From Zestomonas carbonaria (GTDB lineage: Bacteria > Pseudomonadota > Gammaproteobacteria > Pseudomonadales > Pseudomonadaceae): DNA of 64,000 nt. The stretch is taken from assembly GCF_904061905.1 (NCBI RefSeq), contig NZ_CAJFCI010000039.1, positions 62,001-126,000 on the forward strand, in the 5' to 3' direction. Shown piece by piece: positions 1 to 64,000 of the stretch. Under the pieces are notes generated by a model. That model was not told where the DNA came from and ran no database searches. It saw nothing but the letters and a program-made list of their open reading frames with translations. Numbering within the stretch: position 1 is the stretch's first letter; every line of letters begins with the position of its first letter. Position numbers and translations under genes: made by a program.

Positions 1-170
1 GCCGCCTTCCAGAACTGGGTCTGGGCGGCATGGGGGAAACGCCCGGCCGGCAGGCCGCCCGGCGCCAGGCCGACACGTCCCAGAACCCGGTCCGGGTCGG
101 TGCCGCTCGCGCGCAAGGCGTCGATCACCGGGCGCATCAGCGCCACATCGTCGGTCAGATCACGCATCAT
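1..170 (-). CDS. AraC-family transcriptional regulator, N-terminal part only
   Basis: The minus strand reads an open N-terminus from tandem ATG codons at 165-170 and runs off the window edge, leaving about 56 codons. The translation (MMRDLTDDVALMRPVIDALR, then a DPDRVLGRVGL helix and a TQFWKA segment) looks like the start of the ligand-binding domain of OruR/ArgR-like AraC regulators. The DNA-binding HTH domain would lie outside the window, so the family call rests on the N-terminus alone. No strong Shine-Dalgarno precedes the ATGs. The gene diverges from the MaoC-like gene at 334, so the roughly 160 bp between them may hold promoters for both. Confidence 0.55.
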   Translation of the reverse strand, partial: MMRDLTDDVALMRPVIDALRASGTDPDRVLGRVGLAPGGLPAGRFPHAAQTQFWKA

Positions 171-333
171 CGTCGGTGAGGTTCTTGTTGTTCGTGAGGC
201 GGCGTCATCTTAGGCAGTTTTGAGCCCGCGACTCAACCGATTGACCGGGTCGCCAGCGGCGGCCGCCAGACTGCCAATGCACACGCGGGCCAGCCGGCTA
301 AGCTGCTGCCATTCGCATCGAGGAGATATCCGC

Positions 334-1194
334 ATGGCCATCGACTGGCAAGACCTGCCCGCCCCTCCCGCCCTGCCCGGCCTGTTCCTGAAGGCCGCGC
401 TGCGCCGCAAGGTGACCGGCAGGAGCCTGCCGGACCTCGGCCTGCGCAGCCAGCTCACGGTCGATCCCGGCCACCTCGCGCGCTACCGGCAACTCTGCGC
501 GGCCAGCGACGACGGCTGCCTGCCGCCGGCCTATCCGCACCTGCTGGCCTTCCCGCTGCAAATGCGCCTGCTCACCGACAAGCGCTTCCCCTTCCCGCTG
601 CTCGGCCTGGTCCACCTGGAGAACCGCGTCCGCGTGCTGCGCCCGCTCGGCGGGCTGGGGCCGTTCCAGGTCGGCGTGCGCCTGGCGGACCTGCAACCGC
701 ACGCGAAGGGTGCGGTGTTCAGCCTGATCACCAGCCTGGAGGACCAGCTTGGCCCGCTCTGGGAAGGCGACAGCCGCCTGCTCTGCCGCGCCGTGCGCCT
801 GGACGGCACGCCGGCCGAACCCGAGACGCCCGCGCCGCTGGAGCTGGCGCCGCTGGCCGACTGGTCGGCACCGGCGGACATCGGCCGGCGCTACGCGCGG
901 GTCTCCGGCGACTACAACCCGATCCACCTCAGCGCCCTCTCCGCCCGCCTGTTCGGTTTCCCGCGCGCCATCGCCCACGGCCTGTGGAGCAAGGGCCGCG
1001 CCCTGGGCGCCCTCGCCGGGCGCCTGCCGCAGGCCGGCTACGAAGTCGAAGTGCGCTTCCAGAAGCCGGTGCTGCTTCCCAGCCACGTCGGCCTGCTCGC
1101 CAGCGCGCCGGGCGAAAGCGGGCAGTTCCAGCTCGAAGGCGCGGAAAACCTGCTGCACATGAGCGGAAGCTGGCGGCCGCTGTCAGATGGGTGA
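334..1194 (+). CDS. MaoC-like hot-dog fold (R)-enoyl-CoA hydratase
   Basis: The protein has 286 residues. The C-terminal half carries the MaoC/hydratase-2 signature: DYNPIH at about residues 193-198, in which Asp and His are the usual catalytic pair, followed by FGFPRAIAHGLW. The N-terminal half looks like a degenerate hot-dog repeat, giving the double hot-dog length typical of acyl dehydratases. The likely role is hydration of trans-2-enoyl-CoA or a related acyl thioester in the cytoplasm. The start at 334 was chosen because GAGGAG lies 9-15 bases upstream; an in-frame extension to 220 has no ribosome site. The stop codon falls inside the first arm of a perfect inverted repeat. The substrate is unknown. 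Confidence 0.8.
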   Translation: MAIDWQDLPAPPALPGLFLKAALRRKVTGRSLPDLGLRSQLTVDPGHLARYRQLCAASDDGCLPPAYPHLLAFPLQMRLLTDKRFPFPLLGLVHLENRVRVLRPLGGLGPFQVGVRLADLQPHAKGAVFSLITSLEDQLGPLWEGDSRLLCRAVRLDGTPAEPETPAPLELAPLADWSAPADIGRRYARVSGDYNPIHLSALSARLFGFPRAIAHGLWSKGRALGALAGRLPQAGYEVEVRFQKPVLLPSHVGLLASAPGESGQFQLEGAENLLHMSGSWRPLSDG

Positions 1195-1232
1195 CAACCC
1201 ATCGTCCTCGATGTGATGGGTTGTCACCCATC
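1186..1232. repeat. Perfect 18-bp inverted repeat at the 3' end of the MaoC-like gene
   Basis: Arms GATGGGTGACAACCCATC (1186-1203) and GATGGGTTGTCACCCATC (1215-1232) are exact reverse complements separated by 11 bases. The upstream gene's TGA (1192-1194) lies inside the left arm. The core recurs as fragments near 37750 and 41375. It could act as an mRNA 3'-end hairpin, but there is no T tract, so it is not a classical terminator. Confidence 0.75.
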
Positions 1233-1331
1233 CTACGGACTGGATCCCCGTGTTCGCGGGGAACCCAAAACCCGCCAACGCTTGCCTGCCGAACGCGACA
1301 GGCCGAAGCTATGCGGCTGAAGGAGAGCCGC

Positions 1332-1637
1332 ATGAACCTCGACGAACTGACCCAACGCCTGCACGCGATCCGCGACCGCAACGACTGGCGCCGCTTCCAC
1401 AGCCCGAAGAACCTGGCCATGGCCGCCAGCGTGGAAATGGCCGAACTGGTGGAAATCTTCCAGTGGCTGGGCGAGGACGAATCGCGCCGGCTGTCCGCCG
1501 AACAGCTCGAGCACGCCGGCCAGGAAGTCGGCGATATCGTCCTCTACCTGCTGCTGATGTGCGCCGAGCTGGGCATCGACATGGAACAGGCGGTGCGCGC
1601 CAAGCTGGCCGACAACGAACGGCGGTTCGCGACATGA
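1332..1637 (+). CDS. MazG-like nucleotide pyrophosphohydrolase (RS21-C6/dCTPase type)
   Basis: A 101-residue all-alpha protein with the MazG-fold metal motif: EMAELVEIFQW (Glu35, Glu38, Glu41) and then EVGDIVLYLL (Glu65, Asp68). Members hydrolyse non-canonical or excess NTPs such as dCTP to the monophosphate and pyrophosphate. The short single-domain length fits the RS21-C6/YpjD class rather than full-length MazG. AAGGAGAG stands about 8 bases before the ATG. The gene overlaps cmoM by ATGA (1634-1637), so the two are translationally coupled. Confidence 0.85.
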   Translation: MNLDELTQRLHAIRDRNDWRRFHSPKNLAMAASVEMAELVEIFQWLGEDESRRLSAEQLEHAGQEVGDIVLYLLLMCAELGIDMEQAVRAKLADNERRFAT

Positions 1638-2383
1638 CCGACCGCCATTTCGACGAACTGGCGACACGCTTCGCCGAGAAGATCTACGGCGGCGCCAAGG
1701 GCGCGATCCGCCTCGCCGTGTTGCAGGCCGACCTCTCCGAAGCGCTGCCGGACCGGCCGCTGCGCGTGCTGGACGTCGGCGCCGGGCTCGGCCACATGGC
1801 GCTGTGGCTGGCCCAGCGCGGCCACCAGGTGACCCTCGCCGAACCGGCCGAGCCGATGATCGAAGGCGCCCGAGAACGCTTCGCCGCCGCCGGCCAGGCC
1901 GCCACGTTCATCCAGGCGCCCTGGCAGGACCTGCTCGGCCAGCTCACCGAACCCTACGACCTGGTGCTCTGCCATGCGGTGCTGGAATGGCTGGCCGATC
2001 CGCACGCCATCCTGCCGGTGCTGCACCAGCTCACCGCGCCCGAAGGCCGGCTGTCGCTGGCCTTCTACAACAAGGACGCCCTGGTCTACCGCAACCTGCT
2101 CAAGGGCCACTTCCGCAAGCTGCGCAAACAGCAGTTCGCCGGCGAGAAACAGAGCCTGACCCCGCAGCGGCCGCTCGATCCGCGCGAGCTGGCGACGCAA
2201 CTCGATGGGCACTGGGAGGTCGAAAGCAGTAGCGGTGTCCGCGTGTTCCACGACTACATGCCCGTCGAGTTCCAGGCCAAGGCCGAACTCGTCGACCTGC
2301 TGGAAATGGAACTGGCCTATCGTCGCCACCCGGCCTTCGCCGGTCTCGGTCGCTACCTGCACTGGGTCTGCCGACCGCTGTAG
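1634..2383 (+). CDS. cmoM: tRNA 5-carboxymethoxyuridine methyltransferase CmoM
   Basis: A 249-residue class I SAM-dependent methyltransferase. Motif I VLDVGAGLGHMALW lies at about 45-58, with HAVLEWLADP further on. The N-terminus (DRHFDELATRFAEKIYGGAKG) and the late motif GVRVFHDYMP match E. coli CmoM (SmtA), which methylates cmo5U34 to mcmo5U in wobble-modified tRNAs. The start is the ATG overlapping the MazG-like stop codon. The in-frame upstream extension is just read-through of non-coding sequence and lacks a ribosome site of its own. Confidence 0.85.
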   Translation: MTDRHFDELATRFAEKIYGGAKGAIRLAVLQADLSEALPDRPLRVLDVGAGLGHMALWLAQRGHQVTLAEPAEPMIEGARERFAAAGQAATFIQAPWQDLLGQLTEPYDLVLCHAVLEWLADPHAILPVLHQLTAPEGRLSLAFYNKDALVYRNLLKGHFRKLRKQQFAGEKQSLTPQRPLDPRELATQLDGHWEVESSSGVRVFHDYMPVEFQAKAELVDLLEMELAYRRHPAFAGLGRYLHWVCRPL

Positions 2384-2393
2384 GAGGGTCGTC

Positions 2394-2984
2394 ATGAAAC
2401 GTTCGCTCGTCCTCTTGCCGCTCTGCTTGGGGCTTCTGGCCTGCCAGAGCCCCAACCCCTACAGTGCCGACTCCGCGCCGATGCCCCCGGCGCCCGCGCA
2501 CGCGGCCGATGCCATCGACCTCAGCGCCTACCCCGCTGCACCGCTGGACTTCGCCCGCTACCGCACCTGGAGCTGGCTGGCGCCGCCGAACGCGACCGGC
2601 TCGCTGAGCGCCGAGCAGATGCAGCAGATCCTCGGCAGCGGCTTCGAACAACGCGGCCTGCGCCAAGCCCAGCCAGGCAAGCCCGCCGACCTGCAAGCCC
2701 GTGCCAACGTGCGCATCGAACAGCGCATGTACCAGGCCTACGACGACGTCGGCGTCTCGTACGGGTATGGCCACTACCCCTACTGGCGCGACCACTATGG
2801 CCTGTACGGCCGGGTTCCCATCGTGCGCACCTACCAGCGCGAGGTACTGGTGCTGCGCATCGACCTGTTCGACGCCGGCAGCGGCCAGCCGGTGTGGAGC
2901 GGCAGCGGCGAAGCCTATGCCGACGGCAGGGAAGCGTTGCGCCAGGCGACCCGAAACGCGCTCGACCAGTTCCCGCCCAACTGA
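2394..2984 (+). CDS. DUF4136 family lipoprotein
   Basis: A 196-residue protein with a lipoprotein signal (MKRSLVLLPLCLGLLAC, Cys17), TAGGAGGG immediately upstream and a compact beta-rich domain. Features typical of DUF4136 are FARYRTWSW, then a helix ending FEQRGLRQA, then VLRIDLFDAGSGQPVWSGSGEA. A Tyr/Gly-rich stretch lies in the middle. DUF4136 proteins are envelope lipoproteins of unknown function. A paralogue of the same architecture follows 75 bp downstream. Confidence 0.8.
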   Translation: MKRSLVLLPLCLGLLACQSPNPYSADSAPMPPAPAHAADAIDLSAYPAAPLDFARYRTWSWLAPPNATGSLSAEQMQQILGSGFEQRGLRQAQPGKPADLQARANVRIEQRMYQAYDDVGVSYGYGHYPYWRDHYGLYGRVPIVRTYQREVLVLRIDLFDAGSGQPVWSGSGEAYADGREALRQATRNALDQFPPN

Positions 2985-3059
2985 GCCACGGCGCCGCCGG
3001 AACTTGCCGGCGGCTGCCGCTTGGGCTTCGCTAAAAGCTCTAGCACCGGAGATTCCACC

Positions 3060-3626
3060 ATGTCACTACGTTTCCTTTTACTGCCTGCCCTGCTCCTCCT
3101 GACGGCCTGCGAAAGCATCGAACTGAGCCGCGACTACGACCGCAGCAGGGACTTCGCCAGCTACCGTAGCTGGAGCTGGAAACAACCCATCCTGCTCTAC
3201 ACCCCGAACGATCCGCGCATCAAGAGCGACCTCACCGAACAGCGCATCCGCGAAGCCACCGACCAGCAACTCGAACAACGCGGCCTGCGTCCCGCGCCGG
3301 CCGGCAGCCAGGGCGACCTGCAAGTGCAGGCCGCGCTGATCGTCGAACAGCAGCAGGACCTGGTCAGCACCAGCTACGGCAACTACTGGGGCGGCTATTG
3401 GGGAAGGGGCGGCTACTGGGGCGGCCCGATGGTCACCGAGACCCGCAACGTTACCTACAAGATCGCCACCCTGCAGATCGACCTCTACGACAGCAAGGAC
3501 GGCAAGCTGGTCTGGCGCGGCAGCGGCGAACAGGTCATGCGCAGCGCCCCGCCGAGCCCGCAGGAGCGCGAAACGGCGATCCGTGAAACAGTAAGCAAAG
3601 TGCTATCACAGTATCCGCCACACTGA
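3060..3626 (+). CDS. DUF4136 family lipoprotein (second copy)
   Basis: A 188-residue paralogue of the upstream gene, with lipobox LLTAC (Cys about 17), DFASYRSWSW, LEQRGLRPA and LQIDLYDSKDGKLVWRGSGEQ. The central insert is Trp/Gly-rich with repeated GGYWG motifs, equivalent to the Tyr/Gly-rich loop in the first copy. The start is the ATG after GGAGATTCCACC. The function is unknown. The pair probably arose by tandem duplication and is expressed in one direction with its neighbours. Confidence 0.8.
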   Translation: MSLRFLLLPALLLLTACESIELSRDYDRSRDFASYRSWSWKQPILLYTPNDPRIKSDLTEQRIREATDQQLEQRGLRPAPAGSQGDLQVQAALIVEQQQDLVSTSYGNYWGGYWGRGGYWGGPMVTETRNVTYKIATLQIDLYDSKDGKLVWRGSGEQVMRSAPPSPQERETAIRETVSKVLSQYPPH

Positions 3627-3651
3627 AGCGTCTCTTCAGGAAGCCATCGCC

Positions 3652-4140
3652 ATGCCGTCGCAGTACCTCAGCCATCGTCCAGCCAACGCCGCCGACCTCG
3701 GCGAAGTCGTCACCTTCGTGCAAGACCCGGACGAACTGTTCTTCGCCTACCCCAAGGCGGCCTGGCCGCTGACCGTCGGCCAGCTCGCCGCCGTCATGGC
3801 CGAACGCCGCGACAGCATGGTGGCGCTGCTCGACGGGCGGGTCGCCGGCTTCGCCAACTTCTACCAGTGGCAGCACGGCGAAAGCTGCGCCCTCGGTAAC
3901 ATGATGGTGGCGCCCTGGGCGCGCGGACACGGCGTGGCGCAGTACCTGGTCGGGGTGATGGAACAACTCGCCCGCCAGCACTTCAAGGCGCAGTCGATGC
4001 GCATCTCCTGCTTCAACGCCAACGCCGCCGGGCTGCTGCTCTACACTGCGCTGGGCTACCGGCCGCAGGCCATCGTCGAGCGCCGCGATCCGCGGGGCGG
4101 CCGGGTCGCCCTGGTGCAACTGGAGAAGTACCTTGAGTGA
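3652..4140 (+). CDS. GNAT N-acetyltransferase, PA4794 type
   Basis: A 162-residue single-domain GNAT. The acetyl-CoA pyrophosphate loop is in NMMVAPWARGHGVAQYL, and the C-terminal SCFNANAAGLLLYTALGY is the usual motif B. The sequence, including FANFYQWQHGE and ALGNMMVAP, closely matches P. aeruginosa PA4794, an acetyltransferase that modifies C-terminal lysine of peptides in vitro and binds cephalosporins and chloramphenicol. The natural substrate is not established. Its TGA overlaps the TTG start of the DsrE-like gene, so the two are coupled. Confidence 0.85.
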   Translation: MPSQYLSHRPANAADLGEVVTFVQDPDELFFAYPKAAWPLTVGQLAAVMAERRDSMVALLDGRVAGFANFYQWQHGESCALGNMMVAPWARGHGVAQYLVGVMEQLARQHFKAQSMRISCFNANAAGLLLYTALGYRPQAIVERRDPRGGRVALVQLEKYLE

Positions 4141-4501
4141 ACCGCAACGCGTGCTGATCCTCGTCAACAGCGGGCCGAGCACCCCGGCACGCTGCGCCGC
4201 CCCCTTCCACACTGCCACCCTGCTGGCCTGCATGGACGCCGAGGTGACCCTGTTCCTCAGCGGCGAAGGCGCCCAACTGGCCCGCCGCGAAGTGGCGGAA
4301 AACCTGCGCGCCGCCGAGGGCGGAGAACCGCTGCTGCACTTCATCCGGCAAGCCAAGCTGGCCGGCGCACGCCTGCTGATGTGCCGCGCGCCGGGGCTGG
4401 AGATCGACGAGCAGGCGCTGATCGACGAACTCGACGACATCAGCAGCGGCGGCGAACTGGCGCAAATGATCCTCGAATACGACCGGGTACTGAGCCTATG
4501 A
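4133..4501 (+). CDS. DsrE/DsrF-like sulfur-relay family protein
   Basis: A 122-residue protein with the DsrE fold pattern: RVLILVNSGP, an ACMDAEVTLFLSGEGAQLA strand-loop and ARLLMCRAPGLE. Cys84 is in the position used for persulfide transfer in DsrE/TusD proteins; Cys21 and Cys33 are also present. The start is TTG at 4133, inside the last codons of the GNAT gene, and the stop overlaps the next gene's ATG (ATGA). The three genes are therefore translationally coupled. The role is probably sulfur transfer or thiol redox chemistry. The partner is unproven, but the lipoyl-type protein downstream is the obvious candidate. Confidence 0.7.
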   Translation: MSEPQRVLILVNSGPSTPARCAAPFHTATLLACMDAEVTLFLSGEGAQLARREVAENLRAAEGGEPLLHFIRQAKLAGARLLMCRAPGLEIDEQALIDELDDISSGGELAQMILEYDRVLSL

Positions 4502-4953
4502 AACTGCACGGCCTGGAGTTCCCCGACCACCTGCTCTACGCGCCGGACTACAACCTATGGCTGCGCGAAGACGGCGACACCGTGGTGATCGGCCTGAGTG
4601 CCTACGGCTGCGCGATCTACGGGCAGATCTTCGCCTTCACCCCCAAGCGCGACGGCTGGCACATCGACAAGGACCGCGGCTTCGGCGTGGTCGAATTCGC
4701 CAAGGCCGCCGCCTCGGCGCGCAGCCCGCTATCCGGCACGCTGCTGGCCAGCAACGAAGCCGTGGTGCGCCGCCCGGCGCTGATCAACCAGGACTGCTAC
4801 GGCGAAGGCTGGATGGTCCGCCTGCAACCGGACGACTGGCCGTCGGCACGCCACGAACTCCTCAGCGGCGAGGCCGCGCTGGCCGCTTTCGCCGAACGCA
4901 TGCGCCTGGACGGCTTCGACCCGGAAAACCAAGGAGTGCAGGCGCTCTCGTAG
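4498..4953 (+). CDS. Glycine cleavage H-like lipoyl-domain protein
   Basis: A 151-residue protein with the GcvH signature. VVEFAKAAASARSPLSGTL aligns with the GcvH segment VVESVKAAS..PVSGE and places Lys69 at the lipoylation position; YGEGWMVRL matches the GcvH GWM motif. No gcvP or gcvT is nearby, so this is probably not the H-protein of glycine cleavage. Coupled to a DsrE-like gene, it resembles lipoate-binding proteins used in sulfur metabolism (LbpA of sHdr systems), although no sHdr genes are visible here. Whether Lys69 is lipoylated is an inference. Confidence 0.7.
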   Translation: MKLHGLEFPDHLLYAPDYNLWLREDGDTVVIGLSAYGCAIYGQIFAFTPKRDGWHIDKDRGFGVVEFAKAAASARSPLSGTLLASNEAVVRRPALINQDCYGEGWMVRLQPDDWPSARHELLSGEAALAAFAERMRLDGFDPENQGVQALS

Positions 4954-5011
4954 GGTGCGCCGCGTGCACCGAATCGCTCCCTCACTCACAGAAGCGAACC
5001 GGGAGGGCAGG

Positions 5012-5695
5012 ATGAAGATGAAAAAGCCCCAGACCTTCGCACTCCTCCTCGCCCTGCTCCTCCTGCTGGCCGCCTGTGCGACGCAACGCCCGGACGGCTT
5101 CGTCCACCTCGACCAGATGCTGCGCTCGGCTACCTACGACGTGCGCTACTACAACGGCGACAACTTCGTCGGCACCCGCATCGACGGCTACGAAGCCGGC
5201 CGGGTACTGCTCAGCCGCGAAGCCGCGAGCGCCCTGGCGGCGGCCGAACAGGAACTGGAGACAGAAAGCCTGCGCCTGAAGATCTTCGACGGCTACCGCC
5301 CGCAACTCGCGGTGGAACACTTCAAACGCTGGGCCGCCGACCCGCACGACACCCGGATGAAAGACCGCTTCTACCCCGACCTGGAGAAACAGGACTTGTT
5401 CCGCCTCGGCTACATCGCGGAACGCTCCGGCCACTCACGCGGCAGCACCGTCGACCTCACCCTGGCCGACGCCGGGACAGGCCAGGAACTGGACATGGGC
5501 AGCCCCTTCGACTTCTTCGGCCCCATCTCCCACCACGACACCCCGCTGATCACCCCGCAACAGGCCCGCAACCGCGAACGCCTGAGAAACTTGATGATCC
5601 GGCACGGCTTCAGGCCCTATGCGGAAGAGTGGTGGCACTACACGCTGGAGAACGAGCCTTATCCCGACAGCTATTTCGACTTTCCGGTGCGGTAA
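5012..5695 (+). CDS. D-Ala-D-Ala dipeptidase (VanX/DdpX family) lipoprotein
   Basis: A 227-residue protein with a lipoprotein signal (LLLLLAAC, Cys22) and the M15D zinc peptidase motif SGHSRGSTVDLTL (His141, Asp148). EEWWHY follows (Glu206, His209), and DGYRP carries the Arg (Arg96) equivalent to VanX Arg71. The enzyme hydrolyses D-Ala-D-Ala or related dipeptides. As an envelope lipoprotein it probably acts in the periplasm on peptidoglycan-derived dipeptides. The start was chosen at GGGAGGGCAG-GATG rather than the in-frame ATG at 4955. No vancomycin-resistance genes accompany it. Confidence 0.85.
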   Translation: MKMKKPQTFALLLALLLLLAACATQRPDGFVHLDQMLRSATYDVRYYNGDNFVGTRIDGYEAGRVLLSREAASALAAAEQELETESLRLKIFDGYRPQLAVEHFKRWAADPHDTRMKDRFYPDLEKQDLFRLGYIAERSGHSRGSTVDLTLADAGTGQELDMGSPFDFFGPISHHDTPLITPQQARNRERLRNLMIRHGFRPYAEEWWHYTLENEPYPDSYFDFPVR

Positions 5696-5706
5696 GACGA
5701 TGAGGT

Positions 5707-5772
5707 TGTAGGAGCCAGCTTGCTGGCGATCATTGGCAACGCAACGGCATCGCCAGCAAGCTGGCTCCTACA
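5707..5772. repeat. REP-like palindromic pair
   Basis: Inverted arms TGTAGGAGCCAGCTTGCTGG / CCAGCAAGCTGGCTCCTACA are separated by about 26 bases. The same 25-bp arm recurs at 35054-35106, near 51105-51155 and at 60305-60390. It lies between the convergent VanX-like and selC genes. This is a typical Pseudomonas REP doublet. Confidence 0.85.
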
Positions 5773-5777
5773 GGGAT

Positions 5778-5873
5778 TGGCGGAAGGCAGTGAGAGTCGA
5801 ACTCACCCAGGAACGGCTGCCGTCCCCCACCGGGTTTGAAGCCCGGCCACGCCACCGGGCGTGATTGCCTTCC
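5778..5873 (-). tRNA. selC: tRNA-Sec (anticodon TCA)
   Basis: The minus strand folds as a 96-nt selenocysteine tRNA. It has an 8-bp acceptor stem GGAAGGCA/TGCCTTCC, discriminator G and an encoded CCA (5778-5780). The anticodon arm CCGGGCTTCAAACCCGG carries TCA, followed by a long variable arm and a T arm with GGTGAGTTCGACTCTCACT. The extended acceptor stem and the UCA anticodon are diagnostic. It starts 15 bases after the selB stop on the same strand, so it is probably cotranscribed with selA-selB. Confidence 0.97.
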
Positions 5874-5888
5874 GTGTTCGTTGTCCGG

Positions 5889-7808
5889 TCAGGGATCGCC
5901 GGGGTTCATCATCGCCAGCGCCGAGTCGGTCCTGACCTTGCGTTCGTTGCCGTGTCGGCGAGTAAAGCCGATGCGGTCGAAATATTCGAGTATCTGGATG
6001 CCGCGCTTGCGGCCGATGGCGATGCGGTCGCGGAAAGCGGCGGTGCGGATGACGCCTTCCTCATCCTGCAATCGCAGGACCTGCGCGGCCAATTGGCGGA
6101 TGGTCGCATCCGGGTAGAACAGGTCCTTGACCACCTGGTGCAGCAGGCCGAGGCGCGCCAGTTTGCGTAGCAGCAGTCGCACGGCGGCTTCGTCGGCCTT
6201 CAACTCGCGGGCCAGGTCGCGGACCCAGGGTGGGTCGAAGGCGCCGGCTTCCAGTAGCGGCCAGAGGCGCGTCCTCAATGCTTCGTCGGCGGCGTTGAGT
6301 TGTACCTGGTGGTCGGGCAGGTGCAGCCAGGGGCCGCTGGCCTGGATGTCGCCGGCGGCCAGCGCCTGTTCCAGCAGGGCGATGAACACCGGCCGCTCCA
6401 GTTGCGGCAGGGCGTAGCGGCGCAGGCGGTCGCGGTCGGGGCCGAGTTCGTCGGGCTGTTCGGTGTGGAAACGCGCCAGTGCCGCCAGCAACTCGGTTCC
6501 CAGGGCTTCCCAGCGTTCCGTGGCGAATAGCCGTGCCCCCAGGCGGGTGGTGATTTCGAGGACGCCTTCCGGCAGTCGCCAGGTGCTCGGCGCACGGTTG
6601 AACTGGCGCTCCAGCACGTTCGGATCGAGACCGTTGGTGGCGGTTTCCAGCAGCACCGGCAGCGCCGCTTCCAGGCTGGACTCGCGCAGGGCCGCCAGTT
6701 GCGTCAGGCGCGTCGGGCTGCGCCGATCCCTGGCCGGGGCGAAGGGGTCGAGCACCCGGCCGCCGCCCAGGGTGCGTTGCGCCGACTGGTCGCGCAGCAC
6801 CAGTCGATCGCCGTGCACCGCGTGGGCCGGGGCGTTGAGCAGCAGTTGGGCGAAGCCGCGCTCGCCCGGCGCCAGGCGCTCGCCTTCGAGCAAGGCGACG
6901 CGGGCGGTGACGTCCTGGGCGCCGAGGTGGACGTGCACGGGCGTCCAGTGCGCCAGTTCGCGCGCTTCGCCCGGCAGCAGGTGCAGGTCGATGTCGAGGC
7001 GCGTGGTCGGTGCGTGCAGTACCGGCGCCAGCAGCCAGTCGCCGCGCCGGATGCGCTCCACCGACAGGCGTTCGCCGGCGATGTTCAGCGCCACCCGCTG
7101 GCCGGCCCGGGCGGTCTCGGCGACGCGGTTCTGCGCGTGCAGGCCACGCACCCGCACCCGTTGGCCGGAGGGGCTGAGCAGCAGTTCGTCGCCGATCCGC
7201 ACCTCGCCGGCGAAAGCGGTCCCGGTGGCCACCACGCCGGCGCCGGAAACGCTGAAGGCGCGATCCACCGCCAGGCGAAAATGCCCTTCGGCACTCCGGG
7301 CCTCCAGTACCCACGCTTCTTCCAGCAACGCCGCGCGCAGGGCATCGACCCCCTCGCCCGTCAGGCTCGACAGCGGGTGGATCGGCGCCCCGGCCAGCGG
7401 TCCGTTGGCCAGCAGCGCGGCGATCTGTTCGCGCACTTCGTCCACCCGCTGCGGCGTGGCGCGGTCGCATTTGCTCAGCGCCACCAGCGCGCGCGGGATG
7501 CCGAGCAGTTCGACGATCGCCAGGTGCTCGCGGGTCTGCGGCATCACACCGTCGTCGGCGGCCACCACCAGCAGCACCAGGTCGATGCCGCAGGCGCCGG
7601 CCAGCATGTTGTGGACGAAGCGCTCGTGGCCGGGTACGTCGATGAAGCCGGTGAGCTGGCCATCGCCGAGGTCGGCGTAGAGGTAGCCGAGGTCGATGGT
7701 GATGCCACGCGCCCGCTCGGCCGGGCGGCGGTCGCCCTCGATGCCGGTGAATGCGCGCAGCAGCGCGGTCTTGCCGTGGTCGATGTGCCCAGCGGTGCCG
7801 ACGATCAA
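5889..7808 (-). CDS. selB: Selenocysteine-specific elongation factor SelB
   Basis: A 639-residue translational GTPase. The G1 motif [11 protein letters not shown] lies at residues 4-14, followed by DVPGHE (G3) and SKCD (G4). EF-Tu-like beta-barrels and C-terminal winged-helix repeats, which bind the SECIS hairpin, come next. SelB delivers Sec-tRNA to UGA codons. The start is TTG at 7806-7808: it overlaps the selA stop (ATTTGATC), GGAGG lies 7 bases upstream, and the family begins [14 protein letters not shown]. The longer in-frame ORF to 7937 is only an extension into selA. Required for FdnG synthesis at this locus. Confidence 0.95.
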
Positions 7809-9211
7809 ATCCCGGCCTCCGTCAGCAGCGGCAACTGGGCAAGGAACGCCGGCTCGTCGTCGAGCTGGCGCAGGTCGAGCCACAAGGCGTCGTCGTCGAG
7901 GCGACCGAGCACCGGGATCGGCAGGGTGCGCAGGCATTCTTCCAGTTGTCGCAGCGCCCTGCCCCGCAACCGCCTGGGTTGCAACGGACGAATGCAGAGC
8001 GCGGCGCTGGGCAGGCGTGCCACCGGCTGGGCGCCGCTGCCGATCATGCCCAGGGCGTTCTCGGCGCCGACCTGCCAGCCCTCGCCGAGTTGTGCGGCCA
8101 GCAGTGGAGCAAGGCGCTCGGCCTGGGCGCGGATGTCCGCCTGCGGACGGCTGAGCAGGCGCAGGGTGGTCAGCCGCTCGGCCAGCCGGTCGGGGTCGCG
8201 GTAGAGGTTGAGCACCGCTTCCAGCGCCGCCAGGGTCAGCTTGTCGACACGCAGGGCGCGCTTGAGCGGGTTCTTCTTGATCCTGGCGATCAGCTCCTTG
8301 CTACCGAGGATCAGCCCTGCCTGCGGACCGCCGAGCAGCTTGTCGCCGCTGAAGGTGACGATGTCGGCGCCGTCGGCCAGGGCTTCCTGCACGGTCGGTT
8401 CCTTGGGCAGGCCCCAGCGGGTGAGGTCGACCAGGGTGCCGCTGCCGAGGTCTTCCAGCAGCGGCAGGCCGTGGGCATGGGCGATGCCGGCCAGGTCGCG
8501 GGTCGCCACGCTGGCGGTGAAGCCCTGCACGCTGTAGTTGCTGGTGTGCACGCGCATCAGCAGGCCGGTGCGCGGGCCGATGGCGGCTTCGTAATCCTTG
8601 GCGTGGGTGCGGTTGGTGGTGCCCACCTCGACCAGTTTCACGCCGGCGCGGGCCATGATGTCGGGAATGCGGAAGGCGCCGCCGATCTCGATCAGTTCGC
8701 CGCGCGAGATGACGCCTTCCTTGCGCGCGCCCAGGCTGTTGAGCGCCAGCAGCACGGCGGCAGCGTTGTTGTTGACCACGGTGACCGCCTCGGCGCCGGT
8801 CAGCTCGCGGATCAGGCCGGTGATCAGGTCGTCGCGGTCGCCGCGCTTGCCGCTGGCCAGGTCGAACTCCAGGTTCAACGGATAGCGCGCGGCCAGGGTG
8901 ATCGCCTCGATGGCTTCGTCCGGCAGCAGCGCGCGGCCGAGGTTGGTGTGCAGCACCGTGCCGGTGAGGTTGAAGACCCGCCGCACCCGGCTGGCGTGGT
9001 GGGCGGCCAGGCGTTCGCCGGCGCGACCGGCGAGCACCGCGTCGCTCAGCTCGACCTCGGCGAGCTGGCCGTGACGCACCGGCTCGCGCAGTTCGTCGAG
9101 CAGGTCGCGCAGGGTTTTCAGCAGGGCCTCGCGGCCGTAGCGCTGTTGCAAGGGCTGGCAGGCCGGGCTGCGCAGCAGGCGGTCGATGGAGGGCAAGCGA
9201 ATGGCGGTCAA
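7805..9211 (-). CDS. selA: L-seryl-tRNA(Sec) selenium transferase SelA
   Basis: A 468-residue PLP enzyme that converts Ser-tRNA(Sec) to Sec-tRNA(Sec) with selenophosphate. [13 protein letters not shown] carries the PLP lysine (Lys291). [18 protein letters not shown] and [14 protein letters not shown] are conserved SelA segments. The N-terminal domain LPSIDRLL is also typical. The gene overlaps selB by four bases, and fdhE ends 50 bp before its start. The selenophosphate synthetase selD is not in this window. Confidence 0.96.
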
Positions 9212-9261
9212 GGCACGAACCTCGCGACGATGGACCGTTTGTCAGTGTAGGCAATGGCGCT

Positions 9262-10197
9262 TCAGTCTTCTCCACCGGGCGCCAGCAGCAGGTTCGGCGC
9301 GCGGCGCAGGTAGCCCTCTTCGGCCAGCAGCAGGTCGAGCGCCAGACTGGCCAGGTCGTCGGCCTGTGCTTCGGCTTCTGGCGCGTGCTCGCGGTAGAAC
9401 TGCTTGAGATAGCCCTGGCAGTTGGGGCAGGCCTCGGCGCGCAGCGGCGCCTGCTCGGCGGCGCGGTCGTCGCGCTCCAGCGACAGGTAGGCGAGTTGCT
9501 TGCTCTCCTGGCAATAGCTGCATTTGACCCGCACGTAGTGCCATTGGCAGGAGCACAGCGAGCAGGCCAGGTAGCGCAGGCCGTTGTGCTTGCCGCGATG
9601 GTGGATGACCCCGGCCACCGGCGGCGAACCGCAGGCCGGGCACAGGGTCTGCGACTCGCTCTCCACCAGCAGCCCTTGCGGCAGGGCCAGGAGCAGGTGG
9701 CTGAAGGCGACTTGCAGGGCCGCGCCGAGGAAAGGCACCAGCGCCGCCGGCAGCAGGTCGAACTGGCCGCTGAGCAGGGCGATGGCCCAGGCCTTGCGCT
9801 GGCCGGGATCGGCTTGCCGCAGTCGGGCCAGGGCGTCCGCCACCGCCGGGCTGGCGCCGGGTTCGAGCTCATCCAGCAGTTGGTCGAGCAGCCCCAGCCA
9901 GGCGTCTTCGCGCACGGGTCCGTCGTAGGCCAGCGGCGGCATGCCGTGCTCGAGGCTGCGCGCCAGCGCGTCAGGGTCCGGGGACGGCAGTCGCGGCGGT
10001 GTGTCGAGCAGCCGTTGCTGGGCATCGCAGAGCCTGGCGATCAGGCGCAGGTAGTCTCCCAGCGGATGCCCTTCGGCCAGTTGCCGCAGGCGCTCGGCGC
10101 GGCGGGCGAACAGGTCGGCCGGCGGCAGCAGGATGAAGGGCGGGATGTTGGCGGCGGCTTCGATCTGCCCGGGTTCGAGAATGGTGGTGCCTGACAC
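9262..10197 (-). CDS. fdhE: Formate dehydrogenase accessory protein FdhE
   Basis: A 311-residue protein with the FdhE rubredoxin-like zinc/iron site: four CxxC motifs in the C-terminal half (CPACGSPP, CSLCSCQW, CSYCQESK, CPNCQGY). FdhE is needed for maturation and activity of respiratory formate dehydrogenases. The start codon is GTG (10195-10197), with AAGGAG seven bases upstream. It sits between fdnI and selA on the same strand, so the order is structural genes, maturation factor, then Sec machinery. Confidence 0.93.
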   Translation of the reverse strand: MSGTTILEPGQIEAAANIPPFILLPPADLFARRAERLRQLAEGHPLGDYLRLIARLCDAQQRLLDTPPRLPSPDPDALARSLEHGMPPLAYDGPVREDAWLGLLDQLLDELEPGASPAVADALARLRQADPGQRKAWAIALLSGQFDLLPAALVPFLGAALQVAFSHLLLALPQGLLVESESQTLCPACGSPPVAGVIHHRGKHNGLRYLACSLCSCQWHYVRVKCSYCQESKQLAYLSLERDDRAAEQAPLRAEACPNCQGYLKQFYREHAPEAEAQADDLASLALDLLLAEEGYLRRAPNLLLAPGGED

Positions 10198-10236
10198 GCA
10201 GGACTCCTTGCGTTGTGTATTGGGGAAACCAAAAAC

Positions 10237-10863
10237 CTACGGTTCGCGTCCCTTGCTCACGTCCTTCAGCCAGCCGCCATGGTGCTTGCGCGCCCAGCCA
10301 CGGCTGACCCAGCCGGAGAGCATCGCGCCCATCGAGCCTTTGACCCAGAAGCCGGCGTAGATGTGGACGATGATGCTGCAGATCAGCACCCAGGCGGCGA
10401 AGGCATGCAGCAGCGCGGCAAGGCGGATGATGTCGATGCCGAACAGGTGGCTGAAGTACTGGCGCCAGATGATGAAGCCGGTCACCAGCAGCACCAGCAT
10501 GCTCAGCAGCAGGACCCAGAACAGCAGTTTCTGGCCGGCGTTGTAGCGGCCGACTTCCGGCAGCTTTTCCTCGCGGTTGTTGACCACGTCGCGCCACTGC
10601 TTGAGCCATTGCAGGTCGCGGCGCTCGATCCAGTTGTGATGGGCGAAGCGCATGGCCAGCCAGAGGAAGAACAGGAACATGCCCAGGCCGAGGAACGGGT
10701 GCAGGATGCGCGTCCACGGTCCGCCGCCGAACAGGTGGCTGAGCCAGAACAGCGCCGGGTGGAACAGCGCCAGGCCGGACAGCGCGGCGAGCACGAAGAG
10801 GATGGCCACCGCCCAGTGGTTGCTCCGCTCGGAGGCGGTGTAGCGCTGGATGTCTTTGTTCAT
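10237..10863 (-). CDS. fdnI: Formate dehydrogenase-N gamma subunit, cytochrome b556
   Basis: A 208-residue membrane protein with four predicted transmembrane helices. Conserved histidines (ERSNHWAVAILF, RFAHHNWIE, LLHAFAAWVLICSIIVHIYAGFW) are expected haem b and quinone-site ligands. It anchors the FdnGH dimer in the cytoplasmic membrane and passes electrons from formate to quinone, supporting anaerobic nitrate respiration. AGGAG precedes the ATG. A 162-bp intergenic stretch rich in palindromes separates it from fdnH. Confidence 0.94.
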   Translation of the reverse strand: MNKDIQRYTASERSNHWAVAILFVLAALSGLALFHPALFWLSHLFGGGPWTRILHPFLGLGMFLFFLWLAMRFAHHNWIERRDLQWLKQWRDVVNNREEKLPEVGRYNAGQKLLFWVLLLSMLVLLVTGFIIWRQYFSHLFGIDIIRLAALLHAFAAWVLICSIIVHIYAGFWVKGSMGAMLSGWVSRGWARKHHGGWLKDVSKGREP

Positions 10864-10914
10864 CGTGGACTCCTGATGCTGTGGGGTTCACGAGAGGTCG
10901 GCCCCTCACCCCAG

Positions 10915-10935
10915 CCCTCTCCCGAGGGGAGAGGG
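10915..10935. repeat. CCCTCTCCC palindrome inside the fdn operon
   Basis: CCCTCTCCC-GAG-GGGAGAGGG lies in the 10864-11025 gap between fdnH and fdnI. The left flank CCCAGCCCTCTCCC is identical to the flank of the DUF559-associated inverted repeat at 24164-24176. A second, GTAGGGTGCGCC-type fragment follows at about 10986-11003. The hairpin could affect relative fdnH/fdnI expression. It has no T tract. Confidence 0.8.
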
Positions 10936-11025
10936 TGTTTGCGCGTGCCCTGGCGATACACCATGCCGGCTCCCGGTAAATGGTGCGCACGGCGCACCCT
11001 ACGGTTTCGCTGCATGCGACCTCCG

Positions 11026-11952
11026 CTACGGCCGTGGCTCACGCGGGTCATAGTCATGCACCGACGGATCGACCTGGCGCACCGCCGGGTCGGGGCCGTG
11101 CTCGTCTTCCTCGACCACGTTGCGGCCGACCCGCACGTAGTGGAAGAAGCCGAACAGAGCGACCAGGCCCATGCCGAGCAGGCCGAGCGGCTTGGTGACG
11201 CCCTTCCACAGGCTGACCATCGGGCTGATCGCCGGCTCGTCCGGCAGGCCGGAATACAGCGACGGCTTGTCGGCATGGTGCAGCACGTACATCACGTGGG
11301 TGCCGCCGACGCCTTGCGGGTCGTACAGGCCGGCCTGGTCGAAGCCGCGCGACTTCAGGTCCTCGATGCGCTCCTCGGCGTGGTGCTTCATCGCATCCTT
11401 GGTGCCGAACACGATGGCGCCGGTCGGGCAGGTCTTCACGCAGGCCGGCTCCAGGCCCACCGAGACGCGGTCGGAACACAGCGTGCACTTGTAGGCCTTG
11501 TGGTCCTTCTGCGAGATGCGCGGGATGTCGAACGGGCAACCGGCAATGCAGTAGCCGCAGCCGATGCACTTGTCCTGGTTGAAGTCGACGATGCCGTTGG
11601 CATACTTGACGATCGCCCCGGGGCTCGGACAGGCCGCCAGGCAGCCGGGCTCCTCGCAGTGCATGCAGCCGTCCTTGCGGATCAGCCACTCCAGGGTGCC
11701 GGCCTCGGTCTCGTGCTCGCTGAAGCGCATCAGCGTCCACGACTCCGCGGAGAGGTCCGCCGGGCTGTCGTAGGTGCCGTGGTTCTGGCCGACTTCGTCG
11801 CGCAGCTCGTTCCATTCCGAGCAGGCGACCTGGCAGGCCTTGCAGCCGATGCACTTGGACACATCGATGAGCTTGGCCACCTCGTCGACCCGGCGCACCG
11901 AGGGCATCGGCGTGGTGGTCGCGGAGCGGGCAGTGATGTCTTGGCTACTCAT
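11026..11952 (-). CDS. fdnH: Formate dehydrogenase-N beta subunit, 4x[4Fe-4S] protein
   Basis: A 308-residue iron-sulfur subunit with four ferredoxin-type cysteine clusters: [40 protein letters not shown] and [22 protein letters not shown]. One C-terminal transmembrane helix ([18 protein letters not shown]) tethers it on the periplasmic side. It carries electrons from the FdnG molybdopterin site to FdnI haem. GAGGTGA precedes the ATG, and only 8 bases separate it from the fdnG stop, so the two are cotranscribed. Confidence 0.95.
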
Positions 11953-11960
11953 GGTTCACC

Positions 11961-14900
11961 TCATGCCTTTTCCACGTTGACCAGGAACGACTTGAACTCC
12001 GGTGTCTGCGTGTTGCCGTCGCCGACGAAGGGAGTCAGGGTGTTGCTGATGTAGCCGTTGCGCGCCACGCCGGAGAAGCCCCAGTGGATGGGGATGCCGA
12101 CCTGGTGCACGGTCTTGCCGTCCACCGTCAGCGGCATGATGCGCTTGGTCACCACCGCCACCGCCTTGATGTAGCCACGGTTGGAAGCGACCTTGACCCG
12201 CTCGCCGGCGACGATGCCCAGCTCCTTGGCCAGCGCCTCGCCGATCTCGACGAACTGTTCCGGCTGGGTGATCGCGTTGAGGCGGCAGTGCTTGGTCCAG
12301 TAGTGGAAGTGCTCGGTGAGCCGGTAGGTGGTGGCCACGTAGGGGAACTCGTCGGCCTTGCCGAACACGTCCATGTCGCCCTTGAACACCCGCGCCGCCG
12401 GGTTGCAGGTGGCCTGCGGGTTGTCCGGGTGCAGCGGGTTGCGGCCGATCGGCGTCTCGAACGGTTCGTAGTGCTCGGGGAACGGCCCCTCGGCCATCTT
12501 GTCGACGGCGAAGAAGCGCGCCACCCCTTCCGGGTTCATGATGAACGGGCTCATGCCGTCTTCCGGCGGCGAGTCGGCCTTGAAGTCGGGAACGTCGGTC
12601 CCCGCCCAGGCCTTGCCGTTCCACCACACCAGGCGTTTCTTCTCGGGGTCCCAGGGCTTGCCGCTGGGGTCGGCCGAAGCGCGGTTGTAGAGAATCCGCC
12701 GGTTGGCCGGCCACGCCCAGGCCCAGCCGAGGGTCTGGCCCATGCCGTAGGGGTCGGCGTTGTCGCGCCGCGCCATCTGGTTGCCCTGCGCCGTCCACGA
12801 GCCGCAGAAGATCCAGCAGCCACTGGCGGTGCTGCCGTCGGCGCGCAACTGGGCGAAACCGGCCAGTTGTTCGCCAGCCTTGGCCAGCAGCGCGCCGGTG
12901 GCCGGGTCGGTGAGGTCGGCCAGGGCCTTGCCGGAGAACTCGCGGGCCAGCTCTTCCGGCGTCGGGTCTTCCGGTTGCAGGTAGGGCCAGTCGAGGTTGA
13001 GGATCGGCTCCGCATAGGCACCGCCGTCCTTGCGGTACATCTCGCGCATGCGCTGGAACAGACCGGCCATGATGGCGATGTCGGTACGCGCCTCGGCCGG
13101 CGGCTCGGCGCCTTTCCAGTGCCATTGCAGCCAGCGGCCGCTGTTGACCAGCGAACCGTTCTCCTCGGCGAAGCAGGAGGTGGGCAGGCGGAACACCGTG
13201 GTCTGGATGTTCGCCGGGTCGACATCGTTGAAGTCGCCGGCGTTGTGCCAGAACTCCGAGGTGTCGGTGGCCAGCGGGTCCATGATCACCAGGTACTTGA
13301 GCCGGGCCAGGGCGGCACCGACCTTGGCCTTGTTGGGGAAGGCGGCGATGGGGTTGAAGCCCTGGCAGAAGTAACCGTTGATCTTGCCCTCGTACATCAT
13401 GTCGAAGACCTTGAGCACGTCGTAGCCGGGGATGTCCAGCTTGGGCAGCCAGTCGTAGCCCCAGTTGTTCTCCGCCGTGGCGTTCTTGCCGTACCAGGTC
13501 TTCATCAGGCTGACGTGGAACTTCTCGTAGTTCTGCCAGTAGGACAGTTGCCCCGGACGCAGCGGCTTGGTGGTGCGCTTGGCGATGTACGCGGCGTAGT
13601 CCTGCTCGCCGTCCGCCGGCAGGGTCAGGTAGCCGGGCAGCAGGTTGGAGAGCAGGCCGAGGTCGGTCAGGCCCTGGATGTTGGAGTGACCGCGCAGGGC
13701 GTTCATGCCGCCACCGGGCATGCCGATGTTGCCGAGCAGCAGTTGCACCATGGCCCCGGTGCGGATCATCTGCGAACCCACCGAGTGCTGGGTCCAGCCG
13801 AGGGCGTACATGATGGTCATGGTCTTGCCCGGCGCCGAGGTCTCGGCGATGGCTTCCCAGACCTTGAGCATGGCGTCCTTCGGCGTGCCGCAGATGCTGC
13901 TCACCATATCCGCGGTGTAGCGGCTGTAGTGCCGCTTCATCAGGTTGAACACGCAGCGCGGGTGGGTGAGCGTCGGGTCGGTCAGCGCGTAGCCGTCCTC
14001 ATCCAGCTCGTAGCCCCAGTCCGACTTGTCCGGATAGCTGCGCCGGCCCTGGTCGTAGCCGTTGAACAGGCCGTTCTCGAAGTCGTAGCCGGCCTTCACG
14101 ATGAAGCTGACGTCGGTGTAGTTGCGCACGTACTCGTGCTGGATCTTGTCGTTCTCGAGCAGGTAGTTGATCAAGCCGCCGAGGAAGGCGATGTCGGCCC
14201 CGGCGCGGATCGGCGCATAGAAGTCCGCCACCGAGGCGGAACGGGTGAAGCGCGGATCGACCACGATCAGCCGCGCCTTGTTGTGCGCCTTGGCTTCGGT
14301 GACCCACTTGAACCCGCACGGGTGCGCTTCGGCGGCGTTGCCGCCCATGATCAGGATCAGATCGGCGTTCTTGATGTCGACCCAGTGGTTGGTCATGGCT
14401 CCTCGGCCAAACGTCGGGGCAAGACTTGCCACCGTCGGGCCGTGTCAGACACGCGCTTGGTTGTCGAATCCCAGGATCCCGAAGGAACGCACCACCTTGT
14501 GGGTGATGTAACCCGCTTCGTTGGACGAGGCCGAGGCCGCCAGGAAGCCGGTGCTCAGCCAGCGGTTCACCGTCTGGCCGGCGTCGTTCTTCTCGATGAA
14601 GTTGGCGTCGCGGTCTTCCTTCATCAGCTTGGCGATGCGGTCCAGCGCCTCGTCCCAGCCGATGCGTTTCCACTCGTTCGAGCCGGCCTCGCGCACCTCG
14701 GGGTACTTCAGGCGGTTCGGGCTGTGGATGAAGTCGAGCAGGCCGGCGCCCTTCGGGCACAGGGTGCCACGGTTCACCGGGTGGTCGGCGTCGCCTTCGA
14801 TGTGGATGATGTTCTGCGCGACGTTCTTCGCCCCGTCACCCTGGCTGTACATGATCAGGCCGCAGCCGACCGAGCAGTAGGGGCAGGTGTTGCGCGTCTC

Positions 14901-15035
14901 GATGGTCCGCGCGAGCTTGAAGTGGCGGACCTGGTCGGCGAAGGCAGTGGGCGGTGCCACTCCCAGTGCCGCCAGGCTCGATCCTCCAAGGCCCACAGCG
15001 CAGACCTTGAAGAATTGCCGACGGTTCATATCCAT
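11961..15035 (-). CDS. fdnG: Formate dehydrogenase-N alpha subunit, selenocysteine-containing
   Basis: A 1024-residue catalytic subunit, interrupted only by an in-frame TGA at 14445-14447 that must be read as selenocysteine (Sec197). Flanking residues NQARV-U-HGPTVASLAPTFGRGAMTNHW match E. coli FdnG/FdoG. The N-terminus has a twin-arginine signal (MDMNRRQFFK). CPYCSVGC plus a later CPKG form the [4Fe-4S] site, and the C-terminus carries the molybdopterin-dinucleotide-binding domain. It oxidises formate to CO2 in the periplasm. A caller that does not decode Sec would split it into a 196-codon and an 823-codon ORF. AGGAG lies upstream of the ATG. Confidence 0.96.
14415..14447 (-). promoter_or_regulatory. 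Bacterial SECIS element with the fdnG UGA-Sec codon
   Basis: Directly 3' of the UGA (14445-14447) the minus strand forms CGG-U-GGCA-AGUCU-UGCC-CCG: a lower CGG/CCG stem, a single bulged U, an upper GGCA/UGCC stem and an AGUCU loop. The bulged U and G/U-containing apical loop are the features SelB recognises in the E. coli fdhF SECIS (loop AGGUCU). The hairpin begins about 10 bases after the UGA, as expected. Confidence 0.88.
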
Positions 15036-15292
15036 CGTGCGTCTCCTGAATCAGGCGGTGATCCCGGTACGTTGCCGGGGTCTTAACCTTTCTAAAGATA
15101 GTCCAGCGAGGGCACAGCGCCAGCCGGACCCCGCCAGGCCCCGTGCCAGACGGGTGCGAGTGGGCTATAGTGCGGACCGGCGTTCGCCACGCCACCCGTC
15201 CGCGGAAAGGGCTGCGCCCAGGCTGCACATCGCCGATTCCGTCATACGACTCCCGGCCTCCCAGCGGACCAGGCCACGCACGAGGGGCTCGT

Positions 15293-16549
15293 ATGTCCGA
15301 TCACACCCGCTTTGCCTCGGCCTGCACCGATGGCCGCATCAACCTCGAACAGCAACGCAAGCGCGCCAAGGAATTGCTGCGTAGGCTCAAGGCCGACGCC
15401 CCGGATGCCTGGCAGGCCATGCGCGCCCATGGCGTCGCCGCCAGGCCGGACGACGTGCGCCTGGCCGACGCGCAATGCCTGATCGCCCGGCAACTGGGCT
15501 TCGCCAGTTGGCCCAGGCTCAAGACCCACATCGACGCCATCGACTTCGCCGCGCGCCATCCCGGCTTCGTCGCCGACGACGAGGCCGGCACCCTGCACCT
15601 GCGCTGCGGCAACGACATTTCCCACAGCCTGCGCCTGGCCGGTTTCCAGGGCGAGTTCCAGACCTTCATCGACCCGCTGGCGATGGGCCCGGTGCCGGAC
15701 CTGCCGCTGGACGACTTCCTCGCCGTGCGCGCCGACTTCATCGCCCGCAGCTTCGACCTGGAGCGCGCCCGGGTACTGGCCGACGAACGACGCGAGTACG
15801 CCCTGATCGAGCGCCTGCACGAGTATCCGCGAGTGGTGCTGTGGTGCGAGGCGGACGCCTACGACCAGTTGTTCCTGGTCCGCATACTGGCCGGCCTGCG
15901 GCGCCCGCCGGCGCGCCTGGAGCTGATCGGGATCGACCGGGTGCCGGGTGTCGAGCGGTTCATCGGCATCGGCCAGTTGGCGCCCGACCTGCTCGCCTGG
16001 TTGTGGCCGCAACGCCGGGCGCTGGGCGAAGACGCTCTGGACCTGGCCCGCTGCGCCTGGGCCGCCTACAGCAGCGCCGACCCGCGCGCCTGGGCGGCAT
16101 TGGCCCATGCACCGACACCCGCCCTGCCGCTGCTCGGCCCGGCGCTACGCCGCCAGTTGCGGGAGCTGCCGGGGCTGCGCGACGGCCTGTCGCTGACCGA
16201 GCGGCTGAGCCTGCGAATCGTCGCCGAACTGGGCGAACCGACCTTCGGGCTGGTCTTCGCCCACCTGATGCAGCACCACGAGCCACTGCCCTGGCTGGGC
16301 GACCTGATGCTCCACGCCCTGCTGCGCCCGCTGATCGACGCGCCGACGCCGCTGCTGATCGAGCAGCAGCCCCAGCTACCCTGGGCGAAACGCCCGCTGT
16401 CCCTGACCGACCTGGGCCGCCAGGTGCTGGCCGGCGAACGCCACTGGCTCGACTGCCAGGCGCCGGAACGCTGGGTCGGCGGCGTATGCCTGCGCGCCGG
16501 GCAACCGAGCTGGTGCGTGGACGACGCGCTGCAACCAACCCTACGGTGA
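15293..16549 (+). CDS. DUF1835 domain protein
   Basis: A 418-residue cytoplasmic protein. The first 80 residues (LEQQRKRAKELLRRLKADAPDAWQ, then ADAQCLIARQLGFASWPRLKTHI) form the short helical module often placed before ankyrin or DUF1835 domains. TLHLRCGNDISHSLRLAGFQGEF begins the DUF1835 domain, and VVLWCEADAYDQLFLVRILAGL is its conserved core. A C-terminal region around LSLTDLGRQVLAGERHWLD resembles DUF3658. The function is unknown. It diverges from fdnG across 257 bp that must hold the fdn promoter. The start at 15293 was chosen as the first residue matching the module. Confidence 0.75.
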   Translation: MSDHTRFASACTDGRINLEQQRKRAKELLRRLKADAPDAWQAMRAHGVAARPDDVRLADAQCLIARQLGFASWPRLKTHIDAIDFAARHPGFVADDEAGTLHLRCGNDISHSLRLAGFQGEFQTFIDPLAMGPVPDLPLDDFLAVRADFIARSFDLERARVLADERREYALIERLHEYPRVVLWCEADAYDQLFLVRILAGLRRPPARLELIGIDRVPGVERFIGIGQLAPDLLAWLWPQRRALGEDALDLARCAWAAYSSADPRAWAALAHAPTPALPLLGPALRRQLRELPGLRDGLSLTERLSLRIVAELGEPTFGLVFAHLMQHHEPLPWLGDLMLHALLRPLIDAPTPLLIEQQPQLPWAKRPLSLTDLGRQVLAGERHWLDCQAPERWVGGVCLRAGQPSWCVDDALQPTLR

Positions 16550-16628
16550 AATGCTCCGCATTTCGTATACGGAAAAGCCTGCTTCTGGCGGCATAATTGC
16601 CGCCCCTTTTTCTGCCTGGAGACCGTCC

Positions 16629-17078
16629 ATGCCCGCCCCCGCCTGGTGGTTGCTCGCCCTTCCCCTCGTCGCCGGCGCCTGCCTGCCGCTGCAGGCCGGG
16701 ATCAACGGCCAGTTGGCCAAGCACCTGACCAGCGTGTTGGCCGCCGGCTTGATCTCCTTCACCGTCGGCACCCTGGCCCTGTTGCTGGTGGTGCTGGCGC
16801 AACGCGAGATGCCAGGTTTCGGCGTGCTGCGCGGGGTGAGCTGGTGGCAGTGGTGCGGCGGCTTCCTCGGCGTGTTCTTCATCGTCACCGCCGCCTTCGC
16901 CGGGCCACGGATCGGCGCCCTGCTGTTCATGGTGCTGGTGATCGCCGGCCAACTGGGCATGGCCGTGCTGCTCGACCACTTCGGCTGGGCCGGCTTCCGC
17001 GAGGCGCCGATCAGCCTCGGCAAGATCGCCGGACTGCTCCTGATCGTCGGCGGCATCTGGCTGATCCGCCGGGGCTGA
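16629..17078 (+). CDS. YdcZ-family (DUF606) membrane transporter-like protein
   Basis: A 149-residue protein with five strongly hydrophobic segments. It has the DUF606/YdcZ pattern: LQAGINGQLAKHLTSVLAAGLISFTVGTLALL near the N-terminus, an FIVTAAFAGPRIGALLFMVLVIAGQL core and an ending GLLLIVGGIWLIRRG. The family is distantly related to EamA/DMT drug-metabolite transporters. The substrate is unknown. The preceding 80 bases hold a CGTATACG palindrome and TATAAT-like sequence (GGCATAATT), a plausible promoter. Confidence 0.8.
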   Translation: MPAPAWWLLALPLVAGACLPLQAGINGQLAKHLTSVLAAGLISFTVGTLALLLVVLAQREMPGFGVLRGVSWWQWCGGFLGVFFIVTAAFAGPRIGALLFMVLVIAGQLGMAVLLDHFGWAGFREAPISLGKIAGLLLIVGGIWLIRRG

Positions 17079-17145
17079 ATGACGCCCCCCGCAAACGCGG
17101 CCTGGCACAGCCCCGCGCCCGCAACTCGACGTCGCCCCCGCAAGC

Positions 17146-19077
17146 CTAGAGCCGGAAGCTCCCCATCTGCCGCGCCAGGTCGTCGGCCAGCGCGCGCAGG
17201 GCCCGGCAGTCGGCCTGGCAGCGCTCGGTGTCGGCGGACGTGGCGTGGGCCAGGTCAGCGATGCCCTGCACATTGCGGTTGATCTCCTCGGTGACCGACG
17301 ACTGCTCTTCGGTGGCCGCCGCCACCTGGGTGTTCATGTCGCTGATCCGCTCGACCTGCTCGGTGATCGCCCCCAGCGAGGTGCCGGTGCGCTGGCTGGC
17401 TTCGACGCCGGTGCCGGTGGCCGCCTGTCCCGCCTGCATCGAGCCGACCGCGCTGTCGGCTCCGCTCTTCAGCCGTTCGATCATCCGCTGGATCTCTCCG
17501 GTGGACGCCTGGGTGCGGCTGGCCAGGGTGCGCACCTCGTCGGCGACCACCGCGAAGCCGCGACCCAGCTCGCCGGCACGCGCCGCCTCGATGGCGGCGT
17601 TCAGCGCCAGCAGGTTGGTCTGTTCGGAAATGCCATGGATCACCGCCAGCACCTGGTCGATGGAGGCCACTTCCCGGGCCAGCTCGCCGACCGCCGTCGA
17701 GGCATCGCCGATCTCGCCGGACATCCGCTCGATATGGGCGATCGAGTCGCCGACCACCTGGCGCGCCTGCAACGCCTCGTGGCGCGCGCTCTGCGAGGCT
17801 TGCGCGGCCTGGCTGGCGTTGCGCGCGATCTCCTGCACGGTCAGGCCCATCTCGTGCACGGCGGTGGCCACCATGTCGGTCATCTCGCGCTGGCGACCGG
17901 CGCGGCCGGCGGTGTTCTCCACCACCTGGGCGACCTGCTCGACCGAGCCGCGCAGGCGCTGACTGGTGGCCAGCACCTCGCCGATCAGGCTGCGCTGGCT
18001 TTCCAGGAAGCGGTTGAAACCACGCGCCAGGTCGCCCAGCTCGTCGGCGCGCGACTCGTCGAGGCGGCGGGTCAGGTCGCCACCGCCTCCGCCGATCTCC
18101 ACCAACGCGGCGGTGACCTGCCGCAGCGGACGTACCAGCCCGCGCGCCAGCCAGGCCACCAGGCCGAGGAACAGCAGGGCCACGCCGCCGCCGACCAGGC
18201 TGGTGAGCAGCAGCGCGCGGCGCGCCTCGGCGTAGATTTCCGCTTCCGGCACCTCGCTGACCAGCAGCCAATCGATGCTCGCGAACTTCTGCGCCACCGC
18301 CAGGAAGTCCTCGCCATCGCGCTGGAAGCGCACCGCCCGGCCATCACCGACCAACAGTTGGCGGGTGGCATCGGCACCGATCAGTCCGTCCAGGCTGGCG
18401 CTGCCGCTCAGCGCGGAATCCGGGTGCACCTTGACCCCGCCCCGGCCGTCGACCAGGAACACCTGGCCACGCTCGCCGAAACGGAACTCGCCGATCATCC
18501 GCGACATGTCCGCCAGGTCGTAGCCCAGCCCGGACACCCCCAGGGTCTTGCCGTCCCGCTCGATGCGCTGGTTGATGAACAGAGTCGGCAGGCGGGTGGT
18601 CTTGTCGATGTCGATTTCCAGCACCCGGTCGCGATCGCTGTCGACCAGCCGGTAGAACCACTGGTTCTCCGCCTGGCTGCGGTCGATGGTGCGCGCCAGC
18701 CCCGCGCCGGTGGTGTAGTTGCCGCTGGCCAGGGCGGCGATGGAGGTGGTCCTGGCGTTCTGCTGGGCGCGCACGCCCTCCAGGTAACGGGCGAACTCGT
18801 CGCGCCGCGCCGGGTCCTCGCCGGCCGCCAGCCAGTCCTGCACCAGGCTGTTCCCGGCGATGGAGGCATTGGCGGTGATCGGCGCGGTAAGCACCCGCTC
18901 CAGATCGTTGCGGATCGCCTGCACCCGCGCCGGCAGGGCCTCCTCCACCAGGTAGCGATCGGCCAGGCGATCGACCACCCAGGCGTAGATGCCGATGACG
19001 AGGAGGATGCTGATCAGCAGGGCGGCGCCCATGCCGAGGGTCAGTTGCCATTGGATGCTGCGTTGCCAGATGCGCAT
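17146..19077 (-). CDS. Methyl-accepting chemotaxis protein with dCache-type sensor
   Basis: A 643-residue chemoreceptor. TM1 ([22 protein letters not shown]) is at about 13-35. A periplasmic double-Cache-like domain of about 240 residues contains [13 protein letters not shown] and [10 protein letters not shown]2 ([23 protein letters not shown]) is followed by HAMP ([10 protein letters not shown]) and a signalling domain with the hairpin tip [32 protein letters not shown]. It has no C-terminal CheR/CheB pentapeptide. The start was placed at [10 protein letters not shown] because the in-frame extension to 19260 crosses an AT-rich promoter-like stretch. The ligand cannot be told from sequence. 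Confidence 0.9.
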
Positions 19078-19145
19078 GGTCGGTCCCGTATGGAAATGAT
19101 TGCCTGCGCTCGGGTTATCGGCCGCCGGGAACGGCGGCTTTATAG

Positions 19146-19155
19146 TTGTATACAA
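19146..19155. promoter_or_regulatory. TTGTATACAA palindrome upstream of the chemoreceptor
   Basis: A perfect 10-bp palindrome in an unusually AT-rich stretch (19141-19180) between the divergent chemoreceptor and diguanylate cyclase genes, about 70 bp upstream of the receptor start. On the minus strand CTATAA follows within a few bases and could be a -10 element. TTGTATACAA resembles GntR-family operators. The regulator is unknown. Confidence 0.4.
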
Positions 19156-19324
19156 AAATAAATACAAACACGCACAAAAGTACCAGCTACAGGGTCGACA
19201 CCGATGGGGACATTCGACGCTGGCAGCCCTCGAAATATATAAACGACGGAATACCGGCACATTGCTTCCATTGCACCAAGAGCGACGTTATGCTGTCACA
19301 CGGCCGAATTTGTGATCACAGCAC

Positions 19325-20455
19325 ATGGCACCCGACCCTCGTCTCCCTCCATCCGATTACTTCGCTCTCTGGCGGGAGTCCCAGGACACCCTGACCCGCA
19401 CGCGCCTGGGCGGTATCTACTATCTGCTGGCCTGGCTGCTGACCTGGGGCTTCTCCACCGAACCCTCCGCGCTGCTGCCCCTCGGTATCGCCGGCAGCCT
19501 GTTCTTCACCCTGCTGCTGACATTGCGCTGGCTGCACTGCCTGCCCGTGCAGGAGAACGAAGCCAACCTGCGGCACTGGATAGACCGCCACTGGACCCTG
19601 ATCTTCATCACCGCCCTGGGCTGGGGACTGGTGCACGCCTGGGTCCTGTACAGCCCCGAATTCGAAGCCTCGCGGCTGATCGCCACCCTCAGCACCCTGG
19701 CCTTCAGCACCGCCATGGCGTTCACCTTCTCCATGCGCAAGCGGCGCTGCGTGACCGCCCTCCTGCTGCTCTACCTGCCGGGCCTGGCGGTGCTCGCCCT
19801 GCAAGCGCGCGAGCAGATGGCCGTCCTGGTGACCCTGGCGCTCTACCTCAGCTACCTGCTGCTGGTGCTCAATCGCAGCCATCGCGAGTACCACGCCAGC
19901 CTCGCCCTGAAGCAGCAACTGATCGAGCAGCGCGAACGCTTCGAGCAGCTCAGCCGCACCGACACCCTGACCCAGTTGGGCAACCGACTGCAGTTCAACG
20001 GCCTGTTCCCGTCCATGGTCGCCAGCGCGCGACGCCAGCGGACGCCCCTGTCGCTGGTGCTGCTGGACATCGACCTGTTCAAGCGCATCAACGACGAGTT
20101 CGGCCACGCCAGCGGCGACGCCTGCCTGTACGCCTTCGCCGAGCACATGCGCCGGGTGTTCCGCCGCGACAGCGACATCCTGCTGCGCCTGGGCGGCGAG
20201 GAGTTCGGCGTGCTGATGCCGGGAACCCATCTGGAACAGGCCCACGAGTTGGCGGAACGCTTCCGTGGAGAACTGGCCAGCGAAGGCTTCGAACTGCACG
20301 GCCAGCACCGGACACTGACCGCCAGCCTGGGCGTCGGCAGCTTCGACCCTGAACGCGACGACAGCGCCGAAGCCTTCTTCAAGCGCGTCGACGACGCCCT
20401 CTATCGCGCCAAGGCCGACGGCCGCAACCGCCTGACCCTCGCCATCCCCGGCTGA
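19325..20455 (+). CDS. Membrane diguanylate cyclase (GGDEF)
   Basis: A 376-residue protein. The N-terminal 190 residues form about six hydrophobic helices with no recognised sensor domain, followed by a short linker and a GGDEF domain. The active site is RLGGEEFGVL. LSRTDTLTQLGNR and DIDLFKRINDEFGHASGD are intact, so cyclase activity is expected. An inhibitory I-site RxxD (RDSD) lies exactly five residues before GGEEF. It makes c-di-GMP from GTP at the membrane. It diverges from the chemoreceptor across a 247-bp AT-rich region and ends 6 bases before the convergent pbpC stop. Confidence 0.92.
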   Translation: MAPDPRLPPSDYFALWRESQDTLTRTRLGGIYYLLAWLLTWGFSTEPSALLPLGIAGSLFFTLLLTLRWLHCLPVQENEANLRHWIDRHWTLIFITALGWGLVHAWVLYSPEFEASRLIATLSTLAFSTAMAFTFSMRKRRCVTALLLLYLPGLAVLALQAREQMAVLVTLALYLSYLLLVLNRSHREYHASLALKQQLIEQRERFEQLSRTDTLTQLGNRLQFNGLFPSMVASARRQRTPLSLVLLDIDLFKRINDEFGHASGDACLYAFAEHMRRVFRRDSDILLRLGGEEFGVLMPGTHLEQAHELAERFRGELASEGFELHGQHRTLTASLGVGSFDPERDDSAEAFFKRVDDALYRAKADGRNRLTLAIPG

Positions 20456-20461
20456 TCCGGC

Positions 20462-22801
20462 TCAGTCGGAAACCCGGAACTCCACCCGCGCGGTCTGCCC
20501 GCTTTCATCGAGCACGCTCAACTGGTAGCGGCCCGGGCGCGGCAATGCCTGGCTGACCGGCGCATCCGCCATGCTCTCGGCTACCGGCGCGCCGTCGAGG
20601 AACCACCAGCGCCGCCCGCCGCCACCCAGGGCGGACAGTTGCAGACGCAACGGCTCGGCGCTGGAAGCCGGGCGGCGCAACTGGTCGCCGGGGCGCACGC
20701 CGACGATGGATAGAGGCGCCGGCAGCGGCTCGGCCAGCGCCGGGCAATCCGGGTCGATGGCGGGCAGCCGCGCCGCGCGGCGCTCACGACGCGGCAGCCA
20801 GGGCTCCAGGGCGGCCGGCCAGAACGCCAGCTCATGGGCGCTGGCATCGGGGCAGCCGGGCGCGACGCGCAGGCCCGCCGGGTTCAGCCAGACGGTCTGC
20901 CGCAGCCCCAGGCCGAGCGGCTGGTCGGCCGCCGGCAGGGTCGGCGGCACGGTGCCGTCGAGGGTCCAGGCGAAACGCTGGCGACGGCAGTTGGGATCGT
21001 TCCTGGGCATCGCCTGGCCGAGCGGCCAGCAGATCGCCGCCACGCCGATGCCGGCCGGTACCGCGTCCACCGGCTGGGCGATGCCGCGCTGGCCGTCGCG
21101 GTTGACCAGCAGGTCGTGTACCTGCAACAGCAGCGGCGCCGCCGAAGCAAGGCCGAACTGGCCGGGCACCGGGGTGCCGTCCGGGCGGCCGAGCCAGACG
21201 CCGATCAGGTAGCGCGGACCGACGCCAATCGCCCAGGCGTCGCGGAAGCCGTAGCTGGTGCCGGTCTTCCAGGCCAGGCTGGGGCGCTGCGCCAGTTGCG
21301 CGCGCGGGTCGCGATCCGGCCGCGACTGGCCGCTGAGGATGCGCCGCACGATCCACGCCGCGCCGGGCGAGAGCAGGCGCCGCTCGTGCAATTCGTCCTG
21401 CGCTTGCAGGCGCGGCCGCGCGGTCTTGCCGGCGCGGGCGAAGGCGCTGTAGCCGGTGACCAGGTCCTCCAGCCGCGCGCCGCCGCCGCCGAGGATCAGC
21501 GCCAGGTTCGGCTCGGCCAGGGGCGGCAGGGCGAGCGGCAAACCAGCGCCGCGCAGTTCGCCGGCGAAGCGCTTCGGCCCGTAGGCTTCCAGCAACTGTA
21601 CCGCCGGCAGGTTGAGCGAGGTGGCCAGCGCCTCGCTGGCCGACACCGGGCCGGTGAAGCCGCTGGAGAAATTGCCTGGCCGGTAGTCGCCGTAGCGGCG
21701 CGGCACGTCCTGCAACAGCGACGCGGAATGAATCAGCCCGGCGTCCATCGCCATCCCGTAGAGGAAGGGTTTCAGGGTCGAGCCGGGCGAACGCAGGGCC
21801 TGGACCATGTCGACATGGCCGAAGCGCCGCGCGTCGTTGATGTCGACCGAACCGAGGTAGGCGCGCACCGCCATGTTCTGCGCCTCGACCACCAGGATGC
21901 CGGCCGAAGTGGCTTCCGGCAGACGCGCGCGCCAGCCAAGCAGCAGGTCCTCCAGGCGACGTTGCAGCGGTGCATCGATCAGCGTGCGGATCAGCGGCGG
22001 GCTGCCGGGGCGGTTCAGGCGCCGCGCCAGCAGCGGGGCGAGGCGTGGCTCCTGGCGCGGGGCGAGCAGCACCGGCTCCTCCAGCGCCTCGTCCACCGCC
22101 GCCCGCGACCATACCTCGAAGGCGGCGAGGCGCTGGAGCACCTTGTCGCGCGCTGCCTGGGCGCGTCCGGGATGGCGATCCGGACGCAGCCGGCTGGGCG
22201 CCTGGGGCAGCACCGCGAGCAACGCCGCCTCGCTGCGGGTCAACTGCCCCGGCGGCTTGCCGAGGTAGGCCCAACTGGCCGCCGCCACGCCCTGCAGGGT
22301 GCCGCCGAACGGCGCGCGGTTCAGGTACAGGGCGAGGATTTCGTCCTTGGAGAGGTGCCATTCCAGTTGCGCGGTGCGCCACAACTGCTTGAGCTTGCCC
22401 GGCAGCGAGCGCGAATGCGGATCGAGCAGCCGCGCCACCTGCATCGACAGGGTGCTGCCGCCGGACAGCACGCGCCCGCCACTGAGGTTCTGCCAGGTGG
22501 CGCGCGCCAGGGCCAGCGGGTTGACGCCGGGATGCCGGTAGAACCAGCGATCCTCGTAGGTCAGCAGCGCCTCCAGGTAGTACGGCGACACCTCGTCGGC
22601 CGTCACCGGGTAGCGCCACACGCCGTCGGCATCGGCGAAACGCCACAGCGGCGTGCCGTCCTCGGCGAGCACCACGCGGGCCAGGTCGTCGCCCGGCAGG
22701 GGCAGCGGAAACAGGCGATCGGCCGCCCACAGCAGGAGCAACGCCAGCAGCGGCCAGCGGCCCCAGCGCCAGACGCAGCGCCTCCCTGCGCGCCAGTTCA
22801 T
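20462..22801 (-). CDS. pbpC: Penicillin-binding protein 1C
   Basis: A 779-residue class A PBP. A signal-anchor helix is at 17-30. The GT51 glycosyltransferase has EDRWFYRHPGVN (catalytic Glu83) and GGSTLSMQVARLL (114-126). The transpeptidase has SxxK STLK (Ser341-Lys344), SxN SLN (395-397) and KTG (from Lys512). The last roughly 180 residues form the BiPBP_C domain characteristic of PBP1C. It polymerises, and may cross-link, peptidoglycan in the periplasm. In enterobacteria pbpC is paired with an alpha-2-macroglobulin gene; here the A2M gene lies 1.5 kb away on the same strand, separated by a small GNAT gene and the DUF559 unit. Confidence 0.93.
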   Translation of the reverse strand: MNWRAGRRCVWRWGRWPLLALLLLWAADRLFPLPLPGDDLARVVLAEDGTPLWRFADADGVWRYPVTADEVSPYYLEALLTYEDRWFYRHPGVNPLALARATWQNLSGGRVLSGGSTLSMQVARLLDPHSRSLPGKLKQLWRTAQLEWHLSKDEILALYLNRAPFGGTLQGVAAASWAYLGKPPGQLTRSEAALLAVLPQAPSRLRPDRHPGRAQAARDKVLQRLAAFEVWSRAAVDEALEEPVLLAPRQEPRLAPLLARRLNRPGSPPLIRTLIDAPLQRRLEDLLLGWRARLPEATSAGILVVEAQNMAVRAYLGSVDINDARRFGHVDMVQALRSPGSTLKPFLYGMAMDAGLIHSASLLQDVPRRYGDYRPGNFSSGFTGPVSASEALATSLNLPAVQLLEAYGPKRFAGELRGAGLPLALPPLAEPNLALILGGGGARLEDLVTGYSAFARAGKTARPRLQAQDELHERRLLSPGAAWIVRRILSGQSRPDRDPRAQLAQRPSLAWKTGTSYGFRDAWAIGVGPRYLIGVWLGRPDGTPVPGQFGLASAAPLLLQVHDLLVNRDGQRGIAQPVDAVPAGIGVAAICWPLGQAMPRNDPNCRRQRFAWTLDGTVPPTLPAADQPLGLGLRQTVWLNPAGLRVAPGCPDASAHELAFWPAALEPWLPRRERRAARLPAIDPDCPALAEPLPAPLSIVGVRPGDQLRRPASSAEPLRLQLSALGGGGRRWWFLDGAPVAESMADAPVSQALPRPGRYQLSVLDESGQTARVEFRVSD

Positions 22802-22805
22802 CGGC

Positions 22806-23303
22806 TCAGTCCGTCAGCCGCCGGCCGACGATGACCAGGTCGCGTTCGACGCCATCCAGCACGGCGACGCGCGGCAGCTCGCCCCAGCGCTGGAAGCCAT
22901 AGCGCTCGAACAGTCCCAGGCTCGGCAGGTTGTGGCCGAAGATGAAGCCGAGCAAGGTATCCAGTTCCAGCTCCGGCGCGATGGCGATGGCCTGCTCCAG
23001 CAGGTAGCGGCCGAGGCCCTGGCCCCGGAAGGCTTCGTCCAGGTAGATGCTCAGCTCGGCGGTGCGCGCGTAGGCCGGGCGGCCGTAGAAGTCGGAGAAG
23101 CTCAGCCAGCCGGCGATCTCGCCATCCCGCTCCACCACCCACATCGGCCGCCGCCCGGTGTGCTCGGCGAACCAGCGCTCGCGGCTCTCGACGCTGACCG
23201 GCTCGAGGTCGGCGGTGACCAGTCGCGAGGCGACGGTCGAGTTGTAGATCGCGACGATGCGCGGCAGGTCGGCACGGTTGGCCGGACGGTGTTGCCAGGA
23301 CAT
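22806..23303 (-). CDS. GNAT acetyltransferase, phosphinothricin-acetyltransferase-like
   Basis: A 165-residue GNAT with the pat/bar-type layout: IYNSTVASRLVTADLEPVS, WVVERDGEIAGWLSFSDFYGRPAYARTAELSIYLDEAFRGQGLGRYLLEQAI (acetyl-CoA loop RGQGLG) and HNLPSLGLFERYGFQRWGELPRV. Relatives acetylate phosphinothricin, methionine sulfone or sulfoximine. The start MSWQHRPANRADLP is preferred to the longer frame. It ends 4 bases before the pbpC ATG on the same strand and so may be its operon partner. Confidence 0.85.
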   Translation of the reverse strand: MSWQHRPANRADLPRIVAIYNSTVASRLVTADLEPVSVESRERWFAEHTGRRPMWVVERDGEIAGWLSFSDFYGRPAYARTAELSIYLDEAFRGQGLGRYLLEQAIAIAPELELDTLLGFIFGHNLPSLGLFERYGFQRWGELPRVAVLDGVERDLVIVGRRLTD

Positions 23304-23395
23304 GGAATACTCCAGCGAAACGACGAGGGAACTCGCGGCGGGCGCGAGCGGCCCAAGATGGAACAGGACAGGCCCTGAGTTCAAGGACACCGACG

Positions 23396-23689
23396 ATGCG
23401 CGTAGAAAGCTTTTTCGAATGGCTCGGCGAAACGCTGGGCGCGATCATCCGTTTCATCGTCGAGGGAATTGGCGGTTTCTTCGCCCAGATCGGCCGCGCC
23501 GGCGCCGACTTCCTCGACGGCCTGGCCCGCGCGCTGGGCATGGACCCCACCTGGCTGAGCATCCTCGCGCTGATCATCGGCCTGTTGCTGCTGGTCCACG
23601 CGGTGCGCGCGTTTCTGCGTGGCTCGGTGGTGTACGGGTTGGTGGTGCTGTTGGTGGGGTTGTGGATGTTGAGTTTGTTGATTGGCTAG
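23396..23689 (+). CDS. Small membrane protein, unknown function
   Basis: A 97-residue protein. The first 45 residues form amphipathic helices rich in Phe, Gly and Ile (FFEWLGETLGAIIRFIVEGIGGFFAQIG). Two adjacent transmembrane helices follow (WLSILALIIGLLLLVHAVRAF and VVYGLVVLLVGLWMLSLLIG). Coding is supported by codon-position GC bias and by the clean divergent arrangement with the GNAT gene. I do not recognise a named family. It ends 9 bases before the outer inverted repeat of the DUF559 unit. Confidence 0.65.
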   Translation: MRVESFFEWLGETLGAIIRFIVEGIGGFFAQIGRAGADFLDGLARALGMDPTWLSILALIIGLLLLVHAVRAFLRGSVVYGLVVLLVGLWMLSLLIG

Positions 23690-23710
23690 AACAGCGGCCC
23701 TCTCCCCCGA

Positions 23711-23736
23711 CCCCTCTCCCGTAAACGGGAGAGGGG
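23711..23736. repeat. Outer palindrome, left copy
   Basis: CCCCTCTCCC / GTAAAC / GGGAGAGGGG, a 26-base hairpin-forming sequence. Its exact reverse complement is at 24253-24278. Confidence 0.9.
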
Positions 23737-23790
23737 TGACTGGGCTGGCCGCATCCGGGTGAAGATCACTTCCCATTGTGCTGGAACACT

Positions 23791-24129
23791 TTATGGGAGA
23801 GGGCTGACAGCCAGGCGAATCGCCTCCAGAACAGCCTCCGTTTCTCCCAGCACCTCATGGTTCCAGAACCGCAGCACCCGGAAGCCGCGCGCCTGTAGAT
23901 AGCGGTCGCGCGTTCGATCCCGCTCTGCTTGCTCCTGATGCTGCCCGCCATCCAGTTCGATGACCAGAAAGCGTTCCAGGCAAACGAAGTCGACGATGTA
24001 GGGGCCGACAGGCTTCTGCCGCCTGAACTTGAGCCCCATGAAGCGGTGGCCGCGCAGGTAGTACCAGATCCGTGCCTCGGCATCGGTCATGTTGCTGCGC
24101 AGCCGCTTGGCGTTTTCGCGCAAGCGCAT
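23791..24129 (-). CDS. DUF559 domain protein (Vsr-like endonuclease fold)
   Basis: A 112-residue protein with the DUF559/MTES_1575 core: MRLRENAKRLRSNMTDAEARIWYYLR, then GLKFRRQKPVGPYIVDFVCLERFLVIELDGGQH, then RTRDRYLQARGFRVLRFWNHEVL. The D..E.DG arrangement (VDF and IELDGGQH) is the PD-(D/E)XK-like metal site shared with very-short-patch repair nucleases. Activity is unproven in most members. The start at MRLRENAKRL was chosen; the in-frame extension to 24225 merely translates the flanking repeat. The TAA stop (23791-23793) lies inside an inverted repeat, so gene and repeat look like one unit. Confidence 0.75.
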   Translation of the reverse strand: MRLRENAKRLRSNMTDAEARIWYYLRGHRFMGLKFRRQKPVGPYIVDFVCLERFLVIELDGGQHQEQAERDRTRDRYLQARGFRVLRFWNHEVLGETEAVLEAIRLAVSPLP

Positions 24130-24165
24130 GAAAGCCTCCTTGCTTTCGTTCCTTGCCCTCTCCCC

Positions 24166-24191
24166 AGCCCTCTCCCATAAATGGGAGAGGG
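24166..24191. repeat. Inner inverted repeat, right copy with its own hairpin
   Basis: AGCCCTCTCCCATAAA (24166-24181) is the exact reverse complement of 23790-23805. It also extends into the local palindrome CCCTCTCCCAT-AA-ATGGGAGAGGG (24168-24191). It lies 36 bases upstream of the DUF559 start codon. Confidence 0.9.
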
Positions 24192-24252
24192 AGCCGTCCG
24201 AGCCGGAGGATACGACAACGTTCATTGAAACTCCGAGCTGTCGTCCTCGTCA

Positions 24253-24278
24253 CCCCTCTCCCGTTTACGGGAGAGGGG
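24253..24278. repeat. Outer palindrome, right copy
   Basis: CCCCTCTCCC / GTTTAC / GGGAGAGGGG, the reverse complement of 23711-23736. It lies 22 bases from the stop codon of the alpha-2-macroglobulin gene and could also form a hairpin at the end of that transcript. Confidence 0.9.
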
Positions 24279-24299
24279 CCGGGGGAGAGGGTATTCCAG

Positions 24300-27200
24300 C
24301 TATCGCTCCCTAACCACCAACTCCCCCACACTCTCCCCAACCGCCTGCCAATTAGGCCGATACATCGACTCCACCTGCGGCGGCGGCACACGATAACTGC
24401 CGGGGGTGACGGCGCGGGCCAGGTAGAGCAGGTGGGTGGTGGCATAGCCGCTCAGGTCCAGGGCGGCGACGTAGCGGTCGTCGCGGTATTCCTGGTGCTT
24501 GATCGAGGCGTTCTGCATCGAGCGCAGCCACTCCTTCACCGCGCCGCTGGCGTCCTCCAGGCTGGCGGCGCTGCCGGCAAGGTTCTGGTTTTCCAGTTCC
24601 AGGCCGGCCGGCAGCAGGTCGACCACCAGGGCGTCCGGCACGCGTTCGCGGGCTTCCAGGGCGATATGCACCAGCACCAGTTCGCCGCTGGCGAGGTCGT
24701 CGAGCTGCAGCGGTTCGCCGTCCAGGCCCAGGTATTCGCGGCGGATGGCCAGGTTCTCGCCGCCGGCCCTGGGCGGTTCGACCGGGTAGCCGGAGATGTC
24801 CAGGCGCTGGTACAGCGTCTCCTCGCCGGGGTTGCGCAAGGTCAACGGCTCGGCCAGGGACTCGCCGGCCAGCTTGACGCCCGGCGCGGCGTTGCTGAGT
24901 TCGCGCGACTCGCCAGCCACGCCGAGCTCCGCGCGCCAGTCGCGTTCGGGCCTGGTCAGCAGATCGCGGCCGGCGAGGAACAGCGCATTGCGTTCCTGGG
25001 TGGACAGGTAGGGGCGTCCGGCCAATTCGTCGGCGAGGCTGAACAGGCGTTCCTCGCGGTGGGTCGCGGCGAGGTCGTGTTCCTCCAGCAGGGCGAGGAT
25101 CAGCGCCTGGTCGCGCAGCGGGCTGCCGTAGTCGCCCAGCCAGCGCTCGCCCTCGCGGGTACGGGCCAGGCCGGCGGCCAGGACGTCGTCGGCGCGCGGT
25201 TGGTCGCCCATCTTGCGCAGGGCGACGGAAAGCTGCACCAGCGGCAGGCCGGATCTGGCATCGGCGCGGCGCTCGTAGAGGCTGCGCAGGGCGCCGAGCG
25301 GCGCCTGCTCGCTGCGCGCCAGGACGTAGCCGGCGTAGGCCTGCACGGCGAAGCGGCTGTGGTTGGCGTCGTCGCTGTAGCCGACTTCGATCAGGTTGCG
25401 CTCCTGCAGGTAGCGCAGCAGCCGCTCGCTGGCCTTCTTCAGCGCCTCGGCCGGCACGCCGAAGCCCTGTTCGCGGGCGCGCAGCAGGAAGTCGGTGACG
25501 TAGGCGGTCAGCCAGTATTCCTCGTCGCCGTCGGCGCTCCACAGGGCGAAGCTGCCGTTGTGGCGCTGCATGCCGAGCAGGCGTTCGATGCCGACCTCGA
25601 TCTTGCGCCGGCGCTTGTCGTCCGCCTCGCCTTCGATGCCCAGGCGCTTGAGGCTGGCGGCGTCGGCGTAGAGGCTCGGATACAGGCCGCTGGTGGTCTG
25701 CTCCAGACAGCCGTAGGGATAGGCCTGGAGCGCACGAATCTGCTCGGCAAGGTTCAGCGGCGGGCGGCTGGAAACGCTCAGCAGCGCCTCGCGGCCGGCC
25801 GGCTCGAAGGCTGCCAGGGTGCCGCTGGGCAGGCTCCAGGGCTCGCCCTTGAGCACCGCGCGGAAACTCCTGACCTGCGCCGGATAGGCGGGGCGCACGC
25901 CGATCCGCCAGTCGCGCGAATAGGCCGGCAGGTTCTCGCCGGGCAGCTCCAGGCCATTGACGCTGACCGTCACCCGGCCGGTCCCGTGGCCGCCCTCGGC
26001 GCGCACCGGGATCTTCAGGGTAGTGCGCTGGCCAGGTTCGAGGCTGATCGGCACCTGGCGCTCGCCGCTGCCTTCGGCGAGCGCCAGTTGGCCTTCCGCG
26101 CGCAGAGTGACGTCGAGTTGCTGCGCCTGCTCCGTGAGGTTGCTGAGGTCCAGCGCCAGGCTGGTGCGGTCGCCACCGGCCAGGAAGCGCGGCGCCGACA
26201 GCTCGGCGATCAGCGGCGCGGCGACCACGGTCTTGGCCTCGGCCACGCCGAAACGGTCGTCCGTCCAGACCTGGGCCATCAGCCGCAGTTCGCCGTTGAA
26301 GTCGGGGATGTCCAGGCTGACCTCGCCCTCCCCCTGCGCATCCAGCGTCAGCGGCTGGCTTTGCAGGGCGACGATGGTGACGCTGGTGTCCGGGCGCTTG
26401 CCGCCGGCCGCCAGCGCCGCGTCGCCGCCGAACGCCAGGCTGGCCAACCGGCCCTGCCCGGCCTCGATCAACTGGCCGTAGACGTCGAGTTGGTCGGCGC
26501 CATAGGCCTTGCGGCCGAACAGGCTGGCGAACGGATCGGGCGTCTTGTACTCGGTGATGTTGAGGATGCCGACGTCCACCGCCGCTACCAGCACCCGCGC
26601 CTCGCGGGCCGGCGCACCGCTGGCGTCGCGGGCCTGCACGCGGATCTTGAGCGGCTGCCTGGGACGCATCTTCTCCGGCGCCAGCAGGCTCAGTGCCAGC
26701 TTGCGCTCGGCGCGTTCGAGCGGCAGGTGCAGCAGGCCGACCGCGCGCTTGGGCGTGACGTTGGCCTTGCGCTCGCCAGGACGGACCACCAGGGCGCTGA
26801 CGTACAGGTCGTGGCGCGCCCAGTCCTTGGCGATGGGGATGTCGAAGCTCTTGCCCTCGGCCGGCACCTCGATTTCCTGCCACCACAGAGGCCCTCCGCT
26901 GGACTCCACCAGCAGGTAGCCGTTGCCGGCGGTCGGCGGGGTTACGGTGACCCTGGCGGTCTCGCCGTCCCTGTAGGCCGGCTTGTCCAGCGCCAGCTTG
27001 ACCTGGTCGGGACGCACCGCGCCGCCCTCGGCGTTGTCCTGCCAGCGGTAGCCGGCCCAGAAGCGCAGGCTGCTGACCAGCCTGGTCCGCGGGTCTTCGA
27101 CCTCGACGCGGTACGGGCCCCACTCGACCGGGAAGCTCACCTTGGCGGTGCCGCCCTCGGCGACCTTGACCGTCTCTTCGCTGAGCTGCAGGTACTTCTC

Positions 27201-29204
27201 GTTGTAGTGGTAGCTCCAGCCGTCGCTTTCCGAATAGTTCCAGTAGTAGTCGCGGCGCTCGCGCACCAGGCGCACCTTGAGATCGTCGGCGGCCAGCTTG
27301 CGGCCTGTGGAATCGGCAACCAGCAGTTCGAACTCGGCGAGGCCGTCGGCGTCCACCGAGTCGCCGTCGAACAGCCCGCGCACGCCGGGCAGGCGTTCGG
27401 CCGGCCATACCGGCTGGACGATGCGCCGGGTGATCGGCCGGCCGCCGGACTCCTGCAGGCTGGCCTGGAGGATCAGCTTGAGCGGCGACCTGGCCTCGGC
27501 CCATTTGCTCTCGATGTCGAGGGTGGCCTTGCCGTCGGCGTCCAGGCTGGTTTCGTCGATGTCGAGGTTCTGGCTCAGCTCTTCTTCGACCACCGAGCCG
27601 AACTGGTAGCCGGGCAGGCTGGCCACCGCGTCGCGCAGCGGGCGCACGTAGAGCTGGCCGGAGAGGCGGTTGCCGGCGGCCGGCGCGCCGTACAGATAGC
27701 GGCCTTCCACCCGGAACTGCGGGTTGTCGGCGGGCCGCAACGGCGTGTCGCTGCCCTTCAGTTCCAGGGCCAGGCGTTCGGGCAGGAAGTCCTCGACGAG
27801 AAATTCGTAGAGCTGCGGCTTGCCGTCGCCGAGGTCGAAGAGCAGTTGCCACTTGCCGGTCGGCGCCTCGCCGGCCAGTTCCAGGCGGTATTGGTAGAGG
27901 CCGCTGTCGTCGGCGCTCCAGACGAACTTGCGGCTGACCTGTTCGTCCGGGCGGCGCACTTCGACGTTGACCGGCTGGGCTTTCACCGGCTTGCCGTCGG
28001 CATCGCGCAGCAGGCCATTGAGCAGCACGGTCTCGCCGGGACGATAGAGGTCGCGCGGGCCGAACACGAAGAACTGCAACGGATGTGCCCGAGGCCCGGC
28101 GATGTCGAATTCGGCCAGGTCCAGCGCGGCGGTGTTCAGGCGCAGCAGGCTGGTCTGCCCGTCCTTGCGGGCCAGCAGCACCTCGGCCTTGTCCGGCAGC
28201 GCCAGTTCGGCGTGGCCGGCCTTGTCGGTCTTGCCGGAGCCGAGGCTGCGGCCGTTGCTGTCGAGCAGTTCCAGCTCGATGTCGGCCAGCGCCTTGCCAC
28301 CTTCCAGGGCCTGGGCGAACACGTCGAGGCGGTCGCGGTAGCGGTGCACGGACAGGCCGATGTCGCTCAGGGTGAACAGCGTCGCCGGCTGCGTGTAGGC
28401 GTAGCTGCCGGCCTCGCGCATCACCGCCAGGTAGACGCCCGGCTGCTTCAGCGGGTCGATGCCGCCGATCGGCAGCAGCAGGGTCTCGCGGGTGTTGCGT
28501 GCCGGGTTCAGGTCGAAGCGGCCGCCGTAGACCAGCTCGGCCATCGGCAGCAGATCGCGGGCTTCCCAGGTGTCCAGGCTGCTGGCACGCCCCCAGCGGC
28601 TGAGGAAGGCCGGCAGCGCCTGCGGCTTGATGCGGAAGAACTCGACGTTGACCTTGTCGACGTTCAGGGCGATCACCGGCAGCCCTTCGGCCAGCCGGGT
28701 CGGCAGCAGCGAACCACGGCTGGCGAAGCCGACCGTGGCCTGCAAGTCGCGGGTGGTGAGACGGGCGACATGCTCCTTGGCCAGGGTCGCGCCGTTCACC
28801 GCGCGCAGCCCGGCGTCGGCGGTGAACACCAGCTTGCGGCGCGGCTCCAGGTGGCGCAGGCGCACTTCCATCAGGCTGTCGGACAGCTCCCAGGCGCCAT
28901 CCACCTTGCCGTCCTTGCTGTCCACCAGGTGCAGCCGGTCGGCCAGGGACTGGTCCGGGTCGAGCGGCACCGAGAAGCTCACCGACAGCGCGCTGGCGCC
29001 GTCGACCTGGATTTCCGAGACGTCCACCACCTCCAGCTCGCGGCCGGCGTAGCGCTGCGCCAGGGCCTTGGCATCGGCCGCGGGACGCTTCTGCTGTTCG
29101 GCGGCAGGTGCCGGGGTGGCGGTTTTCGGTGCTTCGGGGGTGGAAGAATCGCAGGCGCTCAGGAAGGCGAGCGCAAGGGCCAGAAACAATCCCTTGTACG
29201 GCAT
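24300..29204 (-). CDS. Bacterial alpha-2-macroglobulin lipoprotein (YfhM type)
   Basis: A 1634-residue protein. The lipoprotein signal is MPYKGLFLALALAFLSAC (Cys18), followed by a Pro/Ala-rich linker and successive MG beta-sandwich domains. The thioester motif GCLEQ (Cys1166, Gln1169) is intact, in YPYGCLEQTTSGLYPSLYAD, with alpha/alpha toroid and receptor-like domains after it. Such proteins trap attacking proteases covalently in the periplasm, and gene pairing with PBP1C is taken to link this to peptidoglycan repair. The length fits E. coli YfhM (about 1650). The start was placed at the signal peptide; the in-frame extension to 29354 covers repeat sequence. A long antisense frame opposite it is a codon-bias artefact. 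Confidence 0.93.
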   Translation of the reverse strand: MPYKGLFLALALAFLSACDSSTPEAPKTATPAPAAEQQKRPAADAKALAQRYAGRELEVVDVSEIQVDGASALSVSFSVPLDPDQSLADRLHLVDSKDGKVDGAWELSDSLMEVRLRHLEPRRKLVFTADAGLRAVNGATLAKEHVARLTTRDLQATVGFASRGSLLPTRLAEGLPVIALNVDKVNVEFFRIKPQALPAFLSRWGRASSLDTWEARDLLPMAELVYGGRFDLNPARNTRETLLLPIGGIDPLKQPGVYLAVMREAGSYAYTQPATLFTLSDIGLSVHRYRDRLDVFAQALEGGKALADIELELLDSNGRSLGSGKTDKAGHAELALPDKAEVLLARKDGQTSLLRLNTAALDLAEFDIAGPRAHPLQFFVFGPRDLYRPGETVLLNGLLRDADGKPVKAQPVNVEVRRPDEQVSRKFVWSADDSGLYQYRLELAGEAPTGKWQLLFDLGDGKPQLYEFLVEDFLPERLALELKGSDTPLRPADNPQFRVEGRYLYGAPAAGNRLSGQLYVRPLRDAVASLPGYQFGSVVEEELSQNLDIDETSLDADGKATLDIESKWAEARSPLKLILQASLQESGGRPITRRIVQPVWPAERLPGVRGLFDGDSVDADGLAEFELLVADSTGRKLAADDLKVRLVRERRDYYWNYSESDGWSYHYNEKYLQLSEETVKVAEGGTAKVSFPVEWGPYRVEVEDPRTRLVSSLRFWAGYRWQDNAEGGAVRPDQVKLALDKPAYRDGETARVTVTPPTAGNGYLLVESSGGPLWWQEIEVPAEGKSFDIPIAKDWARHDLYVSALVVRPGERKANVTPKRAVGLLHLPLERAERKLALSLLAPEKMRPRQPLKIRVQARDASGAPAREARVLVAAVDVGILNITEYKTPDPFASLFGRKAYGADQLDVYGQLIEAGQGRLASLAFGGDAALAAGGKRPDTSVTIVALQSQPLTLDAQGEGEVSLDIPDFNGELRLMAQVWTDDRFGVAEAKTVVAAPLIAELSAPRFLAGGDRTSLALDLSNLTEQAQQLDVTLRAEGQLALAEGSGERQVPISLEPGQRTTLKIPVRAEGGHGTGRVTVSVNGLELPGENLPAYSRDWRIGVRPAYPAQVRSFRAVLKGEPWSLPSGTLAAFEPAGREALLSVSSRPPLNLAEQIRALQAYPYGCLEQTTSGLYPSLYADAASLKRLGIEGEADDKRRRKIEVGIERLLGMQRHNGSFALWSADGDEEYWLTAYVTDFLLRAREQGFGVPAEALKKASERLLRYLQERNLIEVGYSDDANHSRFAVQAYAGYVLARSEQAPLGALRSLYERRADARSGLPLVQLSVALRKMGDQPRADDVLAAGLARTREGERWLGDYGSPLRDQALILALLEEHDLAATHREERLFSLADELAGRPYLSTQERNALFLAGRDLLTRPERDWRAELGVAGESRELSNAAPGVKLAGESLAEPLTLRNPGEETLYQRLDISGYPVEPPRAGGENLAIRREYLGLDGEPLQLDDLASGELVLVHIALEARERVPDALVVDLLPAGLELENQNLAGSAASLEDASGAVKEWLRSMQNASIKHQEYRDDRYVAALDLSGYATTHLLYLARAVTPGSYRVPPPQVESMYRPNWQAVGESVGELVVRER

Positions 29205-29342
29205 GACAGGCTCCCGGAATGGGGGTTGCGGAGGCTGGCAACTATAGCCGAGGGGGCCGGGTCGCGCCGGTCGGCCGTGGGTTTGGGCTCCTACGGCTCG
29301 ACGGTGGGCTGAAGCCCACCCTACCATTCCCCCTTCGCGTAT

Positions 29343-29482
29343 GAGCCTGCCCACGATCTGCTGCGCGTCGGCAGAACGGCGTTGAGAACGACTTCGGACT
29401 GCTCATTTACAGTCGTAAACTCCGCTTCCTCAGCCGGTCTCGCCACCGTTCCGCTCTAGCTCGCGAGATCGTGAACAGGCTC
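29343..29482. repeat. 140-bp palindromic element upstream of the MATE gene
   Basis: Ends GAGCCTGCCCACGATCT (from 29343) and AGATCGTGAACAGGCTC (to 29482) are imperfect inverted repeats around a roughly 100-base core. The core includes CATTTACAGTCGTAAACT, rich in short dyads. The remainder of the 29205-29496 gap holds a GTGGGCTGAAGCCCACC hairpin (about 29304-29320) and no gene. The element ends 15 bases before the MATE start, so it overlaps where a promoter or leader would be. The structure is MITE- or REP-like. Confidence 0.6.
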
Positions 29483-29496
29483 CAAGGAACCACGCA

Positions 29497-30837
29497 ATGC
29501 CCTCCCTGATCGACGCCTGGCGACACCGGCCGACCCACCACAAGGTGTGGGCGCTGGCGCTACCGATGATCCTTTCCAACCTGTCCGTGCCACTGGTGGC
29601 GCTGGTCGACAGCGCGGTGGTCGGCCACCTGCCGCATGCCCACCAGCTCGGCGCGGTGGCGGTCGGCGGCATGCTCTACACGCTGATCGTCGGCATCCTC
29701 GGCTTCCTGCGCATGGGCACCACCGGCTTCGCCGCGCAGGCGGCCGGGCGCGGCGACGGCGGCGCGCTGCGCCAGGTGCTGTTGCAGGGACTGCTGCTGG
29801 CGTTCGGCCTGGCCCTGCTGCTCGGCCTGCTGGCGGTGCCGTTCAGCGGGCTGGCGCTGGGGATGATGACCCCCTCCGCCGCGCTGGACGACCTGACCCG
29901 CGAATTCTTCCACATCCGCCTGTTCGGCCTGCCGGCGGCGCTGGCCAACTTCGCGCTGGTCGGCTGGTTCCTCGGCAACCAGAACGCCCGCGCGCCGCTG
30001 GCCATCCTGCTCACCACCAACCTGCTCAACGCGGCGCTGTCGGTGCTGTTCGTGCTCGGCCTGGAATGGGGCGTGGCCGGCGCGGCGCGGGCGGCGGTGC
30101 TCGCCGAATGGAGCGGCGCGCTGCTCGGCCTGGCGCTCAGCCGGGGCGCGCTGCGCCGTCATCCGGGGCGGATCGACTGGCCGGCGCTGCGCCGCTGGGC
30201 GAACTGGCGGCCGCTGCTGGCGGTGAACCGCGACATCTTCATCCGCTCCCTGGCCTTGCAGGGCGTGTTCTTCCTGCTCACCGTGCAGGGCGCCCGCCTG
30301 GGCGACGCCACGGTGGCGGCCAACGCGCTGCTGCTCAACGGCCTGCTGGTCACCGCCTACGCGCTGGACGGCCTGGCGCATGCCATGGAAGCGCTGTGCG
30401 GCCACGCCATCGGCGCCCGCGACCGCCTGGCGCTGCGCCGCGCGCTGGTGGTCACCGGTCTCTGGGCGGTGCTCGGCAGCCTGGCCTTCAGCGCGCTGTT
30501 CCTGTTCGGCGGGCGGCTGTTCATCGGCATGCAGAGCGATATCGCCGAGGTACGCGCGGTGGCCTACGTCTACCTGCCGTACCTGGCCGCGCTGCCGCCG
30601 CTGGCGGTGGTCAGCTACCTGCTCGACGGCCTGTTCATCGGCGCGACGCGCGCTCGGGAAATGCGCGATGCGATGCTGATCGCCGTAGTGCTGGCGCTGC
30701 CCATCGGCTGGTGGTTGCAGGCATTGGGCAATCACGGCCTGTGGCTGGCGTTTCTATGCTTTATGCTGATCCGGGGCTTGAGCCTGGGTGCGTTCGCCTG
30801 GCAGTTGCAGCGGCGTGACGGCTGGTTCGGCCAATAA
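29497..30837 (+). CDS. MATE-family efflux transporter, DinF type
   Basis: A 446-residue protein with twelve hydrophobic helices and the duplicated MATE fold. The N-terminus (VWALALPMILSNLSVPLVALVDSAVVGHL) and GTTGFAAQAAGRGD are typical of the DinF branch, and the second half has LDGLAHAMEALCGHAIGARDR. Members use Na+ or H+ gradients to export cationic drugs or metabolites. No LexA box is visible, so SOS control is not suggested. CCAAGGAACC precedes the ATG. The substrate is unknown. Confidence 0.88.
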   Translation: MPSLIDAWRHRPTHHKVWALALPMILSNLSVPLVALVDSAVVGHLPHAHQLGAVAVGGMLYTLIVGILGFLRMGTTGFAAQAAGRGDGGALRQVLLQGLLLAFGLALLLGLLAVPFSGLALGMMTPSAALDDLTREFFHIRLFGLPAALANFALVGWFLGNQNARAPLAILLTTNLLNAALSVLFVLGLEWGVAGAARAAVLAEWSGALLGLALSRGALRRHPGRIDWPALRRWANWRPLLAVNRDIFIRSLALQGVFFLLTVQGARLGDATVAANALLLNGLLVTAYALDGLAHAMEALCGHAIGARDRLALRRALVVTGLWAVLGSLAFSALFLFGGRLFIGMQSDIAEVRAVAYVYLPYLAALPPLAVVSYLLDGLFIGATRAREMRDAMLIAVVLALPIGWWLQALGNHGLWLAFLCFMLIRGLSLGAFAWQLQRRDGWFGQ

Positions 30838-30873
30838 CGATAAAAGCCTGATGACCAGAAGGAGAGCCTGAGC

Positions 30874-31335
30874 ATGGCCCAAGCCATCGTCGCGTACCTG
30901 CATTTCCTGTCGATCTTCGTACTGTTCGCCCTGCTGACCATGGAGCACGTGCTGTTCAAGAGCGCGCTGGAGGACGTGGAGCGCGCGCGCAGCCTGATCC
31001 GCATCGACATGGCCTACGGCGTCAGCGCCGTGCTGGTGCTGCTCACCGGTTTCGCGCGGGTGCTGTGGTACGCCAAGGGCGTCGACTACTACCTGAAGAA
31101 CTACCTGTTCCACGCCAAGCTCAGCCTGTTCATCCTGGTCGGGCTGATCTCCATCCTGCCGACCCTCACCTTCCTCAACTGGCGCAACACGCTGAAGGCC
31201 GGGCAACTGCCGCAGGTCGCCCCCGGCCGCTCCAGGCTGGTGATCATGGCCATCCGCCTGGAACTGCTCCTGCTGGTGATCATCCCGCTGCTGGCGGTGC
31301 TGATGGCACGCGGCTACGGGATCATCGGCGGCTGA
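30874..31335 (+). CDS. DUF2214 family membrane protein
   Basis: A 153-residue protein with four transmembrane helices: AIVAYLHFLSIFVLFALLTMEHVLF, YGVSAVLVLLTGFARVLWY, KLSLFILVGLISILPTLTFLNW and LELLLLVIIPLLAVLMARGYG. The layout and conserved HF, EH and GxxRVxxxAKG-like motifs match DUF2214 (YkvI/YqaA-like predicted membrane proteins). AGAAGGAGAG lies upstream, 37 bp after the MATE stop, so the two may be cotranscribed. The function is unknown. Confidence 0.75.
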   Translation: MAQAIVAYLHFLSIFVLFALLTMEHVLFKSALEDVERARSLIRIDMAYGVSAVLVLLTGFARVLWYAKGVDYYLKNYLFHAKLSLFILVGLISILPTLTFLNWRNTLKAGQLPQVAPGRSRLVIMAIRLELLLLVIIPLLAVLMARGYGIIGG

Positions 31336-31370
31336 GGCGCGTGGCCCGGGGAACCATGTAGACGCGATGC

Positions 31371-31611
31371 CACCCATCGCGCGCATGGCGCGCTCCTACA
31401 AGTCAGCATCGTAGGAGCGGCCCATGGCCGCGAATCGCAGGCGTCCACGGAGCCGGGCTTCGCAGGGTGGAAAACCGCGAAGCGTTTTCCACGGGAAAGC
31501 CGGTGGATGTGAAAAGCGACATCCACCCTACATCTCTGGATTCCCGCGTTAGCGGCGGCCCGCGTAGGGGAATGACAGCCCGTAGGATGGGTGCAACCCA
31601 TCGATCATGAC
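31371..31611. repeat. Composite intergenic repeat block, copy 1
   Basis: This block fills the roughly 315-bp gap 31336-31651. It is a chain of short palindromes (GCGCGCATGGCGCGC, AAAACCGCGAAGCGTTTTCC, GTGGATGTGAAAAGCGACATCCAC, GATGGGTGCAACCCATC). Essentially the same chain, in the same order and orientation, occurs at 34771-35033. No coding sequence is supported. Confidence 0.8.
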
Positions 31612-31651
31612 CCCATCGCCCTACAAGATTCGACGAACGGGTCAGGCCGAG

Positions 31652-32083
31652 CTACAGGCGCATCCCCACCGCCGTGCGGTTGAGGGCGTTCATCAGGGCG
31701 ATGGCCAGGGTCAGGTCGGAGATCTCCTTGTCGCTGAAGTGCGCCTTGAGCGGTTCGTAGTCGGCGTCCGCGGCGTTGCTGCGCGCCACGTCGGTCAGCG
31801 ACTCGGCCCAGGCCAGCGCCGCCCGTTCGCGCGCATCGAAATGCCCGCTGACCTTCCAGCCGGCCAGGCTGTCCAGCTTGACCTGCGACACGCCGTCTTC
31901 GCGCAGCGACTTGCTGTGCTGTTCGAGGCAGAAAGCGCAGCCGTTGATCTGCGAGATACGCAGGTAGATCAGCTCGACCAGCGGCTTGCCCAGGGGGCTG
32001 TCCTCTAAGGCCTTCTTCGTCGCCAGCAGACCGTTCACGGCCTCAGTGGACAGTTCGTAATAGGGCAGACGCAAAGCACTCAT
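31652..32083 (-). CDS. AhpD-like carboxymuconolactone decarboxylase family protein
   Basis: A 143-residue protein of the alkylhydroperoxidase/CMD family. It has the redox motif ELIYLRISQINGCAFCLEQHSKSLRE with Glu37, Cys49, Cys52 and His56 (E-x11-C-x2-C-x3-H). Such proteins are thiol peroxidases or peroxiredoxin reductases. The ATG overlaps the azoreductase stop (ATGA at 32080-32083), so the two are translationally coupled in a small redox operon. A FAD- or lipoamide-linked reductant is not encoded nearby. Confidence 0.85.
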   Translation of the reverse strand: MSALRLPYYELSTEAVNGLLATKKALEDSPLGKPLVELIYLRISQINGCAFCLEQHSKSLREDGVSQVKLDSLAGWKVSGHFDARERAALAWAESLTDVARSNAADADYEPLKAHFSDKEISDLTLAIALMNALNRTAVGMRL

Positions 32084-32712
32084 GGGAGTTCTCCTAAGGG
32101 ACTCAAGGATGGGAAATGGGGGCTGAAGCGCAGTTGCCGGCGCGCCTCGGCGAGGGCGGCGCCCACCTGTTCGGGGCCCTGGGTCAGGCCCTGTAGATGG
32201 ACGAACTCGACCTCGTGGATGCCGATGGTGGCCAGCACGTGCCGCAGGTAGGGGCTGAGGAAATCCGGCTGGCGCGCCCGCTCCCCCCGGTAGAAGCCAC
32301 CGGCGCTGACCACCACGAAGGTCGGCCGATCGGCCAGCAGGCCGACCTTGCCCTCGGGCGTGGCGGCGAAGCTGCGGTGGATGCGCAGCACATGGTCGAT
32401 CCACAGCTTGAGCGTGGCCGGCACGGTGAAGTTGTGCATCGGCGCGGCGATCAGCAGGCAGTCGCTGCGCTCCAGTTCGTCGATCAGCCGTTCGGAAAGG
32501 GCGAATGCCGGGTCATCCATGGCACTCGTCGAGGTGATCGCCCGGGCGTAGGCGGCGTCCAGCGGCGGTAGCGACTCGCGTCCCAGATCGCGCTCGATCA
32601 GACGGGCCTGCGGATGGCGCTGGCGCAGGCAGTCGGCCATCTGGCGCACCAGGCGGCTGCCATGGGCCCGCTGGCCGTGCGGGCTGCATTCGAGCAGGAG
32701 GATGTGGCGCAT
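32080..32712 (-). CDS. FMN-dependent NADH azoreductase / NAD(P)H quinone reductase
   Basis: A 210-residue flavodoxin-like fold protein. ILLLECSPHGQRAHGSRLVRQMAD is the FMN phosphate loop (normally SPR...S). LIAAPMHNFTVPATLKLWIDHVLR is the diagnostic AzoR motif, and VVVSAGGFY the second FMN contact. It reduces quinones or azo dyes with two electrons from NAD(P)H. P. aeruginosa carries several AzoR paralogues and I cannot assign this to one. The start MRHILLLECSPHG was chosen over the longer in-frame ORF. Confidence 0.88.
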   Translation of the reverse strand: MRHILLLECSPHGQRAHGSRLVRQMADCLRQRHPQARLIERDLGRESLPPLDAAYARAITSTSAMDDPAFALSERLIDELERSDCLLIAAPMHNFTVPATLKLWIDHVLRIHRSFAATPEGKVGLLADRPTFVVVSAGGFYRGERARQPDFLSPYLRHVLATIGIHEVEFVHLQGLTQGPEQVGAALAEARRQLRFSPHFPSLSPLGELP

Positions 32713-32726
32713 CGCCGATGCCCTGC

Positions 32727-33164
32727 TCACAGCGATTGTCCGAAGTGCAGGCCGGTCGCGAGCAGCCCCTGGCGGAAGTAGAAACGCTGGGCCAGCGCAT
32801 TGCCCAGCCCGGTATCCAGCACCAGGCGGGCGCAACCGAGGCGTCGCGCTTCCTCGCGCGCGGTCTCCAGCAGGCGCTCGCCGATCCCGCCGCCACGCCG
32901 GTCGGCGCGGGTCACTAGGTCATCGACGTAGAGAAAGCGGCCGTAGATCAGGTTCTCCTGCAAACGGCAGCCGGCCAGGCCGAGCACTTCGCCATCCTGC
33001 CGGCCGGCGAGTAGGCGGTAGCCCTGCCCGGCCTGGCGCGCCAACTGGCGGACGAAGGACTGCGGGTCGTCGAGGTGCGGACGCAGCTCGCGCATCAGCG
33101 GGAAGCAGGCCAGCAGCTCCTGATCGTTGTCGAGCCAGTCCAGGCGCAGTTCGGGGTCGTTCAT
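32727..33164 (-). CDS. GNAT acetyltransferase
   Basis: A 145-residue single GNAT domain: DNDQELLACFPLMRELRPHLDD at the N-terminus (a common leader in HAT-type GNATs), VLGLAGCRLQENLIYGRFLYVDDLVTRADRRGGGIGERLLETA with the acetyl-CoA loop RRGGGIG, and LVLDTGLGNALAQRFYFRQGL. The start MNDPELRL was chosen for position within the fold. It lies 14 bases upstream of the azoR gene on the same strand and may be the first gene of that operon. The substrate is unknown. Confidence 0.82.
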   Translation of the reverse strand: MNDPELRLDWLDNDQELLACFPLMRELRPHLDDPQSFVRQLARQAGQGYRLLAGRQDGEVLGLAGCRLQENLIYGRFLYVDDLVTRADRRGGGIGERLLETAREEARRLGCARLVLDTGLGNALAQRFYFRQGLLATGLHFGQSL

Positions 33165-33257
33165 GGTCACGCTCCTGATCGTCGGAGCTGTCACTCTAGG
33201 TTTCGCATGGCATAGTCGGTAGAGCCAAGAATCGACTTAATGACTGGGACATCGACC

Positions 33258-34673
33258 ATGCGCGACATCCCCCTCGCCCCGGACCGAGACCAGCCCACGC
33301 CGGTCTACTTGCAGCTCTACCAGCGCTTCCGCGACGCCATCGCCGAGGGCCGTTTGCGCCCAGGCGAGCGCGTGCCGGCGGTGCGCAGCCTGGCCAGCGA
33401 GCTGAACCTGGCGCGCGGCACGGTGGAGGCGGCCTACCAGTTGCTGATCGGCGAAGGCTACCTGCTCGCCCGGGGCCCGGCCGGCACCGTGGTGTCGCCG
33501 CAACTCGAACATCCGCCCGCCGCCAGCCTCCCGCTCCCGGCGGCGGGCGAACGGCGCACTCCGGACAGCCATGCCCGGCAGGTGCCGCTGCCTTTCCAGC
33601 TCGGCCTGCCGGCGCTGGACGCCTTCCCCCGCAAGCTCTGGAGCCGCCTGGCCGCACGGCGGCTGCGCCGACTCGACCCGGCCGGCCTGGCCTATCCGGA
33701 ACCCTGCGGCCATCTGCCGTTGCGTCACAGCATCGCCCGCTACCTGGGTATCTCGCGGGGTATCGCCTGCGATGCCGAACAGGTGTTCATCACCGCCGGC
33801 TATCCCGGCGCGCTGGAGCTGATCTGCCGCAGCCTGCTCCGGGAGGGGGACGCCTGCTGGTTCGAGGACCCCGGCTATTTCCGCGCCCGGCATCTGCTGG
33901 AGGGAGCCGGCGCGCGGCTGGTGCCGGTCCCGGTGGACGCCGCCGGGCTGCGCGTGGAGCATGGCCTGGCGCAGGCCCCGGATGCCCGTTTCGCGGTGGT
34001 CACGCCATCGCACCAGAGTCCGCTCGGCGTGTCGCTGGCGCTGCCTCGTCGCCTCGCCCTGCTCGACTGGGCCAACGCCCGCGACGCCTGGATCATCGAG
34101 GACGACTACGACAGCGAATACCGCTATGTCGGCCGTCCGCTGCCGGCGCTGAAAAGCCTCGATCGCGCCGGGCGGGTGCTCTACTGCGGGACCTTCAGCA
34201 AGGTGCTGTTCCCCGGCCTGCGCCTCGCCTACCTGGTGGTGCCGCCGTCCGAGGTGGAGCGCTTCGCCGCGACCGCCCGGGTGTTCGATCCCGGCTGCTC
34301 CGAGCTGTTGCAGGCGACTCTCGCCGACTTCCTCGACCAGGGCCATTTCGCCCGCCACCTGAAGAAGATGCGCAGCCTCTATGCGAAACGCCGCGGCTAT
34401 CTGTCGGCGGCCCTCGAAGAGGTGTTCGGCACGCGCCTGCGGGTGGAATTGCAGGCCGGCGGCATCCACCTGCTCGTTCGCCTGGACGAAAGCGAGGACG
34501 ACCGCGCCCTGGCCGAACGCGCCCGCGCCGCCGGGCTGGCGGTATCGGCGCTGTCGAACTGGGGATTGCAGGCATCCTGCGGGGCGGGGTTGCTGCTCGG
34601 CTTCACCAATGTCGCCAGCGCCGAGCAGGCATTGCACCTGGCCCGGCGGCTGCGCGAGGCGTTGGAGGAGTGA
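33258..34673 (+). CDS. MocR/PdxR-type transcriptional regulator
   Basis: A 471-residue fusion of a GntR winged helix (residues 15-80, VYLQLYQRFRDAIAEGRLRPGERVPAVRSLASELNLARGTVEAAY) and a class I aminotransferase-like domain. The PLP lysine is present: YCGTFSKVLFPGLRLAYL, Lys315, with DDYDSEYRY just before. MocR proteins sense PLP or an amino-compound adduct to control transport or vitamin B6 genes. The divergent GNAT-azoR-ahpD operon is the likely target, given the 93-bp shared intergenic region. An alternative ATG at 33240 would add six residues. Confidence 0.87.
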   Translation: MRDIPLAPDRDQPTPVYLQLYQRFRDAIAEGRLRPGERVPAVRSLASELNLARGTVEAAYQLLIGEGYLLARGPAGTVVSPQLEHPPAASLPLPAAGERRTPDSHARQVPLPFQLGLPALDAFPRKLWSRLAARRLRRLDPAGLAYPEPCGHLPLRHSIARYLGISRGIACDAEQVFITAGYPGALELICRSLLREGDACWFEDPGYFRARHLLEGAGARLVPVPVDAAGLRVEHGLAQAPDARFAVVTPSHQSPLGVSLALPRRLALLDWANARDAWIIEDDYDSEYRYVGRPLPALKSLDRAGRVLYCGTFSKVLFPGLRLAYLVVPPSEVERFAATARVFDPGCSELLQATLADFLDQGHFARHLKKMRSLYAKRRGYLSAALEEVFGTRLRVELQAGGIHLLVRLDESEDDRALAERARAAGLAVSALSNWGLQASCGAGLLLGFTNVASAEQALHLARRLREALEE

Positions 34674-34770
34674 TGGACCTGGGTCGATTGGATTCCCGCG
34701 TTCGCGGGAATGACAATGACGTGGCTGGAACGCCGGCGTCCACCTGTCATCACACTAACGCGGGGAACCA

Positions 34771-35033
34771 CACCCATCGCGCGCATGGCGCGCTCCTACA
34801 GGTCGGCATCGAGGTTGTGTGCGTAGGAGCGGCGGGGACGCCCAGCTCCATGGCCGCGACCCGCAGATGTCCACGGAGCCGGGCTTCGTAGGGTGGAAAA
34901 CCGCGAAGCGTTTTCCACGGGAGAGCTGGTGGATGTGAAAAGCGACATCCACCCTACGGGGATTCCCGCGTTAGCGGCAGCCCGCGTGGGGGAATGACAG
35001 TCCGTAGGATGGGTGCAACCCATCGGTCATGAC
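34771..35033. repeat. Composite intergenic repeat block, copy 2
   Basis: This is the second copy of the 31371-31611 chain, colinear with it apart from small insertions (for example around 34812-34850). The 34674-35109 gap also holds an inverted repeat GATTCCCGCGTTCGCGGGAATGAC-like motif at about 34690-34713. A REP doublet follows at 35054. I see no gene in this 435-bp stretch. Confidence 0.8.
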
Positions 35034-35053
35034 TCGTAGCCCTACGTAACACC

Positions 35054-35106
35054 TGTAGGAGCCAGCTTGCTGGCGATGTGGGATCGCCAGCAAGCCGGCT
35101 CCTACA
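35054..35106. repeat. REP-like palindromic pair downstream of speA
   Basis: TGTAGGAGCCAGCTTGCTGG / CCAGCAAGCCGGCTCCTACA are separated by 13 bases. It is the same family as 5707-5772. It ends 4 bases from the speA stop codon and could form the 3'-end hairpin of the speA mRNA. Confidence 0.85.
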
Positions 35107-35109
35107 CGA

Positions 35110-37023
35110 TCACGAGGAGAGGTAGGAGGAGCGGGTCAGGCCGAGGCGCAGGGCGTCGAGGAACTGGGTGCGTTCGCGGGCGCTGATCTTGGCGCTGGCC
35201 ACCTTGTCGCGGTAGTGGGTCATCAGCTCCTCGGGCGACAGGTGCACGTAGCGCAGCATGTCCTCGATGGTGTCGTGGGTCTCGATGCCGGCGTGGTACA
35301 CGCTGCCGTCCGGGTGCTGGTAGATGTTCACCGAGTCGGTGTCGCCGAACAGGTTGTGCATGTCGCCGAGGATTTCCTGGTAGGCGCCGACCAGGAACAC
35401 GCCGAGCACGTAGTCCTCGCCCTCGCGCACTTCGTGCACCGGCAGGCTGGTCTCGATGCTCTGCTCGTCGACATACTGGCGGATCTTGCCGTCCGAGTCG
35501 CAGGTCAGGTCCTGCAGCACGGCGCGGCGCATCGGCTCCTCGTCCAGGCGGGTGAGCGGCAGGATCGGCAGGATCTGGCCGATGGCCCAGGTGTCCGGCA
35601 GGCTCTGGAACACCGAGAAGTTGCAGATGTACTTGTCGGCCAGCTTGTCGTTGAGCTCGTCGAGCACCTGGCGGTGCGAGCGCTGGCGTGCCTTGAGCTG
35701 GTTGTACAGGCGGCGGCAGATGGCGAAGTAGCACTGCTCGGCCAGGGCCTTCTGCGGCAGGTCGAGCTTGCCGGCCGAGTACTGGGCGGCCACTTCGTCG
35801 ATGTAGTGGGTGGCGCGCCAGTAGGTCTCGGCGACCATCTCCGGATCGCTGTCGCCGAGCAGTTCGATGAGCACCTGCAGCACTTCCGGCTGCTCGGCGG
35901 CCGGGTCGATCTGCGGCATCGCGTCGTTGTGCCGTTCCACGTCGGTGACCTGCACCAGCAGCACGGCATGGTGCGCGGTCATCGCCCGGCCGCTCTCGGA
36001 GAAGATGTGCGGATGCGGGATGCCCTGGCGGTCGCAGAACTCCTTGAGCATGTCGACCACCGCGTCGGCGTAGTCCTGCATGTCGTAGTTGATCGAGCTG
36101 GCGTTGCGCGAGTGGGTGCCGTCGTAGTCGACGCCCAGGCCGCCGCCGACGTCCACGTGGTCCACCGGCAGGCCCAGCCCGCGCAGCTCGCCGTAGTAGC
36201 GGATGGCCTCGCGGAAGCCCTTGCGGTAGTCGGCGATGTTGGCGATCTGCGAGCCCATGTGGAAGTGCAGCAGGCGGATGCCCTGGTCCAGCCCGGCCTG
36301 CTTGAAGCGCTCGACCACCGACAGCACCTGGGCGGCGGACAGGCCGAACTTGGACTTCTCGCCACCGGTGTCGGCCCACTTGGACGACGCCAGCGAGGAC
36401 AGCCGCACGCGCAGGCCGATCTGCGGCGCGACCTTGAGCTCGGCCGCCTCCTCGATCACCAGGCGCACCTCGGATTCCTTCTCGATCACGATAAACACGT
36501 TGTGGCCGAGCTTCTGGCCCATCAGCGCCAGGCGGATGAACTCGCGGTCCTTGTAGCCGTTGCAGACGATGGTGCCGCCCTTCGGCGCCAGCGCCAGCAC
36601 CGCCAGCAGCTCGGGCTTGGAGCCGGCTTCCAGGCCGATGGAGACGTTCTGGGTGGCGATGATGTTCTCTACCACCGCTTCCTGCTGGTTGACCTTGATC
36701 GGGTACAGCGCGGTGTAGCGGTTCTGGTATTCCAGGCGCTCGATGCTCGCGTCGAAGGAGCCGGTCAGGCGCCGCACGCGGTCCTGCAGGATGTCCGGGA
36801 AGCGCACCAGCAGCGGCAGCGAAAGGCCGCTCTGGCGCAGTTCGTCGACCTGGGCGAACAGGTCTATCGGCGCGCTCTCCGGGCCGTTCGGGCGGACTTC
36901 GACACGCCCGGCGTCATTGATGGAGAAATAACCGGCGCCCCAGTGGCGGATACCGTAGACACTGCGGCTGTCCGCGACTGTCCATTGGCTGCCGTCATCT
37001 TTGCGTGTGCGTCGTGCGGACAT
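35110..37023 (-). CDS. speA: Biosynthetic arginine decarboxylase SpeA
   Basis: A 637-residue PLP enzyme converting arginine to agmatine, the first step of the agmatine route to putrescine. [10 protein letters not shown] carries the PLP lysine (Lys110). [11 protein letters not shown] and [14 protein letters not shown] are the glycine-rich phosphate-binding segments, and the length equals that of P. aeruginosa SpeA (about 636). The gene and its divergent neighbourhood (SUI1-like, Nudix, DUF2333, gcbA) match the order recalled around PA4839. Confidence 0.97.
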
Positions 37024-37140
37024 CAGGGTCCCCCTTGAGGAAATAGAAATGAGCGCTCCCGGCGTCCAGTTTGCCGGGGGCAGATGACGATTGCTGGAGA
37101 GTCGACCCCAGCGCTTCAGCGAAGTTTAGAGAGAGGCTGG

Positions 37141-37512
37141 TCAGCCGCCGGATTTCTTGGCCTTGAAGCCACGCTTGACCAGTTCGGCGAGCAGCAGGTC
37201 GACGTGGTCGCCCTGGATCTCGATCACCCCGTCCTTGAGCGCGCCGCCGGTGCCGCAACGCTTCTTCAGGGCGCTGGCCAGTTCCTTCAGCGGCTCTTCG
37301 GCGAGCGGTACGCCGCTCACGGTGGTCACCGTCTTGCCGCCACGGCCCTTGGTCTCGCGGCGCACGCGGGCGATGCCGTCGCCCTCGGGGATCGCCGCTT
37401 GCTTGCAGATACAGGCGCCCACCGGCTGGCCGCAGTCCGGGCAGTGCCGGCCGCTGTCGGTGGAATAGACGAGACCGCCCAGGGCGGAAAACGAAGAGGC
37501 TTTCTTGACCAC
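37141..37512 (-). CDS. SUI1/eIF1-like translation factor (YciH type)
   Basis: A 123-residue protein. The N-terminus has a short zinc-ribbon-like segment (HCPDCGQPVGACIC). The C-terminus carries the SUI1 domain (RVRRETKGRGGKTVTTVSGVP and LLAELVKRGFKAKKSG). Bacterial YciH improves the fidelity of initiator tRNA selection in vitro, but its physiological role is uncertain. It is followed by speA about 117 bp downstream on the same strand. Confidence 0.9.
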   Translation of the reverse strand: MVKKASSFSALGGLVYSTDSGRHCPDCGQPVGACICKQAAIPEGDGIARVRRETKGRGGKTVTTVSGVPLAEEPLKELASALKKRCGTGGALKDGVIEIQGDHVDLLLAELVKRGFKAKKSGG

Positions 37513-37749
37513 CGGCTTGTCCTCGTGGGCTGGTCAGGATAGCGACTGGCCGGCGGGTGCCGACCGCGAAGCCCCACTCTGGCAGGGGCAGCGCAGACCG
37601 GACTGGCGTCCGGCTTGAAAAGCGGCGCAGTTTAACGGCAAAGATCGCGCTTGCTAAGTACGGATTTGCGCCATTAATCGGCGGATTGGCGACGCCGTTC
37701 GGCATCGTGCACGGCAACGCTCGGAATCCCGCACGAAAGGCACCTCGCA

Positions 37750-37837
37750 GGATGGGTGAAACCCATCGTTGCCGGCTGATGGGTTTCACCCATCCTACGA
37801 GCGCGGCCTTCCGTAGGGTGCGCGGCGCACCCTACGG
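37750..37837. repeat. Two adjacent palindromes between the SUI1-like and Nudix genes
   Basis: The 340-bp gap 37513-37852 contains GATGGGTGAAACCCATC / GATGGGTTTCACCCATC arms (37751-37794). A separate hairpin CCGTAGGGTGCGC-GGCGCACCCTACGG (37811-37837) sits 15 bases from the Nudix stop. The rest (37513-37749) probably holds the SUI1-like promoter. I see no gene. Confidence 0.8.
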
Positions 37838-37852
37838 TCAGGCGATGAGGGG

Positions 37853-38389
37853 TCATCCCATCGCTGCCAGGTAGCGCTCCAGCGCTGCCAGGGAGTCCGG
37901 GCAATAGGGTTTGCGGCGGGTGTCCGCCAGGGCTTCGTCGAGGCTGATGAAGCGCGCCTCCAGCACTTCCTCCGGTTGCAGCACCAGCGGCGCGTCGGAG
38001 ACCGCCGAGTAGGCGGTGCACCAGAGCCGGCTTTCCGGGGCGTCATAGAGGAAGTGGGCGTGTTCGACCAGCTCCACCCCGGCGATGCCCAGCTCCTCGG
38101 CCAGCTCGCGCTCGGCGGACTCGGTGTAGCTCTCGCCCTCCAGCACCATGCCGCCGGCGGCCACGTCCCAGTAGCCGGGATACAGCGCCTTGCTCAGGGT
38201 GCGGCGGTGCACGCACAGCTCGCCAGCGGAGTTGAATAGCAGGATGTAGGTCCCCCGGCCGATCAGCCGCCGCGCGCGCAGTTCGGCACGGCTCACGCCA
38301 CCGAGCGGGCGATCCTGCTCGTCGACCCAGGCGACCCGTTCGGCATCCGAGGCGGCGCGGTGGGCCGCCTCATCCACGGAGCGCGTCAT
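37853..38389 (-). CDS. Nudix hydrolase (YfcD type)
   Basis: A 178-residue protein with a complete Nudix box in GGMVLEGESYTESAERELAEELGI. The N-terminus VAWVDEQDRPLGGVSRAELRARRLIGRGTYILLFNSAGELCVHRRT resembles the isopentenyl-diphosphate-isomerase-like YfcD subgroup. The enzyme hydrolyses a nucleoside diphosphate linked to an unknown moiety. Three bases separate it from the DUF2333 gene upstream on the same strand, so they form an operon. Confidence 0.9.
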   Translation of the reverse strand: MTRSVDEAAHRAASDAERVAWVDEQDRPLGGVSRAELRARRLIGRGTYILLFNSAGELCVHRRTLSKALYPGYWDVAAGGMVLEGESYTESAERELAEELGIAGVELVEHAHFLYDAPESRLWCTAYSAVSDAPLVLQPEEVLEARFISLDEALADTRRKPYCPDSLAALERYLAAMG

Positions 38390-38392
38390 CGA

Positions 38393-39460
38393 TCAGCCCT
38401 GGCTCAGCAACTGGCGCAGATCGATCACCGCCGCATTGGCGCGGGAGATGTAGTTGGCCATCACCAGCGAGTGGTTGGCGAGGATGCCGTAGCCGCTGCC
38501 GTTCAGCACCATCGGGCTCCACAGCGGCTCCTGCGCGGCCTCCAGCTCGCGGATGATCTGCCGCACGCTGACCGTGGCGTTCTTCTTGGCCAGCACGTCG
38601 GCGAAGTCCACCTCGATGGCACGCAGCAGGTGCGACAGCGCCCAGGCCTGGCCACGCGCCTCGTAGAACACGTTGTCGATCTGCAGCCAGGGGGTTTCCA
38701 CGCGACGCTCGCTGAGGTCCGGCGCCTCGCCCGCGACCACCTCGCCGCTCGGCGCCGAGTCGGTGTCCAGGCGGACCCGGCCGACACTGGCGGACAGCCG
38801 CTGGGACAGCGAGCCGAGACGGGTGGCGACGTCGCCCAGCCAGTTGTTGAGGTTGTCGGCTCGCGAATAGAACTGCGCATTCGGCTGGCCCGGGTCGGCC
38901 AGGCGGCCCAGGAAGCGGTCCAGCGACTTGAGGCCTTCCCGGTATTCCGACTCGGCGGACGGCAGCGCCCAGCTCTTGTTGTCGAAGTTGAAGCGCGGCT
39001 CGGCGCGGGCCAGATCGGAATCCTCGGTGGATTGCGACTGCGAACGGGCGAAGTCCTTGCGCAGCGCCCGCGACAGGTCGCGCACCTGCACCAGCACACC
39101 GTATTCCCAGCTCGGCATGTTGTCCAGCCACAGGCCCGGCGGGAACAGGTCGTTGGACAGGTAGCCGCCCGGCTTGTCGAGCAGCGTGCCGGCCACCTGC
39201 TTGAGGGTCTCCACCGTGGTGTAGCCGGTCACCGGCTGGCGCCCCGCCTGCTCGGCGGCCGCCTGCACATGCTGCTGCACGGAGAACAGCTCCGGCTCCT
39301 GGCTCCAGTACCAGCCGACCACCAGGGTCACCAGCAGGTACAACCCGACCAGCCCTCCCAGGGTCCGGCTCCACAACCCGGAGAAATAACTGCGCGCGCC
39401 ATCCAGCGAATCCGCGGTGCGGGCACGCGCGCTACCGGCGCGCTTCTTCCAATCCAGCAT
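38393..39460 (-). CDS. DUF2333 family inner-membrane protein
   Basis: A 355-residue protein with one N-terminal transmembrane helix (SRTLGGLVGLYLLVTLVVGWYWS, about residues 30-52) and a helical periplasmic domain. The sequence (TVETLKQVAGTLLDKPGGYLSNDLFPPGLWLDNMPSWEYGVLVQVRDLSRALRKDF) fits DUF2333, a family of unknown function conserved in Pseudomonas next to the Nudix gene. The start MLDWKKRAG was chosen because AAGGA stands 10 bases upstream; the in-frame extension is not preceded by one. Confidence 0.85.
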   Translation of the reverse strand: MLDWKKRAGSARARTADSLDGARSYFSGLWSRTLGGLVGLYLLVTLVVGWYWSQEPELFSVQQHVQAAAEQAGRQPVTGYTTVETLKQVAGTLLDKPGGYLSNDLFPPGLWLDNMPSWEYGVLVQVRDLSRALRKDFARSQSQSTEDSDLARAEPRFNFDNKSWALPSAESEYREGLKSLDRFLGRLADPGQPNAQFYSRADNLNNWLGDVATRLGSLSQRLSASVGRVRLDTDSAPSGEVVAGEAPDLSERRVETPWLQIDNVFYEARGQAWALSHLLRAIEVDFADVLAKKNATVSVRQIIRELEAAQEPLWSPMVLNGSGYGILANHSLVMANYISRANAAVIDLRQLLSQG

Positions 39461-39699
39461 GAGATTGTCCTTTACGTGAACCAATGCAGAAATTACCGAC
39501 CACGGTACCCCGCCAGGGTTGCCCGCAGCCACCGCCACTATAAGTTAAGCAGTCGAAAGGACGCAGCCGCGGACGGGCAAACTTTGAGTGGGAGAAAGCG
39601 CGGCGGGAATGATCGACGGTACTAGCGTACCTGTAGCGATACAGTGATAGCATTGAGCCATCAAACTCCTGATCCCTCGCCAGAGCGAGAAGTCGAGCA

Positions 39700-41316
39700 A
39701 TGAGCGAACACGAAGACCTCAGCCACGACCGCCTCAAGAACCACTTCGCCCAGCGGGTGATCCACCAGGCGCGGCAGGTTCTGGAGGTCTGGCAGCGCCT
39801 GCAGCAGCACGAGTGGAGCGGTGCGGACATGGCCGAGATGAGCGAGGCCAACATCCGCCTGCTGCGCTATGCCGAACGCTTCGGGCAGGCCGAGCACGCC
39901 GACCTGGCGCGCGCCATCGATCATAGCCTGAACGCCGTGCTGGCCAACAAGGGACGCCTGAGCAGCGGCCTGATCAGCGAACTCAACCTGGCGATGCAGC
40001 GCTTGTCGCGCACCGGCCTGCGGCATGGCGACCAGTTCGAGCAGACCTTCCTGCCGCCGCTGCGCAAACCGGTGTACCTGGCCCTGGAAGACGGCGAGCG
40101 CGCCGAACGCCTGGCCCAGCAGATGGAATCCTTCGGCCTGATCGCCCAGCCACTCGGCAGTGCCGATGCCTTCCACGCCGCCATGGCCGAGCGCCATCCG
40201 GCGGCCATCGTCATGGACGTCGACTTCTCCGGTCCCGGCCGTGGCCTGGCGCTGGCCGAGGCGGTGCAGCAGAAACTCGAACAGAAGCTGCCGCTGCTGT
40301 TCTACAGCCACGCCGACACCGACACCCCGACCCGCCTGGCCGCGGTGCGCACCGGCGCCCAGGAGTTCTTCACCGGCACCCTGGACGCCTCGACCCTGAT
40401 CGAGCGCATCGAGATCCTCACCCGGGTCGCCCAGTACGAGCCCTACCGGGTGCTGGTGGTCGACGACTCGCGCGCCCAGGCCACCCACACCGAGCGGGTG
40501 CTGAACAGTGCCGGGATCGTCACCCGCACCCTCACCGAGCCGATCCAGGCGCTCGACGAACTGGCCGAGTTCCAGCCGGACCTGATCATCCTCGACATGT
40601 ACATGCCCGAATGCAGCGGCACCGAGCTGGCCAAGGTGATCCGCCAGCACGAGCGCTACGTCAGCGTGCCGATCATCTACCTGTCCGCCGAGGACGACCT
40701 GGACAAGCAGCTCGATGCCATGAGCGAAGGCGGCGACGACTTCCTCACCAAGCCGATCAAGCCGCGCCACCTGATCGCCACCGTGCGCACCCGCGCCACC
40801 CGCGCGCGCAACCTCAAGGCGCGCATGGTGCGCGACAGCCTGACCGGCCTGTACAACCACACCTACACCCTGCAACTGCTGGAAGACGCCGCCTCGCGGG
40901 CGCGCCGCGACGGCAAGCCGCTGGCCTTCGCCATGCTCGACATCGACCACTTCAAGAAGGTCAACGACAGCTACGGCCACCCCATGGGCGACCGGGTGAT
41001 CAAGAGCCTGGCGCTGTTCCTCAAGCAGCGCCTGCGCAAGACCGACTACATCGGCCGCTACGGCGGCGAGGAATTCGCCGTGGTGCTGCCGGACACCGAC
41101 GCCGCCACCGCGACCCGGGTGCTCGACGACATCCGCCGCCGCTTCGCCGAAATCCACTACCCGGCGCAACCGCTGGACCTGACCTGCACCTTCAGTTGCG
41201 GCATCGCCGAGCTGGAAGATGGCCTCGACGCCGCCGCACTGTCCAAGCGCGCCGACCAGGCGCTGTACGCCGCCAAGCACGGCGGACGCAACCGGGTGGA
41301 GATCTACCAGGGCTGA
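39700..41316 (+). CDS. gcbA: Diguanylate cyclase response regulator GcbA
   Basis: A 538-residue protein. An N-terminal helical region of about 120 residues is followed by a receiver-like domain around AAIVMDVDFSG. A full receiver domain comes next (VLVVDDSRAQ at about 249, LIILDMYMPECSG at about 294-306, FLTKPIKP), then a GGDEF domain with RYGGEEFAVVLP at about 455. An I-site RKTD lies five residues before GGEEF. Domain order and neighbours match P. aeruginosa GcbA (PA4843), which makes c-di-GMP to promote early attachment and also affects dispersion. It starts 239 bp from the divergent DUF2333 gene, a stretch with no other gene. Confidence 0.92.
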   Translation: MSEHEDLSHDRLKNHFAQRVIHQARQVLEVWQRLQQHEWSGADMAEMSEANIRLLRYAERFGQAEHADLARAIDHSLNAVLANKGRLSSGLISELNLAMQRLSRTGLRHGDQFEQTFLPPLRKPVYLALEDGERAERLAQQMESFGLIAQPLGSADAFHAAMAERHPAAIVMDVDFSGPGRGLALAEAVQQKLEQKLPLLFYSHADTDTPTRLAAVRTGAQEFFTGTLDASTLIERIEILTRVAQYEPYRVLVVDDSRAQATHTERVLNSAGIVTRTLTEPIQALDELAEFQPDLIILDMYMPECSGTELAKVIRQHERYVSVPIIYLSAEDDLDKQLDAMSEGGDDFLTKPIKPRHLIATVRTRATRARNLKARMVRDSLTGLYNHTYTLQLLEDAASRARRDGKPLAFAMLDIDHFKKVNDSYGHPMGDRVIKSLALFLKQRLRKTDYIGRYGGEEFAVVLPDTDAATATRVLDDIRRRFAEIHYPAQPLDLTCTFSCGIAELEDGLDAAALSKRADQALYAAKHGGRNRVEIYQG

Positions 41317-41528
41317 TCTCTCAGGCGCACCCTACGAAGATCAGCCCACCAACGACGCCGGCATGAGCCCGATGGGTTGTCACCCATCCTACGGCGCCTA
41401 CGAAAACCGACCCCGCTGCTTCGTCCAGCCTCGAGCCTCCAGCGCCTTCATCGGCCCCTCCCCGTCATCTGCCTGAAACAAAAACGCAATACGCTCAAGG
41501 ACCTACCGTTCCGTTGTCGGTATGTCCC

Positions 41529-43493
41529 ATGCGCCTGAAGTCCCTCGCCAACCTCAACACCCTGCTGCTGGTGGTCGTCTGCCTGGCCCTCGGCGCCACG
41601 CTCTGGTGGTCGCAGCGCGCCCTCGAACGCCCGTACCTGCTGATGAGCCAGTACCTCGGCCTGTCCCAGCAGTTCGAGCAAGCGGTGGCGGGCAATATCC
41701 GCGACTACCTGGCCAGCGGCGACGCCCTGCGCCACCAGGCCGTCAGCCAGGCGCTGGAAGAGCTGGCCGGGCAACTGGATACGCTGCCCGAACCACTTGC
41801 CGAGCCACTGCGACCCAGCCTCGACGAGCTGCGCCAGTTCTCCGCCGGGGACCTGCTCGCCGCCGGCAAGCTGGCCGGCGATCCCCAGGGGCTGCTGATA
41901 CAGGCCGAGCGCGAGCTGGCCGGTCTGCTCGATCAACTGGAACAGTACGCCGATGCCAGCGACAGCCCGGCTGCCGCCGGCTACCGCGCGCCGCTGCTGC
42001 GCGCCAGCCAGCACCTGCTGCGCCTCAGCCATGCACGCGACAAACTGGTCGCCAGCGGCCGCGACGAACTGCTCGCCGAACTCGAACGCGAACTCGCCGC
42101 CCTGCGCCAGCAGGCCGAACGCCTGGAAGCCCTGCCGCTGCTCGACGTGCGCGAAGAAGGCCGCTCCGGCGCCGACGACTTCGCCGCCCTGCTCGGCCTG
42201 GCCGGCGACGATCGACAGGCACAGGGCGAAGACCGGGGCGTCGGCCTCAAGCGCGAACTGGCCAGCCTGCTGGGACGCTACCCGGGCGAACTCGCCCGCA
42301 CCCGCGAACTGATCCGCCAGCGCGGCGAACTGGCCGCCGCCACCGGCGCCAAGGTCGCCGCGCTGCAACAGGCGCTGCTCGCCGGCGAACCGCTGCTGCG
42401 CGCCGAACACGCACGCATCCAGGGCGAGGTGCGCCTGCTGCAGGGCCTGATGATCGGCCTGATCCTGCTCATCGCCCTGGCCGTCGACCGTATCCAGCGC
42501 CGCCTGGCGCAGTTGCTCGGACAACTGGCGCCGGCCCTGTCGACCTGGGCGCGCGGCGACTTCACCGCGCCCGTCACAGTGCCCACGCGCATCCGCGAAC
42601 TGGGCGACATCGAGGAATCGCTCAACCGCCTGCGCCAGTACCTGGTCGAACTGGTCGCCGGCCTGCGCAGCCACGCCGAGCAGGTCGCCGGCAGCAGCCG
42701 CACCCTGGCCGAACTGAGTGGCGGCCTGCACCAGGGCGCCGAGCGCCAGGCCGGCGACACCGCGCAGATCCGCGATGCCCTCGGCGAACTGGAAGCCACC
42801 ATCCAACAGGTGGCCGGCAACGCCAGCCAGGCGGCCGCCGCCAGCCGCGTCGCCGACCAGGCCCTGGAGCAGGGCCAGCGGGTGATCGGCGAAAGCCTCG
42901 GCAACCTGCACACCCTGGTCGACGAAGTACGCGACAACGCCCAGTCGATCGAAAGCCTGGCCGAGGAAACGGCGACCATCGACAAGGTGCTGACGGTGAT
43001 CCGCGGCATCGCCGAACAGACCAACCTGCTGGCGCTGAACGCCGCCATCGAGGCCGCGCGCGCCGGCGAACAGGGACGCGGCTTCGCGGTGGTCGCCGAG
43101 GAAGTGCGCTCGCTGGCCCAGCGCACCAGCGGCGCCACCGGCGAGATCCAGCAACTGATCGGCCGCCTGCAACAGGCCGCGCTGCATTCGGTGGCGGCCA
43201 TGCGCAGCCAGGTCGAGCACGCCGAAAGCAGCGCCCGCCAGGCTCGCGCCGCCGACGGTGCGCTCGACGAGATCGTCGCGGCGATCCACACCATCGCCAG
43301 CATGGCCGAGCTGATCGCCGCCGCCAGCACCCAGCAGAGCGGCGCGGTCAGCGACATCCGCGACCACAGCGAACGCATCCACCGCCTCGGCGACGACAAC
43401 CTGCAACGCATCGGCGAGAACCGCCGCCAGGGCGAGCAACTGCTGCAACTGGGCGACCGCCTGTACACCGCGGTGCAGGCCTTCCGCGTGTAG
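41529..43493 (+). CDS. ctpL: Chemoreceptor CtpL (phosphate chemotaxis type)
   Basis: A 654-residue methyl-accepting protein. TM1 is at about 7-25. The long all-helical periplasmic domain of about 260 residues is rich in Leu/Ala/Glu heptads (helical bimodular type). TM2 ([21 protein letters not shown]), HAMP and a signalling domain with the tip [32 protein letters not shown] follow. Size, domain type and position between gcbA and dsbD match P. aeruginosa CtpL (PA4844), which mediates chemotaxis to low phosphate, reportedly through the PstS-bound ligand. The start MRLKSLANL was chosen because the upstream ATG at 41514 adds only five residues. Orthology is inferred from context. Confidence 0.82.
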
Positions 43494-43546
43494 AAGCGAA
43501 TTCATTCGCGAACTGCAAACGACTCATATCGCGAGTGGATTCGCTC
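43493..43546. repeat. Imperfect inverted repeat at the ctpL stop codon
   Basis: GAAGCGAATTCATTCGCGA (from 43493) and TCGCGAGTGGATTCGCTC (to 43546) form a long imperfect hairpin. It begins on the last base of the ctpL stop codon and ends 5 bases before the convergent solute-binding-protein stop. It could serve both transcripts as a 3'-end structure. Confidence 0.7.
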
Positions 43547-43550
43547 CCGA

Positions 43551-44555
43551 TCACCAGCCCAGCGAGCCCCGGCTGCGCAGGCTTGCCCACAGCCGCTCGC
43601 GGCGGCGCAGCTCCAGCGGCTCCTGGGCCTGCTCGACGAAGCCTCGGCGCAGCGACTCCTCCGTCAGTGCCAATGCCGTCGCTCCGCGCGGCTCGCGTCC
43701 GGCGCCGTCCAGCCGCCATTGCTCACCGAGCACGGCCATGACCTCCGGACGCAGCAGGTAGTCGATCAGCGCATGGGCCTCGCGTGGGTGGCGGGCATCG
43801 CGGGGGATCGCCAGCACCTGGAAGTCGATCAGCGAGCCTTCGCGCGGCAGCGCATAGCCCAGCCGCCCGCCAGCGCGACGCAACGCCTCGCCCGCCTGAT
43901 CGCTCGGCAACAGGGCCAGGCACAATTCACCGCTAGCCAGCGCCCCGCCGATATCCGCCGCCTTCGGCCGCCGCAGGTGCTGCTGCACCTCGCGCAGCAG
44001 CAGGCGCGCTTCCTCCAGGGCGGTGAACTCGCTGGTGTGCGGGGCATGGCCGAGGTAGTGCAAGGTGACCTGCAACACCTCCTGCGGCGTGCCGCCGAGG
44101 GCAGCGCCGCAATCGGCCAGGCGCGCCAGTTGGCCGGGATGGAACAGCAGGTCGAGGCTGTCCGCCGGCTGGCGCGGCAGCCGTTCGGCCAGCGCCGCAC
44201 GGTCATGGACCAGGCCCAGGGTGCTCCAGGCATAGGGCACGCCATACTGGTTGCCGAGATCGACATCCGCCAGCTTGCCGAGCAACGCCGGGTCGAGATG
44301 GCCGTAGTGCGGCAGGTCGAAACGCCGCACCGGCTGCAAGCGCCCCTGCCCGATACCGTCGGCCAGCTCGGCGGCGCTGAGCAACGCCAGATCCGCCTCC
44401 GTCTCGCTGTATGCGACGCGGATACCGCTTTCCGCCTCGAACCCCGCCAGCAACGCCGCCGGCAAGCGCTGCGCGCCGCCCGGCAGCCATACCCGCCTTT
44501 CCTCCGCCTGCGCCGCCATGCCCAGCGCCAGCAGCATCACCAGAAACGAACGCAT
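43551..44555 (-). CDS. Periplasmic solute-binding protein, polyamine/iron-binding-like
   Basis: A 334-residue protein with a short Sec signal (MRSFLVMLLALGMAAQA). Type II binding-protein features include VWLPGGAQRLPAALLAGFEAESGIRVAYSETEADLALLS, NQYGVPYAWSTLGLVHDRAAL and LIDFQVLAIPRDARHPREAHALIDYLLRPEVMAVLG. The last two resemble PotD/PotF/SpuD proteins. No permease or ATPase gene is adjacent, so it is an orphan that may work with a transporter elsewhere or serve as a sensor. It diverges from a LysR gene. Confidence 0.78.
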   Translation of the reverse strand: MRSFLVMLLALGMAAQAEERRVWLPGGAQRLPAALLAGFEAESGIRVAYSETEADLALLSAAELADGIGQGRLQPVRRFDLPHYGHLDPALLGKLADVDLGNQYGVPYAWSTLGLVHDRAALAERLPRQPADSLDLLFHPGQLARLADCGAALGGTPQEVLQVTLHYLGHAPHTSEFTALEEARLLLREVQQHLRRPKAADIGGALASGELCLALLPSDQAGEALRRAGGRLGYALPREGSLIDFQVLAIPRDARHPREAHALIDYLLRPEVMAVLGEQWRLDGAGREPRGATALALTEESLRRGFVEQAQEPLELRRRERLWASLRSRGSLGW

Positions 44556-44665
44556 CGCCTTGCCTCCCTATGGATTGGAGGAGGCATCCTCCGACGACGC
44601 GCAGTCGCAAAAAATACCCGGTGTTCTAACTTGGCATAGGCGTTTCCATATGTGTGGAGCGGGCC

Positions 44666-45562
44666 ATGCTCACCCAACTGCGCGACCTCGACCTGCAACT
44701 GCTGCGCCTGTTCGTCACCGTTGCCGAGTCGGGAGGGTTCAGCGCGGCGCAGGGCGAACTGGGCATCAGCCAGCCGACCATCAGCATGCAGATGGCCAAG
44801 CTCGAGACGCGGCTCGGCTTCCGCCTGTGCGAGCGCGGCAAGAGCGGCTTCCGCCTGACGCCCAAGGGCGAGCAGGTGCTGGAGGAGACCCAGCGCCTGT
44901 TCGAGGCCATCCGGGTATTTCGCGAACGCGCCCAAGGGGTGGCCGACAAGCTGCTCGGCGAACTGCGCATCGGCCTCAGCGAATCCCTCGACGCCGACGT
45001 GCGCCTCCGCCTGGCCGACAGCATCCGGCGCTTCCGCCAGCGCAACCAGGAAGTCGACATAGAACTGCTCACCGCTATGCCCGCCGATCTCGAACGGCAA
45101 CTGGTGCAGGACCAGTTGCACCTGGCGATCGGCTACTTCTCCGGGCAGCAGTCGGCGCTCGACTACCGCTTCCTGTTCGACGAGGAACAGGCCCTGTACT
45201 GCGGTGCCGGCCACCCGCTGTTCGACTGCCGGGAGCCGACCCACGGCGATCTGCGCGATCTCGACCAGGTCCACCACCCCTACTACTTCAACGGCAACAG
45301 CGAGCCGTTCCGCTCGACGCGCAGCAGCGCCTTCGCCGAACAGGTGGAGGACACCCTGACCTTCGTGCTTTCCGGCCTCCACATCGGCTACCTGCCGCGA
45401 CATATCGCCGCGGAATGGGAGTCCCGGGGGCTGCTTCGCCCGCTGCTGGCCGCCGAACTGGGCTTCACCGTGGAGTTCCAGTTGGCCAGCCATCGCGGCC
45501 GCCAGCCCAGTGAGGCCCAGTTGGCATTCACCGAAGACCTGCTGGCGGCGTTCGGCGCCTGA
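44666..45562 (+). CDS. LysR-family transcriptional regulator
   Basis: A 298-residue LysR regulator. The HTH is at about 12-60 (LQLLRLFVTVAESGGFSAAQGELGISQPTISMQMAKLETRLGFRLCERGKSGFRLTPKGE), followed by a periplasmic-binding-fold effector domain. ATG 44666 was taken as the start because GGAG lies 6 bases upstream; GTG 44654 is an in-frame alternative. The 110-bp divergent region contains the dyad GGAGG-AGGCA-TCCTCC (about 44577), a possible operator, suggesting control of the solute-binding-protein gene. The effector is unknown. Confidence 0.87.
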   Translation: MLTQLRDLDLQLLRLFVTVAESGGFSAAQGELGISQPTISMQMAKLETRLGFRLCERGKSGFRLTPKGEQVLEETQRLFEAIRVFRERAQGVADKLLGELRIGLSESLDADVRLRLADSIRRFRQRNQEVDIELLTAMPADLERQLVQDQLHLAIGYFSGQQSALDYRFLFDEEQALYCGAGHPLFDCREPTHGDLRDLDQVHHPYYFNGNSEPFRSTRSSAFAEQVEDTLTFVLSGLHIGYLPRHIAAEWESRGLLRPLLAAELGFTVEFQLASHRGRQPSEAQLAFTEDLLAAFGA

Positions 45563-45612
45563 CTCGCCACTTTCCGTTATCATGCCGGCACCTGTCGTCG
45601 AGATGTCGCGAG

Positions 45613-47349
45613 ATGCCGTTGCGTCGCCTGTTGCTTCCCCTGCTGCTCCTGTTCCTCGCCCTGCCGGCCGCCGCCAGCCTGTTCGACAAGCGCCCCAACC
45701 CCGAGCTGGGCGCGCCACTGAACAACAGCGCCGACTTCCTGCCGGTGCGCGAGGCGTTCCGCCTGAGCCTGGTCGACAGCACGCCGCAGTCGGTCAAGCT
45801 GCGCTTCGTCGCCGCCGACGGCTACTACCTGTACCGCCACCGCTTCCAGTTCCGCGTCGAGCCGGCCGACCTGGCCGCCGGCGACGCGCAACTGCCGCCC
45901 GGCGAAGAGAAGACCGACCAGTATTTCGGCGACGTCGAGGTCTACTACGGCGTGCTCGACGTCGAGCTGCCGCTGGACAACCCCTACGAGCTGCCCTACA
46001 GCCTGCACGTGACCTACCAGGGCTGCGCCGACAAGGGCCTGTGCTACCCGCCGGAAACCGAACGCCTGGATATCGGCGACGTCGCCGGCACCCCGCCCGC
46101 CGGGGAAACCGGCTGGAGCTGGCACGCCCTGGCACTGTTCTTCCTCGCCGGCCTCGGCCTGACCTTCACCCCCTGCGTGCTGCCGATGCTGCCGATCCTT
46201 TCCGGCGTGGTGCTGCGCGGCAAGATCGGCGGGCTGCGCGGGCTCAGCCTGTCGCTCGCCTACGTGCTGCCGATGGCCGCCTGCTTCGCCGCGCTCGGCG
46301 CGCTGATGGGCGTGTTCGGCGCCGAGCTGAACCTCCAGGCGCGCCTGCAATCGCCCTGGGTGCTGGTGCCCTTCGCCGCCTTCTTCGTGCTGTTCGCCCT
46401 GGCCATGTTCGGCCTCTACGAACTGCGCCTGCCGCGCCTGATCAGCGAACCCCTCGACCGCCTGGCCGGCAAGGCCGAGGGCGGCTCGCTATGGGGCGCG
46501 GCGCTGCTCGGCGTGCTGTCGTCGCTGCTGGTCTCGCCCTGCGTATCGGCGCCGCTGGCCGGCGCGCTGCTCTACATCAGCGCCAGCGGCGACGCCCTGG
46601 GCGGCGGCCTCAAGCTGTTCGCCCTCGGCCTCGGCATGGGCGCGCCGTTGGTGCTGTTCGCCACCGGCGGCGGCGCGCTGCTGCCGAAGTCCGGCACCTG
46701 GCTGGTCACCGTGCGCAACACCTTCGGCGTGCTGCTGCTGGCGGTCTCCGTGTGGCTGCTCGAACGCGTCCTGCCCGGCCCCGTGGCCCTGGCCCTGTGG
46801 GCCCTGCTGGCCGCCGGCGCGGGCTGGTTCCTGGCCCGGCGCGGCCGCCTGCGCCTGGGGCTGGGCCGTCACCTGAGCCTGCTCGGCGGCGTGCTGCTGA
46901 TCGGCTACGCGCTGGTCGCCAGCGTCGGCGTCGCCCGTGGCGGCTCCGATCCGCTGCGCCCCTGGGCCGGCGCCCTGGCCATGGGCGAATGGCAGACCCT
47001 CGCCGATCCCGCCGCCCTGGATCGCGCCCTGGAGTCCGCCAAGGGTGCCGGCGAGCCGGTGCTGCTCGACTGGTACGCCGACTGGTGCATCAGTTGCAAG
47101 GTGATCGAGCGCGAAGTGTTCGGCGCCGCGTCGGTCCGCGAACGCCTCGGCGACTACCGCCTGCTGCGCTTCGACATCACCGCCAGCACCCCGGAACAGC
47201 GCACCCTGCTCGACCGCTACAAGCTGTTCGGCCCGCCGGCGATCCTGTTCTTCGCCGCCGACGGCAAGGAGCGGGCCGACCTGCGGGTGGTCGGCGAGGT
47301 CACCCTCAAGGAGTTCGCCGAACGCCTGGACAAGGCTGACCGGCGCTGA
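45613..47349 (+). CDS. dsbD: Thiol:disulfide interchange protein DsbD (DipZ)
   Basis: A 578-residue protein. It has a signal peptide (about 1-21) and an immunoglobulin-like N-terminal domain with [13 protein letters not shown] (Cys pair at about 138 and 144). The eight-helix membrane domain has redox cysteines in [14 protein letters not shown] and [15 protein letters not shown]. The C-terminal thioredoxin domain has [15 protein letters not shown] (CxxC at about 491). DsbD passes electrons from cytoplasmic thioredoxin to periplasmic DsbC, DsbG and cytochrome c maturation proteins. It follows the LysR gene by 50 bp and precedes aroQ. Confidence 0.96.
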
Positions 47350-47491
47350 CCTTCCGGTCACAAGCGGACGAAACAGCCATTTCGTCGTTCTGCAACGAAA
47401 AAACGCCATCCTGCAGGCTACGTCGGGAAACTGGACAGCCTGCTCGGCCGTCCGGCATAGTCCCGCCATTCCCACCTCCAGGAACCCTTCC

Positions 47492-47935
47492 ATGGCCAAC
47501 CTGCTGGTCCTCCACGGACCCAACCTGAACCTGCTCGGCACCCGCGAGCCGGGCGTCTACGGCGCAGTGACCCTCGATGCGATCAACCAGGACCTGCAAC
47601 GCCGCGCCGAGGCCGCCGGCCATCGCCTGGGCTACCTGCAGAGCAACGCCGAGCACGTGCTGATCGAGCGAATTCACGCCGCCAGGGGCGAAGGTGTCGA
47701 CTTTATCCTGATCAATCCCGCCGCTTTCACGCATACCAGCGTCGCATTACGTGACGCATTGCTGGCAGTGAGCATCCCATTCATCGAAGTGCATTTGTCC
47801 AACGTGCACAAACGCGAACCTTTCCGCCATCACTCCTACTTCTCCGACGTCGCGGTGGGAGTGATCTGCGGCCTTGGCGCCAGCGGCTACCGGCTGGCTC
47901 TGGAGGCTGCCCTGGAACAACTGGCCGCCGCGTGA
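47492..47935 (+). CDS. aroQ: 3-dehydroquinate dehydratase type II
   Basis: A 147-residue type II dehydroquinase of the shikimate pathway. It has [21 protein letters not shown] with the flexible-loop Arg and catalytic Tyr (about 22), [17 protein letters not shown], and [17 protein letters not shown] with the catalytic His. The fold assembles as a dodecamer. The 140 bp upstream contain overlapping dyads ACGAAA..TTTCGT and TTTCGT..ACGAAA (about 47368-47391). It leads the aroQ-accB-accC group, a conserved Pseudomonas arrangement. Confidence 0.97.
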
Positions 47936-47986
47936 CCCGCGGACGCGTCCGAACGCCCGTGAACAGACCTTGGGAGTTGATGCTTA

Positions 47987-48445
47987 ATGGATATTCGTAA
48001 AGTCAAGAAACTGATCGAGCTGCTGGAAGAGTCCGGTATCGACGAACTGGAGATCCGCGAGGGCGAAGAGTCCGTGCGCATCAGCCGCCACAGCAAGGCC
48101 GTCGCCGCCGCCCAACCCATCTATGCCGCCGCCCCGGCACCGGTCGCCGCCCCGGCACCCGCTCCCGCCCCGGCCGCCGAAGCCGCCGCTCCATCCGCGC
48201 CCAAGCTGAACGGCACCGTGGCCCGCTCGCCGATGGTCGGCACCTTCTATCGCGCCGCCTCGCCGACTTCCGCCAACTTCGTCGAGATCGGCCAGACCGT
48301 GAAGAAAGGCGACATCCTGTGCATCGTCGAAGCCATGAAGATGATGAACCACATCGAGGCCGAAGCCAGCGGCGTGATCGAATCCATCCTGGTGGAAAAC
48401 GGCCAGCCGGTTGAGTACGACCAGCCCCTGTTCACCATCGTCTGA
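47987..48445 (+). CDS. accB: Biotin carboxyl carrier protein of acetyl-CoA carboxylase
   Basis: A 152-residue protein: an N-terminal helical segment ([34 protein letters not shown]), an Ala/Pro-rich linker ([20 protein letters not shown]), then the biotinyl domain. The biotin lysine is in [12 protein letters not shown], about residue 119. AccB carries CO2 between AccC and the carboxyltransferase in the first step of fatty-acid synthesis. Its stop is 17 bases before the accC ATG. Confidence 0.98.
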
Positions 48446-48462
48446 TGCACGGGGAGCCTGCG

Positions 48463-49815
48463 ATGCAGCTGGAAAAAGTCCTGATCGCCAACCGTGGCGA
48501 AATCGCCCTGCGCATCCTGCGCGCCTGCAAGGAACTGGGTATCAAGACGGTGGCCGTGCACTCCACCGCCGACCGTGAACTGATGCACCTGGGCCTGGCC
48601 GACGAATCCGTCTGCATCGGCCCCGCCCCAGGCAACCTCTCGTACCTGAACATCCCGGCGATCATCAGCGCCGCGGAAGTCACCGGTGCCACCGCGATCC
48701 ACCCCGGCTACGGCTTCCTCGCAGAGAACGCCGATTTCGCCGAGCAGGTGGAGAAATCCGGCTTCGCCTTCATTGGCCCGAAAGCCGAGACCATCCGCCT
48801 GATGGGCGACAAGGTCTCCGCCAAGGACGCCATGAAGCGCGCCGGCGTGCCCACCGTGCCGGGCTCCGACGGCCCGCTGCCGGAAGACGAGGAGACCGCC
48901 CTGGCGATCGCCCGTGAGGTCGGCTACCCGGTGATCATCAAGGCCGCTGGCGGCGGCGGTGGTCGCGGCATGCGCGTGGTGCACAAGGAAGAAGACCTGA
49001 TCAAGTCGGCCAAGCTGACCCGCACCGAGGCCGGCGCCGCGTTCGGCAACGAGATGGTCTACCTGGAGAAGTTCCTCGGCAACCCGCGCCACGTCGAAGT
49101 CCAGGTGCTGTCCGACGGCCAGGGCAACGCCATCCACCTGGGCGACCGCGACTGCTCCCTGCAGCGCCGTCACCAGAAGGTGCTGGAAGAAGCCCCCGCC
49201 CCGTACATCGACGAGCAGGCCCGCGCCGAAGTGCTGGAGCGCTGCGTGCGCGCCTGCATCGAGATCGGCTATCGCGGCGCCGGCACCTTCGAGTTCCTCT
49301 ATGAAGACGGCCGTTTCTACTTCATCGAGATGAACACCCGGGTGCAGGTCGAGCACCCGGTGACCGAAATGGTCACCGGCATCGACATCGTCAAGGAGAT
49401 GCTCAGCATCGCCGCCGGCAACAAGCTGTCGTACACCCAGGATGACGTGGTGATCCGCGGCCATGCCCTGGAATGCCGGATCAACGCCGAGGACCCGGAC
49501 AACTTCATGCCCAGCCCCGGCAAGGTCAAGCACTTCCACGCCCCCGGCGGCTTCGGCGTACGGGTCGACTCGCACCTGTACAGCGGCTACAGCGTACCGC
49601 CGAACTACGATTCGCTGATCGGCAAGCTGATCACCTACGGCAAGGATCGCGACGAGGCCCTGGCGCGCATGCGCAACGCCCTCGACGAAATCGTCGTCGA
49701 TGGGATCAAGACCAACGTGCCGCTGCACCGCGACCTGGTGGTCGACAAGGGCTTCCGCAAGGGTGGCGTGAACATCCACTACCTGGAAAAGAAACTCGGC
49801 ATGGACAAGCACTGA
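48463..49815 (+). CDS. accC: Biotin carboxylase subunit of acetyl-CoA carboxylase
   Basis: A 450-residue ATP-grasp enzyme. It begins [24 protein letters not shown], with [10 protein letters not shown], the glycine-rich ATP lid [11 protein letters not shown], the metal-site [16 protein letters not shown] and RINAEDP. It carboxylates the AccB biotin with bicarbonate and ATP. GGGGAG lies 8 bases before the chosen ATG. The last A of its TGA is the first base of an 11-copy heptanucleotide array. Confidence 0.98.
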
Positions 49816-49891
49816 AGCTGCAAGCTGCAAGCTGCAAGCTGCAAGCTGCAAGCTGCAAGCTGCAAGCTGCAAGCTGCAAGCTGCAAGCTGC
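49815..49891. repeat. Heptanucleotide tandem array (AAGCTGC) x11
   Basis: Eleven perfect copies of AAGCTGC, starting on the last base of the accC stop codon. A degraded related tract (GCAGCTTGAGGCTTGAAGCTTGAGGCTG) follows the terminator at 49950-49977. Copy number is probably variable between strains. Confidence 0.97.
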
Positions 49892-49916
49892 AAGCAGTAT
49901 CATGCGAAGCCCAAGG

Positions 49917-49946
49917 GGGAGCGGCAATGCCGCTCCCTTGTTTTTT
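49917..49946 (+). terminator. Rho-independent terminator after accBC
   Basis: A perfect 9-bp GGGAGCGGC / GCCGCTCCC stem with an AAT loop, followed by TTGTTTTTT. It lies between the AAGCTGC array and prmA, so it should end the aroQ/accB/accC transcript. Confidence 0.92.
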
Positions 49947-49995
49947 CTTGCAGCTTGAGGCTTGAAGCTTGAGGCTGCTTACCGAAGGAAAGCGT

Positions 49996-50874
49996 ATGCC
50001 CTGGCTGCAAGTCCGTCTCGCCATCACCCCGGAACAGGCGGAGACTTACGAGGACGCCCTGCTCGGCGTCGGCGCCGTATCGGTGACGTTCATGGACGCC
50101 GAGGACCAGCCAATCTTCGAGCCGGACCTGGGCACCACCCCGCTGTGGACGCACACCCACCTGCTCGCCCTGTTCGAGGCCGACACCGATCCCGACGACC
50201 TGGTCGCGCACCTGCAATTGCTGACCGGCGCGCCGCTGCCCGAACACCAGATCGAGCGCATCGAGGACCAGGACTGGGAACGTAGCTGGATGGACAACTT
50301 CCAGCCGATGCGCTTCGGCCGCCGCCTGTGGATCGTGCCGAGCTGGCACGCCGCACCGGAGCCGGAAGCGGTCAACCTGCTGCTCGACCCCGGCCTGGCC
50401 TTCGGCACCGGCACCCACCCGACCACCGCGCTGTGCCTGGAATGGCTGGACGGCCAGGAACTCGCCGGCTGCGACGTGCTCGACTTCGGCTGCGGCTCCG
50501 GCATCCTCGCCATCGCCGCCCTGCTCCTGGGCGCCGACAAGGCCGTGGGCACCGATATCGACCCACAGGCCCTGGAGGCCTCGCGCGACAATGCCAACCG
50601 CAACGGCATCGACCCGGCGCGCTTCCCCGTCCACCTGCCGGCCGACCTGCCGCAGCAACAGGCCGACGTGGTGGTCGCCAACATCCTCGCCGGCCCGCTG
50701 GTGCAACTGGCGCCGCAGATCAGCGCCCTGGTCAAGCCGGGCGGCCGCCTGGCGCTGTCCGGCATCCTCGCCGAACAGGCCGAGGAAGTCCGCGCCGCCT
50801 ACCAGGCCGAATTCGACCTCGACCCCACCGCCGACAAGGATGGCTGGGTGCGGATCAGCGGGGTCAGGCGCTAA
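49996..50874 (+). CDS. prmA: Ribosomal protein L11 methyltransferase PrmA
   Basis: A 292-residue protein: an N-terminal substrate-recognition domain ([35 protein letters not shown]), a [18 protein letters not shown] linker, and a SAM-binding domain with [36 protein letters not shown] and the catalytic-pocket [10 protein letters not shown]. It trimethylates L11 lysines and the N-terminus. GAAGGAAAG precedes the ATG. Its own promoter must lie after the accC terminator. The TAA stop abuts a 14-copy heptanucleotide array. Confidence 0.97.
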
Positions 50875-50971
50875 AGGCTGGAGGCTGGAGGCTGGAGGCT
50901 GGAGGCTGGAGGCTGGAGGCTGGAGGCTGGAGGCTGGAGGCTGGAGGCTGGAGGCTGGAGGCTGGAGGCTG
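50874..50971. repeat. Heptanucleotide tandem array (GAGGCTG) x13 plus one variant
   Basis: One AAGGCTG copy (50874-50880) is followed by 13 perfect GAGGCTG copies (50881-50971). The array starts on the last base of the prmA stop codon. A single related GGAGGCTGGAAGGCTGG tract lies at 56571-56587. The unit has the same 7-bp length as the array after accC but a different sequence. Confidence 0.97.
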
Positions 50972-51063
50972 GACAGGGTTCTGGCCATGCCTCTTCGCTG
51001 TCAAACCTTTTTTCGCGGCCATGGAACTGGGCGTCCCCGCCGATCCTACAGGTCAACCTCAAT

Positions 51064-51468
51064 GCCGGCCTGTAGGAGCGCGCCATGCGCGCGATCCCCG
51101 GCAACGCCAGAGCATCGCCAGCAAGCTGGCTCCTACAACAGCGAACGAGTAGCCCGGATGAAATCCGGGGAAACCCTCCCGGATTGCATCCGGGCTACAT
51201 GGCTGGCCATGCACCTTCTGCGTCAAGCCTTTTATCGCGGCCATGGACCGCTCCTACGAACACGGCCTCGATGCCGACCTGTAGGAGCGCGCCATGCGCG
51301 CGATCACCGGCAACGCAAAAGCATCGCCAGCAAGCTGGCTCCTACAACAGCGGACGAGTAGCCCGGATGAAATCCGGGGAAGCCCTCCCGGATTGCATCC
51401 GGGCTACGTGGCTGGCCATGCACCTTCTGCGTCAAGCCTTTTTTCGCGGCCATGGACCGCTCCTACCA
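51064..51468. repeat. Tandemly duplicated composite repeat, period 209 bp
   Basis: The gene-free stretch 50972-51594 contains two near-identical blocks starting at about 51064 and 51273. Each has a GAGCGCGCCATGCGCGCG palindrome, a REP arm ATCGCCAGCAAGCTGGCTCC, a CCCGGATGAAATCCGGG / CCCGGATTGCATCCGGG hairpin pair, and the string CCATGCACCTTCTGCGTCAA. They differ by a handful of substitutions. A partial third copy precedes them (from about 51008). The final 120 bases probably hold the promoter of the acyl-CoA dehydrogenase gene. Confidence 0.88.
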
Positions 51469-51594
51469 TGCTTGCCATTGCATCGGCCTGGCCGGTGAGC
51501 GAATGGGTCAATCGAGGCTGAGCGGCTGGGTCATTGAGGGGGAGGGGAGGGCTGCCTAACCTGCGGGACAAACAAAAACCGCAGAGGCCCATCC

Positions 51595-52734
51595 ATGCAA
51601 CGCATCCACTTCGAGACCGAGCACGACATGTTCCGCGACGCCTTCCGCAGCTTCCTGCAGAAGGAAGTGGTGCCTCACCAGGAAGCCTGGGAAGAGGCCG
51701 GGGTGGTCGATCGCGCGGTGTGGGAGAAGGCCGGCGAGATGGGCTTCCTGCTGCCCTGGGCGGACGAGGAATACGGTGGCGCCGGGCTCAAGGACTTCCG
51801 CTATGAGCAGATCATGTGCGAGGAGCTGGCCCACATCAACGAGCCGGGCTTCATGATCCCGCTGCACTCGGCGCTCTGCGGCCCCTACATCGCCGAGTAC
51901 GGCAGCGCCGAGCAGAAGGCGCGCCTGCTGCCGGGGATCATCCGTGGCGAAACCATCCTCGCCGTGGCGATGACCGAGCCGTCCGCCGGTTCCGACCTGG
52001 CCGGCATGCGCACCACCGCGGTGGACAAGGGCGACCACTGGCTGCTCAACGGCTCCAAGGTGTTCATCTCCAACGGCTACCTGGCCGACGTGGTGATCGT
52101 CGCGGCGAAGACCGACCCGGCCAACAAGCACGCCATGGGTCTGTTCCTGGTCGAGCGCGGCATGGAAGGCTTCGAGCGCGGCAAGAACCTCAAGAAGCTG
52201 GGCATGAAGAGCCAGGACACCGCCGAACTGTTCTTCAACAACGTCAAGGTGCCCAAGGAAAACCTGCTGGGCGATGCCAAGGCCGGGTTCTTCTACCTGA
52301 TGAACATGCTCGCCCAGGAACGCCTGACCAACGCCTGCGGCGCGGTGGCCGGCGCCGAGGCGGCGCTGAACACCACCGTCGACTACGTCAAGGAGCGCAA
52401 GGCCTTCGACCGCCCGATCGCGCACTTCCAGAACACCCGCTTCAAGCTGGCCGAGATGCGTACCCAGATCGACGTCGCCCAGGTGTTCGTCGACCGCTGC
52501 GTGATGGACCACAACCAAAGGAAACTCACCCCGGAAGTCGCCGCCGAGGCCAAGCTGTTCACCACCGAACTGCTCTGCAAGGTGGTCGACGAGGGCGTGC
52601 AACTGCACGGTGGTTGGGGTTACATGTGGGAATATCCGATCTGCAAGATGTACGCGAACGCGCGCATCCAGCGGATCTTCGCCGGCACGTCGGAAATCAT
52701 GAAGGAGATCATCAGTCGCGGCATGAAGCTCTGA
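51595..52734 (+). CDS. Acyl-CoA dehydrogenase, long-chain (LCAD/IVD) type
   Basis: A 379-residue flavoenzyme with the three-domain ACAD fold: AVAMTEPSAGSDLAGMRT (FAD/substrate loop), LNGSKVFISNGYLAD, ERKAFDRPIAHFQNTRFKLAEM and QLHGGWGYMWEYPICKMY. The usual catalytic Glu near the C-terminus (YEGT) is replaced by FAGTSEIM. A Glu is instead present in AQERL (Glu242), as in LCAD and isovaleryl-CoA dehydrogenases, so the enzyme should be active. It introduces a trans-2 double bond in an acyl-CoA. It is the first of four plus-strand acyl-metabolism genes. Confidence 0.92.
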   Translation: MQRIHFETEHDMFRDAFRSFLQKEVVPHQEAWEEAGVVDRAVWEKAGEMGFLLPWADEEYGGAGLKDFRYEQIMCEELAHINEPGFMIPLHSALCGPYIAEYGSAEQKARLLPGIIRGETILAVAMTEPSAGSDLAGMRTTAVDKGDHWLLNGSKVFISNGYLADVVIVAAKTDPANKHAMGLFLVERGMEGFERGKNLKKLGMKSQDTAELFFNNVKVPKENLLGDAKAGFFYLMNMLAQERLTNACGAVAGAEAALNTTVDYVKERKAFDRPIAHFQNTRFKLAEMRTQIDVAQVFVDRCVMDHNQRKLTPEVAAEAKLFTTELLCKVVDEGVQLHGGWGYMWEYPICKMYANARIQRIFAGTSEIMKEIISRGMKL

Positions 52735-52782
52735 AGCCGCCCGGCGCGACCGCCAGTCACTCACACCAGCGAGGGACTCACC

Positions 52783-53607
52783 ATGACGCTCGGTGCCATC
52801 GACGCCTGGGCCCAGCCGGCCAACGGCCGGACCCGCGAACTGATGCCGGAGGTCGTGCGGCTGTTCGAGAAATCGGGCACCGCCCACCTGCTGGATCGGC
52901 GCCTGACGCCCGAACAGACCGTCGCCGAGATGGACAAGGCCGGCGTGGACAAACTGATGCTCGCCGCCTGGTGCCGGCCGGAAGGCTGGGTGTACGGCAA
53001 CGACGAGATCGCCGAATTCACCCGTGCCTTCCCGGAACGCTTCGTCGGCGTCGCCACGGTCGACCTGGGCAAGCCGGTGGCGGCGGTGCGCGAACTGGAG
53101 CGGGCGGTAACCGAGCTGGGCTGCAAGGCGCTGCGCATCGTGCCCTGGTTGTGGAAACTGCCACCCAACCACCGCCTGTACTACCCGCTGTACGTGAAGT
53201 GCATCGAGCTGGACATCCCGTTCTGCACCCAGGTCGGCCATACCGGGCCGCTGATGCCGTCGGAGACCGGCCGGCCGGTGCCTTATCTGGACGAAGTGGC
53301 GCTGGATTTCCCCGAGCTGCGCATCGTCGCCGGGCACATCGGCCACCCCTGGACCGACGAGATGATCGGCGTGGCCTGGAAACACGACAACATCTACATC
53401 GACACCTCCGCCTACCTGCCGCGCTACTACCCGGCGCAACTGCTGCAGTTCATGCGGACCTATGGCCAGGACAAGGTCATGTTCGGTAGCAATTTCCCGC
53501 AGCTCCCGCTGGACCGCTGCATGGCCCAGGTGGCGGAGCTCGACCTGGCCCCGGCGGTGCGCGAGAAGTTCCTGCGCGGCAACGCGGCGAGGGTGTTCAA
53601 GCTATAA
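52783..53607 (+). CDS. Amidohydrolase-2 family protein with degenerate metal site
   Basis: A 274-residue TIM-barrel protein of the ACMSD/amidohydrolase-2 family: MDKAGVDKLMLAAW, VGVATVDL, GCKALRIVPWLWKLPPNHRLYYPLYVKCIELDIPFCTQVGHTGP, IVAGHIGHPW and GNAARVF. The N-terminal metal motif HxH is replaced by DAWAQ (residues 7-11). The barrel-end Asp (GSD.P) is Asn237 in GSNFP. His153, His185 and His188 remain. It may be non-hydrolytic, or use another mechanism. It lies 48 bp after the acyl-CoA dehydrogenase gene, and AGCGAGGGACTC precedes the ATG. Confidence 0.8.
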   Translation: MTLGAIDAWAQPANGRTRELMPEVVRLFEKSGTAHLLDRRLTPEQTVAEMDKAGVDKLMLAAWCRPEGWVYGNDEIAEFTRAFPERFVGVATVDLGKPVAAVRELERAVTELGCKALRIVPWLWKLPPNHRLYYPLYVKCIELDIPFCTQVGHTGPLMPSETGRPVPYLDEVALDFPELRIVAGHIGHPWTDEMIGVAWKHDNIYIDTSAYLPRYYPAQLLQFMRTYGQDKVMFGSNFPQLPLDRCMAQVAELDLAPAVREKFLRGNAARVFKL

Positions 53608-53684
53608 ACACAAGGTTGCCGGTTCCCGGACCGGCGGTCGCGAAGGCATCCCACTGCCAAGAACAACAAGAAGGGGATCGATCG

Positions 53685-55322
53685 ATGACGGAACAACTGC
53701 CGCTACAGCGTTTCGCCCACTGGCTGGACGAGCAGCCCGACCGGGTATGGCTGCGCCAGCCACGCAAGCGCGTCTGGCACGAACTGACCTGGCGCCAGGT
53801 CGACGACCAGGCCCGGCGCATCGCCAGCGCGCTGCGGGCGTTGGGCTGCGAGCGGGGCGACCGGGTGGCGCTGTTTTCGAAGAACTGCGCGGAATGGTTC
53901 ATCGCCGACCTGGCGATGATGTTCGCCGGCCTGGTCAGCGTGCCGCTGTACCCGACGCAGTCGTCCGAGAGCATCGACTACGTGCTGCGGCATTCGGCGT
54001 GCAAGGTGATCTTCCTCGGCAAGCTGGACGACCAGGACAAGCTCTCCGACGCCATTCCCGGAACAGTCCGGCGCATCGCCCTGCCGTACCCCACACTGCC
54101 GGCGGACTATCAATGGCGCGACCTGCTGGCGCAGCATGAGCCGCTGGCCGACGTTCACCAACAGCGCCCCGAGGAAATCCTCAGCATCCTCTACACCTCC
54201 GGCACCACCGGCCAGCCCAAGGGGGTAATGCTGAGCGCTGGCGCCATGGCCTTCGCCGCGCGGAGCGCGGTCGAGGAGATGAAGATCGACTCGACCGACC
54301 AGTGTTTCTCCTACCTGCCGCTGTCCCACGCCGCCGAGCGCTTCCTGGTGGAACTGGAAAGCCTGTATTCCGGGGCGACGGTGAGTTTCGTCGAGTCCCT
54401 GGAAACCTTCGCCGAGGACCTGCGCCACGTGCGGCCGACCATGTTCTTCGCCGTGCCCCGGCTGTGGACGCGCTTCCAGTTGGGCGTGCTGGAGAAGGTG
54501 CCGGGGCCGAAGCTGGAGCGCCTGCTGCGTATCCCGCTGCTCGGCGCCCTGGTGGCACGCAAGATCCGTCGCCAACTGGGCCTGGACCGTGCGCGGGTGC
54601 TGGTGTCCGGCGCGGCGCCGATCCCGCGCGCGCTGCTGGACTGGTACCAGCGCATCGGCCTGACCATCTGCGAGGGCTACGGGATGACCGAGAACTTCGC
54701 CTACGGCACCTTCAACCGGCCGGGCCAGGTGCGCTTCGGCTCGGTCGGCCGTCCGATGCCCGGCTGCGAGGTGCGCATCGACGACAATGGCGAGGTGCTG
54801 TTCCGCAGCCGCTCGCTGATGAGCGGCTACTACCTGGACCCGGAAAAGACCGCCGAGACCCTGCGCGACGGCTGGCTGCACACCGGCGACAAGGGCGAGA
54901 TCGACGCCGATGGCTACCTGACCATCACCGGGCGCATCAAGGACATCTTCAAGACCAGCAAGGGCAAGTACATCGCCCCGGCGCCGATCGAGGGCGAGAT
55001 CGCCAAGAGCACCTGGGTCGAGCAGGTCTGCCTGATGGGCAGCGGCCTGGACCAGCCGCTGGCGCTGGTCGAACTGGCGCCGGCCGCCCGCCAGGCGGTG
55101 CGCGAGCAGGTGGAGCGCGACCTGCTGGAGACCTTGCGGAGCCTGAACGAACGGCTGCTACCCTACGAGCGGGTCAGCCACCTGCTGGTGGTGCGCGACG
55201 CCTGGACCATCGACAACGGCTGCATGACGCCGACCATGAAGATCCGCCGCAACGTGCTGGAGGCGCGTTTCGCTCCAAGGGTCGCAGCCCTCGACGCCAG
55301 TCGAAAACTGCATTGGGAGTAA
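53685..55322 (+). CDS. AMP-binding acyl-CoA synthetase (long-chain-like)
   Basis: A 545-residue adenylate-forming enzyme. LYTSGTTGQPKGVMLSAGAMAFAARS is the AMP-binding motif, ICEGYGMTENFAYGTF the A5 motif, and HTGDKGEIDADGYLTITGRIKDIFKTSKGKYIAPAPIEGEI covers A7-A10 with the C-terminal lysine region. Overall it resembles FadD15/FACL-type long-chain ligases. It activates a carboxylic acid to its CoA thioester. The start MTEQLPLQ has AAGGGG about 9 bases upstream. The acid is unknown, but the flanking genes point to a branched or cyclic acyl substrate. Confidence 0.9.
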   Translation: MTEQLPLQRFAHWLDEQPDRVWLRQPRKRVWHELTWRQVDDQARRIASALRALGCERGDRVALFSKNCAEWFIADLAMMFAGLVSVPLYPTQSSESIDYVLRHSACKVIFLGKLDDQDKLSDAIPGTVRRIALPYPTLPADYQWRDLLAQHEPLADVHQQRPEEILSILYTSGTTGQPKGVMLSAGAMAFAARSAVEEMKIDSTDQCFSYLPLSHAAERFLVELESLYSGATVSFVESLETFAEDLRHVRPTMFFAVPRLWTRFQLGVLEKVPGPKLERLLRIPLLGALVARKIRRQLGLDRARVLVSGAAPIPRALLDWYQRIGLTICEGYGMTENFAYGTFNRPGQVRFGSVGRPMPGCEVRIDDNGEVLFRSRSLMSGYYLDPEKTAETLRDGWLHTGDKGEIDADGYLTITGRIKDIFKTSKGKYIAPAPIEGEIAKSTWVEQVCLMGSGLDQPLALVELAPAARQAVREQVERDLLETLRSLNERLLPYERVSHLLVVRDAWTIDNGCMTPTMKIRRNVLEARFAPRVAALDASRKLHWE

Positions 55323-55360
55323 CCGGCGGGACGTCCCGCCCCATATCGCCAGGAGTGACC

Positions 55361-56542
55361 ATGTCAGGCCCGTTGTCTTCGCTGAAAATCCTCGATTTCT
55401 CCACCTTGCTGCCGGGGCCGTTCGCCTCGCTGCTGCTGGCGGACATGGGCGCCGAGGTGCTGCGCATCGAATCGCCGACCCGCCCCGACCTGGTGCGGGT
55501 GCTGCCGCCGCACGACGGCGAGGTCTCCGCCGCCCACGCCTATCTCAACCGCAACAAGCGCAGCATCGCCCTGGACCTCAAGCGCCCGGAGGCGATCGAA
55601 GTGGTCAGGCAGTTGCTCATCGATCACGACATCGTCCTCGAACAGTTCCGGCCCGGCGTGATGGAACGCCTGGGGCTCGGCTACGAGGCGCTCAGGGCGA
55701 TCAACCCGCGGCTGATCTACGTGTCGATCACCGGCTACGGGCAGACCGGCCCCTACAAGGACCGTGCAGGCCATGACATCAATTACCTGGCGCTGTCCGG
55801 CCTGGCCGCGCAGACCGGCCGCAAGGACAGCGGCCCGCTGCCGCTGGGCGTGCAGGTGGCGGACGTGGCCGGCGGCTCCTTCCATGCCGTGATGGGACTG
55901 CTGGCGGCGGTGATCCAGCGCCAGCAGACCGGGGAAGGGCAGTACATCGACATCAGCATGACCGACTGCTCCTTCACCCTGCATGCCATGGGCGGCTCGG
56001 CCTACCTGGCCTGCGGCGAGGAGCCGTCGATGGAAAGCCAGGCGCTCAACGGCGGCAGTTTCTACGACTACTACCGCACCCGCGACGGCCGCTGGCTGTC
56101 GGTGGGCAGCCTGGAGCCGCAGTTCATGCAGCAACTGTGCGCCGCGCTCGGCCGGCCGGAACTGGCGGCGCGCGGCCTGTCACCCAGGCCCGAGGACCAG
56201 CGGGCGCTCAAGCGCGAGTTGCAGGTGGCCTTCGAGCTGCGCGACTTCGACGAGTGGTGCGAACTGTTCGCCGGCCTGGATGCCTGCGTCGAGCCGATGC
56301 TGAGCCTTTCCGAAGCGGTCGAGCACCCTCAGCTCAAGGCCCGCGAGCTGGTGGTGGAAGTGCCGCGCGAGGGCGGGGACGGGCAGCGGCAGATCGCTTG
56401 CCCGATCAAGTTCTCCGACGGCATCCCGGCGCCCCGCCATATCGGCGCGAAGGTGGGGGCGCATACCGTGGATGTGCTGCGCGAGCTTGGCTACGACGAC
56501 GAACGGATCGCCGGGTTGAAGGCCGGGAAGGTCATTGGGTAA
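55361..56542 (+). CDS. CaiB/BaiF family CoA-transferase / alpha-methylacyl-CoA racemase
   Basis: A 393-residue class III CoA-transferase fold: LSSLKILDFSTLLPGPFASLLLADMGAEVLRIE, SIALDLKRPEAIEVVRQLL, SITGYGQTGPYKDRAGHDINYLALSGL and VQVADVAGGSFHAVMGLLAA. GHDINYLA with a following D in QVADVAGG resembles the His/Asp catalytic pair of alpha-methylacyl-CoA racemase rather than formyl-CoA transferase. It would epimerise 2-methylacyl-CoA, which fits an operon with an acyl-CoA dehydrogenase and ligase. CAGGAGTGACC precedes the ATG. Transferase activity cannot be excluded. Confidence 0.87.
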   Translation: MSGPLSSLKILDFSTLLPGPFASLLLADMGAEVLRIESPTRPDLVRVLPPHDGEVSAAHAYLNRNKRSIALDLKRPEAIEVVRQLLIDHDIVLEQFRPGVMERLGLGYEALRAINPRLIYVSITGYGQTGPYKDRAGHDINYLALSGLAAQTGRKDSGPLPLGVQVADVAGGSFHAVMGLLAAVIQRQQTGEGQYIDISMTDCSFTLHAMGGSAYLACGEEPSMESQALNGGSFYDYYRTRDGRWLSVGSLEPQFMQQLCAALGRPELAARGLSPRPEDQRALKRELQVAFELRDFDEWCELFAGLDACVEPMLSLSEAVEHPQLKARELVVEVPREGGDGQRQIACPIKFSDGIPAPRHIGAKVGAHTVDVLRELGYDDERIAGLKAGKVIG

Positions 56543-56612
56543 GGGCGCTCGAAAAGCCGATAAGAGCGCTGGAGGCTGGAAGGCTGGACGAAAAAGCAGT
56601 CGGAGCAGCGTT

Positions 56613-56648
56613 CGTAGGGTGGGCTGAGTCGCGCTATTCCACCCTACG
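56613..56648. repeat. Short palindromes between the racemase and sprT genes
   Basis: CGTAGGGTGG ... CCACCCTACG arms lie in the 56543-56707 gap. A GGAGGCTGGAAGGCTGG remnant (56571-56587) and a CCCCGCGAACGCGGGG hairpin (about 56679-56694) are also present. The genes converge here, so the hairpins may serve as 3'-end structures. I see no gene. Confidence 0.7.
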
Positions 56649-56707
56649 TGACGAAGACCTCGATCGCTCCCCGTCATCCCCGCGAACGCGGGGAACCAAT
56701 GAAACCG

Positions 56708-57202
56708 TCATTCCACCCGATGTTCGCCGCTGAACACCAGTGTCGTCCGGCAGCGCCGGCAGTAGTAGCGCCGTCCCTTGGCCACCATGGCGTGGCGTTG
56801 GGCGGAGAAGGGGAATTCGCCGTCCGGGCAACCGCACAGGTAGATGAAGCGACTGACCCGGCGGCGCTTGACCTCGTAGCTGTGGCAGCGATGCGGCGGC
56901 AGTTCGTAGACGCCGCGCATGATCAGTTGCCATTCCTCGCCGTGGGGCTGGATCGTCGGGCCGAACAACTGGTGGGCGATCAGGTGCGCCACCTCGTGGG
57001 CCACCGTCTGCCTGAGAAAATCTTCCTGATTTTCGCGGTAAAGCTGCGGGTTGAAGCGCAGCTTGTTCTCGTCCAGGTGCGCCACGCCGGCCTTCTGCCC
57101 GCGCAGCTTGAAACTCACCTCGGGGCGGGGGAAACGGCGTTTGAAGAAGGCTTCCGCCTGCTGGTAGCAGGCTTCGACGCGGGCGTTGAGCAATTCGGGC
57201 AT
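56708..57202 (-). CDS. sprT: SprT family metalloprotease-like protein
   Basis: A 164-residue protein with the zinc protease motif TVAHEVAHLIAHQ followed by QPHGEEWQ. A C-terminal zinc ribbon (FIYLCGC ... YYCRRCRTTL) gives four cysteines. Bacterial SprT resembles the protease domain of eukaryotic Spartan, but its own substrate is unsettled. The start MPELLNARVEACYQ matches the family's length (164-165). It lies downstream of the Yip1 gene, after that gene's terminator. Confidence 0.92.
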   Translation of the reverse strand: MPELLNARVEACYQQAEAFFKRRFPRPEVSFKLRGQKAGVAHLDENKLRFNPQLYRENQEDFLRQTVAHEVAHLIAHQLFGPTIQPHGEEWQLIMRGVYELPPHRCHSYEVKRRRVSRFIYLCGCPDGEFPFSAQRHAMVAKGRRYYCRRCRTTLVFSGEHRVE

Positions 57203-57256
57203 GGCGCGATTATGCCGTAATCCGCCAGCGGGCCGCATCGCCATCCGCCGGACAGC

Positions 57257-57280
57257 AAAAGGCCGCCCGCAGGCGGCCCG
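57257..57280 (-). terminator. Rho-independent terminator after the Yip1 gene
   Basis: On the minus strand GGGCCGCC-TGC-GGGCGGCC is followed by TTTT. It lies 17 bases after the Yip1 stop, so it should limit read-through into sprT. Confidence 0.75.
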
Positions 57281-57296
57281 GGTTCGACGAATGTGC

Positions 57297-57905
57297 TCAG
57301 TACCTGTAGACCGGGCCGACGCCCGAGCCCCAGAGCACCACCGACAGGGCGATCATCGCCACCAGCACCACCAGGCCCACCGCCAGCACCGAGCTGGAGA
57401 ACAGGAAGCCTTCGTCCTTGGGAATGTTCATGAAGGTCGGTATGCCAACGTAGAGCAGGTACACCGTGTAGCAGATCGCCGCGGTGCCGACGATCATCGC
57501 CAGCCACAGGTTGGGATAGAGCGCGGCGAGCCCGCCGATGAACAGCGGAGTGGCGGTGTAGGCGGCGAACACCACGCACTGGGTCATGCTCGGGTTGGCG
57601 TCGTAGGTGCGCGCCATCCAGTGGATGAAGGCGCCCATCACCGCGACGCCGGCCAGCATCGCCAGGTAGGACATGATGGTCATGACCAGGGCGCTGCTCT
57701 CGGTGAGCATGACCGGCGCGCCGCCGCCGATGCTCCAGCCGACCTGGGTCGTGCCGATATAGGCGGAAACCGCGGGGATCGCGGCCAGGATCAGCACATG
57801 GGTCAGGTACATGTGACTGATGGATTCTTCCTCGCCACGGATTTCTTGCCACTCTTGGTCGGGATGGGTGAAAAGCCCCAGAACGTGATGGATCATGCCA
57901 AACAC
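57297..57905 (-). CDS. Yip1 family inner-membrane protein
   Basis: A 202-residue protein that begins MFGMIHHVLGLFTHPDQEWQEIR, the signature of bacterial Yip1-like proteins (W/PxxxWxxI). Five transmembrane helices follow (including ILAAIPAVSAYIGT, LVMTIMSYLAMLAGVAVMGAFIHWMA and LWLAMIVGTAAICYTVYLLYVGIP). The function is not known. The neighbours sprT, DnaJ-like and ttcA match a conserved Pseudomonas order (about PA1188-PA1192). Confidence 0.88.
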   Translation of the reverse strand: MFGMIHHVLGLFTHPDQEWQEIRGEEESISHMYLTHVLILAAIPAVSAYIGTTQVGWSIGGGAPVMLTESSALVMTIMSYLAMLAGVAVMGAFIHWMARTYDANPSMTQCVVFAAYTATPLFIGGLAALYPNLWLAMIVGTAAICYTVYLLYVGIPTFMNIPKDEGFLFSSSVLAVGLVVLVAMIALSVVLWGSGVGPVYRY

Positions 57906-57983
57906 TCCTCTTGTTATGGCGATCGCCCCCCAGCGATGCGCCCGGCGCGCGTGACAGCGCTACCGGGTGCACAGGCCGAATCT

Positions 57984-58002
57984 CTGCGACCGTATGTCGC
58001 AG
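57984..58002. promoter_or_regulatory. Dyad in the Yip1 promoter region
   Basis: CTGCGAC-CGTAT-GTCGCAG is a 7-bp perfect dyad. On the minus strand it lies directly downstream of TATACT, a good -10 hexamer (58001-58006), about 80 bases before the Yip1 start. The geometry would suit an operator at the transcription start. The regulator is unknown, and the dyad may instead be a leader hairpin. Confidence 0.35.
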
Positions 58003-58061
58003 TATAGGTGGGGCTGGAGGCCGCGCTGTCCGTGGCTTTAGAGCGAATAGCCCTATAAAGC

Positions 58062-58658
58062 TCAGGAGTAATAGCGTTCCAGAATTTCCATGGCGAGGTT
58101 GAGGGATTGCAGCCGCGTGGTGCTGCCGCCCCGGTCCGGGTGATGCTCGCTGACCAGTTGCCGGTAGCGGCGCTTGATCACGGCCAGGTCGAGCCGCTGG
58201 GTGCCGCCGTCCAGGCCGAGCAGTTCCAGCGCCGCGCGCTTCTCCTCGCCACCCTGCATGCGTGTCCAGAAACTGGTCAGCAGTTTCTCCACGTCTTCCT
58301 CGCTGGTGTCGCGCAGGTTGCTCATGTCCAGGTAGTAGTCGCGCAGCGGGTCATGCTCGCTGAGCGCGGCCACGCCGGCCTGGTAGGGCAGGAGCTGGAT
58401 ATGCAGGGCGCCGATCTGCAGGTGCCCGGACCGCTCGCCCCAGAGCCGGTCGCGCAGTCGGTAGAGGGCGTTGAACACCAGGAAGTGGGTGCGGAACAGC
58501 ACCAGCCTGTCGGTCAGCGGCAGGTTGGGGACATGGGTGGAATGGTGCGTCTTGAGCCGCTGGATCAGTTGGTACTCGCTGCAGCCGCCGGCCTCCTCGC
58601 GCAGCAGGATCAGCAGTTGGTCGGCCAGGTCGAGGTCGCAGGCGAGATCGTTGTTCAT
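58062..58658 (-). CDS. DnaJ-like cochaperone (DNAJ-related N-terminal domain plus J-domain)
   Basis: A 198-residue protein. The N-terminal domain ([45 protein letters not shown]) is the DNAJ_related family. The C-terminal J-domain ([43 protein letters not shown]) keeps the HPD motif, so it should stimulate an Hsp70 ATPase. The order N-terminal extension then C-terminal J-domain is characteristic. It diverges from ttcA by 90 bp. Confidence 0.88.
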
Positions 58659-58748
58659 CGCCCGAGCCTAGCACGGGGGTGGGGCGGCAATCGGTTTACG
58701 CGTAAAATGCCCGGCTTTCAGCTTTCGTTTCGTGGACTCCGACACACC

Positions 58749-59573
58749 ATGGGCACCCTTTCGGTCAACCAGAACAAACTGCAGAAGCGCCTGCGCCGCC
58801 TGGCCGGCGAAGCCGTCACCGACTTCAACATGATCGAGGACGGCGACAAGGTGATGGTCTGCCTGTCCGGCGGCAAGGACAGCTACACCATGCTCGACAT
58901 CCTGCTCTATCTGCAGAAGGTGGCGCCGATCCGCTTCGAGATCGTCGCGGTGAACATGGACCAGAAGCAGCCGGGCTTCCCCGAGCACGTGCTGCCGCAG
59001 TACCTGGAGTCCATCGGCGTGCCGTACCACATCATCGAGAAGGACACCTACTCGGTGGTCAAGGAGAAGATTCCCGAGGGCAAGACCACCTGCTCGCTGT
59101 GCTCGCGCCTGCGGCGTGGCACCCTGTACACCTACGCGGACGAGATCGGCGCGACCAAGATGGCCCTGGGGCACCACCGCGACGACATCCTCGAGACCTT
59201 CTTCCTCAACATGTTCTACGGCGGCACCCTCAAGGCCATGCCGCCCAAGCTGCTCTCCGACGACGGCCGCAACGTGGTGATCCGCCCGCTGGCCTATTGC
59301 GGCGAGAAGGACATCGAGGCCTATTCGCGCCTCAAGGAATTCCCGATCATCCCCTGCAACCTCTGCGGCTCGCAGGAGAACCTGCAGCGCCAGGTGGTCA
59401 AGGAGATGCTGCTGGAGTGGGAGCGCAAGTCTCCGGGCCGCACCGAGATCATGTTCCGCGCCCTGCAGAACGTGCAGCCCTCGCAACTGGCCGACCGCAA
59501 CCTGTTCGACTTCGCCAGCCTGCGCGTCGACGACGCCGCCACGCCGCGTTTCCTCGACGTGATGAATCTTTGA
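58749..59573 (+). CDS. ttcA: tRNA 2-thiocytidine biosynthesis protein TtcA
   Basis: A 274-residue PP-loop ATPase with SGGKDS at residues 40-45. Two CxxC pairs ligate the [4Fe-4S] cluster (TTCSLCSRL, Cys115/Cys118; PCNLCGSQ near 203-206). [17 protein letters not shown] is also conserved. TtcA thiolates C32 of certain tRNAs. The start [15 protein letters not shown] matches the family. The longer in-frame ORF runs antisense through the DnaJ-like gene and is not coding. Confidence 0.97.
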
Positions 59574-59623
59574 ACGGCTGCGGCAAGCTGTAAGTAGAAA
59601 TCGGCAAGGGAAAAGCGAAAGCG

Positions 59624-60295
59624 ATGCGCGACTACCAATGGCTTCACGAATACTGCCTGAACCGCTTCGGCTCGGCCGAGGCACTGGAAGCACTGCTGCC
59701 GCAGCCGAAGTCGGCCGATGAGCTGCGCGCCCTGGGCGACGACCGCTACCTGTCGACCATCGCCCTGCGGGTGTTCCGCGCCGGCCTCAAGCACAGCCTG
59801 GTGGACGCCAAGTGGCCGGCCTTCGAGGAAGTGTTCTTCGGCTTCGACCCGCACAAGGTGGTGCTGATGGGCGCCGAGCATCTGGAGCGGCTGATGCACG
59901 ACGAGCGCCTGATCCGCCACCTGGCCAAGCTCAGGAGCGTGCCGCGCAATGCCCAGTTCATCCTCGACGTGGCGCGGGAGAAGGGCAGTTTCGGGGCGCT
60001 GATCGCCGACTGGCCGGTGACCGAGATCGTCGGCCTGTGGAAATACCTGGCCAGGCACGGCAACCAGCTCGGCGGGCTGTCCGCGCCGCGCTTCCTGCGC
60101 ATGGTCGGCAAGGATACCTTCATCCCCACCGACGACATGGTCGCCGCCCTCAAGGCCCAGGAGGTCATCGACAAGGCGCCGACCAGCCAGAAGGACCTCG
60201 CCGCCGTGCAGGCCGCCTTCAATGAATGGCACGCCCAGAGCGGCCGTCCGCTGTGCCAGCTATCGGTGATGCTGGCGTACACGGTCAACCACTGA
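59624..60295 (+). CDS. DNA-3-methyladenine glycosylase I-like protein
   Basis: A 223-residue helical protein. FDPHKVVLMGAEHLERLMHDERLIRHLAKLRSVPRNAQFILDVAREKGSFGALIADWP aligns with E. coli Tag (FDPVKVAAMQEEDVERLVQDAGIIRHRGKIQAIIGNA...). The Tag zinc ligands (N-terminal Cys and His, C-terminal His and Cys) are not evident, and the last segment ends LSVMLAYTVNH. It may be a divergent glycosylase with altered or no activity. It starts 50 bp after ttcA with a weak AAGGGAAAAG ribosome site. Confidence 0.6.
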   Translation: MRDYQWLHEYCLNRFGSAEALEALLPQPKSADELRALGDDRYLSTIALRVFRAGLKHSLVDAKWPAFEEVFFGFDPHKVVLMGAEHLERLMHDERLIRHLAKLRSVPRNAQFILDVAREKGSFGALIADWPVTEIVGLWKYLARHGNQLGGLSAPRFLRMVGKDTFIPTDDMVAALKAQEVIDKAPTSQKDLAAVQAAFNEWHAQSGRPLCQLSVMLAYTVNH

Positions 60296-60304
60296 ATGCC
60301 CGCC

Positions 60305-60390
60305 TGTAGGAGCCAGCTTGCTGGCGATCCGATCGATACCGTGACACCGTGATCGCCAGCAAGGACTAGGCGTCCCCCAGGCTCCTGCAG
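60305..60390. repeat. Degenerate REP-like doublet with interrupted right arm
   Basis: The left arm TGTAGGAGCCAGCTTGCTGG is intact. The right arm GATCGCCAGCAAG ... GGCTCCTGCAG is split by about 16 foreign bases (GACTAGGCGTCCCCCA). Otherwise it is the same family as 5707-5772. Confidence 0.75.
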
Positions 60391-60402
60391 AAGAGGTGCG
60401 AG

Positions 60403-61170
60403 ATGGATGAAGCGATCGCCCGTACCGCCCGGACGCTACGCCAGGCCGAGCGCATCCTGATCATCACCGGCGCCGGGCTGTCCGCCGATTCCGGCCTGCC
60501 GACCTATCGCGGCCTCGGCGGGCTGTACAACGGGCGTACCGCCGAGGGATTGCCGATCGAGGAGGCGTTGTCCGGACCGATGCTGCGCCGCGACCCGGCG
60601 CTGTGCTGGAAATACCTCGCCGAACTGGGCAAGGCCTGCCTGGGCGCGCAGCCCAACGCCGGTCACCTGGCCATCGCCGAACTGCAGCGGCGCAAGCCGG
60701 AATGCTGGGTGCTGACCCAGAACATCGATGGCTACCACCGCGCCGCCGGCAGCCCGCCGGAGCGGCTGATCGAGATCCATGGCGAACTGGCGCCGCTCTA
60801 CTGCCAGTCCTGCGGCGCGGAAAGCGTCGAGCTGGCCGAGCACCTGCACCGGCCGTTGCCGCCATTGTGCGTGGAATGCGGTGGTGTCCTGCGGCCGCCG
60901 GTGGTGCTATTCGGGGAAATGCTTCCCGAGGAGGCCATCGACCGGCTCTACGCGGAAATGCGCAAGGGCTTCGAGGCGGTGCTCAGCGTCGGCACCACGG
61001 CGAGCTTCCCCTACATCATCGAGCCGGTGCTGCATGCTCGCGCTGCCGGCGGCTTCACTGTCGAGATCAATCCGTCGCACACCGAGCTCAGCTCGTACGT
61101 GGACGTTCATCTGCAGGGGCGGGCCTTAGACATTTTGTCGCGGCTACTGAGTCACAATGGCGGCGATTAA
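60403..61170 (+). CDS. Sir2-family NAD-dependent protein deacylase
   Basis: A 255-residue sirtuin: ILIITGAGLSADSGLPTYRG (NAD-binding GAGxS, residues 21-36), VLTQNIDGYHRAAG (TQNID, 105-109), catalytic His126 in IEIHGEL, zinc Cys134, 137, 156 and 159, and SVGTTASFPYI. It removes acetyl or acyl groups from lysine using NAD+. It resembles CobB (class III), but the SYR-type desuccinylase motif is not clear. GAGGTG lies 8 bases before the ATG. Confidence 0.9.
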   Translation: MDEAIARTARTLRQAERILIITGAGLSADSGLPTYRGLGGLYNGRTAEGLPIEEALSGPMLRRDPALCWKYLAELGKACLGAQPNAGHLAIAELQRRKPECWVLTQNIDGYHRAAGSPPERLIEIHGELAPLYCQSCGAESVELAEHLHRPLPPLCVECGGVLRPPVVLFGEMLPEEAIDRLYAEMRKGFEAVLSVGTTASFPYIIEPVLHARAAGGFTVEINPSHTELSSYVDVHLQGRALDILSRLLSHNGGD

Positions 61171-61239
61171 AATTTGCAATCGAAATTCCATGAAGGCATA
61201 GTCGCGTCTTCCATAAGAATTCCAGACACGGTCGTGCCC

Positions 61240-61857
61240 ATGCTCAGACGCTTCGCACCCCTCGTGCCACTCGCATTGACATTCATCCTGGGGGCCTGCG
61301 CCGGCCATTCGCCGAGCGCACTGAACACCGCTGCCAATGACCGCCCGACTCCCGCACCGATCGCGGTGGAAGAAGAGTCCGTGGAAGAGCGGCTGCCGGA
61401 TTTCTCCAAGGACAAGCCCTACGAACTGCCGAGCTTCGCCGACAGCATCCTGGCCCACGGCCTGTCGCTGGTCGGCACCCGCTACCGCTACGGCGGCAGC
61501 TCGGTGGCCACCGGTTTCGATTGCAGCGGCTTCATCGGTTACCTGTTCAAGGAAGAGGCTGGCGTGAAGCTGCCGCGCTCCACCCGCGAGATGATCGACC
61601 TCGACGCCCCGCAGGTCGCACGCAGCGACCTGCAACCGGGCGACCTGCTGTTCTTCAACAACAACGGTCGCGGCCGTGTCAGCCATGCGGGCATCTACCT
61701 GGGCGACGACCAGTTCATCCATTCCTCCAGCACCCGCAGCGGCGGGGTGCGGGTCGACAGCCTCGGCGATAAATACTGGAGTCGCAGCTTCATCAAGGCC
61801 AAGCGCGCCCTGGTCATGGCTTCCAACAGCCAGGACGGCGCCACCAGCCAGCGCTGA
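61240..61857 (+). CDS. NlpC/P60 endopeptidase lipoprotein (first copy)
   Basis: A 205-residue protein with a lipoprotein signal (LALTFILGAC, Cys about 18), a Pro/Glu-rich linker, then an NlpC/P60 domain. The domain contains GTRYRYGGSSVATGFDCSGFIGYLF (catalytic Cys), PGDLLFFNNNG and VSHAGIYLGDD (catalytic His). It is a probable D,L-endopeptidase on peptidoglycan stem peptides at the outer membrane. The start MLRRFAPLVPL was chosen as the only one giving a lipoprotein signal. Confidence 0.9.
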   Translation: MLRRFAPLVPLALTFILGACAGHSPSALNTAANDRPTPAPIAVEEESVEERLPDFSKDKPYELPSFADSILAHGLSLVGTRYRYGGSSVATGFDCSGFIGYLFKEEAGVKLPRSTREMIDLDAPQVARSDLQPGDLLFFNNNGRGRVSHAGIYLGDDQFIHSSSTRSGGVRVDSLGDKYWSRSFIKAKRALVMASNSQDGATSQR

Positions 61858-61946
61858 TAGTACCTCCGCGCGCATACCCTCGGGGTTGCGCGCGGCCATC
61901 CATCCGGGCAGAGTAGGGCGCATCTCAGGAACAGGACTGTCCGCCC

Positions 61947-62465
61947 ATGCCCTTGCCGGCTCGTCTCGCCCTGTTGCTCCTCGCCGCGTTGCTGACCGCC
62001 TGCGCCAGCAGCCCTCCCCCGAAATCCCCCGTCTATCTCGTGTCACCAGGCGCCGTCGGCAGCGCCGAGGACGTGCTGTTCCGCGCCCTCGGCCTGGTCG
62101 GCACGCCCTATCGCTACGGCGGCAACACGCCGGAAGGCGGTTTCGATTGCAGTGGCCTGATCGGCTACGTCTACCGCGACGCGGCCGGCGTGGCGCTGCC
62201 GCGCTCGACCCGCGAACTGCTCGCCATGCACGCGCCGAAGGTGTCGCGCGACGCATTGCGTTCGGGCGACCTGGTGTTCTTCGCCACCAATGGCGGCAGC
62301 CAGGTCAGCCACGCCGGCATCTACGTCGGTGAGGGTCGCTTCGTCCATGCGCCGTCCAGTGGTGGCACCGTGCGGCTCGACAGCCTGGGGGCTACCTACT
62401 GGCTGAACAGCTACCTGGGCGCCAAACGCGTGCTGGCGGCGCCCAGCCTGGCCGGTCATCCCTGA
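61947..62465 (+). CDS. NlpC/P60 endopeptidase lipoprotein (second copy)
   Basis: A 172-residue paralogue of the preceding gene, with lipobox ALLTAC (Cys about 19), a short Ser/Pro linker and the catalytic domain GTPYRYGGNTPEGGFDCSGLIGYVYRDAAG, SGDLVFFATNGG and VSHAGIYVGEGRFVHAP. The Cys and His of the catalytic dyad are present. The domain is very similar to its neighbour but lacks the acidic linker. Tandem genes of this type are also found in P. aeruginosa (about PA1198-PA1199). Confidence 0.92.
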   Translation: MPLPARLALLLLAALLTACASSPPPKSPVYLVSPGAVGSAEDVLFRALGLVGTPYRYGGNTPEGGFDCSGLIGYVYRDAAGVALPRSTRELLAMHAPKVSRDALRSGDLVFFATNGGSQVSHAGIYVGEGRFVHAPSSGGTVRLDSLGATYWLNSYLGAKRVLAAPSLAGHP

Positions 62466-62480
62466 TCGCGGGAGCTGCCC

Positions 62481-63143
62481 ATGACCGGCCGAACCCTGAG
62501 CCTGGACGACGACCTCTACCGCTACCTGCTCGACGTCTCCCTGCGCGAGACGCCGCTGCTCACCCGCCTGCGCGCGGAAACCCAGGCCATGCCCATGGCG
62601 CGCTGGCAGATCGCCCCGGAGCAGGGGCAGTTCATGGGGCTGCTGGTCAGGCTGACCGGCGCCAGGCGCATCCTCGAAGTGGGCACCTTCACCGGCTACA
62701 GTGCGCTGGTCATGGCCGAGGCGATGGGCGAGGGCGGTTCGCTGCTGTGCTGCGACCTGCCCGGCGACTACAACGCCGTCGCCCGCCGCTACTGGCGCGA
62801 GGCGGGCGTCGAGGAACGCATCGAACTGCGCCTGGCGCCGGCGCTGGACACCCTCGCCGCCTTGCTGGGCGAAGGGCAGGGCGAGCGCTTCGACCTGATC
62901 TTCATCGACGCCGACAAGGCCAACTACCCGCGCTACCTGGAACTCGCCCTGGCGCTGACCCGGCCCGGTGGCTTGGTGCTGTTCGACAACACTTTGTGGA
63001 GCGGCCGGGTGCTCGAAGCGGAGCCGGCCGACGACGACACCCGGGCGATCCAGCGGCTCAACCGCCAGCTCAAGGACGACCCGCGCGTCGAATTGTCGCT
63101 GTTGCCGCTGGGAGACGGGCTGACGCTCTGCCGCAAGCGCTGA
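62481..63143 (+). CDS. SAM-dependent O-methyltransferase (family 3, CCoAOMT-like)
   Basis: A 220-residue protein of the caffeoyl-CoA/catechol O-methyltransferase-like family. It contains MPMARWQIAPEQGQFMGLLVRLTGARRILEVGTFTGYSAL (SAM motif I), FDLIFIDADKANYPRYLE (metal/SAM Asp) and GGLVLFDNTLWSGRV. It methylates a hydroxyl on an unknown small molecule. It starts 15 bases after the second NlpC gene with GGGAGCTGCCC before the ATG, so cotranscription is likely. Confidence 0.9.
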   Translation: MTGRTLSLDDDLYRYLLDVSLRETPLLTRLRAETQAMPMARWQIAPEQGQFMGLLVRLTGARRILEVGTFTGYSALVMAEAMGEGGSLLCCDLPGDYNAVARRYWREAGVEERIELRLAPALDTLAALLGEGQGERFDLIFIDADKANYPRYLELALALTRPGGLVLFDNTLWSGRVLEAEPADDDTRAIQRLNRQLKDDPRVELSLLPLGDGLTLCRKR

Positions 63144-63147
63144 GCCG

Positions 63148-63489
63148 TCAGCGCATGAGGCAATAGTCGATCAGTTGCTTTTCGATGCTTTGTCGCTGGC
63201 GCAGGACCAACGCGACCATCACCAGGCTTGCGGCTTCGTCGTACTGGTAGAGGATGCGGAACTCTTCCAGATTCAGTTCCCGGTAGTGCAAGACCCCCAG
63301 CAGGGCGGCCTGCTCGCAGACCGGTGCGGCGAGGGGATGCGCCTTGAGGCGTTCTTCGAGGGTATGGATCAGTGCCGCCAGCCTGGCCTGGGCCAGTTCG
63401 ACGCCGTGGTAAGGGACCAGATGATGGAGCTGCGAAACCAGGCTTTCTTCAGCGGTTGTGGCGTAGGCGATCTTGATCGTCTTGCTCAT
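63148..63489 (-). CDS. RelE/ParE-type toxin-like protein
   Basis: A 113-residue protein with the RelE-like pattern: [35 protein letters not shown], a central [43 protein letters not shown] strand-helix set, and basic residues near the C-terminus. It would be an mRNA interferase or gyrase poison if active. The gene overlaps the 3' end of the upstream Phd-like gene by 41 bases, typical of type II toxin-antitoxin operons. Its stop is 5 bases from that of the convergent methyltransferase. Confidence 0.72.
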
Positions 63490-63760
63490 CGGTGGAATTT
63501 CCTCCCAATCCCTGGGCTGCCGGGCTGCGTTGCTTCAGGCGTTCGAGCAGGGTCTCTCCGGAGATCAGGCGGTCTTCGGCCTTGTCACGCTCGGCGAAGG
63601 ACAACAGCTTGATCAGCGCCAGTGCCTCGTCCCGGCGCTTGCGCTCGGCGTAGGACTCGACCACGTAGGCCGGTACGCCATTCTGGGTGATGACCATGGG
63701 TTCGCTGAGATCCAGCGACGCGGCATGCTGCTTCAGGTAGCTGATGGTCTGGACTTTCAT
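63449..63760 (-). CDS. Phd/YefM-type antitoxin-like protein
   Basis: A 103-residue protein. The N-terminus [53 protein letters not shown] matches Phd/YefM (DNA-binding beta-alpha fold with the VITQNGxPxYV motif). The tail ([16 protein letters not shown] then Asp/Gln/Arg-rich) would wrap the toxin. The order antitoxin then overlapping toxin is standard, and autoregulation would be expected. It could instead be a degraded remnant, but both frames are intact. Confidence 0.75.
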
Positions 63761-63939
63761 GGCTGTCTCCTAGTGGTGGCAGAGAGTCAGCAGCTTGGTG
63801 TGCTGTGCCGGACTCTTTATAGACTGAATTCGGACTGGCGACAATTGGCCTGCATGAAATGACTGTCTGCACGGGGTGTTTCCGTCTCTGTCCGGGCTTG
63901 CCCGGAGCCGCCTCGTCGAGTTACCTTCTGCACCGCCTC

Positions 63940-64000
<61 letters not shown>

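Follow-up and report, generated by a model that had tools for sequence, protein, structure and literature searches.

DUF559 nuclease-like genes and their matching REP-like palindromes: a candidate partner for the BoxC/TM_ECO class of repeats

Introduction

What is a small nuclease-like gene doing among inverted copies of a palindrome? The question is raised by a 64,000-nucleotide stretch of a Zestomonas carbonaria contig (the window), in which a gene of the DUF559 family lies among repeats that a sequence-only reading had described as nested: an outer inverted pair of 43 bp with one mismatch and an inner, perfect pair of 16 bp. That reading suggested that nuclease and palindromes may belong together as one unit, comparable to the RAYT transposases and their REPs, and knew of no described system of this kind. 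A survey of DUF559 flanks, a pair of filled and empty sites and the fold of the protein support such a unit. The DUF559-repeat link thereby stands, but not as an undescribed system of a single locus: it extends to several phyla, and the palindrome is the BoxC/PIT/TM_ECO element of E. coli.

First known from the 1990s, the BoxC/PIT/TM repeats are present in hundreds of genomes and are tied to genome instability. The accessible part of Holder et al. 2015 reports 23 TM_ECO copies in MG1655, gives the number of genomes as more than 260 and states that remnants of transposases or integrases were never found at TM_ECO sites (PMC4666352). For Enterobacter sp. 638, 100 copies of the repeat are given in the available text of a further study (PMC2869309). 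A literature search of titles and abstract beginnings, with most subscription papers outside its scope, returned no report of a DUF559-repeat link; among the papers naming DUF559, none was by title or abstract beginning concerned with these repeats.

Results

Two REPIN-like doublets flank the window gene

The window gene (Table 1) matches the DUF559 profile PF04480 in a Pfam search with E 3.7e-42, a score obtained on a longer, mechanically called ORF of 144 aa (23791-24225), which starts further upstream and whose frame crosses the inner right palindrome. The only Pfam matches of the window protein at E <= 0.001 are PF04480 and PF18741. The sequence-only reading was correct in placing a 112-codon DUF559 gene between the repeats with its stop codon in the inner left one, and its neighbors pbpC and alpha-2-macroglobulin are borne out by matching domains, of penicillin-binding proteins in 20462-22801 and of bacterial alpha-2-macroglobulin in 24300-29312.

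The outer repeats are indeed 43 nt long and 98% complementary; the inner ones are perfect as claimed (100%), but at 17 nt they are one base longer. While coordinates and complementarity hold, the nesting is better replaced by another arrangement. All REP units around the gene share one design, in which a hairpin core is joined to a pyrimidine tail, and the better reading is of a REPIN-like doublet on either side of the gene: the left doublet combines a tail-core unit (23698-23735) with a decayed half-core (23790-23806), and the right one a tail-core (24156-24191) with a core-tail unit (24254-24291).

Table 1. Features of the DUF559 locus and related elements in the window
Feature	Position	Strand	Remarks
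DUF559 (PF04480) nuclease-like gene	23791..24129	-	112 aa from internal ATG; profile match, fold model
Outer left REP	23698..23740	+	tail CCCTCTCCCCCGA 23698-23710, hairpin core 23712-23735; tail outward
Inner left REP remnant	23790..23806	+	single arm; perfect inverted match to 24165-24181; contains stop codon
Inner right REP	24156..24191	+	tail CCCTCTCCCC; hairpin core 24168-24191 with ATAAAT as its middle; immediately upstream of gene start
Outer right REP	24249..24291	+	hairpin core 24254-24277; tail CCGGGGGAGAGGG 24279-24291, outward
Solitary REP, other sub-family of the genome	10903..10935	+	CCCTCACCC tail, short loop; outside DUF559 unit
Small ORF, left neighbor	23396-23689	+	
Bacterial alpha-2-macroglobulin gene, right neighbor	24300-29354	-	Pfam domains
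Penicillin-binding-protein-domain ORF	20462-22801		Pfam domains

The palindromes of the window belong to a genome-wide REP-like family: the pattern CTCTCCCN{2,8}GGGAGAG has 380 copies in the genome, its reversed control none. Within the window CCCTCTCCC occurs 12 times against 1.18 expected, with at least 12 copies in 0/100 shuffles, and there are three 24-nt hairpin cores against 0.00 expected. Together with the reversed-pattern control, these shuffles and expectations rule out chance palindromes.

The genome contains two DUF559 genes, each among its own REP sub-family. The first sub-family has cores with a 3-nt loop and a CCCTCAC tail (15/16 tails scored), and the second has cores with a 6-nt loop and a CCCTCTC tail (9/9). 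The 6-nt-loop type surrounds the window gene; the second gene (locus L002) has short-loop cores with CCCTCAC-type tails, and the solitary REP of the window is of this latter type. Around the second gene a doublet of about 120 bp is present in two direct copies (1368-1462 and 1902-1995 of L002), and its spacer contains a further palindrome, CCGTGCTCA...TGAGCACGG. Across 456 kb of the genome we find 31 cores of the same design: four of the five close core pairs have outward tails only, and 17 of the 21 single cores have one tail. The two Y1 transposase-like genes of the genome are located away from the DUF559 genes, with no CTCTCCC inside 1.5 kb.

Pyrimidine-rich hairpins accompany DUF559 genes

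As a rule, inverted copies of its own palindrome type adjoin or enclose the gene. With hairpins defined by an arm of at least 8 and a loop of at most 8, one of any kind is found within 150 bp of the DUF559 match at 48/50 family, 74/83 phylum and 70/80 named loci, and is missing at 11/133 family and phylum loci and 10/80 named ones. A pyrimidine-rich hairpin is that near at 47/50 family, 70/83 phylum and 66/78 named loci, two of the 80 named loci being left out of this count as near contig ends. Hairpins on both sides inside 150 bp are seen at 17/50, 48/83 and 50/78 loci, respectively, many loci being one-sided. All these loci are best-scoring rather than random, with the named set being the best 80 of 576, and L107 (contig end), L175 and L177 (merged or truncated) are left out of the hairpin counts. 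By their record titles the named loci come from Pseudomonadota groups, Nitrospirae, Chloroflexi, Omnitrophota, Planctomycetota, Melainabacteria, Kapabacteria and others. The flanks of other DUF559 genes had been set beforehand as a check, and palindromes are present at most loci examined. At the Neisseria gonorrhoeae locus (L295) the nearest pyrimidine-rich palindrome lies only at 189 bp from the gene.

The fair baseline for such proximity is ordinary genes rather than distant DNA. In two sets of greedy ORF calls, which differ from annotation, 107/329 and 81/306 ordinary ORFs (about 30%) have some hairpin that near; the nearest hairpin is, however, pyrimidine-rich at 117/133 DUF559 loci as against 22/329 and 34/306 ordinary ORFs. 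The specific CTCTCCC core lies within 150 bp at 43/50 family loci, with about 0.37 expected from the genome-wide density if each genome is taken as 5.3 Mb. Pyrimidine-rich hairpins are found at 0/32 Y1-transposase loci (any hairpin 7/32) and at 0/30 Vsr loci (any hairpin 2-3/30); the Vsr count rules out a general trait of Vsr-fold nucleases.

The palindrome is multi-copy mainly in genomes with the gene

Among 119 genomes of the family, with a DUF559 match at E < 1e-10 counted as presence and with the CTCTCCC pattern derived from the window alone, at least 10 cores occur in 37/44 genomes with the gene versus 13/75 without it (Fisher 8.9e-13). When presence is permuted within genera, the observed association is reached in 0/20,000 permutations. 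Among 200 genomes of the phylum, an excess of at least 10 over the reversed control is seen in 36/47 genomes with and 11/153 without DUF559, as counted with a wider pattern, YTCYCCC, that was picked after viewing the flanks of 25 phylum loci. In one family of the phylum (f53) the association is reversed in direction.

A RAYT as the driver of these repeats is unsupported. In the same family test, genomes with a Y1 domain (PF01797) have at least 10 cores in 42/90 cases versus 8/29 without it (Fisher 0.085); the association is weak in an unstratified rank test (0.015) and vanishes within genera, where 7,598/20,000 permutations reach it. The Y1 loci themselves are also devoid of pyrimidine-rich hairpins, as noted above.

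There are exceptions: the 13 core-rich family genomes without DUF559 include G060 with 201 cores, G109 with 94 and G014 with 57, and in the phylum G310, G253 and G273 are core-rich without a strong match. Gene loss, incomplete assembly or another driver may account for them. Both searches also returned many frames of ~1,700-2,200 aa with a weak DUF559-like match (E ~1e-4 to 1e-3), which were left out of the DUF559 counts and probably belong to large proteins that contain a related nuclease domain.

Each gene lineage has its own palindrome

Gene and palindrome co-diverge, including paralogs in one genome. Where both sides have a pyrimidine-rich hairpin (56 loci), the arms across one gene are alike, with a mean distance of 0.125 versus 0.441 when shuffled (0/10,000); with shuffling restricted to within genomes, the distance is 0.073 versus 0.292 (28 genes in 10 genomes; 0/10,000). 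Of the 28 genes whose loops could be scored, 24 have them in inverted orientation on the two sides, two in direct orientation, and two are ties. One genome (G141) contains six DUF559 paralogs and several palindrome types, each alike across its own gene.

Protein distance is correlated with arm distance (Mantel rho 0.29, n=124, 0/1,000). In a paralog test of 70 loci from 25 multi-copy genomes, each arm was compared with the arm at the locus of the closest protein from another genome: the distance is 0.184 versus 0.334 under within-genome shuffling (0/5,000). For want of a usable arm or a full-length protein, 9/133 loci were left out of these two tests.

A distinct palindrome, CCCCCTTT...AAAGGGGG, surrounds the DUF559 genes of one genus. 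Among the genomes sampled from that genus, it is present in 5/5 that have a strong DUF559 match and in 0/3 of the others; as CCCCCTTT was derived from two of the five (G050 and G061), the independent matches are G009, G025 and G085. Outside that genus one copy occurs among 119 genomes. Some cognate arm types, such as CCTCCCCATCG, contain more than pyrimidines. Since such arms are not pure in pyrimidine, we set the triplex aside as the shared feature and infer that the hairpin is what the repeats have in common.

Core-gene-core and single-core alleles alternate at the window locus

The search for empty and filled sites, suggested by the sequence-only reading, turned up a pair at the window site itself, beside the alpha-2-macroglobulin gene. 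Between the window genome and a relative (G337) the flanks are 82% identical, with the BLAST edges at the two outer 24-bp cores: the relative shows a single imperfect core between two tails, and the window genome has tail-core-gene-core-tail. Among 30 loci of the genus, the best 30 of 148 matching genomes, a DUF559 match stands beside the large gene in six (the window included, one of them weak) and 24 are without it; for four of these six, the fetched stretch contains no left anchor. A search for empty sites in a second genus gave a single, imprecise loss (G022). A single-core allele can also come from RecA-independent deletion between short repeats, without DUF559.

At the same site G014 has a tail-core remnant and a 175-aa ORF among GTAGCCCGGAT-type repeats (L233, 2566-3093 and leftward to the anchor). 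For this ORF a Pfam search returned no family at E <= 0.001; from its motifs we take it to be RAYT-like.

The E. coli repeats and ycjD

The E. coli gene ycjD is a DUF559 gene (profile search, E 1.4e-49), and its region is at least 80% covered in 3,333/5,426 E. coli genomes. In K-12 a BoxC remnant overlaps the 3' end of ycjD, with TM_ECO number 9 beyond it, and in strain C4 the BoxC at ycjD has a full tail. The pair beside ycjD has outward tails; in the two other E. coli doublets read, the tails point inward.

Allelic changes in E. coli are of several kinds. Between alx and sstT, K-12 has a BoxC doublet and another strain a single core, the 75 bp between cores being missing; this is no proof of enzyme action because slippage between short repeats could yield the same. 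Two further strains have unrelated sequence in this intergenic region (comparison of L402 with L399). In the fabI-sapF region (L254, L255, L256), two strains are without ycjD, but they are not clean empty sites because a TetR/efflux island adjoins fabI. In one strain a 106-bp deletion removes the end of ycjD together with the BoxC; its ends are at short repeats, not at BoxC cores.

The DUF559 protein and its relatives

The fold model of the window protein has a mean pLDDT of 91.5 and is closest to a solved DUF559 structure, 3hrl (Z 16.1; profile search E 4.9e-41); this is NGO0050, which was solved as a 'putative endonuclease-like protein' and has a strong match to the DUF559 profile. It is followed by I-Bth0305I (3r3p; Z 11.6 over 92 residues; profile search E 7.6e-5) and by Vsr (1vsr/1cw0; Z 9.2/10.1; Foldseek E 2.2e-3 and 2.9e-3), so that the Vsr-like fold ascribed to the family is confirmed by structure comparison. 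The Vsr profile PF03852 itself does not match the window protein at E <= 0.001. The residues E17, D46, E57, D59, H63 and D70 (numbered without the first Met) are invariant in A1 and A2, and we infer that they fit a predicted active nuclease. A DUF559 domain is also borne by the Caulobacter protein VsrA, which the available text of its description ties to the SOS response (PMC12907096). DUF559 matches are found in 45/72,556 plasmid records, some of them chromosome-sized.

Discussion

A dedicated endonuclease for REP-like palindromes

Because each version of the gene has its own matching palindrome in many bacteria, DUF559 is probably the partner of the repeats. We consider it likely that the family supplies a dedicated endonuclease for a REP-like palindrome class comprising BoxC/TM_ECO and its relatives, which it would cleave and thereby mobilize. 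DUF559 would recognize the core as a duplex, a cruciform or a single-strand hairpin and would nick or cut at or beside it; repair from another copy could then spread REP units to new sites, and the same repair could carry or remove whatever lies between two cores. Depending on these contents, the unit would take an autonomous form (the gene), a REPIN-like form (a spacer of ~60 bp) or that of a single core (nothing). Like RAYTs, DUF559 itself may persist in domesticated form and mostly on chromosomes, but it has a PD-(D/E)XK Vsr-like fold and no kinship with them. Transposition-like and homing-like versions of this process fit the present data alike.

The proposal provides a gene partner for the BoxC/PIT/TM repeats, which had none in the accessible text of the study that surveyed them (PMC4666352). 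As this partner is present in E. coli K-12 as ycjD, the question is testable at once. If the proposal is true, it adds a REP system with an unrelated nuclease at its center and gives a function to a widespread family that Pfam still labels as of unknown function. The balance tips slightly toward a broader claim: that bacteria have a second class of repeat-propagating enzymes, which evolved independently and is founded by DUF559, a PD-(D/E)XK nuclease that moves and copies its own palindromes, and that this explains the origin of the E. coli BoxC/triplex repeats and of the pyrimidine-rich REPs in many phyla.

Alternative explanations

The strongest rival is a caretaker role, in which DUF559 cuts or processes the hairpins or triplexes formed by the repeats, to shield the host or hold the repeats in check, and persists wherever they abound. 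The Vsr-like fold is that of a repair nuclease, the Caulobacter VsrA is linked in the available text to the SOS response and possible double-strand breaks (PMC12907096), and co-occurrence on its own suits either direction; yet such a role alone fails to explain that the gene is enclosed by its own repeat in inverted copies and that each paralog has a palindrome type to itself, and we regard it as unlikely. The gene could instead be a passenger, with mobile DUF559 genes landing or surviving in REP clusters made by other machinery. REP clusters do accept insertions, as with ISPpu9, which the accessible source locates in REPs, and G014 has another ORF and other repeats at the window site. Under this idea, however, palindrome type should be independent of gene lineage, and the idea is quite improbable given that arms match across the gene and differ among paralogs (0/10,000; 0/5,000), that the CCCCCTTT type is limited to genomes with the matching gene bar one stray copy, and that neither Y1 (0/32) nor Vsr loci (0/30) have pyrimidine-rich hairpins.

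Least probable is that the hairpins merely terminate the DUF559 transcript or govern the stability of its mRNA. The stop codon does fall inside a hairpin arm, and about 30% of ordinary ORFs (107/329, 81/306) have some hairpin nearby; but both-sided hairpins (17/50, 48/83, 50/78 loci) and the excess of pyrimidine-rich ones (117/133 vs 22/329 and 34/306) speak against it, a local role leaves the recurrence of the units across the genome unexplained, and the accessible text of PMC4666352 cites earlier work for the E. coli motif having no terminator activity. On the comparison with ordinary ORFs we dismiss the terminator-only reading as the main account. A different matter is whether DUF559 acts as a free-standing homing endonuclease, with the REP core as its target and spread by break repair between REP copies. 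As this is a sub-model of the dedicated endonuclease, the odds of the two overlap; taken by itself it is possible though doubtful. It is favored by the sequence and fold kinship with I-Bth0305I (E 7.6e-5; Z 11.6) and by an empty site of one core facing a filled site of core-gene-core. Against it stand a multi-copy target, a gene that duplicates the core instead of disrupting it, and the fact that no intron or intein was seen.

Comparison with known systems

Four known systems invite comparison with the dedicated endonuclease favored here. Vsr shares the fold (1cw0, Z 10.1), and Caulobacter VsrA, in the accessible part of its report, bears a DUF559 domain (PMC12907096); unlike Vsr, the window protein is unmatched by the Vsr profile, and the 30 Vsr loci are without pyrimidine-rich hairpins. 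I-Bth0305I is the nearest solved relative outside DUF559 by both sequence and fold, with a homologous catalytic domain. Whereas reviews, in their accessible parts, describe it as a long multi-domain protein, the window DUF559 is a single domain of 112 aa with no intron seen, and the extended DNA-binding region past the catalytic domain that is a trait of EDxHD nucleases is absent from it. DUF559 is kin to Vsr and to the EDxHD nucleases but is without the other defining features of either.

The likeness to BoxC/TM_ECO lies in the repeats: a core of CCCTCNCCC-loop-GGGNGAGGG, a tail GGGTGAGGG, multiple copies and an intergenic location (PMC4666352, accessible text). The CCCTCNCCC core, the purine/pyrimidine third-strand tail and the multi-copy state are all present in the window and in the copies of its genome. 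BoxC/TM_ECO is described in that text without a gene partner; here the proposed partner is DUF559/YcjD.

The RAYT/REP system offers the closest parallel in organization. The accessible description of it lists inverted flanking REPs, genome-wide scatter, doublets and gene-repeat co-evolution (PMC2817692). DUF559 shares with it a gene between inverted repeats, scattered copies, doublets and co-evolution of gene and repeat: inverted flanking repeats are present in the window and at many DUF559 loci, but not all, and a cognate repeat that is abundant and co-evolves with the gene is present. The differences lie in the enzyme, which is PD-(D/E)XK and Vsr-like here and a Y1 HUH transposase in RAYTs, with the Y1 HUH domain (PF01797) absent among the Pfam matches of the window protein; and in the repeat, which has a pyrimidine tail, CCCTCTCCCC or CCCTCACCC, instead of a GT(A/G)G head. 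Since it has neither the Y1 domain nor a GTAG head, the DUF559 unit is not a RAYT; the best reading, by analogy, is that it would nonetheless work as RAYTs and their REPs do.
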